From the NCBI GenBank assembly GCA_025928655.1, contig JAICJC010000019.1, forward strand, positions 1 to 39,481: a stretch of DNA of 39,481 nucleotides, in the 5' to 3' direction. The stretch comes from Thermoleophilia bacterium. Its GTDB lineage: Bacteria > Actinomycetota > Thermoleophilia > Gaiellales > JAICJC01. The position numbers were made by a program, and so were the translations under genes. Shown piece by piece: positions 1 through 39,481 of the stretch (position 1 is the stretch's first letter; each line of letters starts with the position of its first letter). The notes under the pieces are model-generated. The model was given only the letters and a program-made list of their open reading frames with translations, was not told the origin of the DNA and did not search any database.

Positions 1-70
1 ATCCGTCGTCAGGCGCGATGAAGCCGTAGCCCTTCGCGTCGTTGAACCACTTCACGGTTCCGGTTGACAT
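1..70 (-). CDS. csp: Cold-shock protein, CspA family (partial, N-terminus only)
   Basis: The reverse strand encodes about 23 residues from an ATG at 70, beginning MSTGTVKWFNDAKGYGF. This is the start of a CspA-type OB-fold protein and contains the RNP1-type nucleic-acid-binding stretch KGYGFI. The family binds single-stranded RNA or DNA and acts as an RNA chaperone in the cytoplasm. A strong Shine-Dalgarno (AGGGAGGTGG) lies 4 bases upstream of the ATG. The gene runs off the left edge, so about two thirds of the usual ~67 residues are missing. A -10-like TAGGAT at 149-154 would give a leader of about 70 bases, and long leaders are common for csp genes. Family identity is clear from the fragment; whether it is cold-induced cannot be told. 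Confidence 0.9.
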   Translation of the reverse strand, partial: MSTGTVKWFNDAKGYGFIAPDDG

Positions 71-124
71 ATTCCACCTCCCTGGCAATGCATGAACGAG
101 TAAGGAAGAGCGGATGTGCGCAAC

Positions 125-154
125 CGAACGAGCGTTCTTGATGCGGGGATCCTA
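125..154 (-). promoter_or_regulatory. Candidate csp promoter and leader site
   Basis: On the minus strand a -10-like TAGGAT occupies 149-154, about 80 bases before the csp start codon. Just inside the presumed leader is CGAACGAGCGTTCT (125-138), an inverted repeat GAACG/CGTTC. It is one base off the Gram-positive LexA consensus CGAAC-N4-GTTCG. The -10 is plausible. The LexA reading is weak because of the mismatch and the lack of an SOS function for the gene. Confidence 0.35.
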
Positions 155-173
155 GCGCGCTTCCCCGTCGCGC

Positions 174-1271
174 TCACCCGGCAGACCCCGGATTGTCGAT
201 CGCGATCGGCCAGCACCGGTGGTGCGCGACGTTGCGGATCGTCACCGCGGCGACGCAGAACTGGTAGTTGCCGTTCGGGATCCGCGTGGTGTCGACCCCG
301 CCGCCGCCCACGTGCACGATGAGCCGCGTGGCGCACGACCCCTGCGGGTGCGTGAAGCATGCGTTCTCGCGGTACGTGCCGGGGGCGTAGAAGCCGTCGA
401 CCTGCGCCGGCGGGATCAGCCGGCCGCCGACGAAGGGGACGATGGGGCTGCTCACGCGCACCAGCGGATCGGCCGCCGACCCGATCCAGCTCCGCAGCCC
501 CGCCACCATCAGCGGCTGCTGCGGCCAGCGCGACGTCCTGTGGGCCGGCATATCCCACACCTGGGCGCGGAAGTCCACGCGGCCGTGCAGGTCGTCGAGC
601 GCCATCGCCGTCGACGCGTCGGCCACGTCCTTGCCGTGCGGGCCGAACGCCGCCTCGTCGGCCACGTACGCCCCGAGGTCGCCCATGCTCGGGCGCTCGC
701 GGTTCGCCGGGTCGCGCAGGATGCCGGTCGGCCGGCGGGGATCGATGAACCCGCAGACCGGGTTCCACTCCGACAGGTGCACGTGGTTCTGGCCCGCGAC
801 GACCCGGCCAATCCACTGGCCCCGCCTGACCCGCGCGCCGGGGGCGACCCGCGTCAGGTCGACGTGCCAGTAGTCGTACCGCGTGCTGCGCAGCGTGCCG
901 GAGGGGCTGAGGATGAACCGCGCGTTGGCGCCCTTGCGGCGGACGTGCCAGATCCGGCCGGCGACGACGGCGTACACCTTGGCCCGGTCGTGCGGAGCGG
1001 CGACGTCGACCCCGAAGTGGGCGTACTTGACGCCGCGGGGGTCGTCGAACCCGCCCCGGATCGACGGGACGGCCCAGGTCGGGTAGACCGGCGAGGCGCC
1101 GGGCGCCGACGGATAGTCGAAGCACTTCCGGTCGACGCGCGCGAGCGTGAGCGTGCGGACGTGCTGCGGCGCCGGCGCCGCGGACGTCTGGGAGGGCAGC
1201 AGGAGGGCGGCAAGGCCCAGCGCGGTGAGGCCCGTGCCAGCGGCCGCTGACCGTATGATCTTGATGTTCAT
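174..1271 (-). CDS. Secreted M23 (LytM/lysostaphin-type) peptidase-like protein
   Basis: A 365-residue protein with a cleavable signal peptide (about residues 1-31, hydrophobic core then Ala-rich end). The middle carries the M23 zinc-site pattern: H85-x3-D89 in HFGVDV, a central His in YDYWHVDL (H136), and H163-x-H165 in NHVHLSEW. M23 enzymes cleave peptidoglycan cross-links outside the cell or act as amidase activators. The roughly 160 residues after the HxH motif match no domain I recognise and include paired Cys residues. The ATG at 1271 follows the good Shine-Dalgarno GGGAGG. It diverges from the BTAD regulator gene starting at 1416, and the 144-bp gap holds a phased repeat array, so that regulator may control it. 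Activity is inferred from motifs only. Confidence 0.75.
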   Translation of the reverse strand: MNIKIIRSAAAGTGLTALGLAALLLPSQTSAAPAPQHVRTLTLARVDRKCFDYPSAPGASPVYPTWAVPSIRGGFDDPRGVKYAHFGVDVAAPHDRAKVYAVVAGRIWHVRRKGANARFILSPSGTLRSTRYDYWHVDLTRVAPGARVRRGQWIGRVVAGQNHVHLSEWNPVCGFIDPRRPTGILRDPANRERPSMGDLGAYVADEAAFGPHGKDVADASTAMALDDLHGRVDFRAQVWDMPAHRTSRWPQQPLMVAGLRSWIGSAADPLVRVSSPIVPFVGGRLIPPAQVDGFYAPGTYRENACFTHPQGSCATRLIVHVGGGGVDTTRIPNGNYQFCVAAVTIRNVAHHRCWPIAIDNPGSAG

Positions 1272-1319
1272 CGCGCAGGACCTCCCTGAGGTCGTCGTTT
1301 CGTCTCAGGGAACATCCGC

Positions 1320-1385
1320 GCGCTCGACCCGCGCTCTTGCAGGGCTTTTCGAGCGCTCTCAGGGCGCTCTCAGGGCGCTCTCATC
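1320..1385. repeat. Six heptamer direct repeats at exact 11-bp pitch
   Basis: Copies begin at 1320 (GCGCTCG), 1331 (GCGCTCT), 1342 (GGGCTTT, degenerate), 1353, 1364 and 1375 (each GCGCTCT). The last three form near-perfect 11-bp repeats of GCGCTCTCAGG. One helical turn per repeat puts all copies on the same DNA face. SARP-type BTAD activators are known to bind heptameric direct repeats at 11-bp pitch just upstream of a -10 element. That matches this layout and the BTAD gene that follows, so I infer an autoregulatory and/or divergent operator. Confidence 0.75.
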
Positions 1386-1397
1386 GCTCGTCCTGGC

Positions 1398-1403
1398 TAT
1401 AGT
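1398..1403 (+). promoter_or_regulatory. -10 element of the BTAD regulator promoter
   Basis: TATAGT lies 12 bases after the last repeat of the phased array and 12 bases before the GTG at 1416. There is no recognisable -35; the repeats occupy that region, as in activator-dependent promoters. The predicted start falls within a few bases of the GTG, so the mRNA would be leaderless or nearly so. Confidence 0.55.
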
Positions 1404-1415
1404 CGTGAACCTGGG

Positions 1416-3557
1416 GTGAAACGCCACACGGAGTACCGGTTGCTCGGCCCGACCGAGGTGCTGGACGACGGGCGGGCGGTGGCGCTGACGGGCAAGGGCG
1501 CGGCGGTGCTGGCACTGCTCGTGCTGAACGCGAACCGCGTCGTCCCGAGGACCACGCTGATGGATGCGGTGTGGCCCGGCGAGAGCGCGTCCGCGCGCCG
1601 CAACCTCGAGGTGCACGTGTCGCGGCTGCGCAAGTCGCTGCCCTCCGGCGAGGGCGGCGCCGAGATCACGAGCCGCGGCGGCGGATACCTGCTCGCCGCC
1701 GATCCGGATTCCGTCGACGTGAACCGGTTCGAGCGCATGATCGAGTCCGGCCAGCGCGCGCTCGACGAGCGCCGCCACGAGGACGCGATCGCCGACCTGC
1801 GGGCGGGCCTCGAGCTCTGGCGCGGCCGCCCGCTCGAGGGGCTCGACGACTACGCGTTCGCCGCCGCCGAGGCGGAGCGGCTGGAGGACGTCCGCCTCGG
1901 CGCGCTCGAGGCCCGGTTCGAGGCGGAGCTCGCGCTCGGCCGCCACCAGGCGGTCATCGCCGAGATCCGCGCGCTCGCGAACGCCCACCCCGCCCGCGAG
2001 ACCTTGCGCTACCAGCTCATGCTCGCGCTCTATCGCAACGGCCGCCAGGCGGACGCCCTGGCGGCGTACGCGCAGGCGCGCCGCCACCTGGTCGAGGAGC
2101 TCGGCATCGAACCGTCGGCCCGGTTGCGCGACCTCGAGCGGGCGATCCTCCAGCACGACCCGGCGCTCGCCCTCGAGCCCCCGCCGGCGAGCGAGCCCGT
2201 CGAGGAGCCCGATCCGGGCGCGACCGCCCTGCGCACGTTCCTGCTCGCCCACGTCAACGGATACGCGCGCTACACCCGCGAGCGCGGCGACGAGGTCGGG
2301 TCGGCGCTGGCCCGGACGTTCGTCGGCGTCGCCCGGAGCGTCGCGACGGAGTGCGGCGGAAGCTTCGTCGAGCTGCGCGGCGACGAGGCGCTGTGCGTCT
2401 TCGGCTCGGCCCGCGGGGCGCTGCGCGCGGCGGTCGAGCTGCAGCGCCGGCTGCGGGACGCATCGGAGGGCGGCGGGCGCTTTCCGCTCGCGGTCGGGAC
2501 CGGCCTCGACGCCGGCGAGTCCGCGGCGGTCGAGGGCGGCTACTGGGGCGGGGCCCTGAACCTCGCCGCGCGCCTGAGCGCTGCCGCCGCCCCGGGTGTC
2601 ATCCTGGCGACCGAGACCGTCGCGAACGTGGCCGGCCCGGTCGAAGGCCTGCGGCTCGGCGCGCCGCGGCGGGTCGCGCTCGAGGGCTTCGGCGATCCCG
2701 TGCGCGCCGTCGAGGTGATCCCGGCCGAGCCGCTCCCGCCGGTGCCGTCGTCGCCCTGGCCGCGCGAGCGCCGCCGGCGCCGCCGGGGGCTGGCGGTCGC
2801 GGCCGTCGTCGCGCTGGTCGTGCTCGGTGCCATCGCGGCGACCGTCGACCAGCTGCTCGTGGGGGACGGCAGCGGCAAGGGCGCGATCCACACGAGCGGC
2901 GGCTCTGCCAACCCGCACCTCACCCTGACGGCGGGCACGACCGGAAGCAGCGGGGCGACGCTCGTCCTGCGCGGCACCGCCAACGCCGGGCCGGCGTACC
3001 GGTCGATCGTCGACGTCCGCCTGTACGCGGCCGGGACCACCCGGGGGAAGGTGCTCCAGCTCTGGGTCGCAGCCGTCTCCGCGGGCGGCGGCCGCTACCA
3101 GCTGGTGCTGAAGCCGCGCCTGCGTCCGGGGAGCTACGTCGCCCAGGCCAGCCAGTCGTACGGCGGCGGAACCGGCGTCGTCCGCTCGAGCACCGTCCCG
3201 CTCGCCGTGCCGAAGGAGGCCGCCGGCGCGCCCGACAAGCACGGGCGGCTCACCATCTCGGCGCCGACGCCGGGCGCGGCCGTCTCGGACACGGGCTTCC
3301 AGGTCACCGGCACCGACGACCCGAATCCCGTCGCCGGCGTGGGCTACGTGCAGGTCATCGCCTTCGGGGGCACCGACCTGCGCGCGAAGCGCGTGTGGGC
3401 GAGCACGCCGGTGCGGCTCGGGACGGACGGCGGCTGGGCCGTCGGCTTCGGCCCGGCCCTTCCGTCGGGGCCGTACACGCTCCTCGTGCGGGAGACCGAC
3501 GCGCGGGGGTTCATCACGGGGCTGTCGCGGACGGTCGGCTTCGTCTGGAGCGGCTAG
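1416..3557 (+). CDS. Membrane-anchored BTAD-family regulator with degenerate cyclase domain
   Basis: A 713-residue, apparently multi-domain one-component regulator. Residues 1-95 form an OmpR/SARP-type winged helix, and about 98-245 a BTAD tetratricopeptide-like domain. About 270-440 resembles a class III nucleotide cyclase, and 469-488 is a single transmembrane helix after an Arg-rich stop-transfer stretch. The outer part has a C-terminal Ig-like domain (about 620-710). The cyclase-like domain keeps one metal Asp (D323 in RGDEALCVF) and the N/R pair of LNLAAR (N382, R386). The first metal Asp is replaced by His (H279 in LLAHVNGY), so catalysis is unlikely. The layout resembles CadC/ToxR regulators, which sense outside and bind DNA inside. 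Start is GTG. The neighbouring secreted M23-like gene and the repeat array suggest an envelope-response circuit. Confidence 0.8.
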   Translation: MKRHTEYRLLGPTEVLDDGRAVALTGKGAAVLALLVLNANRVVPRTTLMDAVWPGESASARRNLEVHVSRLRKSLPSGEGGAEITSRGGGYLLAADPDSVDVNRFERMIESGQRALDERRHEDAIADLRAGLELWRGRPLEGLDDYAFAAAEAERLEDVRLGALEARFEAELALGRHQAVIAEIRALANAHPARETLRYQLMLALYRNGRQADALAAYAQARRHLVEELGIEPSARLRDLERAILQHDPALALEPPPASEPVEEPDPGATALRTFLLAHVNGYARYTRERGDEVGSALARTFVGVARSVATECGGSFVELRGDEALCVFGSARGALRAAVELQRRLRDASEGGGRFPLAVGTGLDAGESAAVEGGYWGGALNLAARLSAAAAPGVILATETVANVAGPVEGLRLGAPRRVALEGFGDPVRAVEVIPAEPLPPVPSSPWPRERRRRRRGLAVAAVVALVVLGAIAATVDQLLVGDGSGKGAIHTSGGSANPHLTLTAGTTGSSGATLVLRGTANAGPAYRSIVDVRLYAAGTTRGKVLQLWVAAVSAGGGRYQLVLKPRLRPGSYVAQASQSYGGGTGVVRSSTVPLAVPKEAAGAPDKHGRLTISAPTPGAAVSDTGFQVTGTDDPNPVAGVGYVQVIAFGGTDLRAKRVWASTPVRLGTDGGWAVGFGPALPSGPYTLLVRETDARGFITGLSRTVGFVWSG

Positions 3558-3560
3558 GGC

Positions 3561-4244
3561 TCAGCGCGCGGGCTGGCCGATCGCCGCCAGGAACTCGGCG
3601 CTCGCCCCCCGGGTCCAGGTCGTCGCATCGTCGACCGCCGTGAAGCCCACGGCCTCGTAGAACGGGCGGCCGGCGGGCGTCGAGAAGAGGAACGCGCCCT
3701 CGGTGTCCGGGTCCCACAGCGCCTCGAGCGCGCACGTGAGGACCGCACGCGCGCCGCCCTTCCGCCGCCGGTGCACCGGCGTCATCATCGACCAGATCCC
3801 GATCCGCGTCCCCGGCGTCGCCCACACGACGCTCACCGGCTCGTCGCCCTCGTAGGCGACCCACGCCGCCACCCGGCCGGCCGGATCGGGCAGCGGCGCG
3901 AGCGTCCGGTCGGCGACCGCCGGGTCCACTATGTGGGCCTCCGCGATGATCGCGACGGCCTGCGCCCGCCGGGCCGGGGAGCGCACCTGCTCCACGCGCA
4001 GCCCGCCGGTCTCGCGGGGCGGCCGCGCCCGGCACCACATGAGCGGCTCGCGGGCGGGCGCGCGCTCGAACCCGGCGGCGGCCAGGGGCGCCGTCACCTC
4101 GGGGCCCGCCCCGGAGGCGACCGACACGAGCGCCGGGACGCCCGCGGCCGCGACGAACGCCACCAGATCGGCGGCGTCGGCCGCGCCCGCACGCGAGGTC
4201 AGCACGCACTCGTTCAGGTCGGGATGGGCCTCACCCGTCAGCAT
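3561..4244 (-). CDS. GNAT-family N-acetyltransferase (5' end apparently frameshifted)
   Basis: The open frame from ATG 4244 encodes 227 residues with a GNAT fold. The acetyl-CoA pyrophosphate loop is seen in RRRKGGARAVLT, followed by a typical C-terminal FYEAVGF motif. GNAT enzymes move an acetyl group from acetyl-CoA to an amine; the substrate is unknown here. The true start is probably GTG 4344, reading MDAAALWETFAEHAP and onward in another frame. Removing one G from the GGGG run at 4260-4263 would join ARVG to HGWFAMLTGE without a gap and give a protein of about 260 residues. The current sequence therefore has a +1 frameshift, either a sequencing error or a real lesion. It lies 8 bases after the flavoprotein stop codon, so the two are probably one operon. 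Confidence 0.75.
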   Translation of the reverse strand: MLTGEAHPDLNECVLTSRAGAADAADLVAFVAAAGVPALVSVASGAGPEVTAPLAAAGFERAPAREPLMWCRARPPRETGGLRVEQVRSPARRAQAVAIIAEAHIVDPAVADRTLAPLPDPAGRVAAWVAYEGDEPVSVVWATPGTRIGIWSMMTPVHRRRKGGARAVLTCALEALWDPDTEGAFLFSTPAGRPFYEAVGFTAVDDATTWTRGASAEFLAAIGQPAR

Positions 4245-4352
4245 GGCGAACCAGCCGTGCCCCGACCCGCGCGGGCGCCCGCCCGCCGGGCCTCACCCGC
4301 GGCGCATGCTCGGCGAACGTCTCCCACAGCGCCGCGGCATCCACGCGGCGGC

Positions 4353-5399
4353 CTAGATACCGGCCAGGGTGGCGGCGGGCTCGTCCTCCGCCAGCACGCG
4401 GTGCACGGCCTGCACGGCGGTCGCGCCCTCGCCGACCGCGGCGGCGACACGCTTGACCGAGCCGGAGCGGACGTCGCCGGCCCCGAAGATGCGGGGGACG
4501 CTCGTTTCCGCCGGGAACGGCGGCCGTTGCAGCGGCCACCCGCCGCCGATGTCGGCCCCGGTCAGGAGGAAGCCGTCGCGGTCGCGCGCCAGTCCGGTCG
4601 GCAGCCACCCGGTCAGCGGGCGCGCGCCGATCAGGACGAACAGCGCGTCGGCCGGGACGGTGTCGTCCTTCCCGGTCGCGGTGTCCCGCAGGACGAGTTG
4701 CTCGAGGTGCGCCCCGCCACCGCCGCCGACGACCTCGGTCGCCGTCCGCACGGCGATCCTCGGGGCCGCCCCGATCGCCTGCACCAGGTAGTACGACATG
4801 CCCGTCGCGAGCGAGCGCGACCGGATCAGGATGGTGACGTGCCGGGCGTAGCGGGCCAGATGGAGGGCCGCCTGCCCGGCGGAGTTCCCGCCCCCGACGA
4901 CGAAGACCTCCTTCCCGGCCAGCATCGGGGCCTCGGAGACCGGGCCGCCGTAGAAGACGCCCGCGCCGATCAGCTCGTCGAGCCCCGGGATCTCCAGGCG
5001 CCGGTAGCTCGCGCCGGTCGCGAGGATCACGACCCGGGCGTGGATCGTGCGGCCGTCGGCCAGCGAGAGCGCGAACCCGGCGTCCGACCGCGCGAGCGTG
5101 GTCGCCCGGTGCATGAAGACGAAGTTCGCGCCCAGCGCGGCGGCCTGGTCGTAGGCCTGTTCCGCCAGCCGGCTGCCGCTCACCCCGCGCGCGAAGCCGA
5201 GGTAGTTGCGGATGAGCGAGCTCGAGCGGGCCTGCCCGCCGATGCCGGCCGCGTCCACGACGACGACGCTCAGCCCTTCCGACGCGCCGTAGACAGCTGA
5301 CGACAGCCCGGCCGGCCCCGACCCGACGATCAGCAGGTCGAACGTCCGGTCGTCCAGGATCTCCGGCGCGCCCGCTGCGAGCGCGATCTCGGCGTCAGC
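4353..5399 (-). CDS. TrxR-like FAD/NAD(P) oxidoreductase, C-terminal part (frameshifted gene)
   Basis: This frame carries both nucleotide-binding domains of a thioredoxin-reductase-like flavoprotein: FAD motif GSGPAGL followed by GIGGQARSS, NAD(P) motif VGGGNSAGQAA, and the C-terminal FAD motif IFGAGDVRSGSVKRVA. The redox CxxC of true thioredoxin reductases is absent; the equivalent position reads GVFYGGPVSEAP. It therefore cannot use the usual dithiol relay. Known relatives have the same layout and carry an N-terminal receiver-like or cNMP-like domain. Here that domain is encoded immediately upstream in another frame (5330-6025). A one-base change between about 5385 and 5402 would join RALT to DAEIALAAG. 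No convincing start codon or ribosome site serves this part alone, so it is best read as the second half of one broken gene spanning 4353-6025. Confidence 0.8.
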   Translation of the reverse strand, partial: ADAEIALAAGAPEILDDRTFDLLIVGSGPAGLSSAVYGASEGLSVVVVDAAGIGGQARSSSLIRNYLGFARGVSGSRLAEQAYDQAAALGANFVFMHRATTLARSDAGFALSLADGRTIHARVVILATGASYRRLEIPGLDELIGAGVFYGGPVSEAPMLAGKEVFVVGGGNSAGQAALHLARYARHVTILIRSRSLATGMSYYLVQAIGAAPRIAVRTATEVVGGGGGAHLEQLVLRDTATGKDDTVPADALFVLIGARPLTGWLPTGLARDRDGFLLTGADIGGGWPLQRPPFPAETSVPRIFGAGDVRSGSVKRVAAAVGEGATAVQAVHRVLAEDEPAATLAGI

Positions 5400-6025
5400 G
5401 CCCGGCCGTCCGGCAGCAGCATCAGCGGCAAGCGGGCGTCGGGGCCCACCTTCGCGATGATCTCGCGCCCCTGCTCCGAGTCGGCGAGCGAGAACCGGTG
5501 CGGGACGGCGCAGCTCTCGAACACCGCGCGCAGCTCGTGGGCCCGCCCCGACCATTCCCGGCCGACGATGTGCACGGTGTGCGGCACCAGCCGGCGCTCG
5601 CGCGCCCACTCGAGCAGGAAGCCCGCGATGCCCTCGTGGAACACCTCGTCCGGCGGCGGCCCCGGCTCGAGCAGGAAGTGGTCGATGCGGCCGAGTCCCA
5701 TCCCAGCGCGGATCGTGGCCGCCTCGTCCGGATCTGTCCACACGTTCGGGGAGATGAGCAGCGCCCGCGTCGCATGGGGATGGTCGCGCCGCGCGTGGTC
5801 GAAGAGCCCGCCATCCGCCCCGTCGAGCGCTCCCGGCCCGGCCAGCACGAGCGCGACGTCGGCGCCGTCGGCGGCCAGCCGGTCGAGCAGGTCGCCGCCC
5901 TCGTCCGGGCTGCGGACGGGCTCGATCCGGTAGTGGTTGGCGTAGCGCTCGGCGCGCTGGTTTCGGAGGCGCGTGAACGCGTCCGGATCCTCGCCGCCGA
6001 TCGCGATGATCACGGGTGGGGCCAT
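5330..6025 (-). CDS. N-terminal regulatory domain of the same flavoprotein (frameshifted)
   Basis: From ATG 6025 the frame encodes about 210 meaningful residues starting MAPPVIIAIGGEDPDAF. They resemble the receiver-like N-terminal half of two-domain TrxR-like flavoproteins: an alpha/beta domain, then a glutaredoxin-like segment with VPHTVHIVGREWS and MLLPDGRALT. After about position 5393 the frame turns into Arg/Ser-rich nonsense, while the flavin domain continues in another frame. ATG 6025 is chosen because homology starts there; further upstream the frame is low-complexity Arg. A -10-like TAGGGT (6031-6036) lies 5 bases before the ATG. The upstream flippase-like gene ends 17 bases away, so read-through transcription is also possible. 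Intact, the full protein would be about 555 residues. Confidence 0.7.
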   Translation of the reverse strand: MAPPVIIAIGGEDPDAFTRLRNQRAERYANHYRIEPVRSPDEGGDLLDRLAADGADVALVLAGPGALDGADGGLFDHARRDHPHATRALLISPNVWTDPDEAATIRAGMGLGRIDHFLLEPGPPPDEVFHEGIAGFLLEWARERRLVPHTVHIVGREWSGRAHELRAVFESCAVPHRFSLADSEQGREIIAKVGPDARLPLMLLPDGRALTPRSRSQRARRRSWTTGRSTC

Positions 6026-6041
6026 AGCGGACCCTACCCCA

Positions 6042-6983
6042 TCAGCGCGCCCGTGCGACCGTCTGTGCGGTGGGCGCCGCCGCCGGCTCCCTCGGTGCGC
6101 GGACAACCCCGCGGGTGGCCGTCCAGCCGATCGCGGCCCAGAGCACGATCAGGCCGAACACGATGTCCCACGCCGCGAGTATGAGCTGCTGCCCGAGCGA
6201 GAACGCCGTGACCGCTCCCGAGGACGCGGTGTTGCGGAGGGCGGCCGTCGCCAGGGCCTGCTGGGTGCCGACGCCGCCGGGCGTGAGCGCGAACGTCGAT
6301 GCGACCGCGTTCGCGGCGACGACGAGGAGCACGTTCTCGACCGACGTGGGGACGCCGTAAGCGCGCATGAACGCGGCCGTCACGCCGATCCGCATCGCGT
6401 AGGAGGCCATCTCCACCGCAAGCACCTGGGATATGTACGCACGGGGGGTCGCGAGGATCGCGGCGCCCTCCCTCGCGTGGGGCCACGTCACATGGAAGCG
6501 GCGTACGGCGGCCCACCCGAGCAGGACGATCAGGGCGGCCGCTGCGAGCGCCAGCAGCGCGTGATCTGTGAGCGAGCCGAGGGGCGGCAGCGAGAAGAGC
6601 CCGGGCCGGAAGACGATGAGACCGGCGCAGATCGACGCGCCCGCTCCCAGGAAGAAGGCGTTCTGCACGACGCCCGCGCCGACGAGCCCCGGGGCGGTCG
6701 AGGCGCGGATCTTCGCCCGATAGAGCCCCAGCATCGCGACGGTGCCCGCCTGTGCCGGCAGCACTGCGTTCAGGCCGATCCCACTCCCGTAGGCGCCGAG
6801 GACGAGTCCGTACGAGGCCCTGGATTCCGGATAGGCCCGGCGCAGGATGTTGCGCCATGCCAGCGCGTTCAGGAACGTTTCCCCGGTGTGGAGCGTCAGC
6901 GCGAGCAGCAGGACAGGAAGCGAGATCGACCCCAGCTGGTCGACCACCTCGCGCACCCATCCAGCGACCATCACGTTCCCCAC
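6042..6983 (-). CDS. Lysylphosphatidylglycerol synthase transmembrane-domain (flippase-like) protein
   Basis: A 313-residue integral membrane protein with about eight hydrophobic helices and no soluble catalytic domain. It belongs to the UPF0104/LPG-synthase transmembrane family. Family hallmarks are ALAWRNILRR, the PAQAGTVAMLGLYR segment and ALTPGGVGTQQALA, the conserved PGGxG motif of the flippase half of MprF. Relatives are thought to move lipids or lipid-linked molecules across the membrane, but the substrate is not known. The start is uncertain. GTG 6983 has AGGAG only 2-3 bases upstream, while GTG 6974 and ATG 6971 have better spacing from the same Shine-Dalgarno. The flavoprotein gene follows 17 bases downstream. 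Confidence 0.75.
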   Translation of the reverse strand: MGNVMVAGWVREVVDQLGSISLPVLLLALTLHTGETFLNALAWRNILRRAYPESRASYGLVLGAYGSGIGLNAVLPAQAGTVAMLGLYRAKIRASTAPGLVGAGVVQNAFFLGAGASICAGLIVFRPGLFSLPPLGSLTDHALLALAAAALIVLLGWAAVRRFHVTWPHAREGAAILATPRAYISQVLAVEMASYAMRIGVTAAFMRAYGVPTSVENVLLVVAANAVASTFALTPGGVGTQQALATAALRNTASSGAVTAFSLGQQLILAAWDIVFGLIVLWAAIGWTATRGVVRAPREPAAAPTAQTVARAR

Positions 6984-7231
6984 GGCTCCTTCCCTCTGTG
7001 CGACGACCGTCGGCGTCGGTGGCGGGTCCTCGGGCTACGTGGAGCGTCGGGCGAGCAGCGCGGCCATGCGGCGGGCGTACCCTGAGCGCCTATCGTAGCA
7101 CGTTGAACGGCTCGCAAACCCGTTCGGGGTGACGGCAGAGGCCTCCGGGTACGCTTCGGGGAGAGCTCCGTGTGCGTGCCTCTTCCGGGGCTGCATCGCG
7201 CGCCGGGCCCCGGGCCCCGGAGGGGTGCACG
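6984..7231. promoter_or_regulatory. Divergent intergenic region
   Basis: This 248-base gap separates the flippase-like gene (minus) from a small conserved gene (plus). On the minus strand TACGAT (7092-7097) is a good -10 and matches the hexamer before the sigma-factor and enolase operons. On the plus strand TACGCT (7150-7155) in a GGGTACGCT context is a weaker candidate. A short hairpin CCCGTTCGGG lies between them. A very GC-rich stretch with two GGGCCCC units lies just before the plus-strand gene. No additional gene is visible. Confidence 0.4.
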
Positions 7232-7609
7232 ATGAGTGAACGCGACATCCGCGAGATCCTCGCCCAGGAGCTGGCGTCGACGGCCGCCTGGAGACGGGAC
7301 GCGGCCGATGCGCACCCCGACCAGCCGGCCCATGCCCGCAGCGCATCGGCGCTCGACCGGCTGACGCACTACATCCGGTCGCTTCCTGACGACGATCCCC
7401 GGCTGCGCGCGCTCGCCGGCGCGAACCGCGACCCGGACTTCTTCCTCATCGGCGGCGAGGGCACCCGGAGCCTCATCGACCAGTACGGCATCGAGAGCGC
7501 TCGGGATCCGGAGTCGGCGGGGAATGCCTTCCTCGACCGGCTGGTCGACGCGTCGCATGCCGACGATACCGACGCCGAGTCGCGCCGGACGCCGCCCGCG
7601 GCCGGTTGA
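7232..7609 (+). CDS. Small acidic conserved-type hypothetical protein
   Basis: A 125-residue soluble protein from ATG 7232, with Shine-Dalgarno GGAGGGG 7 bases upstream. The 20 codons upstream in frame are Arg/Gly-rich and unlikely to be translated. The N-terminal half is helical (DIREILAQELASTAAWRRDAA), with a second helix SALDRLTHYIRSLPDDDPRLRAL. The C-terminal tail is acidic and probably disordered. There are no Cys residues, membrane helices or catalytic motifs. I do not recognise the family. Codon use matches its neighbours, and the helix-rich look suggests a small interaction protein. Its stop codon is 22 bases from the end of the convergent CDGSH gene. Confidence 0.6.
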   Translation: MSERDIREILAQELASTAAWRRDAADAHPDQPAHARSASALDRLTHYIRSLPDDDPRLRALAGANRDPDFFLIGGEGTRSLIDQYGIESARDPESAGNAFLDRLVDASHADDTDAESRRTPPAAG

Positions 7610-7631
7610 TCGCCGCTCCGCGCCGTGCGCT

Positions 7632-7883
7632 CTACGAGTCGCCGTCCCCGACGCCGGGGTGTCGCTCGCGAGCCGCGTTGCACAGGCCACCCTCAGCCCG
7701 GTACCGGGTGCGGGTGTGCGTCCCGTCGCAGAAGGGGCGCAGGCGCGAGCGGCCGCAGCGGCAGAGCGCGACGGTGCGCCGGCCGACGTCGATCTCGCGG
7801 CCGTCGACGTCGACGAGCGCGAACGGCCCGCGCACGATCAGCGGCCCGTCGGGGTAGGGCGTGATCACCGCGCGCTCATCCAT
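7632..7883 (-). CDS. CDGSH iron-sulfur domain protein (MitoNEET-like)
   Basis: An 83-residue protein with the [2Fe-2S] signature C-x-C-x2-S-x3-P-x-C-D-G-T-H, seen as CRCGRSRLRPFCDGTH at about residues 41-56. Three Cys and one His coordinate the cluster, a redox-labile arrangement. An N-terminal segment with YPDGPLIVRGPF resembles bacterial proteins where a small beta domain precedes the CDGSH motif. The ATG at 7883 lies inside the end of the upstream ligase gene (8-base overlap), implying translational coupling. The physiological role of bacterial CDGSH proteins is mostly undefined; redox or iron handling is the usual suggestion. Confidence 0.9.
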   Translation of the reverse strand: MDERAVITPYPDGPLIVRGPFALVDVDGREIDVGRRTVALCRCGRSRLRPFCDGTHTRTRYRAEGGLCNAARERHPGVGDGDS

Positions 7884-9024
7884 GGATGCGCACGTACCCC
7901 GCCGGCGCCGGCGTCATGCCGGCCGCCGCCTCGGTGGTGTCCGCCGCCCGCGCGGCGATGGCGGCGGGCCCGGCCGTCCGGGCGAGCTCGCGCTGCTCCT
8001 GCGGCTCGTCCCGGGCCGCGCGCAGGCGCACCCGGTCGAGGGCGGCCGGCGCCGCGTGGCGGGCGACCCGTTCCAGCACGCGGGCGACAGCCTCGCGCGC
8101 GGGCACCGGCCGGCCGCCGTCGAGATCGACCAGCTCGGCCTCCATCCCGAAGCGCATCGCCCGCCAGCGGTTCTCCTGGATGCGCATCGTGTCGGGCGCC
8201 GGCAGGCGCTCGCCGCCGTCGAGGCGCTCGCAGAGGTCGGCGACCAGCGCGCGCGTGAGGGCGACCAGCCCGAGGGTGTCCTCGAGCGAGCCCTGGGTGT
8301 CCGGCGCGCGCAGCTCGATCGTGCCGTGGCGCACGTTCAGGCGGCACTCCCACCACAGCTGGGCCGGGTCGGGGATCGCGCCCGTCCGCCGGCCCCACTC
8401 GAGCAGCTCCTCCAGCGCCGCCCAGGAGGCCAGAGGCGGGCCGACGCCCTGATGCGGCAGCGCGTCGGCGAGCATCGGCCGGACGGTCGCGAGGCCGCTG
8501 TCCCGGCCGCCGACGAAGGGCGCGTTGGCCGCCAGGGCGGTGAAGAGCGGCGCGTACCCGCGCATGGCGTTGTAGACGGCGAGCGCCCGGTCGGGGCCGG
8601 CCACGCCGACGTGGACGTGCAGGCCGCTCGCGAGCGCGCCCAGCCGCGCGCCGAGCCGATGGTGCTCCACGATCGCCTCGTACCGCTCGCCGGGATGGAA
8701 GTCGTCGGCCGGAAGCGCGAGCGGGTGGGTGCCGAGCCCGGCGATCCGCAGCCGTCCGGCGAGCACGTCCACGAGCCGCGTCCGGGCGGCGCGCAGGTCG
8801 CCCACCGCGTCCGCGGGCGACGCGCCCGCGCCGCTGACGAGCTCGATCTGGGCCGACCACAGCTCCGGGTGCGCCCACGACTCGCCGATCTCCGCCAGGA
8901 TCCACTCCGAGGCGGGGGCAGGCTCGAGGGTGAAGGGATCGAGCAGGAGCAGCTCCTCCTCGGCCCCCACCGTCAGGTCGGAGACGTCCTCGAAGGCACG
9001 GCGCATGGGGCTTGCGGTCGACAC
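7876..9024 (-). CDS. YbdK-type carboxylate-amine ligase (glutamate-cysteine ligase-like, GCS2)
   Basis: A 382-residue member of the GCS2 family. Hallmarks are VGAEEELLLLDP near the N-terminus (ATP/Mg site), ASGLHVHVGV in the middle, and CRLNVRHGTIELRAPDTQ late (WExR-like region). The family joins a carboxylate to an amine using ATP. YbdK-type members have weak gamma-glutamylcysteine synthetase activity and the natural substrate is often unknown. GTG 9024 is used because a -10-like TAGGGT (9034-9039) lies 9 bases before it with no Shine-Dalgarno, implying a leaderless message. It overlaps the CDGSH gene by 8 bases and is divergent from an iron-containing redox enzyme. The cluster may be a thiol/iron redox group. 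Confidence 0.85.
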   Translation of the reverse strand: MSTASPMRRAFEDVSDLTVGAEEELLLLDPFTLEPAPASEWILAEIGESWAHPELWSAQIELVSGAGASPADAVGDLRAARTRLVDVLAGRLRIAGLGTHPLALPADDFHPGERYEAIVEHHRLGARLGALASGLHVHVGVAGPDRALAVYNAMRGYAPLFTALAANAPFVGGRDSGLATVRPMLADALPHQGVGPPLASWAALEELLEWGRRTGAIPDPAQLWWECRLNVRHGTIELRAPDTQGSLEDTLGLVALTRALVADLCERLDGGERLPAPDTMRIQENRWRAMRFGMEAELVDLDGGRPVPAREAVARVLERVARHAAPAALDRVRLRAARDEPQEQRELARTAGPAAIAARAADTTEAAAGMTPAPAGYVRIHG

Positions 9025-9033
9025 GTGCGGCCG

Positions 9034-9083
9034 ACCCTACCCCCGTCAGCGGCGGCATAAACGGCGTCGCGCCTGGGTACGGC
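9034..9083. promoter_or_regulatory. Back-to-back leaderless-type promoters
   Basis: In the 65-base gap between the divergent starts (GTG 9024 minus, GTG 9090 plus), the minus strand has TAGGGT at 9034-9039, 9 bases before its GTG. The plus strand has GGTACGGC, with the hexamer at 9078-9083, 6 bases before GTG 9090. Neither gene has a good Shine-Dalgarno. Confidence 0.4.
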
Positions 9084-9089
9084 CGAGGC

Positions 9090-10118
9090 GTGCCACAGGC
9101 CTCCGCCGCACCCGCCCAGACCGTCGCCACACCGGCGACTCCGCGGCTGCCCGCGCCGCGCGGCCCCGTGAGCACCGCGGTGCTCGGGGCGCTGGCGGGA
9201 TCGCCCGGCCCGATCTCGGTGCCGTCGCCGACGGACGGCGACCCCCTCGCCGAGGACGACCTCCAGCTCGCGCTGTACGTCTGCTACGAGCTTCACTACC
9301 GCTCGTTCGCGGAGGTCGACGAGGCGTGGGAGTGGGATCCGCGCCTGCTGACGATCCGGGCCGAGCTCGAGGCCCTCTTCGAGGCGGCGCTGCGGCGGGC
9401 GGTCGCGGTCCGGCCGGTGGAGCCGGAGGCCGTCGAGGCCGAGCTGCGGCGGATGGTGGCCGACGACGACGGCCCGCCGCTCTCGCGGACGCTGGAGCGC
9501 GAGGCGAGCCTGGAGCAGTTCCGGGAGTTCATGATCCATCGATCGGCGTACCAGCTGAAGGAGGCCGATCCGCACTCGTGGGCGGTGCCGCGGTTGACCG
9601 GGCGCGCGAAGGAGGCGCTGGTCGAGGTGCAGGCAGACGAATACGGCGGCGGCCGCCCCGGCCGCATGCACGCCTCGCTCTTCGCCGCATCGATGCGCGC
9701 GGTCGGACTCGACGACACGTACGGCGCCTACCTGGATGCCATCCCCGGGTCGACCCTCGCGACCGTGAACCTGATGTCGCTGCTCGGTCTGCACCGGCGG
9801 CTGCGCGGCGGGATCGTCGGCCACCTGGCGGTCTTCGAGATGACCTCGCCGGAGCCGAACCGCCGGTACGGCAACGGCCTGCGGCGGCTGGGGTTCGGCC
9901 GCGAGGCGACCGAGTTCTTCGACGAGCACGTCGAGGCCGACGCGGTGCACGAGGCGGTCGCGGCGCACGACCTGGCGCAGGGGCTCGCCCTCGCCGAGCC
10001 CGACCTGGTGCAGGACATCCTCTTCGGCGCCGCCGCCCTCCTGCATCTCGAGGCCCGGTTCGCCGGCCACCTGCTCGGCCGGTGGGCGGCCGGCGGGTCG
10101 TCTCTAGCCCGATGCTGA
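9090..10118 (+). CDS. Iron-containing redox enzyme family protein (haem-oxygenase-like fold)
   Basis: From GTG 9090 the protein has 342 residues. It matches the iron-containing redox enzyme (haem-oxygenase-like diiron oxidase) family. An ELHYRSF helix carries ligand Glu/His, followed by VEVQADEYGGG, GHLAVFEMTS and the typical C-terminal DEHVEADAVHEAVAAHDL motif with several metal-ligand candidates. Such enzymes oxidise varied small molecules and are predicted cytoplasmic. The N-terminal ~40 residues are Pro/Ala-rich, and GTG 9168 is an alternative start. The stop codon overlaps the next gene (ATGCTGA), so it is coupled to a methyltransferase. The substrate cannot be read from the sequence. 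Confidence 0.75.
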   Translation: MPQASAAPAQTVATPATPRLPAPRGPVSTAVLGALAGSPGPISVPSPTDGDPLAEDDLQLALYVCYELHYRSFAEVDEAWEWDPRLLTIRAELEALFEAALRRAVAVRPVEPEAVEAELRRMVADDDGPPLSRTLEREASLEQFREFMIHRSAYQLKEADPHSWAVPRLTGRAKEALVEVQADEYGGGRPGRMHASLFAASMRAVGLDDTYGAYLDAIPGSTLATVNLMSLLGLHRRLRGGIVGHLAVFEMTSPEPNRRYGNGLRRLGFGREATEFFDEHVEADAVHEAVAAHDLAQGLALAEPDLVQDILFGAAALLHLEARFAGHLLGRWAAGGSSLARC

Positions 10119-10837
10119 CCCGGTTCCGCGACCTGCGGTTGCTGACCCCGCCGGGGGTGTTCGCGCCGCGCTCCGACGCCGGCGTCCTGCTCGACGCCGC
10201 GCTCCCGCGGCTGCACGGCGACGTGCTCGACCTGTGCGCCGGCTCGGGCGTGCTGGCGCTGGCCGCCGCCCCGTACGCCGGGTCCGTGCTCGCCGTCGAC
10301 CTCAGCCGCAGAGCGGCCGCGACGATCCGGGCCAACGGGCTCCTGAACCGGCGCGCGGTGGAGGTGCGGCGGGGAGACCTGTTCGCGGCCGTCGGCTCCC
10401 GCCGCTTCGACGTGATCCTGACCAACCCGCCGTACGTGCCGACGCCGCCGGAGGCTCGATCCGAGGGCGGGGCGAGGGCGTGGGAGGGCGGCCCGCGCGG
10501 GCGGGATCTGCTCGACCGCATCTGCGCCGGCGCCGCCGAGCGCCTGCGCCCCGGAGGCGAGATCCTGATCGTCCAGTCCGCCCTCGCCGACATCGCCCGG
10601 ACCCTCGAGCTGCTGCGCGGCGACGGGCTCGCCGCCGACGTCATCGCCGAGCAGCGGGGCCCGTACGGCACGATCGCCCGGTCGCGTATGGACTACCTGG
10701 AAGCGTCGGGGCTCGTCGCAGACCGCAGCGCCCCCGAGCGGGTCGCCGTGGTCTGCGGCCGCCGCGCGGCGGACGAGAAGCCGGTGCCGGGCGACCGCCG
10801 CCAATCGCGCGCCGCGACGCGCGCGTCCGCCGGCTGA
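10112..10837 (+). CDS. HemK/PrmC-like small SAM-dependent methyltransferase
   Basis: A 241-residue class I methyltransferase. Motif I is VLDLCAGSGVLALAA, the acidic motif II is AVDLS, and motif IV is TNPPYVP, where NPPY marks N-methylation of amide or adenine nitrogens. The length without an N-terminal helical domain resembles the short HemK2/N6AMT1-type or TrmN6-like enzymes rather than full PrmC. ATG 10112 sits in ATGCTGA, overlapping the preceding stop by 7 bases. Release factor, rRNA, tRNA or a small molecule are all possible substrates. Tight coupling to the diiron enzyme suggests a shared pathway. The C-terminal ~30 residues are basic and probably disordered. Confidence 0.8.
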   Translation: MLTRFRDLRLLTPPGVFAPRSDAGVLLDAALPRLHGDVLDLCAGSGVLALAAAPYAGSVLAVDLSRRAAATIRANGLLNRRAVEVRRGDLFAAVGSRRFDVILTNPPYVPTPPEARSEGGARAWEGGPRGRDLLDRICAGAAERLRPGGEILIVQSALADIARTLELLRGDGLAADVIAEQRGPYGTIARSRMDYLEASGLVADRSAPERVAVVCGRRAADEKPVPGDRRQSRAATRASAG

Positions 10838-10882
10838 GCTTCGGGCGGCGCGGGCGGCGCCGGGCGAGGGCGGGGTTGGGGA

Positions 10883-11040
10883 GCGGGCAGTCGTTCGTCC
10901 GGGGGGCGGGCGGTCGTTCTTCCGGGGGCGGGCACTTGCCCGGGGACAAGGCACTTGTCGCGTGCGACATGTGCCATTTGCAGTTTCCCGACACTCTTGT
11001 CACACCTCGACACCCACACGCGACACCTCGGTCGGCACAC
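10883..11040. promoter_or_regulatory. Complex repeat region upstream of the zinc-ribbon hypothetical
   Basis: Three layers are visible in the 211-base gap. (1) Direct repeats at about 23-base pitch: 10883-10904 and 10906-10927 differ at only 2 of 22 positions, with a partial third copy from 10928. (2) An imperfect palindrome at 10950-10975: arms GGCAC and TGTCGC facing GCGACA and GTGCC, with one T/T mismatch and a 2-base centre. The octamer GGCACTTG is also repeated at 10931 and 10950. (3) CGACA repeats at 10989, 11008 and 11021, with ACACCTCG repeated 21 bases apart (11002, 11023). This looks like a multi-operator control region. No clear -10/-35 pair was found. Confidence 0.5.
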
Positions 11041-11048
11041 TCAAGTGC

Positions 11049-11540
11049 ATGCCGTGGACCTCGCCGCCCACCCTCTACAAGGCCCGGAACGTCCCCACCA
11101 AGCAGCCGGTGTGCGCGATCTGCGTGGATCGCACCCGGGGCAGGACGCAGCGCGTCCAGCTCACCCACCGCGTCATCGTGTGGCTGTGCGAAGACCACGC
11201 CGGCCGTGACTTCCAGACGCGGCGGAGCGGCAGGGACTTCGTCACCACCCTGGCCGCCGTGTGGAAGGCCAACGACTGCCTCACGGCCGCCCGCGGCAAG
11301 GCGCTGGCCGCCCACCTCGACCGCCTCCGCGGATCGGCACCGCAGCGGCCGCGCCCCGGCAGCTACGCCTGGCCCGACCTCCGCCGCAGCGTCGAGGCGG
11401 GGTACGCGGCCGGGGCGACGCCTGGCGAGACCGCGCCCGCCGTGCACGCTCGCTATGCGGGCTGCCCCGCCCGCCCCCCGAGCACGCGCACCATCCAACG
11501 CTGGCACGCCCAGCGCAGGTGGCTCGCACAGCCGCCCTAG
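11049..11540 (+). CDS. Hypothetical protein with zinc-ribbon-like N-terminus and basic C-terminus
   Basis: From ATG 11049 the protein has 163 residues. Near the N-terminus a CAIC...CEDH pattern (Cys-x2-Cys, about 25 residues, Cys-x2-His) looks like a treble-clef zinc site. It is followed by a helical segment and an Arg-rich C-terminus with TIQRWHAQRRWL. The overall look is a small nucleic-acid-binding protein. I do not recognise the family. The same frame is open upstream to 10962, but that part lies in the repeat-rich control region and is poor coding sequence. Its TAG stop shares bases with the stop of the convergent sigma-factor gene (CTAG at 11537-11540). Confidence 0.6.
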   Translation: MPWTSPPTLYKARNVPTKQPVCAICVDRTRGRTQRVQLTHRVIVWLCEDHAGRDFQTRRSGRDFVTTLAAVWKANDCLTAARGKALAAHLDRLRGSAPQRPRPGSYAWPDLRRSVEAGYAAGATPGETAPAVHARYAGCPARPPSTRTIQRWHAQRRWLAQPP

Positions 11541-12352
11541 CCGACGACCGACCGGCCGGCGGACGGCTCGAGCACGGCGCGCAACGTGGTGAGCGCCTCG
11601 CGCAGCATGCGCGAGACCTGCATCTGGCTGACGCCGAGCTCGTTCGCGATGACGCGCTGCGGCTGGCCGCGGCCGAAGCGCAGGACGATCGCGCGCCGCT
11701 GCTGGAGGGGCAGCCGGCGCAGCGCCCAGACGAGGTCGATGCGCAGCTCGGTCAGCTCGTACCCCTGATCCGCGACGGCCGCCGCCCGGGCCGCCTGGCC
11801 GGGCCCGTCGTCGCTCACCTCCGTGTACTGCGCGGCTCGGTAGGAGCGGCGCGCTTCGAGGGCGGCCGCGACGTCCCGCGCGTCGGCGTCGAGCGCGGCC
11901 GCGGTCTCCTCCAGGGATGGGGTGCGGCCGCTCGCCTGCGCCTGGCGGTTGCGCTCGATCGTCGCCCGGCGCCCGAGATCCTGCAGCGGCCGGGACACCT
12001 GGACGGCCCAGCCGTGATCGCGGAGCAGGTGGCGCACCTCGCCGTGCACGAGCGCGGCGGCGTAGGTGACGAACCGCGCCCGCCGATCCGGCTGGAACCG
12101 GTCGATCGCCGTGATGAGGCCGATGACGCCCGCCTGTCGCAGATCCTGGTCGGAAAACCCCGCGGACGGGTAGTTGCGGACGATCGCGCGCACGAGCCGC
12201 TGGTGGCGCAGGATCAGCGTTTCCCGCGCCTCGCCGTCCCCGGCCTGCGCCGCTGCGACGAGGCGCTCGTCCGACGTCGCGGCCAGCAGGCTGCGCGCGA
12301 GCCGCGGGAGCTCCCCTCCGGCCCTAGCGTCACCGCTCCAGACCAACGGCAT
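11537..12352 (-). CDS. RNA polymerase sigma factor, group 3 (SigB/F/G/FliA-like)
   Basis: A 271-residue sigma-70 factor. Region 2 is seen as LILRHQRLVRAIVRNY...DLRQAGVIGLITAIDRFQPDRRARFVTYAA, although the region 2.4 aromatic is altered. Region 3 follows (LQDLGRRATIERN...RTPSLEETAAALDAD). Region 4 includes the helix-turn-helix QRVIANELGVSQMQVSRMLREAL. Presence of region 3 separates it from ECF factors. The SQMQVSR recognition helix is typical of SigB/SigF-type stress or sporulation factors. No anti-sigma gene is adjacent. ATG 12352 has GGGAGGGG almost touching it, a tight but acceptable ribosome site. A -10-like TACGAT lies at 12396-12401. The regulon is unknown. Confidence 0.9.
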   Translation of the reverse strand: MPLVWSGDARAGGELPRLARSLLAATSDERLVAAAQAGDGEARETLILRHQRLVRAIVRNYPSAGFSDQDLRQAGVIGLITAIDRFQPDRRARFVTYAAALVHGEVRHLLRDHGWAVQVSRPLQDLGRRATIERNRQAQASGRTPSLEETAAALDADARDVAAALEARRSYRAAQYTEVSDDGPGQAARAAAVADQGYELTELRIDLVWALRRLPLQQRRAIVLRFGRGQPQRVIANELGVSQMQVSRMLREALTTLRAVLEPSAGRSVVG

Positions 12353-12451
12353 CCCCTCCCGAGAGACGTCTGGCCTGGATTCGACCGGAACGACGATCGT
12401 ACCACGGCATGGTGGCCGGCCTGACCGCCGGCCGCGCCCACGGACGGTGCT

Positions 12452-13414
12452 CTAGAAGCCCATGCCGGGGCGCATGTCGGTCGCCGTCGCGGCGTTCCCC
12501 AGGAACGTGGTGACGCCGAGCGCCTCCTCGAACGAGCGCAGCATGGAGTAGTGCGTGTAGAAGGTGGGGTCGGCGACCGGCTGCACCCCCGCGGCGATCG
12601 CGATCGTCACGACATGGCAGGACGGGTCGGTGTTCGCCGGATCGGCGCAGTCCTCGCCGGGGGTGCCGCCCTGGCCCTCGTCGAAGGTGACCAGCACCAG
12701 CGTCTGACCGGCCTGGTAGTCGGGCGTCGCCTGGATCGCCTGGATCGTGCCCGAGAGCCAGGTGTCCATCGACTGGGTGAAGCTCTGCGGGTCGCTCGCC
12801 CCGGTGCAGCCGGTCTGCCAGTGGTGGTTGTGGCACTGGTTCGGCGTCAGCCACGTGAACGCGGCCGTGGGAAGCGCGGTCGCGCCGGTGTCGGACGGCG
12901 CCATCGGAAGGTCGTACAGCAGACAGTCGGCCGCGATCGCCGGGTACCAGAAGGCGGGATCGTGCCCGTGCTTGTAGTGCGGGCCCTTCACGCCGCAGTT
13001 GGCGGCCATCGACTCCTCGAGGTCGTTCCAGGACGACACCTGCTCGTAGATCGACGGGTTGGTGCTGTTCTCGTGGGTGCCCGTCGCGAATCCGGAGGTG
13101 GCCGCCATGTAGTTCGGCTGGCTGGGATGCGTCTCGTTGTGGAAGTTCGTGGCGAGCGCGCACTGCGACGCGAGCTGGTTGAGGTACGGCGCGTCGGCGT
13201 CGGCGATCGTGTCGTCGTAGGCGAGGTTCTCCTCCATGATCACGACCACGTGGGTGTACGTCGCCGGCGGCGCCGGCAGCAGGCCGCACGGGTCGGGTGC
13301 CGGGGCGGTCGCGCCCGGCACGGCGGCCGCGGCCGTTCCCGCGCACGGGATGAGCGCAGCCGCTCCCGCAAGAAGCAGGACGCCCAGCCACCGCGCACGT
13401 CGGAACCCGCCCAT
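12452..13414 (-). CDS. Secreted phosphoesterase (phospholipase C / acid phosphatase-like)
   Basis: A 320-residue protein with a clear signal peptide (residues 1-31, hydrophobic then Ala-rich). It has the phosphoesterase-family opening HVVVIMEENLAYDD, in which Glu-Glu-Asn supplies metal and catalytic contacts. Later motifs are HPSQPNYMAATSG, LVTFDEGQGG with a metal-site Asp/Glu, and YTHYSMLRSFEEALG. These fit the alkaline-phosphatase-like superfamily branch containing bacterial phospholipase C and acid phosphatase AcpA. Several Cys suggest disulfides. The substrate could be phospholipid or phosphomonoester. ATG 13414 has no Shine-Dalgarno but has -10-like TAACAT (13424-13429) 9 bases upstream, another leaderless candidate. 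Confidence 0.85.
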   Translation of the reverse strand: MGGFRRARWLGVLLLAGAAALIPCAGTAAAAVPGATAPAPDPCGLLPAPPATYTHVVVIMEENLAYDDTIADADAPYLNQLASQCALATNFHNETHPSQPNYMAATSGFATGTHENSTNPSIYEQVSSWNDLEESMAANCGVKGPHYKHGHDPAFWYPAIAADCLLYDLPMAPSDTGATALPTAAFTWLTPNQCHNHHWQTGCTGASDPQSFTQSMDTWLSGTIQAIQATPDYQAGQTLVLVTFDEGQGGTPGEDCADPANTDPSCHVVTIAIAAGVQPVADPTFYTHYSMLRSFEEALGVTTFLGNAATATDMRPGMGF

Positions 13415-13480
13415 CGACCGGACATGTTATCCGCTCAGCGCCCGTTCCCTGCGGACGCTCACAGAAACTTGAATTCTGGT

Positions 13481-13513
13481 GTGCAATGACCGGTGACGGG
13501 CACCGGTATGCAC
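13481..13513. repeat. Extragenic palindrome, ACCGGTG family
   Basis: The core ACCGGTG (13489-13495), 5-base loop ACGGG and CACCGGT (13501-13507) are flanked by further pairing GTGCA (13481-13485) and TGCAC (13509-13513). A second copy at 38052-38080 shares the core but has different flanking arms that also pair. It lies between divergent genes here, so it is not acting as a simple terminator. Confidence 0.65.
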
Positions 13514-13547
13514 GCGCCTCCGCCGTCGCCCGCCGGGCGGCGGCAGC

Positions 13548-13583
13548 TTGACCTGCGCCGGTCATCGGTCTACTGTCGACAGT
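13548..13583 (+). promoter_or_regulatory. Promoter and GntR-type operator of the first FAD oxidoreductase
   Basis: -35 TTGACC (13548-13553), 17-base spacer, -10 TACTGT (13571-13576), and the ATG at 13585 only 8 bases after the -10. A perfect 12-base palindrome ACTGTCGACAGT (13572-13583) covers the -10 and the transcription start. The same palindrome family recurs at 18173, 18223 and 18931, each time on a promoter near a GntR gene. A bound dimer here would block RNA polymerase. There is no Shine-Dalgarno, so the message is probably leaderless. Confidence 0.75.
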
Positions 13584-13584
13584 C

Positions 13585-15243
13585 ATGCCGGAAACGCGAC
13601 ACGCGGTCATCGTCGGCGGCGGGCACAACGGGCTCGTCGCGGCCTTCTACCTCGCCCGTGCGGGCCTCGAGCCGCTCGTGCTCGAGCGGCGCCCGTTCGT
13701 GGGCGGGGCCTGCAACACCGAGGAGTTCGCGCCCGGCTTCCGCGCCTCCACCGGCGCCTACGTGCTCTCGATGCTGCGCGAGCCGATCTGGCGCGACATG
13801 CGCCTGGCGCGGCGCGGCCTTGTCGTCGACCCGGCCGGGCCCAGCCTGAACCTGTTCGCGGACGGCACCACGTTCATGCTCGACGATGACGTCGGGACGA
13901 CCCAGGAGGAGATCCGGCGGTTCTCGAAGGCCGACGCGGCCGCGTTCCCGGCGTTCGAGGCGGAGCTGGCCGGTCTGGGCGAGGCGATCCGGCCGATGTT
14001 CGACTGGACGCCGCCCAACCCCGGCCTCGAGAGCCCCCGCGACCTGCCGCGCCTCCTGCACCTGGGAACCCGCGCCCTGCGCTACCGCCGCCGGCTGCTC
14101 GGGGCGGGCTATCTCTTCTCGACCTCCGTCTCGCAATACCTGGACGAGTGGTTCGAGTCGGACGTGCTGAAGGCGGCGCTCGGATGGCACGCGATCAACG
14201 ACAGCGTCGCCGGCCCGTCGACGCCGGGGACGGCCTACGTCCTCCTGCACGACCACGCTGCCGAGGTGGCCGGCGGCGGCGCGCGCAGCTGGGGGTTCGT
14301 GCGCGGCGGCATGGGCGTCGTCACCGAGCTGATGGCGGACGCCGCCCGGGAGGCCGGCGCCGAGATCCGGACGGACGCCGAGGTGGAGGCGGTGCTCACC
14401 GAGGGCGGCCGGGCCGTCGGCGTGCGTCTTGCCGGAGGCGAGGAGGTGCGCGCGGGCGTCGTGCTCTCGAACGCCGATCCCAAGCGCACCTTCCTGACGC
14501 TGTGCGAGCCGTCCGACCTGCCGGCCTCGTTCCTGGCCGGGATTCGGGCCTACCGGTGCAACGGCACGAGCATCAAGATCAACCTGGCCGTGTCCGAGCT
14601 CCCGCGGGCGGCCGCGATGGGCGGGAACGGCGCTGTGCAGCCCTACCACCGCGGGATCGTCGAGCTGAGCCAGCCCCTGCTCGACATGGACCGGGCCCAG
14701 TCGCTCGCGCTGCGGGGCATCCCCGCCGACGACCCCCACATCGAGCTCTGCTTCCCGACGGTGCACGACCCGTCGCTCGCGCCGCCGGGCCGTCACGTCG
14801 TCACGATCGACGTGAACTCGCAGCCGTATCACCTGGCCGAGGGCGACTGGGACGCGATCCGTGAGGCGGCGGCCGACCGGGCGATCGCCCAGATCGGCGC
14901 GCTCTTCCCGAACCTGGAGGGCGCGATCCTGCACCGCCAGGTGCTCTCGCCGCTCGACCTCGAGCGGGTCATCGGCCTCACCGGCGGCCACGCCCTGCAC
15001 GGCGACATGGGCGCCGACCAGCTCTTCTCGCTGCGGCCGGTGCGCGGATACGCCGACTACCGCACGCCGCTCCCCGGCCTCTACCTGTGCGGGGCGGGCA
15101 CGCATCCCGGGGGCGGGGTCACCGGTGCGAACGGACGCAACTGCGCCCGCGAGGTGGTGAGGGACGCGCGGGCGGAGCGCCGTGCCGCGGCCGCCCGCCG
15201 CCTGGGCCGGCGCGTCGCCGGCGGCCTGACCCGTCCCGCGTAG
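13585..15243 (+). CDS. FAD-dependent oxidoreductase, phytoene-desaturase/PYROXD2-like (paralogue 1)
   Basis: A 552-residue flavoprotein. The N-terminal dinucleotide-binding motif is VIVGGGHNGLVAAFYLARAG, followed by a Glu-Arg-Arg FAD-ribose site and the VGGACNTEEFAPGF element. The C-terminal FAD motif is LYLCGAGTHPGGGVTGANG. This architecture is shared by CrtI-type desaturases and the non-carotenoid PYROXD2-like family. With no prenyl or carotenoid genes nearby, a catabolic oxidase or dehydrogenase is more likely. It is closely similar in sequence to the protein at 24163-25752, both having ADPKRTFL, CFPTVHDPSLAP and LSPLDLE. It is transcribed alone, convergent with the ABC permease gene whose stop abuts its own. 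The promoter carries the shared operator, so it belongs to module 1. Confidence 0.85.
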   Translation: MPETRHAVIVGGGHNGLVAAFYLARAGLEPLVLERRPFVGGACNTEEFAPGFRASTGAYVLSMLREPIWRDMRLARRGLVVDPAGPSLNLFADGTTFMLDDDVGTTQEEIRRFSKADAAAFPAFEAELAGLGEAIRPMFDWTPPNPGLESPRDLPRLLHLGTRALRYRRRLLGAGYLFSTSVSQYLDEWFESDVLKAALGWHAINDSVAGPSTPGTAYVLLHDHAAEVAGGGARSWGFVRGGMGVVTELMADAAREAGAEIRTDAEVEAVLTEGGRAVGVRLAGGEEVRAGVVLSNADPKRTFLTLCEPSDLPASFLAGIRAYRCNGTSIKINLAVSELPRAAAMGGNGAVQPYHRGIVELSQPLLDMDRAQSLALRGIPADDPHIELCFPTVHDPSLAPPGRHVVTIDVNSQPYHLAEGDWDAIREAAADRAIAQIGALFPNLEGAILHRQVLSPLDLERVIGLTGGHALHGDMGADQLFSLRPVRGYADYRTPLPGLYLCGAGTHPGGGVTGANGRNCAREVVRDARAERRAAAARRLGRRVAGGLTRPA

Positions 15244-16137
15244 CTACTCGAGCCGGTTCAGCTTGGAGAGGTAGTACGCAGCCGCGGCCATCACGCCCGA
15301 GGCGGCCAGCAGGAGCGCGCTCAGGGCCGCGCCCTGGCCGAGGTCGCCGCTCTCGGTGATCAGCTCGGCGTTCAGCTGGCCGAGCATGTACGAGCCGGTC
15401 CCGCCCACCAGCGTCGGCGTGGCGAACTCGGTGTAGAGCGGGATGTAGACGAGGATGATGGCGATGAAGATGCCCGGAGCCGCGAGCGGCAGGAGGATGC
15501 GGCGGGCGCGCACCGTCCAGCTCGCCCCCAGGTCGGTGGCCGCCTCGATCAGCGCCGGGTCGATGGCCTTCATCGCGGCGTACACGGGGATGACGGTGTA
15601 GGTGATGTAGCTCGTGGACAGCACGACCACCACCGCGAACTTGTCGAAGAGGAGCCAGCTCAGCGGGTGGTGCGAGCTCACGAGCCCGACGGCCTCGAGC
15701 GCCCGGTTCAGGATCCCCTCGCGCCCGAGCACCACCCGGTACGCGTAGATGCGAACGATCGGGTTGAGCTCGTCGGCGAGCACCAGGAGCAGGATCAGCG
15801 GCAGCTCCCAGCGCCCGGCGCGGAAGGCGAGCACGTACGCGAGCGGGAGCCCGACCGCGAGCTGCACCAGCATGGTCACGGTGGCGATCTCGGCGGTGGT
15901 GACCGCGATCCGCCGATAGCTGCCCGTGTGGAAGATCGTCGAGAAGTTGTCGAACGTCCAGCCGCCCACGTTGAAGAGCGAGTTGTGCTGGAAGCCGATC
16001 AGAAACAGCGTCAGGAGCGGCGCCACGAACAGCAGCCCGAGCAGGATGAGCGGCGCCGACAGCAGCCACCACGGCGTCATCCCGCGCGCCAGCCGCCGGC
16101 GGCGCGTCTGGCCCGCCGTGTGGGCGGCGGCGCTCAC
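15244..16137 (-). CDS. ABC transporter permease, PotB-like (module 1)
   Basis: A 297-residue inner-membrane permease with six predicted helices. The cytoplasmic EAA loop reads EAATDLGASWTVRARRILLPLAAPGI and docks the ATPase. The sequence style, including TPTLVGGTGSYMLGQL, fits the spermidine/putrescine (PotB) class of the 2-aminoethylphosphonate/iron/polyamine importer group. GTG 16137 overlaps the upstream stop as GTGA, so the two permeases are translationally coupled. It is the last gene of the operon lipoprotein-permease-permease. No ATPase gene is in this operon; one lies at 21691-22815 on the other strand. The substrate cannot be assigned. Confidence 0.85.
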   Translation of the reverse strand: MSAAAHTAGQTRRRRLARGMTPWWLLSAPLILLGLLFVAPLLTLFLIGFQHNSLFNVGGWTFDNFSTIFHTGSYRRIAVTTAEIATVTMLVQLAVGLPLAYVLAFRAGRWELPLILLLVLADELNPIVRIYAYRVVLGREGILNRALEAVGLVSSHHPLSWLLFDKFAVVVVLSTSYITYTVIPVYAAMKAIDPALIEAATDLGASWTVRARRILLPLAAPGIFIAIILVYIPLYTEFATPTLVGGTGSYMLGQLNAELITESGDLGQGAALSALLLAASGVMAAAAYYLSKLNRLE

Positions 16138-17066
16138 CTGATCACGTCCACGACGGTGGCCGTCTGGCTGCTCGCGTCGCCGTCACCCCGGGCGAGCAGG
16201 CGCCACACGCCCCACACGAGCAGGACCTGCACGAACGAGATCAGCGTCGAGCTGGCGTTGATGATCGGCAGGTTGGGGGCGCGCCGCAGCTCGGAGTACA
16301 CCCACACCGGGAACGTCTCGTCATAGCCGCCGACGAAGAAGTCGATCTCGAAGTTGTTGAACGACCACGAGAACGCAAAGATCGCGGCGGCGCAGAGGGA
16401 CGGCGTGAGCTGGGGCAGGATGATGTGGCGCAGGAGCTGGAACCGTGAGGCGCCGAGGTCGATCGCCGCCTCCTCCTGAACCGTCTCGAACCGCACGAGC
16501 CGCGCCGCCACGATCGCCACCACGAGCGGGAAGGTGCAGATGACCTGCACGGCCGTGACCGAGTGCAGCGACAGGGGGAAGAGCCCGGGCACGTGGTAGT
16601 GGAAGAAGAAGATCGCGGCGCCGACCCCGATCATGAGCCAGGGCACCACGAGCGGCGCGCCGACCAACCCGGCCACCGCGCCGCGCAGCCGGAACCGGAA
16701 CCGGGTGACGGCGAACGCGCACATCGTGCCGAGCACCATGCTGATGGCGGTGACGATCGTGGCCACGAGGAGCGAGTTCAGGATCGCCGAGCGCAGGTCG
16801 GTGTTCGACCACGCGTCCCGGTACCACTGGGTCGTGAACCCGCTCCAGTCGAGGGCGATGATGGTCGAGTGGTCGAACGAGAGCACTGCCAGCAGCACGA
16901 TCGGCCCGAACAGGATCAACATGACGACGAACACCAGCGCGGTGCTGGCGATGCCCGGGAGCAGGCGCTGAATCCGCACCCGGGCGGGCACGGTCCCCGG
17001 CGCGCGGTCGTCCCGCGCCGATGGCAGGCTCAGCCGCTCTTCACGTCCTGCCACACCTGCACCCAT
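16134..17066 (-). CDS. ABC transporter permease, PotC-like (module 1)
   Basis: About 310 residues if ATG 17066 is used; GTG 16991 gives a shorter form. It has six predicted helices and an EAA loop EEAAIDLGASRFQLLRHIILPQLTPSL. The late SFNNFEIDFFVGGYDETFPVWVYSEL stretch is typical of PotC-class permeases. ATG 17066 would overlap the binding-protein gene by 37 bases without a Shine-Dalgarno, while GTG 16991 has a weak GGGG upstream. Homology begins around residue 30, so the start is uncertain. It forms the heterodimeric channel with the downstream permease. Confidence 0.8.
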   Translation of the reverse strand: MGAGVAGREERLSLPSARDDRAPGTVPARVRIQRLLPGIASTALVFVVMLILFGPIVLLAVLSFDHSTIIALDWSGFTTQWYRDAWSNTDLRSAILNSLLVATIVTAISMVLGTMCAFAVTRFRFRLRGAVAGLVGAPLVVPWLMIGVGAAIFFFHYHVPGLFPLSLHSVTAVQVICTFPLVVAIVAARLVRFETVQEEAAIDLGASRFQLLRHIILPQLTPSLCAAAIFAFSWSFNNFEIDFFVGGYDETFPVWVYSELRRAPNLPIINASSTLISFVQVLLVWGVWRLLARGDGDASSQTATVVDVIR

Positions 17067-18127
17067 GCTGTGTAGTTGGCCGGCTCGGATGCCGGGATCG
17101 GATTGAGGAGCTTCTGGTTGTTGCCCGAACGGTCGAGCACCGACTTGGGAAGCGCCGCGCGGGCCTTGACGTTGGCGATCCGGTAGAACCACGTCTTCGC
17201 CTCGTAGGTCTCGGCCTCGACGCTGGCGTACCAGTTCAGCATCGCGTAGGCGGCGTTCAGGTTGTGGGCGTGGGCGCTGATGCCGTACCCGCACGTCCAC
17301 TCGAGCGACCCCTCCTTCGGCAGCACGAAGTCGTTGGGGACGCCTGACTTCTGGATCGTGTAGGCGTCGTCGCGGTAGCCGGTCGAGATCCAGATCTCGC
17401 CGGTCTTGTACAGCTGCTCGTTGTCGGTGTCGCTCTCCCACCAGGTACGGAACTGGCTTCGGTGCGCGATCAGGAAGTTCTTCACCTGATTCAGCTGGGC
17501 GTCCGTCATGTGCAGCGGATCCTTGATGCCGATCGCGAGCGCGCCGGCATCGATCGCCGTGACGGGGTTGTCCTCGATCGACGCCCAGCCCGAGTACTTG
17601 GGATTGAACAGGTCCTTCCAGGAGGTGGGGGCGGGCTTCACATGCCGCGGGTCGTACTGGATGCCGCCGTCGCCGGCGTCGACGGGGATCACGTAGACCT
17701 TGCCGTCGGACTCGACCCCCGGCAGCTTCTTGAGCTCCGGGTCGATGTACTTCCAGTTCGGGATCTTCGAGATGTCCAGCGGCCGGTAGACGCCCAGCCG
17801 CACCTCCTCGGCCGCGTTCTCGTCGACGCACGTGTTGATCACGTCGGGCGAGACCGCGCCGGTGCGCAGCTTGGTGAGCGCCTGCGTGCTCGACTGGAAC
17901 GCCTGCGTCTTCAGCTGCACCTTGGGGTACTCGGCCTTGAAGCTGCGCACGTAGCCCGGCGTGAAGCCGTCCTCGTAGGCGTACACCTCGAGCGGCCCGG
18001 ACACCTTCTGCGGTGACGTGTTCACGCTCGCGTCGCCGCCCGAGCTCGACCCGCTGCCACATCCAGCCGTCGCCGTCAGCATCAGCACCGGCGCCGCGAG
18101 CGCCACTAGCCAGGGTCGTCGCCTCAT
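17030..18127 (-). CDS. ABC substrate-binding lipoprotein, PotD-like (module 1)
   Basis: A 365-residue extracellular solute-binding protein of the PotD/spermidine class. Residues 1-22 form a lipoprotein signal with lipobox TAGC, followed by a Gly/Ser linker. The mature domain starts with PLEVYAYEDGFTPGYVRSFKAEYP and contains DVINTCVDEN, VIPVDAGDGGIQYD and PNDFVLPKEGSLEW, as in type 2 periplasmic-fold polyamine binders. ATG 18127 has a strong Shine-Dalgarno (GGGGAGGGTGAC). Upstream lie a perfect and an overlapping half operator (18173-18190), so expression is probably repressed by the divergent GntR regulator. The acidic ligand-contact residues of true PotD cannot be confirmed by eye. Confidence 0.85.
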   Translation of the reverse strand: MRRRPWLVALAAPVLMLTATAGCGSGSSSGGDASVNTSPQKVSGPLEVYAYEDGFTPGYVRSFKAEYPKVQLKTQAFQSSTQALTKLRTGAVSPDVINTCVDENAAEEVRLGVYRPLDISKIPNWKYIDPELKKLPGVESDGKVYVIPVDAGDGGIQYDPRHVKPAPTSWKDLFNPKYSGWASIEDNPVTAIDAGALAIGIKDPLHMTDAQLNQVKNFLIAHRSQFRTWWESDTDNEQLYKTGEIWISTGYRDDAYTIQKSGVPNDFVLPKEGSLEWTCGYGISAHAHNLNAAYAMLNWYASVEAETYEAKTWFYRIANVKARAALPKSVLDRSGNNQKLLNPIPASEPANYTAWVQVWQDVKSG

Positions 18128-18172
18128 GTCACCCTCCCCGGTCACCCCCCGGCAGTCTCCGGTTCGAGCGAC

Positions 18173-18190
18173 CTGTCGACAGTCGACAAG
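18173..18190 (-). promoter_or_regulatory. Operator of the module 1 ABC operon
   Basis: CTGTCGACAG (18173-18182) is a perfect palindrome that runs directly into a second half site, giving TTGTCGACTGTCGACAGG on the minus strand. A -35-like TTGACA (minus strand, 18217-18212) and weak -10 GAGACT (18194-18189) with a 17-base spacer would start transcription inside the operator. The same core appears at the other module 1 promoters. Confidence 0.65.
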
Positions 18191-18219
18191 TCTCGCAGGT
18201 TGCCCTCGGGGTGTCAAGG

Positions 18220-18234
18220 TAGACTGTCGACATG
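18220..18234 (+). promoter_or_regulatory. Operator overlapping the GntR start codon
   Basis: ACTGTCGACATG (18223-18234) contains the core TGTCGACA, and the A of the ATG start (18232) is part of it. A -10-like TAGACT (18220-18225) ends 6 bases before the ATG. There is no Shine-Dalgarno, so transcription probably starts at or next to the ATG. The regulator would shut off its own gene by binding here. Confidence 0.65.
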
Positions 18235-18906
18235 CGACCGCTGCGCGCCCGCAAGCCGCTGGCCGAGGAGGCTGCTGACCAGATCCGGCAGGATATCCTG
18301 GCTGGCCGGCTCGGGCAGGGCGAACGGTTGGTCGAGCTGCGTGTGGCCACCGCCCTGAACATCAGCCGTGGCCCCGTGCGGGAGGCGTTCAAGCTGCTGC
18401 GCGCCGAGGGCCTGCTCCAGGAGGAGCCCAACCGCGGCACGTACGTCGTGCGCCTCTCGCACGACGACGTGCGCGAGATCTACGACCTGCGCGCTGCGAT
18501 CGAATCGCGCGCCGCAAAGCTGCTCGCCCGCGCCGGCCGGCCCGCCGACCTCGCCGAGCTGGGGCGGGCGCTCGACGAGCTCGAGCGGGCGGCCGGTCGC
18601 CGCGACGTCACCGCCGTCTCGCAGACCGACCTCGCCTTCCACGAGACGCTCTGCCGGCTGACGGGGAACGGCCGGCTGCACGCGGTCTTCATGCGTCACG
18701 TGCCGGTGGTGCGGACGCTGATCCGGCTCGACGAGCACCTGTACTCCTCTCCCGAGGAGATCGCCGGCGAGCACCGGCCGATGCTCGAGGCGATCAAGGC
18801 CCGCGACCCGGAGCTGGCCGCAGCCCGGTTCGAGGCGCACGTCGAGCACGCGTTCGGGCTGGTGGCCGAGTACATCGACCATCTGCCGGGCGCGCACGAC
18901 GGCTAG
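18232..18906 (+). CDS. GntR-family transcriptional regulator, FadR subfamily (FCD domain)
   Basis: A 224-residue regulator. Residues 10-75 form the GntR winged helix (IRQDILAGRLGQGERLVE...NISRGPVREAFKLLRAEGLL) and end with the NRGTYVV wing. Residues 80-215 form an all-helical FCD ligand domain. Metal-binding candidates are the Asp/His of TDLAFHETLC, the His of EHRPMLEAI and the His of HVEHAF. FCD-type members usually bind small carboxylates, often a pathway substrate or product, and then release DNA. The gene sits between the ABC operon and the seven-gene catabolic operon. The palindromes at 13572, 18173, 18223 and 18931 make it the likely local repressor of all four units. Confidence 0.9.
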   Translation: MRPLRARKPLAEEAADQIRQDILAGRLGQGERLVELRVATALNISRGPVREAFKLLRAEGLLQEEPNRGTYVVRLSHDDVREIYDLRAAIESRAAKLLARAGRPADLAELGRALDELERAAGRRDVTAVSQTDLAFHETLCRLTGNGRLHAVFMRHVPVVRTLIRLDEHLYSSPEEIAGEHRPMLEAIKARDPELAAARFEAHVEHAFGLVAEYIDHLPGAHDG

Positions 18907-18930
18907 CGAGCGGCGCCGCCGACATCGTCG

Positions 18931-18964
18931 ACTGTTGACAGTCCGCAACGCGGGTGGGTACGAT
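18931..18964 (+). promoter_or_regulatory. Promoter and operator of the seven-gene catabolic operon
   Basis: A consensus -35 TTGACA (18935-18940), an 18-base spacer and -10 TACGAT (18959-18964). The palindrome ACTGTTGACAGT (18931-18942) contains the whole -35 box, and GTCGAC (18927-18932) overlaps its left edge. Repressor binding would hide the -35. The start would be near 18971, leaving a leader of about 58 bases before ATG 19029, which here has a good Shine-Dalgarno. Confidence 0.8.
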
Positions 18965-19028
18965 TGGCCCGACGCGCCGGCGACGGGCCGGCGGCGCCGA
19001 ACCGTCGCACCCGAAGCCAGGAGGCCGT

Positions 19029-20315
19029 ATGCCCGACCTGACGATCTCACGCATCGTCGCCCGCGAAGTGCTCGACTGCCGCGGCCTCCCCACCGTCCAG
19101 GTGGACCTGACGCTGTCCGACGGCACCGTCGGCCGCGCCGACGTCCCGGCCGGGCGCTCGACGGGATCGGGTGAGGCCCGTGAGCTGCGCGACGGCGGCA
19201 CCCGGTTCGGCGGGTTCGGCGTGCGGGCGGCCGTCGAGAACGTGCGCGACCGGATCGGCCCTGCGCTCGCCGGGATGCCCATCGCCTCGCAGCTCGAGGT
19301 CGACCGGGCCCTGCTCGAGCTGGACGGCACGCCGGACAAGTCCGGCCTGGGCGCGAACGCGGTCCTGGGCGTCTCGCTGGCCGCCGCCCGGGCCGCGGCC
19401 GCCGCGGCGGGCGAGCCGCTCTACCGGCACCTGCGCCGCCACGCCCACGTGCTGCCGGTGCCGCTGGTCAACCTGATCAACGGCGGCAAGCACGCGTCGA
19501 ACGACCTCGACTTCCAGGAGTTCATCGTGATGCCGGTGGGCGCGGAGAGCCTGCTGCACGCGCTCCAGATGAGCACCGAGATCAACCTGGCGCTGGGCGA
19601 GATCCTGCTGGCCCGGTTCGGCAAGGTGGCCCTGAACACCGGCGACGAGGGGGGCTACGCCCCGCCGATGTCGAGCCCCGACGAGGCGCTCGGGTTCCTG
19701 CACGAGGCGGCCGAGCGGGCCGGCTACGCGGACGACGTCGTCTACGGCCTCGACTGCGCGGCCACGCACCTCTACGACGAGGCGTCGGGCACCTACACGG
19801 TCGACGGCGAGCGCTACGACCGCGCCGCGCTGATCGAGCTGTACGACCGCCTGATCGCCGACTACGGCATCGTGACGATTGAGGATCCCCTGCACGAGCA
19901 GGACTTCGAGGGGTTCGCCGAGCTGACCGCCGCCACCGGCATCCAGATCGTCGGCGACGACCTGTTCGTGACCAATCCGGGCCGGGTGGCGAAGGGCATC
20001 GGCCAGGGGGCGGCCAACGCGCTGCTCTGGAAGGTGAATCAGATCGGCACGCTGACCGAGGCCCTCGACGCGGCCGACCTGGCGCTGCGGTCCGGGTACC
20101 GGGTGGTCGTCTCGGAGCGCTCCGGCGAGACCGAGGACGCGATCATCGCCGACCTGGCCGTCGCGCTGGACGCCGGCCAGATCAAGACCGGTGCGCCGGT
20201 TCGCGGCGAGCGCACGAGCAAGTACAACCGCCTGATCGCGATCGAGGAGGAGCTGGGCGCGACGGCCGTCTATCCCGGCCGCAGCGTCGTCCGCGGTCCG
20301 GAGCTCGTTGCGTGA
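19029..20315 (+). CDS. Enolase paralogue with altered active-site residue
   Basis: A 428-residue protein aligning end to end with enolase (2-phosphoglycerate to phosphoenolpyruvate). Conserved are the catalytic pair E207 (GDEGGY) and K335 (LLWKVNQIG), metal ligands D242, E285 and D311, H155/E164 (GGKHASN...QEF) and K386 (GQIKTG). The otherwise near-invariant SHRSGETED reads SERSGETED (E363), removing an active-site His. The mobile loop PSGASTG is PAGRSTG, and the usual SRGNPT is CRGLPT. So it may be a slow enolase, or an enolase-fold enzyme on a different acid. ATG 19029 follows CAGGAGG. The next gene, glycerate 2-kinase, makes 2-phosphoglycerate and overlaps by 4 bases (GTGA). A second glycolytic enolase probably exists elsewhere. 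Confidence 0.85.
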   Translation: MPDLTISRIVAREVLDCRGLPTVQVDLTLSDGTVGRADVPAGRSTGSGEARELRDGGTRFGGFGVRAAVENVRDRIGPALAGMPIASQLEVDRALLELDGTPDKSGLGANAVLGVSLAAARAAAAAAGEPLYRHLRRHAHVLPVPLVNLINGGKHASNDLDFQEFIVMPVGAESLLHALQMSTEINLALGEILLARFGKVALNTGDEGGYAPPMSSPDEALGFLHEAAERAGYADDVVYGLDCAATHLYDEASGTYTVDGERYDRAALIELYDRLIADYGIVTIEDPLHEQDFEGFAELTAATGIQIVGDDLFVTNPGRVAKGIGQGAANALLWKVNQIGTLTEALDAADLALRSGYRVVVSERSGETEDAIIADLAVALDAGQIKTGAPVRGERTSKYNRLIAIEEELGATAVYPGRSVVRGPELVA

Positions 20316-21690
20316 ACGCGACGCGCCCCGCCGTGATCGGCAACCGCGCCGCGCTGCTCTCGCACGGCCCGGTGGAGCTGCGCGCGGCCGTCCTGGACGT
20401 CGTCGAGGCGGGGCTCGCCGCCTGCGACCCGGGCGAGGCGGTCGAGCGGGTGGTGGCGCTCGACGGCCCGAGGCTGGTCGTCGACGGGGTCCCGCATGAC
20501 CTGTCGACCGGCCGGGTGCTCGTGATGGGCGCAGGCAAGGCGACGCTCGCGATCGCATCCGCGCTGTGCCGCATCCTGGGCGAGAGGATCGACGGCGGGC
20601 TGGTGGTCGTCCCGCGCGGGCATGCCCGCCCGCTGGGGCGGATCGACGTGCTCGAGGCCGACCATCCGCTCCCGACCGAGGCCAGCCTGGCCGCCGCCCA
20701 GCGGCTGGCGCAGCTGGCGCGGACGGTGGCCGAGGGCGACACCGTGCTCGGCTGCTTCACCGGCGGCTCCTCGGCGCTCGTCTCGCTGCCGGCGCCCGGT
20801 GTGACGCTGGAGGAGAAGCACGAGCTGCACAAGCTGCTCGTCCGCTCCGGGGCCGGGATCGGCGAGGTGAACGCCGTCCGCAAGCACGTCTCCGGCATCA
20901 AGGGCGGACGGCTGGCCGAGGCGATGGCGGGCGCCCGGATCGTGAACCTGACCGTCTCGGACGTCTCCGGGGGCGCCCTGGATGCAATCACGGACCCGAC
21001 GGTGCAGGATACGACCACGGTGGACGACGCGATCGAGGCGCTGCGCATCCATGGCCTGTGGGACCGGGTGGCCGGTTCGGTGCGCCGCCACCTGGAATCG
21101 GGCGGTGCCGAGTCGCCCTTGCTCGAGCGCGTCTCGGTGCACACCGTGGTGCTCGTCGACGGCGAGACGGCGTGTGAGGCGATGGGCGCGCGGGCGACCG
21201 AGCTCGGCTACCGGCCCATCGTGCTCTCGACCAGCCTCGAGGGCGAGAGCCGGGAGGTGGGCGCAACGCTCATCGACCTCGGCCGGGAGTCGGCCCGCAG
21301 CGGCCGGCCGTTCACGGCGCCGTGCATGTTGATCGGCTGCGGGGGCGAGACCACCGTCACCATCCGCAACAGCGCTGTGCTCGGCGCGGGCGGGCCCAAC
21401 CAGGAGGCCTGCCTGGGCGCGGCGCTGCGGCTGCGGGAGGCCGAGTCGGTCGCGGCCGCGTTCCTCGACACGGACGGGGCGGACGGAGGCTCGGACGCCG
21501 CCGGGGCGATCGTGGACGGCGACACCGCCGCCCGGGCCGCGGCTGCCGGCATCGACCTGCGCGGAGCGCTCCACGCGCACACGTCCGCCGCCGCGCTCGG
21601 CGCCCTCGACGACCTGATCGTGACAGGCTCCACCGGGACGAACGTCAACGACATGTTCGCGATCGGGGTCGCGACGGGAGGTGGTGGATC

Positions 21691-21694
<4 letters not shown>
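20312..21694 (+). CDS. Glycerate 2-kinase, MOFRL/DUF4147 family
   Basis: A 460-residue protein of the GckA/TtuD class, converting D-glycerate and ATP to 2-phosphoglycerate. The N-terminal DUF4147 domain shows MGAGKATLAIA, DHPLPTEAS, GCFTGGSSALVSLPAPGV and EVNAVRKHVSGIKGGRLA. The C-terminal MOFRL domain shows GCGGETTVTI, DTDGADGGSDAAGAIVDG and TGSTGTNVNDMFAIGV. GTG 20312 overlaps the enolase stop as GTGA. The pair kinase-enolase would carry glycerate to phosphoenolpyruvate, pointing to glycerate or a close relative as a pathway end product. Tartronate or hydroxypyruvate branches remain possible. Confidence 0.9.
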
Positions 21695-22811
<1,117 letters not shown>

Positions 22812-22815
<4 letters not shown>

Positions 22816-24179
22816 CCGATGCCCCCCGGATCGCCGTCCCGCCGCCGGGCCCGCGCAGCCGCGAGCTGCTCGGCCGGGCGGAGGGCATGTTCTACCCGGG
22901 GACGGCCCACGGCCTGGCGCCGTTCGTGGTCGCCCGCAAGGACGGGTACACGATCACCGACGTCGACGGCAACGTCTACCTCGACCTGATCTCCGCCTCG
23001 GCATCGGTGCCGCTGGGCGCCGGCCGCGAGGACATCGCCGCGCCGGCCGTCGAGGCCCTGCGCCGCTACGGCAACGAGGACAGCCACACGATGGCGAGCG
23101 AGCCGATGATCGCGCTCGCCGAGCGGCTGCTCGCGATCGTGCCGGAGGGGCTGACCCGGGTCGACCTGGCCCTGAACGGCACGGAGGCGGTCGAGACGGC
23201 GATCAAGATGATGCGCCGGGCGACGGGTCGCCCGGTCGTGATCGGGTTCTTCTCCCAGTATCACGGCGAGTCGACGACCACCGCGACGCTCGGGGCGGAG
23301 CAGAGCGACATCAGCCGCGGGATGCGCACGTTCGCGCCCGGCTTCGCGCACGTGCCCTACCCGCACCCGTACCGCTCGCCGCTGGGGCCGACGCGCGCGG
23401 GCGGGAGCGGAGACGCCACGGTCGACTACATCCGCGACCACCTCCTCTTCCACGCCCTGCACCCGGGCGACGTGGCGGGCGTGATCGTCGAGCCGATCGT
23501 CGGCTCGGGCGGGGTGCTGGTGCCGCCGGACTCCTTCTGGCCGGCGCTCGAGGAGCTGTGCCGGGAGCACGACTGGCTGCTCTGCGCCGACGAGGTCAAG
23601 ACGGGGTTCGGGCGCACGGGGCGCATGTTCGCCGTCGAGCACTGGGGCGTCCGCCCCGACCTCATGTGCCTGGGCAAGGGCATGGGCGGCGGCGTGATGC
23701 CGATCGGCGCCGTGGTCGGTACCGAGCGGGCGATGGGGTTCGACGACGTCCCCACCGGCAGCACCTGGGCGTGGCTGCCCGCCGCCTGCGCGGCGGCGCT
23801 GCGGACGATCGAGATCTTCGCCGAGGAGGACGTGCTCGGGAATGTCCGCGCGCTCGAGCGGGTCGCCGTCGAGGAGCTCCGGCGGATCGCCGAGCGGCAC
23901 GAGCAGGTCGGCGACGTGCGCGTGCGCGGCTGCTACCAGGCGATCGAATTCGTGCGTGACCGCGAGACCCGGGAGCGTCACCCCGAGCTGCAGGAGCGGG
24001 TGGCACGGGAGGCGCTCGCGCGCGGCGTGCTGGCCGACTCGAGCACGACGTCGTACAACATCCAGCCCTCCCTGGTGATGCCCCCGGACGACCTGCGGCG
24101 CGGCCTGGGGATCGTGGGCGAGGCGGTCGACGCGGCCGTCGCAGAGCTCGCGCGGTGGCCGGTTGCGGCGACGAGCTGA
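22812..24179 (+). CDS. Class III aminotransferase, PLP-dependent (module 1)
   Basis: A 455-residue fold-type I enzyme of the GabT/omega-amino-acid transaminase or glutamate-1-semialdehyde aminomutase group. The phosphate-binding turn is NGTEAVETA, the aromatic ring stack is SQYHGES, D260 in LLCADEVKTGFGRTG contacts the PLP pyridine, and K289 in CLGKGMGGGVMPIG should form the Schiff base. It would remove an amino group from a terminal or side-chain amine, often to pyruvate or 2-oxoglutarate. GTG 22812 overlaps the ATPase stop as GTGA. Its position next to the transporter ATPase fits deamination of the imported compound. Substrate specificity cannot be read from the sequence. Confidence 0.9.
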
Positions 24180-25752
24180 CGCCGCCGGCGGCCACGACGC
24201 GATCGTCGTCGGGGCCGGCCACAACGGCCTCGTCGCCGCGTTCTACCTCGCCCGCGCCGGCCTGCGGACGCTCGTGCTCGAGCGCCGCGGGATCGTGGGC
24301 GGCGCCTGCGTCACGGAGGAGTTCGCGCCAGGCTACCGGGCCTCGCCGGGGGCGTACGTCCTGAGCGCCCTGCGGCCGGCGATCTGGCGCGACATGGCCC
24401 TGCGGGCGCGCGGCCTGCGGGTGAGCCCGGCCGGGCCGTCGCTGAACCTGTTCGCCGACGGCGCCTCCTTCGTGCTGCGCAACTCCGACGCCGAGACGGC
24501 GGACGAGATCCGACCGTTCGCGCGGGCCGACGCCGGCGCCTTCGCCGAGTTCAAGCGCGAGATGGCGGCGATCGGCGGGCTGCTCTTCCCGACCATGGAC
24601 GGGCCGCCGGGCCCGATGCGGATCGGCCTGCGGGCCGCCCGCCGCCGGGGCGTCGCCGAGCGGGCGGCGGAGCTCCTGACGACGTCCGCGCGCCGCTACC
24701 TGGACGCCCGCTTCGAGTCGGAGCACGTGAAGGCGGCCCTGGGCTGGGACGCGATCTCGAACACGCTCGCGGGGCCGTCCGACTCCGGGACGGGCGTCGC
24801 CCTCCTGCACGAGCACGCGGCCGACCCGTCGGGCGCCGTGCCCTGGGGCTTCGTCCCCGGCGGCATGGGCGAGGTGACGCGGATGATGGCCGATGCGGCC
24901 CGCGAGCAGGGCGCGGAGATCCGCACCGAGGCGGAGGTGGCGCGGGTCGTCGTCCGGGACGGGCGCGCCCGCGGTGTCGAGCTGTGCGACGGCAGCTCCC
25001 TCCGCGCGCGGGTCGTGGTCTCGAACGCCGACCCCAAGCGCACCTTCCTGGGGCTGTGCGACCCGGCCGACCTGCCGGCCCGGTTCCGGGGCGCGATCCG
25101 CGCCTACCGCTGCCAGGGCGCCAGCTTCAAGCTCAACCTGGCGCTCTCGGGGCTGCCGGCGCTGGCCGGCCGCCGCTCCCCGGGAGACGAGCATCGCGGC
25201 CTGATCCAGGTGACGCTCCCGCTCGCGGAGATGGACCGCCAGCAGGACGACGCCCGCCGCGGCGTCCCGGCGGTCGACCCGCACCTGGAGGTGTGCTTCC
25301 CGACCGTCCACGACCCCTCGCTCGCGCCCGAGGGCGGGCACGTCGTCACCGTGGGCGCGCGCTCGCAGCCGTACGCGCTGGCCGGCGACGGCTGGGACGT
25401 GATCCGCGACCGGGTCGCCGACCGCGTCGTCGAGCAGCTGGGCCGCTTCTTCCCCGACCTGCCCAGCATGGTGGTCGGCCGGGAGGCGCTCTCGCCGCTC
25501 GATCTGGAGCGGCGGCTGGCGCTCACCGGCGGCCACCACCTGCACGGCGACATGCTCCCCGACCAGCTCTTCCTGCTGCGGCCGGTGCGCGGCGCCGCCG
25601 GCTACCGGGCGCCGATCCGCGGCCTCTACCTGTGCGGCGCCGGCACCCATCCCGGCGGCGGCGTGACGGGCGCGAACGGCCGCAACTGCGCGGGCGTCGT
25701 CGCCGCCGACCTGCGCCGCAGGCGCGTCCGAGGAGGATCGGCCGGTGGCTGA
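24163..25752 (+). CDS. FAD-dependent oxidoreductase, phytoene-desaturase/PYROXD2-like (paralogue 2)
   Basis: A 529-residue paralogue of the protein at 13585-15243, with the same FAD motifs (VGAGHNGLVAAFYLARAG near the N-terminus, GAGTHPGGGVTGANG near the C-terminus) and long runs of shared sequence between. The start is TTG 24163, overlapping the aminotransferase stop by 17 bases; no ATG or GTG fits better. A membrane anchor is not seen. Keeping two copies under one regulator suggests either two oxidation steps or two related substrates. PYROXD2-like proteins are poorly characterised, so the reaction is unknown. Confidence 0.85.
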   Translation: MRRRADAAGGHDAIVVGAGHNGLVAAFYLARAGLRTLVLERRGIVGGACVTEEFAPGYRASPGAYVLSALRPAIWRDMALRARGLRVSPAGPSLNLFADGASFVLRNSDAETADEIRPFARADAGAFAEFKREMAAIGGLLFPTMDGPPGPMRIGLRAARRRGVAERAAELLTTSARRYLDARFESEHVKAALGWDAISNTLAGPSDSGTGVALLHEHAADPSGAVPWGFVPGGMGEVTRMMADAAREQGAEIRTEAEVARVVVRDGRARGVELCDGSSLRARVVVSNADPKRTFLGLCDPADLPARFRGAIRAYRCQGASFKLNLALSGLPALAGRRSPGDEHRGLIQVTLPLAEMDRQQDDARRGVPAVDPHLEVCFPTVHDPSLAPEGGHVVTVGARSQPYALAGDGWDVIRDRVADRVVEQLGRFFPDLPSMVVGREALSPLDLERRLALTGGHHLHGDMLPDQLFLLRPVRGAAGYRAPIRGLYLCGAGTHPGGGVTGANGRNCAGVVAADLRRRRVRGGSAGG

Positions 25753-26584
25753 CCTCCGTGCCGGCCCGTTCACGATCCTGGTCGAGGACCTCGACCACCC
25801 GGAGGGGGTCGCCTGGTCGCCCGACGGCGTGCTGTACGCCGGCGGTGAGGCGGGCCAGGTGTACGAGGTCACGCTCACGGGCGAGGCGCGCGAGGTGGCG
25901 ACGACCGGCGGCAGCCTGCTCGGCCTGACGCTCGACGGTGACGGGCGCGTCTACGCCTGCGACTGCGAACGGCTCGAGGTCGTCCGCGTCGATCCCCGCA
26001 CGGCCGCCTGCGAGGCCTACTCGTCGCTCGAGATGACGCTGCCGAACGCCTCCGCATTCGACGCCGCCGGCAACCTGTACGTCACCGACTCCGGCGACAC
26101 GAAGGCCGACGACGGGCGCGTGATCCGGGTCGCGCCGGGGGGCGCGACGACGGTCTGGTGCGAGGCGGTTCCGCGCTACCCGAACGGGATCTGCCTGTCG
26201 GCCGACGGCCGCGAGCTGCTCGTGGTCGAGTCGTACCTGCCCGGCGTGTCGGCGCTCCCGATCCTGCCCGACGGGTCGGCGGGCGAGCCGCGGGTCGTGC
26301 TCGAGCTGCCGCGGACGGTCCCGGACGGGATCGCGCTCGACCGCGACGGGACGATGTACGTCGCCTGCTACCGGCCCGACCGGATCCTGCGCGCCCGGCC
26401 GGGTGGGGAAGTCGAGGTGCTGGCCGGCGACTGGGAGGGGATCGTGCTGAACGCGCCCACCAATCTGGCCTTCGCCGGGGCGGGCCTCGACGTGCTCGTG
26501 GCGACGAGCGTCGGCGAGACGCAGCTGGCCTCGGGCCCCGCCGACGTCCCCGGACTGCCGCTCGCGCGGCCGCGGGTGCCGTGA
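25745..26584 (+). CDS. SMP-30/gluconolactonase/LRE-family beta-propeller hydrolase
   Basis: A 279-residue six-bladed beta-propeller protein. Family motifs are DHPEGVAWSPDGVLYAGGE with a metal-site Glu, LDGDGRVYACDC, LPNASAFDAAGNLYVTDSG with the central Asn and Asp ligands, YPNGICLSADGRELLVVES, and VPDGIALDRDGTMYVACY. The family opens sugar or other lactones using one divalent metal; some members are esterases. GTG 25745 overlaps the upstream stop by 8 bases and follows AGGAGGAT. Beside an SDR and oxidoreductases, a lactonase step converting an oxidised cyclic ester to a hydroxy acid is the likely role. No signal peptide is present, so it acts in the cytoplasm. Confidence 0.85.
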   Translation: MADLRAGPFTILVEDLDHPEGVAWSPDGVLYAGGEAGQVYEVTLTGEAREVATTGGSLLGLTLDGDGRVYACDCERLEVVRVDPRTAACEAYSSLEMTLPNASAFDAAGNLYVTDSGDTKADDGRVIRVAPGGATTVWCEAVPRYPNGICLSADGRELLVVESYLPGVSALPILPDGSAGEPRVVLELPRTVPDGIALDRDGTMYVACYRPDRILRARPGGEVEVLAGDWEGIVLNAPTNLAFAGAGLDVLVATSVGETQLASGPADVPGLPLARPRVP

Positions 26585-27402
26585 GCCGCCGCTTCGACGG
26601 GCGCGGGGTCGTCGTCACCGGGGCGGCGCGGGGCATCGGGCGCGCCATCGTGGCGGCATTCCAGGCCGAGGGCGCCCGGGTCGTGGCCGTCGACGTCCTG
26701 CCGGCGGTCGCCGAGGTACCCGGCGTGGAGGCGCTCGTGGCCGACCTGTCGCGGCCCGGAGCCGCGGGCGCGATGGTGGCCGACGCGGCCGGCCTGCTGG
26801 GACGGATCGACGTCCTCGTGAACAACGCGGCGGTGATGCCGGACGGCCCGCTTCTGGACGTGACCGAGGCCGAGTGGGATCGCACGTTCGCCGTCAACGT
26901 GCGCGCGGTGTTCTTCGCGAGCCAGGCGGCCGCCCGCCACATGGTCGAGCGCGGCGGCGGCGCGATCGTGAACCTGTCGTCCGCCAACGCGGTGCGCAGC
27001 GAGTCGCCGGAGGCGCCCTACAACGCCTCGAAGGCGGCGGTGATCGCGATCACCCGCAGCCTCGCGCACGAGCTCGGCCACCACGGCGTGCGGGCGAACT
27101 GCGTCGCGCCGGGCGAGACCCTGACGCCCGAGGAGGCGGCGGAGATGAGCCCCGGCGACCGCGCGGCCGAGCGCGAGTACGTGCGCCGGATCCCGCTGCG
27201 GCGGGTGGGACGGGCGGCGGAGCAGGCCGCCGCGGTGCTCTTCCTGGCCTCGGACGACGCGTCGTTCATCACCGGCGAGACCCTGGTCGTCGACGGCGGC
27301 GAGCTGGCCGGCGACTGGTACGACCGCTCCCAGGCCCCGTCCCTCCCCGACCACATCGAGGGCCTGGACGAATCGGGGTCAGACCCCGAACGGACCGCGT
27401 GA
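26581..27402 (+). CDS. Short-chain dehydrogenase/reductase (module 1)
   Basis: A 273-residue classical SDR. The cofactor motif is TGAARGIG, followed by VVAVDVLP. The structural motif is VNNAAV, the catalytic Ser lies in NLSSAN, and the Tyr/Lys pair is YNASK. The ending VVDGGELAGDWYDRS runs past the usual C-terminus. The last ~10 codons cross a GGGGTCAGACCCC palindrome (27375-27387), so the extra tail ESGSDPERTA may come from that element supplying coding sequence and the stop. Asp after beta-2 suggests NAD(H). GTG 26581 overlaps the lactonase stop as GTGA. It is the last gene of the seven-gene operon. Confidence 0.85.
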   Translation: MSRRFDGRGVVVTGAARGIGRAIVAAFQAEGARVVAVDVLPAVAEVPGVEALVADLSRPGAAGAMVADAAGLLGRIDVLVNNAAVMPDGPLLDVTEAEWDRTFAVNVRAVFFASQAAARHMVERGGGAIVNLSSANAVRSESPEAPYNASKAAVIAITRSLAHELGHHGVRANCVAPGETLTPEEAAEMSPGDRAAEREYVRRIPLRRVGRAAEQAAAVLFLASDDASFITGETLVVDGGELAGDWYDRSQAPSLPDHIEGLDESGSDPERTA

Positions 27403-27438
27403 CAGATTCGTGACACGTTTTGCGTGGGGTCTGACCCC
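27368..27438. repeat. Two GGGGTC(A/T)GACCCC palindromes with outer inverted repeat
   Basis: Core 1, GGGGTCAGACCCC (27375-27387), lies inside the 3' end of the SDR gene. ACGAATC (27368-27374) before it pairs with GATTCGT (27405-27411) just after the stop. Core 2, GGGGTCTGACCCC (27426-27438), follows. The same 13-base core recurs at 34671 and 36608. Confidence 0.65.
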
Positions 27439-27449
27439 GCCTGCGCGCG

Positions 27450-27483
27450 GGGGACTGTCCCCGCCGAAGCGGGGACAGTCCCC
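27450..27483. terminator. Bidirectional hairpin terminator between convergent operons
   Basis: A perfect 15-base inverted repeat: GGGGACTGTCCCCGC (27450-27464), loop CGAA (27465-27468), reverse complement at 27469-27483. It lies between the end of the seven-gene plus operon and the stop of the minus-strand aminotransferase. There is no T-tract, so it may act as a hairpin barrier rather than a classic intrinsic terminator. Each arm itself contains the palindrome GGGGACTGTCCCC. Confidence 0.75.
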
Positions 27484-27487
27484 ACTC

Positions 27488-28879
27488 TCAGCGGTCGACG
27501 ACGCGGAACTCGGCCGGCGGGGCGGCGGCCACCTCGGCCACGGCCTCGCACACCTGCGCGCACGACCAGGCGAAGAGCTCGGGCGGCATGTTCAGGGCCG
27601 GGTGCAGGCGGTAGATCCACTTGCCCCACTGGGTCATCCCGAGCACGCCCCGGCGCACGAGCGACTGGTGCACGGCGTAGTGGAACGCCGGCGCCGGCGT
27701 GATCGACGCCTTGTCCGTGACGAACTCGATCCCCACCATCGCGCCGAGCACCCGCACGTCGCCGACCTGCTCGTGCCGCTCGACCAGCGGCGCGAGCTCG
27801 CGCTTCCCGATCGCCTCCAGCTCGGCCACGTTCTCGAGCACGCCGCCGGTCGCGATCAGCTCGAGGTTCGCGAGCGCCCCGGCGCACGCTGCGGGCACCC
27901 AGGCGAACGTGCCGCCCGCGCCGCCGTCCGCGTCGGCCAGCACCCCCTCGCGCCCGAGCACGGCCGCGATCGGCTGGCCGCCGCCGGCGAAGCCCTTGCC
28001 GAGCAGGAGCAGGTCGGGCTCGAGCCTGTGCAGCTCGGCCCCGAACAGGGTGCCGCAGCGGCCGATCCCGGTCTGCACCTCGTCCAGGATCAGCAGCCAG
28101 CCGTAGCGCCGGCGCAGCTCCTCGAGCCGCTCCCAGAATGCGGCCGAGGGGACGATGACGCCGCCCTCGGTCAGCACCGGCTCGATCAGCACGCCGGCGA
28201 TCTGGTCGGGCTCGACCTGGTGCACGAGCAGCCAGTCCTCGACGTAGTCGAGCGTGAGGGTGTCGTCGAACGGCCCGGCGCCCCGGTGGAAGGGCATCCG
28301 GAACCGGTTCGGGTAGGGCGCGAATACGAGCCCGGGCACGAACTGGGCGCTGCCGCTCGGCACCTCCGAGAGATCGGTGCTGTGCGCGGCGGTCATGTAC
28401 GTGCCCTCGCCGTGGTACTCGCCCAGGAACCCGAGGATGATCGGCCGCCCCGTCGCCCGGCGGGCGAAGCGCACCCCGGCCTCGACCACCAGCGTGCCGC
28501 TCATGCTCGGCGCGTAGCGGGTGAGGCCGGCCGGTGCGAGTTCGAGCAGGCGCTCCGCCAGCGCGATCACCGGCGGGCTCGTGATGTAGTTCGAGATCTC
28601 GAGCCCGTAGCGGCGGTGGGCGTCTGAGACCGCGTCGAGCACCCGCTCGGGCGTGGCGCCGAGCGGGGTCGCGCCCCAGCCGCTGACGTGATCGGCGTAG
28701 GTGTTGCCGTCGACGTCTTCGATGATCGAGCCCCGCTTGGCCGCCATCACGAAGGGGACCTCGCCGTGCGGGTCGCTCAGGGCGGCGTAGCCCTGCCGGG
28801 CCTGCGCCGCGAGGAGGGGACGGCTGCGCGGGCCCGGCAGGGTGGTCGTGACCGAGGGCGTTTCGACAGCTGTGGCCAT
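27488..28879 (-). CDS. Class III aminotransferase, PLP-dependent (module 2)
   Basis: A 463-residue fold-type I transaminase related to the module 1 enzyme. PLP contacts are D266 in LILDEVQTGIGRCG and the Schiff-base lysine K295 in LLLGKGFAGGGQPIAA; GEYHGEGT supplies the aromatic stack. The phosphate turn reads SGTLVVEAG where most relatives have SGTEA, so substrate or cofactor handling may differ. ATG 28879 starts 2 bases after the stop of the PhoX-like gene. It is the last gene of the minus-strand operon and converges on the module 1 operon. The substrate is unknown. Confidence 0.88.
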   Translation of the reverse strand: MATAVETPSVTTTLPGPRSRPLLAAQARQGYAALSDPHGEVPFVMAAKRGSIIEDVDGNTYADHVSGWGATPLGATPERVLDAVSDAHRRYGLEISNYITSPPVIALAERLLELAPAGLTRYAPSMSGTLVVEAGVRFARRATGRPIILGFLGEYHGEGTYMTAAHSTDLSEVPSGSAQFVPGLVFAPYPNRFRMPFHRGAGPFDDTLTLDYVEDWLLVHQVEPDQIAGVLIEPVLTEGGVIVPSAAFWERLEELRRRYGWLLILDEVQTGIGRCGTLFGAELHRLEPDLLLLGKGFAGGGQPIAAVLGREGVLADADGGAGGTFAWVPAACAGALANLELIATGGVLENVAELEAIGKRELAPLVERHEQVGDVRVLGAMVGIEFVTDKASITPAPAFHYAVHQSLVRRGVLGMTQWGKWIYRLHPALNMPPELFAWSCAQVCEAVAEVAAAPPAEFRVVDR

Positions 28880-28881
28880 GC

Positions 28882-30327
28882 CTACAGCCAGCCCTTCTCC
28901 CAGGGCCCCGTGATCGCGTACGTCTTGCCGGGGTACTGGAGGTGGACGAAGAGCCAGCGGCCGTCGGGGCTGTACGTGGCGCCCGACCACTCGCTGCGGC
29001 CGATCGCGCCCAGCGGCGCCTCGTCGTCCCACTGGTGCAGGTCGAGCGGCTGGTCGTTGCGGGCGAACGTCTCGATGTGGCCCGCGGGCGTGAGGCAGCG
29101 GAGGTAGTTCGTCCCGCCGTTCACGTCCTCGCCGTCGCCGTCCTCGCACAGGACGAGGCCGCCGCGGGGGCTGATCGCGAGGCTGTCGGGCTCGTCGAGC
29201 ACGCTCGTGCTGCGCGACTCGTAGAGCAGCGTGAGCTCGCCCTTGTCGTGGCCGTGGGGCGTGTAGCGCCAGATCTGGCCCTTGCTCTTGTCGCCCGCCT
29301 CGCTGGCGACGAAGTACACGCTGCCCTTCGACCAGTGGCAGCCCTCGAGGCCCATGAACCGGGCGGCGCCCCTGGCGACGCCCTGCTCGAACACCGCGTC
29401 GGGGTGATCCTCGGCGTCGCTCGGATCTGGGTCGTCGATGTCGACCCACTCGCAGTCGAGCGTCCGGCCGACCGTCTGGTTCTTGTAGGTGATGTAGCGG
29501 GAGCGGCCCTCGACCGCGAGCATCTGCAGCCTGCCGCCGCGGTGGAGCTTGCCGGGCACGTCGGGGATGTAGCGGTAGAAGCCGTCGGCGGGGTCGCCAT
29601 TGTCCTCGGTCATGTAGACGATGCCGCTGCGCGGGTCGATCGCGCAGGCCTCGTGCTCGAACCGGCCCATCGCCGTGATCGGCACCGGGTCGACCGGCTC
29701 GCGGCTCGAGAACGGCACCTCGAAGACGTAGCCGTGCTTCTTCTCGTACCCCTCGCCGGGGCCGACCGTGGACTCCTCGCAGGAGAGCCAGCTGCCCCAC
29801 GGCGTCGGCCCGCCGTTGCAGTTGTTGTCGGTGCCGTTCAGGACGAGCGCGCTTTCGACCAGCACCCCGAGGCGGGTGTCGAAGAGCGAGGTCGTGACGC
29901 CGCCCTGGGCGACGCGGTCGTACGCCTTCGCCGGGCCGAGCGACCGGCCGAGGTCATAGCCCTCGTGATTGCGCAGCAGGCGGACGCGGTGCGCTCCGGC
30001 GCCGACGCAGGTCGTGCCGTCGTGACAGGACGGCGTGAGCAGCCCGTCGGACATGGGCGAGCCGGCGGCGCCGAAGGCGGTGACGTGGAACCCGGCGGGC
30101 AGCGACATCTCGCCGGTGTGGTGGACGAGCGACCCGTAGCCGGGCTTGTGCACGCGCGAGGCGGCCTCGCGCACGCCGGCGGCGAGGGCGGTGTCCGCGC
30201 CGGTGGCGGCCATCACCTGGGCGCCGACGGAGAGGCCGGCGATCGCTCCCGCGCCGCGCAGCAGCGCGCCTCGTCGGGTTACCTCGTTGGGCTCCTGGTG
30301 GTCCTCGGGGAGTCGCACACGTGCCAT
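28882..30327 (-). CDS. PhoX-like (DUF839) Tat-exported phosphatase
   Basis: A 481-residue protein with a twin-arginine signal (TRRGALLRGAGAIAG, about residues 18-32). The DUF839/PhoX beta-propeller domain follows, with LLRNHEGYDLG, CEESTVGPGEGYEKKHGYVFEV, GRFEHEACAIDPRSGIVYMTEDNG and DEPDSLAISPRGGLVLCEDG. PhoX enzymes are Ca/Fe-dependent alkaline phosphatases folded before export; distant DUF839 members are uncharacterised. ATG 30327 uses AAGGAG embedded in the last codons of the upstream GntR gene. Sitting between a GntR regulator and an aminotransferase, it may remove phosphate from a compound before or during uptake. Confidence 0.8.
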   Translation of the reverse strand: MARVRLPEDHQEPNEVTRRGALLRGAGAIAGLSVGAQVMAATGADTALAAGVREAASRVHKPGYGSLVHHTGEMSLPAGFHVTAFGAAGSPMSDGLLTPSCHDGTTCVGAGAHRVRLLRNHEGYDLGRSLGPAKAYDRVAQGGVTTSLFDTRLGVLVESALVLNGTDNNCNGGPTPWGSWLSCEESTVGPGEGYEKKHGYVFEVPFSSREPVDPVPITAMGRFEHEACAIDPRSGIVYMTEDNGDPADGFYRYIPDVPGKLHRGGRLQMLAVEGRSRYITYKNQTVGRTLDCEWVDIDDPDPSDAEDHPDAVFEQGVARGAARFMGLEGCHWSKGSVYFVASEAGDKSKGQIWRYTPHGHDKGELTLLYESRSTSVLDEPDSLAISPRGGLVLCEDGDGEDVNGGTNYLRCLTPAGHIETFARNDQPLDLHQWDDEAPLGAIGRSEWSGATYSPDGRWLFVHLQYPGKTYAITGPWEKGWL

Positions 30328-30332
30328 GCCGC

Positions 30333-31022
30333 TCACTCCTTCCAGATGGGGAACCGCTCGCTGTGGGTGGCCGCCGGGATCGCTCCCAGCAGGGTGGTCT
30401 CGGCCTCGAGCAGGTGCGCGCGCATCCGCACCACGGCGAGCTCGCCGTCGCGGGCGACGATCGCGGCGAGCAGGTCGCGGTGCTCCTTTGCCACCTGCGC
30501 CGGCCGGTCGTAGTGCGGCCGCAGCTGGACGAGGCAATAGGCGATCTCGGCGTGGATGGCCGCGTAGGTGCGGACCATCCGCGGGCTCCCGGCCGCCTCG
30601 ACGAGCGCCCAGTGGAAGCGCATGTCCTGCTCGACGACCTGGTGCCAGGCGGCCGACAGGCCCAGGGCCTCCATGCCGTCGACGGCGCTCGTCGCCCCGG
30701 ACGGGACGTTCCCGACGAGCGCGATCTCCTCGATCGCGTCGAGCTCGATCATGCGCCGGATGCGGAAGACGTCGCTGACGTCGGCGGGCGTCAGGGCCGG
30801 GACGTGGACGCCGCGGTTGGGCTCGTGCCGGAGCAGGCCTTCGGAGACGAGCTGGCGCAGGGCGGCGCGCAGGGTGTGGCGGGAGACGCCGAGCTCTGCG
30901 GACGTCTGCTCCTCGGGCAGCCGGGCGCCGGGCCCGAGCACGCCGTCGAGGATCCGCCTGCGGATGATCGATGCAGCCGAGTCGATCGTCGAGGTCCCAG
31001 CCACCGCGGACGATTGTTCCAC
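30333..31022 (-). CDS. GntR-family transcriptional regulator, FCD-type (module 2)
   Basis: About 229 residues from GTG 31022; TTG 31037 would add five. The winged helix is IIRRRILDGVLGPGARLPEE...LGVSRHTLRAALRQLVSEGLL, with wing NRGVHVP. The helical FCD-like domain carries Asp/His in EQDMRFHWALVEA, His in KEHRDLLAAIV and a final RMRAHLLEAE. It is not closely similar to the module 1 regulator. The palindrome ATTGTTCCACAAT (31013-31025) overlaps the start region and is a likely self-operator. It lies 67 bases after the permease stop and 5 bases before the PhoX gene, so it is inside the minus-strand operon but probably also has its own promoter. Confidence 0.85.
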   Translation of the reverse strand: MEQSSAVAGTSTIDSAASIIRRRILDGVLGPGARLPEEQTSAELGVSRHTLRAALRQLVSEGLLRHEPNRGVHVPALTPADVSDVFRIRRMIELDAIEEIALVGNVPSGATSAVDGMEALGLSAAWHQVVEQDMRFHWALVEAAGSPRMVRTYAAIHAEIAYCLVQLRPHYDRPAQVAKEHRDLLAAIVARDGELAVVRMRAHLLEAETTLLGAIPAATHSERFPIWKE

Positions 31023-31025
31023 AAT
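31013..31025 (-). promoter_or_regulatory. Candidate operator of the module 2 GntR regulator
   Basis: ATTGT-TCC-ACAAT is a 13-base inverted repeat covering the presumed GTG start of the regulator. Arm length and spacing fit GntR-type sites. I found no second copy at the module 2 transporter promoter. Confidence 0.5.
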
Positions 31026-31089
31026 TCTGTAGCGCAATCAACCCGGGCGCAGCGCGCACGTCTGCCGCCGACGGTCGACGCGCGTCGCC

Positions 31090-31899
31090 TCAGGTGGCGA
31101 GGCGCCGCTCGAGCACGCGGCGGCTGACGTCGCCCGCGACCACGAGCACGATCGAGAAGACGACGACGATGGCGCCCAGCGCGATCACCTGCGGCTCGAG
31201 CGCGGGCGTGCGCGTGCCCGAGTAGAGGAACACCGGGTAGGTGGGCGAGCCGGGCGGGGCCAGGAACGAGGCGATCGCGAACTCGTCGAACGAGATCGTG
31301 AAGCAGATGAGCGCGCTCGAGATCAGGGCGGGCACGATCAGCGGCAGCGTCACGAGCAGGAAGGCGCGCACGTTGTCGGCCCCGAGGTCGCGGGCGGCCT
31401 CGACGATCGACTCGTCCAGCGTGCGCAGGCGGGGCACGATGACGAGGATCGAGTACGGGAGCGAGATCACGATGTGGCCGGCCAGCACGGCGGTCAGCGA
31501 GGCCTGGTAGCCGAGCTGGTGGATCACGATCACCATGCCGATGGCGAGCACGATGTACGGCACGACGAGCGGGAGCAGGAGCAGCGTCGTCCAGACCGAG
31601 CGCAGGAACAGGCGCCGGCCGGTCATCGCGAGCGCGGCGGCGACGCCGAGCAGGCTCGCGGCGGCTCCGTTCAGGAGGGCGAGCCACGCGCTGCGCTTGA
31701 GCGCGCCGGTCAGGTCGGTGTTCGAGAACGCCGCGTGGAACCACTTGGTGGTGAACCCGGAGTAGGGCAGCGCCGGGATGTACGCGTTGTTGAACGCGAA
31801 GATCACGAGCACGACGAGCGGCACGTAGAGGAAGACCACCATGAGCCCGAAGTAGCCCCCCAGGATCACCTTGCCGAGGCGTCCGACCGCGGCACTCAC
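31090..31899 (-). CDS. ABC transporter permease, PotC-like (module 2)
   Basis: A 269-residue permease with six predicted helices. Its EAA loop is EAARDLGADNVRAFLLVTLPLIVPALI, and the PotC-type ISFDEFAIASFLAPPGSPTYPVFLYS lies near the end. GTG 31899 overlaps the upstream permease stop as GTGA. Like the PotC-like permease of module 1 it follows the pattern of polyamine/aminophosphonate importers. Its partner is the gene at 31896-32819. Confidence 0.85.
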   Translation of the reverse strand: MSAAVGRLGKVILGGYFGLMVVFLYVPLVVLVIFAFNNAYIPALPYSGFTTKWFHAAFSNTDLTGALKRSAWLALLNGAAASLLGVAAALAMTGRRLFLRSVWTTLLLLPLVVPYIVLAIGMVIVIHQLGYQASLTAVLAGHIVISLPYSILVIVPRLRTLDESIVEAARDLGADNVRAFLLVTLPLIVPALISSALICFTISFDEFAIASFLAPPGSPTYPVFLYSGTRTPALEPQVIALGAIVVVFSIVLVVAGDVSRRVLERRLAT

Positions 31900-32819
31900 G
31901 AGTTCGCCTCCCGCAGGTCGGTGGCGAGGAAGCGGCCGAAGACGAGCAGCATCACGAACACCACCCCGACCAGCCACAGCGCCAGCACCGCCCCGTAGTT
32001 CCAGTTCGGCGTGTCCTGGAAGAACGACTGGATCGAGTTACCGAACATCTGGCTCCCCGGGCCGCCGACGAGCAGCGGCGTGATGAACTCGCCGGTGGTC
32101 GGGATCAGCACGAACACGAACCCGGCGATCACGCCCGGCAGGCTGAGCGGGAGCGTCACCCGCAGGAACGTCGTCACGCGGCCGGCGCCCAGGTCCTGCG
32201 CCGCCTCGAGCAGGTTGGGGTCGAGCCGGTCGAGCAGGACGAAGATCGGCACCGCGACGAACGGCACCCACGAGTAGAAGAGCACGAGGCCGACCGAGAA
32301 CTTCGAGTAGATGAGCCACGGCAGGCCGTCGCCGTGGGAGCGCAGGTGGATGTCCCAGAGCGCCGTGTTGATGACGCCGTGGTTCGAGAGCATGATCTTC
32401 CAGGCGATCACCCGCAGCAGGTAGCTGGTGAAGAACGGCGCCAGGATCAGCAGCAGCAGCGTGTAGCGCGAACGGCGGGAGACGAAGGCCAGGAAGTAGG
32501 CGAGCGGGTACGCCGCCGCCACCGCGATCAGCGAGACGACGACGGTGATCACCATCGAGATCTCGAAGCGGTGCCAGAACGGGTTCGGGAACTTCCCGGA
32601 GGGCGGCAGGAAGTCCTTCCACATCGACCAGGTGAACTTGGTCGGCGTGAACGGCAGGTTCGTCTTGACGTCGACGCTGTAGAGCGCGATCAGGACGATC
32701 GGCGCCACCATCACCGCCAGCACGACGAGCACGGGCGGGGCGATCAGGAAGGCGCGCCCGCCGCGGGGACGCAGCCGCAACCGCCGCGGCGGGGCCTCGG
32801 CGATCGGTCGGTCGGTCAC
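31896..32819 (-). CDS. ABC transporter permease, PotB-like (module 2)
   Basis: A 307-residue permease with six predicted helices and a basic N-terminal tail. The EAA loop is EAAQDLGAGRVTTFLRVTLPLSLPGVI, then FVLIPTTGEFITPLLVGGPGSQMFGN, the standard PotB/PotH signature. GTG 32819 is 28 bases after the binding-protein stop. Order lipoprotein, PotB-like, PotC-like here differs from module 1, where the PotC-like gene comes first, so the two sets are not a recent tandem copy. Confidence 0.88.
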   Translation of the reverse strand: MTDRPIAEAPPRRLRLRPRGGRAFLIAPPVLVVLAVMVAPIVLIALYSVDVKTNLPFTPTKFTWSMWKDFLPPSGKFPNPFWHRFEISMVITVVVSLIAVAAAYPLAYFLAFVSRRSRYTLLLLILAPFFTSYLLRVIAWKIMLSNHGVINTALWDIHLRSHGDGLPWLIYSKFSVGLVLFYSWVPFVAVPIFVLLDRLDPNLLEAAQDLGAGRVTTFLRVTLPLSLPGVIAGFVFVLIPTTGEFITPLLVGGPGSQMFGNSIQSFFQDTPNWNYGAVLALWLVGVVFVMLLVFGRFLATDLREANS

Positions 32820-32847
32820 GTCGATCGCTGCACGACGGGCTCCGGCC

Positions 32848-34020
32848 TCATCCCGCGGACGCCGTCACCTCTTCCCACGCCTGCTGGACGGCGGCCTCGT
32901 TCGGCTCCCACGACTGCAGGTGCACGTCGGCCGAGCTGAGCACGTTCGGGTTGCCGATGTCGAGCGACTTGGCGACGGCCTTGTTCGTGATCTCGCTCGG
33001 CTCGATGGTGGCGTCCGCGCTGCCGTAGGCGAACAGGTTCGTGAGGCTGAGGCAGGACTTGTGGTTGACGAAGGACTCGACGTACTCGTGCGCGTGGTAG
33101 TAGTTCTTCGTGTCCTTGCCGAGCATGAACCCGCAGTACCACCCGAGCCGGCCCTGGCTGGGGTTCATGTAGGCCATCGGGAGGTGCTTCTCCTTGGCGT
33201 AGACCCACTGGTCCTGCCAGCTGTAGGCGACCCACACGTCGCCGTTCTGGAGCGCCGGCTGCAGGTCGCTGTACTCGCTCGACCACAGGAACTTGTTCAG
33301 CGGGTACTGCTCGATGAGCGCGTTCTTCGCGTTGTTCAGCTGGTCGTCGCTCAGGTGGTCCATCGCCTTGCCCCCGTACCCGAGCTTGAGCGCGGCGATC
33401 TCGAAGTTGGTCGTGTTGCCGTTCCACATCGAGATGCGGCCCTTGTACTTCGGGTTCCAGAAGAGCTCCCACCCGGTCGCGTCGGCGGGGTCGACCTTGT
33501 CCGTGCGGTAGATGACGCTGCCGTAACCCCAGTCCCAGGGGATGAAGTACTGCTGGCCGTCGAGCTGTCCGCCCTTGACGAGCGCCGGGTTCAGGTTCTT
33601 GAAGCTCGGGATCAGGTCGGTGTTCCACGGCTGCACGAGCCCGTCGTGGACGTAGTCCTGGAGGTTCTCGATGCAGGGGTGGATCACGTCGAACTGCTGG
33701 CCGGAGCGGACCTTGTTCAACGCCTCGCTGTCGTTCACGATCAGGCTGTAGGTGAGCCCGTCGGCGCCGTACTTCTTCGTGTAGTCCTCACCCGCGATGA
33801 GCCCGCCGGCCTTCTTGTTCGTCGGCGTGCCGAACGCCTGGTAGCCGTCCCATTCCAGGATGGAGAGCTTGCCCGGCTCCTTGCCGATCGGCGGGCGCTT
33901 CGTCGTCGGCGACGGGCTGTTGCCACCGCTCGAGCCCGACGAGCCACAGGCACCGAGCAGCACCGCGCCGCCAAGCCCCGCGGCGCCCATGAGAAACGAC
34001 CTACGATCCATCGAAGCCAC
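32848..34020 (-). CDS. ABC substrate-binding protein, PotD-like, Tat/lipoprotein signal (module 2)
   Basis: A 390-residue solute-binding protein. The signal combines a twin-arginine motif (DRRSFLMGAAG) with a lipobox (LLGAC), so it is probably exported folded and then lipid-anchored. The mature part shows KLSILEWDGYQ, DVIHPCIENLQDYV, QQYFIPWDWGYGSVIYRTD and ELFWNPKYKGRISMWN, all typical of PotD/PotF-type binders. GTG 34020 is favoured over ATG 34011 because AAGGTGAGG lies 7 bases before it. It heads the minus-strand operon and is clearly diverged from the module 1 binder. Confidence 0.88.
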   Translation of the reverse strand: MASMDRRSFLMGAAGLGGAVLLGACGSSGSSGGNSPSPTTKRPPIGKEPGKLSILEWDGYQAFGTPTNKKAGGLIAGEDYTKKYGADGLTYSLIVNDSEALNKVRSGQQFDVIHPCIENLQDYVHDGLVQPWNTDLIPSFKNLNPALVKGGQLDGQQYFIPWDWGYGSVIYRTDKVDPADATGWELFWNPKYKGRISMWNGNTTNFEIAALKLGYGGKAMDHLSDDQLNNAKNALIEQYPLNKFLWSSEYSDLQPALQNGDVWVAYSWQDQWVYAKEKHLPMAYMNPSQGRLGWYCGFMLGKDTKNYYHAHEYVESFVNHKSCLSLTNLFAYGSADATIEPSEITNKAVAKSLDIGNPNVLSSADVHLQSWEPNEAAVQQAWEEVTASAG

Positions 34021-34036
34021 GATTTTGCCTCACCTT

Positions 34037-34084
34037 TCGTCCAGCGGGATGGACGACCCTACCGATAATCTGCCCGCGAGTCCA
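34037..34084 (-). promoter_or_regulatory. Promoter and leader inverted repeat of the module 2 operon
   Basis: On the minus strand -35 TGGACT (34084-34079), a 17-base spacer and -10 TAGGGT (34061-34056). Immediately after comes a perfect inverted repeat TCGTCCA (34037-34043), 6-base spacer, TGGACGA (34050-34056). It could be an operator at the transcription start or a leader hairpin. On the plus strand GATAAT (34064-34069) is a candidate -10 for the lipoprotein gene. Confidence 0.55.
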
Positions 34085-34097
34085 GTAACCAGATCGC

Positions 34098-34664
34098 ATG
34101 CGGCAGCCACCACAAACCCGCTTCCTCGCCTGGTGCGCGGCGCTTGCCGCGGCGGCGCTGTGCGGTTGCGGCGGGTCGAGCCCGGCGGCCTCGCCTCCGC
34201 CGCCCGTCCTCCCGGCGGCGGCGGTCGCCTACCTCCCGAGCACGGCGCGGCCGCTGACCGTCCACGACCTCGTGCACGAGTCGACGGTGCCCGGCCTGGA
34301 GGCTGGCCTGGCCCGGTGGGGGTACGTGACCGGCGCCCAGCGGCTCTTTCAGGGCCAGTCGAAAACCCTGCAGGTGGTCGTCTCGCGCACGCTCGAGTTC
34401 CGCTCGGCCTCCGGCGAGGCCGCCTACGTGCAGTTCGTCCACCGCCAGGCGACGGCCGTCTTCGGAGCCCAGCCGACGCAGGAGCCGCTCGTCGCCGGCC
34501 CCCGGCGCGGGTGGACGTTCACCCTCGCGCCGTGCGCCTGCCACATGGCGAGCCCGGCCCGGGTCGGCGTCGCCAGCGCCGGCCGCCTGGTCAGCTGGCT
34601 CGAGGTGAACGGCCCCACCGCGTCCGCCGGCGTGCTCGCGCGGCTGCTCGCCAAGGCGCCCTGA
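34098..34664 (+). CDS. Small putative lipoprotein of unknown function
   Basis: A 188-residue protein with an N-terminal hydrophobic signal and a lipobox-like LCGC (Cys at about 22 or 24), then a Pro/Ala-rich linker. The mature part, about residues 45-185, has mixed alpha/beta character with LEFRSASGEAAYVQFVHR and a CAC pair (TLAPCACHMAS). It resembles small secreted proteins that measure gain or loss of a substrate, but I recognise no family. ATG 34098 lacks a Shine-Dalgarno. The stop codon is part of a palindrome shared with the stop of the convergent peptidase gene. Confidence 0.65.
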   Translation: MRQPPQTRFLAWCAALAAAALCGCGGSSPAASPPPPVLPAAAVAYLPSTARPLTVHDLVHESTVPGLEAGLARWGYVTGAQRLFQGQSKTLQVVVSRTLEFRSASGEAAYVQFVHRQATAVFGAQPTQEPLVAGPRRGWTFTLAPCACHMASPARVGVASAGRLVSWLEVNGPTASAGVLARLLAKAP

Positions 34665-34692
34665 AGAGACGGGGTCAGACCCCTCCTCTTCA
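34662..34692. terminator. Stop-to-stop palindrome between convergent genes
   Basis: TGAAGAG (34662-34668) pairs with CTCTTCA (34686-34692), enclosing the GGGGTCAGACCCC core (34671-34683). The outer arms begin exactly at the TGA of the lipoprotein gene and end at the TGA of the minus-strand peptidase gene. It probably acts as a two-way terminator. Confidence 0.7.
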
Positions 34693-36585
34693 CGCGTCGC
34701 GGGCGGCCAGGTGGCGGTCGAGCCAGGCCCGCATCCGCTCGATCCCGTCGAGCACGTGGGCCCGCTCCCGCCACCCGTGGCCCTCGCGCGGGTAGACGAC
34801 GAGCTCGGTCTCGACGCCCTCCGCCGCGAGCGCCTGGTAGAGCTCCTGGCTCTGCGAGAGCGGGACGCACAGGTCGACCTCGCCGTGCATGACGAGCGTC
34901 GGCGTGCGCACCCTGCGCGCGTGCGCGACGGGCGAGCGGGCGAAGTAGTCGCCGTCGGGGTCGTACGGGTCGGCGTCCAGGAAGAGCTCGTCGAAGCGGC
35001 CGATGTTCGTCGTGTTGTGGAAGGAGAGCCAGTTGGTGACGGCCGCCATCGGCACGGACGCGCGGAAGCGGTCGGTCTGGCCGATCGCCCAGGCGGACAT
35101 GAAGCCGCCGTAGCTCGTGCCGACGATCGCCGCCCGGTCGCCGTCTGCGATCCCCTCCGCGACGACGGCGTCGACGCCGGCGAGGATGTCGCGCAGGTCG
35201 CCGCCGCCCATGTCCCCCAGGTTCGCGCGCGCGAAGGCCTGGCCGCGGCCGGAGCTGCCGCGCGGGTTCGGCAGCAGGATGGCGTAGCCGGCCGCGAGCA
35301 TCCCGGCCACGCGGGCGCCCGGGTGCGAGCAGTCGTAGCTGTCCGTCGGCCCGCCGTGCACCCAGACGACGAGCGGGAGCGGCGGCGCGGCCTCGGCCGG
35401 CGTCAGCAGCAGGCCCTCGATCTCGAGCCCGTCCGACGTCCACGTCCGCCGGCCGCGGGCACCCGCGGCAGGCGGCGCGTCGGGGTTGAGCCGGCTGAGC
35501 GCCCGCCACCCCGTCGCGGGGTCGGCGACCTCGAGCGCGCGCAGCTCCGGCGGGCTGTCCCACGAGCTGTGTGCGGCGGCCAGCCGGCTCCCGTCCGGTG
35601 ACGGAGCCACGGCCGGCACCCAGCCGGACACGAGCGACCCGTCTCCGCTCCAGATCACCTCCGCGCCGCCGTCGACGCCGATGGTGCCGACGGCATGCGC
35701 GAGGCCGCGCGCAGCCGCGAACCACAGCGTGCGCTCGTCCCGCCAGGCCAGGCAGCCGGCGTCGATCTCAGGCGCGAGCACGCGCGCCTCGCCGCCGGCG
35801 ACGGGCACGACCGTCGTCTCACCGAGCAGGATCCCGCGGTCGGAGCAGAACCCCTCGACGAACGCCACCGTGCTCCCGTCCGGCGAGAGCGCCGGATAGG
35901 CGATCTGCATGGCGGGGTCGTGCAGCGTCCGCACCGAGCCGCGCTCGAGATCGACGGCGACGAGCCGGGCGCGGTACCAGCCGCTCTCGGACGGATCGTC
36001 GCTGACGATCGCCGCCACCTCGCCGCCGCGCCAGTCGAGCTCCCACACGTTCAGGCCGTCGGGCCCGACCCGGGCCGTGTCACCAGTCGCCGGGTCGACC
36101 GTGTAGAGGCGGCGCCAGTGCTCGGCGGGGCGGGTGACGCGGGGGTCGCCGGCGCCGGCGTCGATCCGCGTGGCCGAGTCGGCTCCGGCCCGGTCGGAGC
36201 CGGGGTCGGCGGCCAGCACGAGCAGCCGGGAGCCGTCGGGTGAGAAACGGACGTCCTCGGCGGAGCCCGCGAGGTCGCCGACCGGACGCGCCTCGCCGGC
36301 ACCGTCGTCGAGCAGGTAGACGCCGGCGCGCCCGCCGTGGTCGCGGTCGGACAGGAACGCGAGCGTCCGGCCGTCCGGCGACCACCGCGGCGCCGTGTCG
36401 GCCCGCGGCCCGCGGGTTGCCTGGCGGGCGCCGGAGCCGTCGGCCCGGGCGATCCAGATCCGGCTCGACACGCCCTCGTCCGGCCGGCTGAACGCCTCGT
36501 GGACGGTGAACGCGACCCGCGCCCCGTCGGGCGAGAACGCCGGCTGCGACGGGTGCAGCAGGTCGAGGAGCCGCTCGCAGTTCAC
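34690..36585 (-). CDS. S9 family prolyl oligopeptidase / acylaminoacyl peptidase-like
   Basis: A 631-residue S9C-type serine peptidase. The first ~350 residues form a WD40-like beta-propeller with repeated SPDG motifs (FSPDGARVAF, WSPDGRTLAF, FSPDGSRLLV, LSPDGSTVAF). The C-terminal alpha/beta hydrolase domain has nucleophile motif GTSYGGF, an oxyanion segment VVWVHGGPTDSY, an Asp in HGEVDLCVPLSQS and a His in YPREGHGWRER. These enzymes cut short peptides or acylated amino acids. There is no signal peptide, so it is cytoplasmic. GTG 36585 has -10-like TAGGAT (36592-36597) 6 bases upstream and no Shine-Dalgarno. No link to module 2 is evident. Confidence 0.92.
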   Translation of the reverse strand: MNCERLLDLLHPSQPAFSPDGARVAFTVHEAFSRPDEGVSSRIWIARADGSGARQATRGPRADTAPRWSPDGRTLAFLSDRDHGGRAGVYLLDDGAGEARPVGDLAGSAEDVRFSPDGSRLLVLAADPGSDRAGADSATRIDAGAGDPRVTRPAEHWRRLYTVDPATGDTARVGPDGLNVWELDWRGGEVAAIVSDDPSESGWYRARLVAVDLERGSVRTLHDPAMQIAYPALSPDGSTVAFVEGFCSDRGILLGETTVVPVAGGEARVLAPEIDAGCLAWRDERTLWFAAARGLAHAVGTIGVDGGAEVIWSGDGSLVSGWVPAVAPSPDGSRLAAAHSSWDSPPELRALEVADPATGWRALSRLNPDAPPAAGARGRRTWTSDGLEIEGLLLTPAEAAPPLPLVVWVHGGPTDSYDCSHPGARVAGMLAAGYAILLPNPRGSSGRGQAFARANLGDMGGGDLRDILAGVDAVVAEGIADGDRAAIVGTSYGGFMSAWAIGQTDRFRASVPMAAVTNWLSFHNTTNIGRFDELFLDADPYDPDGDYFARSPVAHARRVRTPTLVMHGEVDLCVPLSQSQELYQALAAEGVETELVVYPREGHGWRERAHVLDGIERMRAWLDRHLAARDA

Positions 36586-36591
36586 GGTGCG

Positions 36592-36630
36592 ATCCTACCC
36601 GCCAAACGGGGTCAGACCCCTTTTGGCGGG
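36592..36630. repeat. 33-base palindrome abutting the peptidase promoter
   Basis: CCCGCCAAA (36598-36606) pairs with TTTGGCGGG (36622-36630) around the GGGGTCAGACCCC core (36608-36620). It lies directly upstream of TAGGAT (36592-36597), the presumed -10 of the minus-strand peptidase, so it fills the -10/-35 spacer. It lies between divergent genes, so it is not a terminator in the usual sense. Confidence 0.7.
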
Positions 36631-36713
36631 TCCTCCCGAGAGGCGGTCGTGGATCCGCCGCCATCCCTCGCACCGAGGATCTTCCAGTGGCAAACGGTGT
36701 ACGTTGGCCCCTC

Positions 36714-38057
36714 ATGGGCGCCGCCTCCCCTGACGTCGAGGTCGCGGTGGTCGGCGGCGGGATCGCCGGCCTGTCCGCCGCCTGGGAGCTGCGCGACCGC
36801 GACGTCCTGGTGCTCGAGGCGGACGCCCGTGTGGGCGGGCGGCTCATGTCGGAGCCGCGCGGGCGCTACTGGCTCAACTTCGGGGGCCATGTCCTGGCCG
36901 GCGAGGACTCGGCCACCGGGAGGCTGCTCGCGGCCGCCGGCGTCGAGGCGGGGGACGTCCCCGGCGTCCTGACGGCGCTCGCGATGAACGGGCGCGTGCT
37001 CACGGGCGGGCGGGTCGAGACGTATCCGCTGCGGCTGCGGCTGACGACGGCGGAGCGGCTGGCGCTGATCCGCGCGGGCGCGCGCGTGCGGCTGGCGGTG
37101 CTCGAGTACGGCCGCGTCGCCCGCCGGCGCGCGGGCGAGTCAGAGGCCGACCGGCGCGCGCGCGTGCTGGCGTATCGCGACGACCGCACGTTCGCCGACT
37201 TCCTCGGCCCGGTGCCGGCCGAGGTCGACGCGATCTTCCGGCCCACGATCCAGCGCTCCTCCGGGGAGCCCGAGCAGGTCTCTGCCGGCTACGGGATCGG
37301 CTACTTCCACCTCGTCTGGGATCGCGAGGGCGGCCTCAGCCGCAACGTGCTCGGCGGATCGGCGCGCCTGCCCCAGGCGATCGCCGCGGCCCTCGGCGAC
37401 CGCGTCCGCACCGGCGCCCCGGTCGAGCGGGTCGTGGCCGGCCGCGACGGCGTCACCGTCCACCAGGGCGACGAGAGGATCCGGGCCCGCTACGCCGTGG
37501 TCGCAACGCCGGCGTTCGCCGCCCGCGAGCTCCTGGAGGGCGTCCCGGCCGAGACCGTCGAGGCGCTCGGCCGCGTCGCCTACGGCCCCTACGTCGTCGG
37601 CGCCTTCCTCACCGACGAGCCGGGGCCGATGCCCTACGACGGCGTCTACGCGGTCGCGACGCCCAAGACGTCGTTCAACATGCTCTTCAACACCGCGAAC
37701 GTGACCCGCGGGCCGGGCCCGCGGGAGCCCGGCGGCACGCTGATGGCCTACTCGGCCGCGAGCCTGGCCGACGCGCTCGCCGACCGCGACGACGAGGAGG
37801 TGGCCCGCATCTACGCCGACGACGTCGCCCGCATCTTCCCGGCGGTCGCCGGCCACATCATCGAGGTGCGCATCCGCCGCTGGGCGCACGGCCTCCCGCA
37901 CCCACGGCCGGGCCGCCATCTGCTCCAGCCGGCCCTCGAGCGGCCGCTCGGGAACGTCTTCCTGGCCGGGGACTACCTGGGGACGACGTACGTCGACACG
38001 GCCGTCGCGACGGGCACGGCCGCCGCCCACGCCATCCGCCGCCGCCTGCGTGAATGA
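36714..38057 (+). CDS. Flavin-containing amine oxidase / protoporphyrinogen-oxidase-like protein
   Basis: A 447-residue flavoprotein from ATG 36714; GTG 36687 would add nine residues. The N-terminal FAD motif VAVVGGGIAGLSAAWEL is followed by LVLEADARVGGR, the GG-doublet and second FAD contact of amine oxidases and HemY-like enzymes. The C-terminal FAD motif is NVFLAGDYLGTTYVDTAVATG. It could oxidise an amine, a porphyrin-like or another hydrophobic substrate; the haem pathway is not nearby. ATG 36714 has -10-like TACGTT (36700-36705) 8 bases upstream and no Shine-Dalgarno. The last codons lie in a palindrome shared with the next gene end. Confidence 0.85.
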   Translation: MGAASPDVEVAVVGGGIAGLSAAWELRDRDVLVLEADARVGGRLMSEPRGRYWLNFGGHVLAGEDSATGRLLAAAGVEAGDVPGVLTALAMNGRVLTGGRVETYPLRLRLTTAERLALIRAGARVRLAVLEYGRVARRRAGESEADRRARVLAYRDDRTFADFLGPVPAEVDAIFRPTIQRSSGEPEQVSAGYGIGYFHLVWDREGGLSRNVLGGSARLPQAIAAALGDRVRTGAPVERVVAGRDGVTVHQGDERIRARYAVVATPAFAARELLEGVPAETVEALGRVAYGPYVVGAFLTDEPGPMPYDGVYAVATPKTSFNMLFNTANVTRGPGPREPGGTLMAYSAASLADALADRDDEEVARIYADDVARIFPAVAGHIIEVRIRRWAHGLPHPRPGRHLLQPALERPLGNVFLAGDYLGTTYVDTAVATGTAAAHAIRRRLRE

Positions 38058-38080
38058 CCGGTGCCGGGCACCGGTTATTC
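38052..38080. terminator. Palindromic terminator, ACCGGTG family, between convergent genes
   Basis: GAAT (38052-38055), ACCGGTGCC (38057-38065), one-base centre, GGCACCGGT (38067-38075) and ATTC (38077-38080). It runs from the last sense codon of the amine oxidase gene to 1 base before the stop of the SDR gene on the minus strand. A second copy of the core is at 13489-13507. Confidence 0.7.
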
Positions 38081-38081
38081 G

Positions 38082-38855
38082 TCAGATCGTCGCGCCGCCG
38101 TCCACGACCAGCGTGTGCCCGGTGACGTAGTCCGACGCCGCCGACGCCAGGTAGGCCACCGCGCCCTTCAGGTCGGACTCGCCGCCGTACCGCCCCATGG
38201 GGATGCTCCGCAGGAGCAGCTCGCCGGACCGGTCGAGGACGGGCTGCGAGAGGTCGGTCGGGAACCAGCCCGGCGCGATGGCGTTCACGGCGATCCCGTG
38301 CCGGGCCCACTTGATCGCCAGGTCGCGCGTGAACGCGATCACCGCGCCCTTCGTCGTGCTGTAGGCGATCGCGTCGAGCTCCTCCGGCGGCTGGCCGCGC
38401 AGGCCGGTGACCGACGCGATGTTCACGATCTTGCCGCCGCCGCGCTCGATCATCACCCGCCCGGCCGCCTGGCTGCACAAAAAGACGCCGGTCAGGTTCA
38501 CGTCGACGACCTTCTGCCACCCGCGCAGCGGGGTGTCCTCGACGGGACCGGCCCATGCCGTGCCGGCGTTGTTCACGAGCACGTCGATGCGGCCGAAGTG
38601 CGCGGTCGTCTCCGACACCATCGCCGAGACCGCCTCCGCGGAGGCGACGTCGCAGGGCAGGCCCAGGCACGGGACGCCGCGCTCCCGCTCGAGCTCGGCG
38701 GCCACCCGGGCGCAGCGCCCGCCGTCGCGCCCGCACAGGACGACCCTCGCGCCCAGCTCGGCCAGCGCGCCGGCCATCTGGAGGCCGATGCCCGTGGCGC
38801 CGCCCGTCACGATCGCGACCCGGCCGCCCAGGTCGAACAGGTCACGGACATCCAC
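38082..38855 (-). CDS. Short-chain dehydrogenase/reductase (gluconate 5-dehydrogenase-like)
   Basis: A 257-residue classical SDR. The cofactor motif is TGGATGIG, with GRDGGR after beta-2, suggesting NADP(H). VNNAG and the SVTG Ser (NIASVTG) follow. The catalytic Tyr/Lys is YSTTK, and the C-terminal VVDGGA is standard. Overall it is closest in style to gluconate 5-dehydrogenase and 3-oxoacyl-ACP reductase-like enzymes. GTG 38855 has -10-like TAGGGT (38862-38867) 6 bases before it; ATG 38851 is out of frame. It is divergent from a cupin gene 50 bases away, so the two may be co-regulated. Confidence 0.88.
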   Translation of the reverse strand: MDVRDLFDLGGRVAIVTGGATGIGLQMAGALAELGARVVLCGRDGGRCARVAAELERERGVPCLGLPCDVASAEAVSAMVSETTAHFGRIDVLVNNAGTAWAGPVEDTPLRGWQKVVDVNLTGVFLCSQAAGRVMIERGGGKIVNIASVTGLRGQPPEELDAIAYSTTKGAVIAFTRDLAIKWARHGIAVNAIAPGWFPTDLSQPVLDRSGELLLRSIPMGRYGGESDLKGAVAYLASAASDYVTGHTLVVDGGATI

Positions 38856-38861
38856 GCGCCG

Positions 38862-38898
38862 ACCCTAGCGGTTCGTCGGCGCCGCGGTGGGGTACCGT
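38862..38898. promoter_or_regulatory. Back-to-back leaderless-type promoters, SDR and cupin
   Basis: The minus-strand TAGGGT (38862-38867) is 6 bases from GTG 38855. The plus-strand TACCGT (38893-38898) is 7 bases from ATG 38906. Neither start has a Shine-Dalgarno. Confidence 0.4.
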
Positions 38899-38905
38899 CG
38901 CGGGC

Positions 38906-39295
38906 ATGAGTGGCTTTACCAAGACCAATCTGCGCCGGGTGGAGGACCAGGCCCCGAACTTCGGGATGCCGTCCGAGCTGCACGCCCGCTTCGCGCGCAC
39001 CCCGATCGAGGGCGAGACGCTCGGCCTGAGCCTCTTCTCGCTCGACCCCAACTTCCGCATCCCCTTCGGCCACAAGCATGTGGGCCAGGAGGAGGTGTAC
39101 GTGGTCATCTCCGGCTCGGGCCGGGTGAAGGTCGGCGACGAGATCGTCGAGCTGGCCCAGTGGGACGCCATCCGCTTCGACAAGGACACCATGCGCGCCG
39201 TCGAGGCGGGCCCCGACGGGATCGAGTACGTGGCGTTCGGCGCCGGCGAGGATCCCTCCGAGGTCGAGATGGACCAGGGCTGGTGGACGGACTAG
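38906..39295 (+). CDS. Small single-domain cupin protein
   Basis: A 129-residue RmlC-like cupin. The first motif GHKHVGQEEVYVVISGSGRVKVGDE supplies the usual His-x-His and Glu metal ligands. The second motif around AIRFDKDTMRAVEAG lacks a clear His, so metal binding may be partial. Such proteins act as isomerases, dioxygenases or ligand sensors. ATG 38906 is the start, 50 bases from the divergent SDR start. The TAG stop (39293-39295) lies inside the left arm of an inverted repeat bounding the 39292-39458 element. Confidence 0.8.
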   Translation: MSGFTKTNLRRVEDQAPNFGMPSELHARFARTPIEGETLGLSLFSLDPNFRIPFGHKHVGQEEVYVVISGSGRVKVGDEIVELAQWDAIRFDKDTMRAVEAGPDGIEYVAFGAGEDPSEVEMDQGWWTD

Positions 39296-39458
39296 TGGGT
39301 CGTCAGGTGACGTTGGTGGTGTCGACGGCGAGCGAAACCCGAGCAGCGCACGGACGCAGGGAGGCCCGATATCGGGAATATCGGGCCGACCGAGGACACC
39401 GCGATGCGACGGTTTGCAGCCGCCGGAACCCGGCAAACGTTGCCTGACGCTCCACTAG
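39292..39458. repeat. 167-bp element bounded by 23-bp imperfect inverted repeats
   Basis: The left arm (39292-39314) and the reverse complement of the right arm (39436-39458) match at 19 of 23 positions, both starting CTAGTGG and ending ACGTT. Inside are a 9-base hairpin GGCCCGATA/TATCGGGCC (39363-39371 and 39379-39387) and a pairing GGTGTC/GACACC (39318-39323 and 39395-39400). No ORF is present. It may be a MITE-like element or a structured RNA; see findings. The rest of the window, to 39481, shows nothing recognisable. Confidence 0.6.
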
Positions 39459-39481
39459 CCGCCGAGGCCCCGAAGCTCGCG

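What the first reader, a model, noticed from the sequence alone, without database searches (positions are those of the whole stretch)
39292..39458. 167-bp inverted-repeat-bounded element at the end of the cupin gene
Seen: 23-base arms matching at 19 of 23, with 3 of the 4 differences giving G-U pairs in RNA, so the arms could form a 22-pair stem. Inside are an exact 9-base hairpin and a 6-base pairing. Both ends carry CTAG, and the cupin stop lies in the left arm. Inference: a non-autonomous mobile element (MITE) that supplied the stop codon, or a structured RNA. The G-U pattern favours RNA selection; the CTAG ends favour transposition.
Basis: partly seen in the sequence, partly recalled or inferred. 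Interest (0 to 1): 0.65.

Follow-up and report, generated by a model that had tools for sequence, protein, structure and literature searches.

The report
Mobile hairpin element with RNA core
The 167-base stretch is one recent copy of a small transposon that cannot move itself, is scattered in dozens of copies through this actinobacterium and its relatives, always carries the same folded-RNA core, and sits so tightly between genes, even inside ribosomal-protein and ATP-synthase operons, that the genes around it stay intact.

Summary
The element has 36 matches in its own genome. About 11 are near-identical copies (92-99%) with unrelated flanks; about 20 share only the 98-base core and carry different terminal inverted repeats. 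A same-genus genome has an empty site at this locus with a single CTAG, which was already the cupin's TAG stop, so the element did not supply the stop. The core occurs in 38 of 61 genomes searched (the own genome included; class Thermoleophilia) and, more rarely, elsewhere in the phylum. It is a structured RNA: 25 of 28 pairs show changes on both sides, 96% of cells pair, and purine-rich tandem-GA loops are nearly invariant. Wobbles are mostly G-U, not A-C, on the core strand (arms 114 to 12). Rfam has no match. IS982 elements of the order have CTAG-flanked ends that match the sister (B-type) repeats; no autonomous partner was found for the window's A-type ends. Relatives' copies often sit at operon junctions (rps, rpl, atp, nuo, sdh), usually antisense, and their arm often supplies a Shine-Dalgarno sequence. 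What the core RNA does is unknown. Best class: new variant of a known kind (ERIC/Correia-like MITE).

The parts
39292..39458 (+). whole element, A-type copy, including the CTAG at both ends; + is the core (RNA) strand
   Evidence: empty site
39292..39295 (.). left CTAG: target site; its TAG is the cupin stop
   Evidence: empty site in G002 has one CTAG
39455..39458 (.). right CTAG: target duplication (4 bp, or TA within CTAG; cannot be separated because CTAG is a palindrome)
39292..39314 (+). left terminal inverted repeat
39436..39458 (-). right terminal inverted repeat
39327..39424 (+). conserved structured-RNA core (model R1)
   Evidence: 103.8 bits, E 1.5e-18 (this copy is one of those the model was built from); covariation
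39363..39387 (+). apical hairpin of the core (10 pairs, 5-base loop)
   Evidence: all 10 pairs with changes on both sides in relatives
39350..39363 (+). 5' side of the conserved internal loops (consensus AAGGACGCAGGGAG)
   Evidence: nearly invariant
39388..39398 (+). 3' side of the conserved internal loops (GACYGAGGACG), forming tandem G-A motifs
38906..39295 (+). cupin gene whose stop codon lies in the target CTAG

Best explanation
It is a non-autonomous mini-transposon (MITE). Shown: it is dispersed, inserts at CTAG with duplication of CTAG (or of TA inside it), and carries a roughly 100-nt core that is conserved as a folded structure on one strand across the class Thermoleophilia, while its terminal repeats differ between subfamilies. 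Shown for the sister B-type: the ends match IS982-family insertion sequences that also sit in CTAG. Inferred: all types are moved in trans by DDE transposases that recognise the ends, and the same core has been captured behind several kinds of ends. Inferred: copies survive because CTAG is mostly found at stop codons or between genes in these GC-rich genomes, so the insertion leaves the upstream gene intact, and because the outward-facing arm often reads as a Shine-Dalgarno sequence for the next gene. Inferred and least certain: the core RNA is a protein- or ribonuclease-binding rod that is made as RNA and keeps the element's transcripts stable or harmless. The confidence given is for the MITE with a conserved strand-specific fold; for the last step alone it is about 0.3.
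For: 36 matches in own genome; near-identical copies with unrelated flanks, and contigs ending inside copies; empty sites at the window locus and others, and in another genus; 38 of 61 genomes carry the core, up to 37 copies. Covariation: 96.0% of cells paired against 75.4% in shuffles, 25 of 28 pairs changed on both sides, score 0.532 against 0.173, slid controls at most 0.073. G-U against A-C: arms 114 to 12 with symmetric scoring, own genus 36 to 4, core 120 to 17. IS982 ends CTAG-ATGATTGATGCCACGG and CTAG-ATGCTTGATCGGTAATTC beside B-type repeat ends CTAGATGATTGATTCCACG and GATGRTTGATCGGTAAGTCC. A core variant with two extra hairpins sits behind three different end types. Shine-Dalgarno match of 4 or more nt before 47 of 74 adjoining starts, against 10% of control windows.
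Against: No autonomous element with the window's A-type ends was found, and no PF13358, PF01609 or IS982 transposase in the own genome, though the assembly is 82% complete. Terminal covariation alone would also follow from two ends being bound by one transposase; only the inner core escapes that. The relatives' alignment A2 was fitted to the model structure, so pair counts lean towards it. Most relatives' copies are antisense to their operon (73 of 104), so it is not known what transcribes the core strand. Many old copies have unequal flanking bases, so the duplication is clear only in young copies. Copies within a genome are related, so wobble counts are not independent events.
Confidence: 0.85

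Rival explanations
1. The fold is selected as single-stranded DNA, not RNA: the core strand forms a hairpin during replication or transposition and is recognised there, as in REP or IS200/IS605 elements.
For: The strand preference is independent of gene orientation in the own genome; G-T wobble and tandem G-A pairs are also stable in DNA (general knowledge); the empty sites fit insertion at CT^AG without duplication equally well.
Against: The target is a palindrome, which fits dsDNA transposases; sister repeats share ends with IS982, a DDE transposase; the G-U excess is large.
Confidence: 0.2
2. A plain MITE: the palindrome is only two transposase-bound ends plus a decayed interior, and the fold has no function.
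For: Terminal repeats must covary for transposase binding; IS982-derived MITEs are known (PMC9769881).
Against: The interior is the most conserved part while ends change; pairs deep inside the core covary (helix 7, all 10 pairs); nearly invariant internal loops; G-U far above A-C.
Confidence: 0.1
3. A host cis-regulatory RNA (translational coupler) of operons that is inherited vertically rather than a mobile element.
For: Copies sit between rpsM-rpsK, rplE-rpsN, atpB-atpE, sdhA-sdhB, with stop and start codons at the two feet of the stem.
Against: Neighbouring species lack the element at the same junctions; host genes are unrelated; wobble bias is on the strand opposite to the mRNA; the own genome shows mixed orientation.
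Confidence: 0.08

Closest known systems
ERIC / IRU (enterobacteria)
   Same: about 127-bp palindromic intergenic repeat, target duplication with TA termini, transcribed, RNA fold with orientation-dependent effect on mRNA (review PMC2229807)
   Different: different lineage; here the ends vary between subfamilies, the target is CTAG and the core has covarying stems with tandem-GA loops; sequences were not compared
Correia / NEMIS repeats (Neisseria)
   Same: 107-155 bp, inverted repeats, target duplication with TA termini, hairpin RNA proposed as RNase III substrate (PMC2229807)
   Different: the review mentions no conserved RNA core of this kind; different phylum; not compared by sequence beyond Rfam
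IS982-derived MITE of Cardinium
   Same: short non-autonomous element with IS982 ends (PMC9769881)
   Different: reported as derived from its parental IS; here the interior is shared with elements that have other ends
IS630 family
   Same: inserts at TA with TA duplication (PMC2170065), with a CTAG preference by the title of a paper it cites (Tenzen and Ohtsubo 1991); CTAG-flanked IS630 elements with GTG tips occur in this order (L157, L158)
   Different: no IS630 with the window's end sequence was found

Membership tests
MITE (non-autonomous mini-transposon) | short, no transposase gene, terminal inverted repeats | tested here: met
   167 bp, arms 19-20 of 23; no transposase fits in its 167 bp
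MITE (non-autonomous mini-transposon) | multiple dispersed copies with unrelated flanks | tested here: met
MITE (non-autonomous mini-transposon) | empty site and target duplication | tested here: met
   one CTAG in G002 against two here; 4 bp versus TA cannot be separated, and insertion at CT^AG without duplication would look the same
MITE (non-autonomous mini-transposon) | autonomous element with the same ends | tested here: inconclusive
   found for B-type sister repeats (IS982), not for the A-type of the window
known Rfam RNA family | match above threshold | tested here: not met
   no match overlapping the element
IS982-derived element | IS982 terminal repeat | tested here: not met
   window ends GTGGGTCGTCAGG differ from IS982 ends GATGATTGAT; met only for B-type copies
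IS630-derived element | IS630 terminal repeat and TA duplication | tested here: inconclusive
   CTAG target and TA|GTG tip agree, the rest of the end does not
ERIC | ERIC consensus sequence | not tested
   no sequence comparison with ERIC was run; lineage differs
Correia / NEMIS | Correia end and body sequence | not tested
   no direct sequence comparison was run

The most novel reading that the evidence does not exclude
A previously undescribed class of structured RNA, with a nearly invariant tandem-GA rod, that behaves as a hitch-hiking module: it has been packaged between the ends of several unrelated transposases, spread through a bacterial class and beyond, and become tolerated inside essential operons by carrying a ribosome-binding site in its arm.
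Probability: 0.4. Interest if true: 0.8.

Novelty: new variant of a known kind. Interest (0 to 1): 0.62.

Why it matters
Bacterial MITEs with RNA folds (ERIC, Correia) have been known for decades, but whether selection acts on the RNA has been hard to show. This family gives a strand-specific, class-wide covariation signal in the interior, independent of the ends, so the question becomes testable. The exchange of ends between transposase types and the insertions inside ribosomal and ATP-synthase operons would interest people working on transposon evolution and on translation of operons. It also marks a contig-breaking repeat in Thermoleophilia genomes.

Tried and rejected
Rfam at E up to 1 on own copies and at gathering threshold on relatives: no family over the element; the one AsrC hit lies beside the element, in flanking sequence. 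Viral contigs and plasmids: no match. A first arm finder with loose scoring over-extended in GC-rich flanks and was replaced by a symmetric one. IS630 as the general partner: absent from the own genus. Search for an autonomous A-type element through its end sequence in the own genome and in genomes of another class with similar arms: only elements of the family and chance hits. The idea that the element supplied the cupin stop was rejected by the empty site. The idea that GATG in the core is a conserved start codon was rejected because it is not kept in relatives. Paper searches for a description in this lineage found none, in an open-licence library only.

Full report
What is there. The window is the whole contig C188 of a 3.69-Mb draft genome in 193 contigs. 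The element at 39292-39458 lies 23 bases before the contig end. Contig C93 starts inside the same element and holds the same right flank, so the two contigs overlap at this locus. C93 differs at 39351, 39413 and 39450, where nearly all other A-type copies also agree with C93. The window bases there may be errors at a contig end.

Copies. A search of the own genome gave 36 matches. About eleven are A-type copies, 92-99% identical over the parts present, with unrelated flanks, and several contigs start or end inside a copy. About twenty others match only the core and have other terminal repeats, mainly a B-type beginning CTAGATGRTTGAT. A covariance model of the core (R1) also found 36 matches.

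Mobility. Joining the flanks and searching the same genus showed an uninterrupted site in G002 for the window locus: GACCGACTAGCCCCCGAGG against GACGGACTAG, element, CTAGCCGCCGAGG. Other loci gave empty sites too, as did copies in another genus of the order, for example between atpB and atpE. The target is CTAG or a close variant. Because CTAG is a palindrome, a 4-bp duplication and a TA duplication cannot be separated. At one locus (L047) G002 has a copy after the same gene but with other ends and opposite orientation, so the spot was probably hit twice.

RNA evidence. On 18 own-genome copies, 10 of 28 pairs had double-sided changes. On 74 matches from relatives the same structure paired in 96.0% of cells, 25 of 28 pairs had double-sided changes, and the score was 0.532 against 0.173 in shuffles and at most 0.073 in slid controls; that alignment was fitted to the model, so the counts lean towards it. 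The two sides of the internal loops, AAGGACGCAGGGAG and GACYGAGGACG, hardly vary; they form two tandem G-A motifs around a 3 by 2 loop. With G-U and A-C scored alike, arms held 114 G-U and 12 A-C, in the own genus alone 36 and 4, and the core of relatives 120 and 17. Since the own genome has copies in all orientations to genes, transcription direction of neighbours does not explain this. It is evidence for a fold on the core strand, most simply as RNA; single-stranded DNA is not excluded.

Spread. 38 of 61 genomes searched (own, same genus, family and order) have the core, up to 37 copies. In a sample of 247 genomes of the phylum 17 had it, including several of one family outside the class, some of whose arms resemble the A-type (GTCAGGTGACGTTGG...CGGCAAACGTTG). 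That suggests horizontal transfer of the A-type (inference).

Partner. No PF13358, PF01609 or IS982 transposase was found in the own genus. In other genera IS982-family elements (NF033520, 140.9 bits, cut-off 130) are flanked by CTAG and have ends that match B-type repeats, in more than one end variant. CTAG-flanked IS630 elements with GTG tips also exist. The A-type partner remains unknown. A core variant with two additional hairpins, about 94% identical, occurs behind three end types (L014, L035, L023), which points to exchange of ends and cores.

Context. Element ends often lie within a few bases of neighbouring stop and start codons. In 104 contexts from relatives with genes called on both sides, 73 have both genes antisense to the core strand. 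Pfam confirms operon pairs: S10-L3, L23-L2, S13-S11, L5-S14, ATP synthase a-c, SdhA-SdhB. The next gene's start often lies just outside the element, and a Shine-Dalgarno match of at least 4 nt lies in the preceding arm region in 47 of 74 cases against 10% of control windows. I infer that insertions at CTAG near stop codons leave the first gene whole, and that the orientation with the ribosome-binding arm next to the second gene is the one that survives. Gene calls here come from a simple codon-usage script and are approximate.

Judgement. The MITE nature and the conserved fold are well supported. The RNA's role is not known; a bound protein or nuclease is my best guess at low confidence.

Noticed in passing
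L220 (JAOSKU010000001.1) 2069-2168, 4302-4401, 5609-5708: Three Rfam PYLIS matches (pyrrolysine insertion elements of mtbB and mttB type) in a Thermoleophilia genome, so it may use pyrrolysine.
   Followed up: no
L014, L023, L035 (also L025, L031): A two-hairpin module (GAAGCTGTCAAGGGCGGATGCCCTTGACAGCGGTCCGAGGCGTCTGCGATCACGCAGACGCC) is inserted in the core of copies with different ends.
   Followed up: partly
L362 around 1500: A roughly 60-bp element in G195 made of the arms alone (CTAGTGCCGTGTCAGG...CCGACACGGCACTAA), apparently a copy that lost its core.
   Followed up: no
L091, L164, L286 and L095, L283: The same ribosomal junctions (S13-S11, L5-S14) appear to carry elements in different genera; L164 and L286 were placed there by reading only. 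For L5-S14 other species of the G018 genus are empty, so repeated insertion is likely.
   Followed up: partly
L079, L084, L090, L097, L172: A subgroup with a similar inner left arm (CAGATCGTGC or close to it) is found mainly at ribosomal and nuo junctions and may be domesticated.
   Followed up: no
window end 39481 and contig C93: C188 and C93 overlap by 144 bases and can be joined; the gene that follows looks like a 2Fe-2S subunit by eye.
   Followed up: partly
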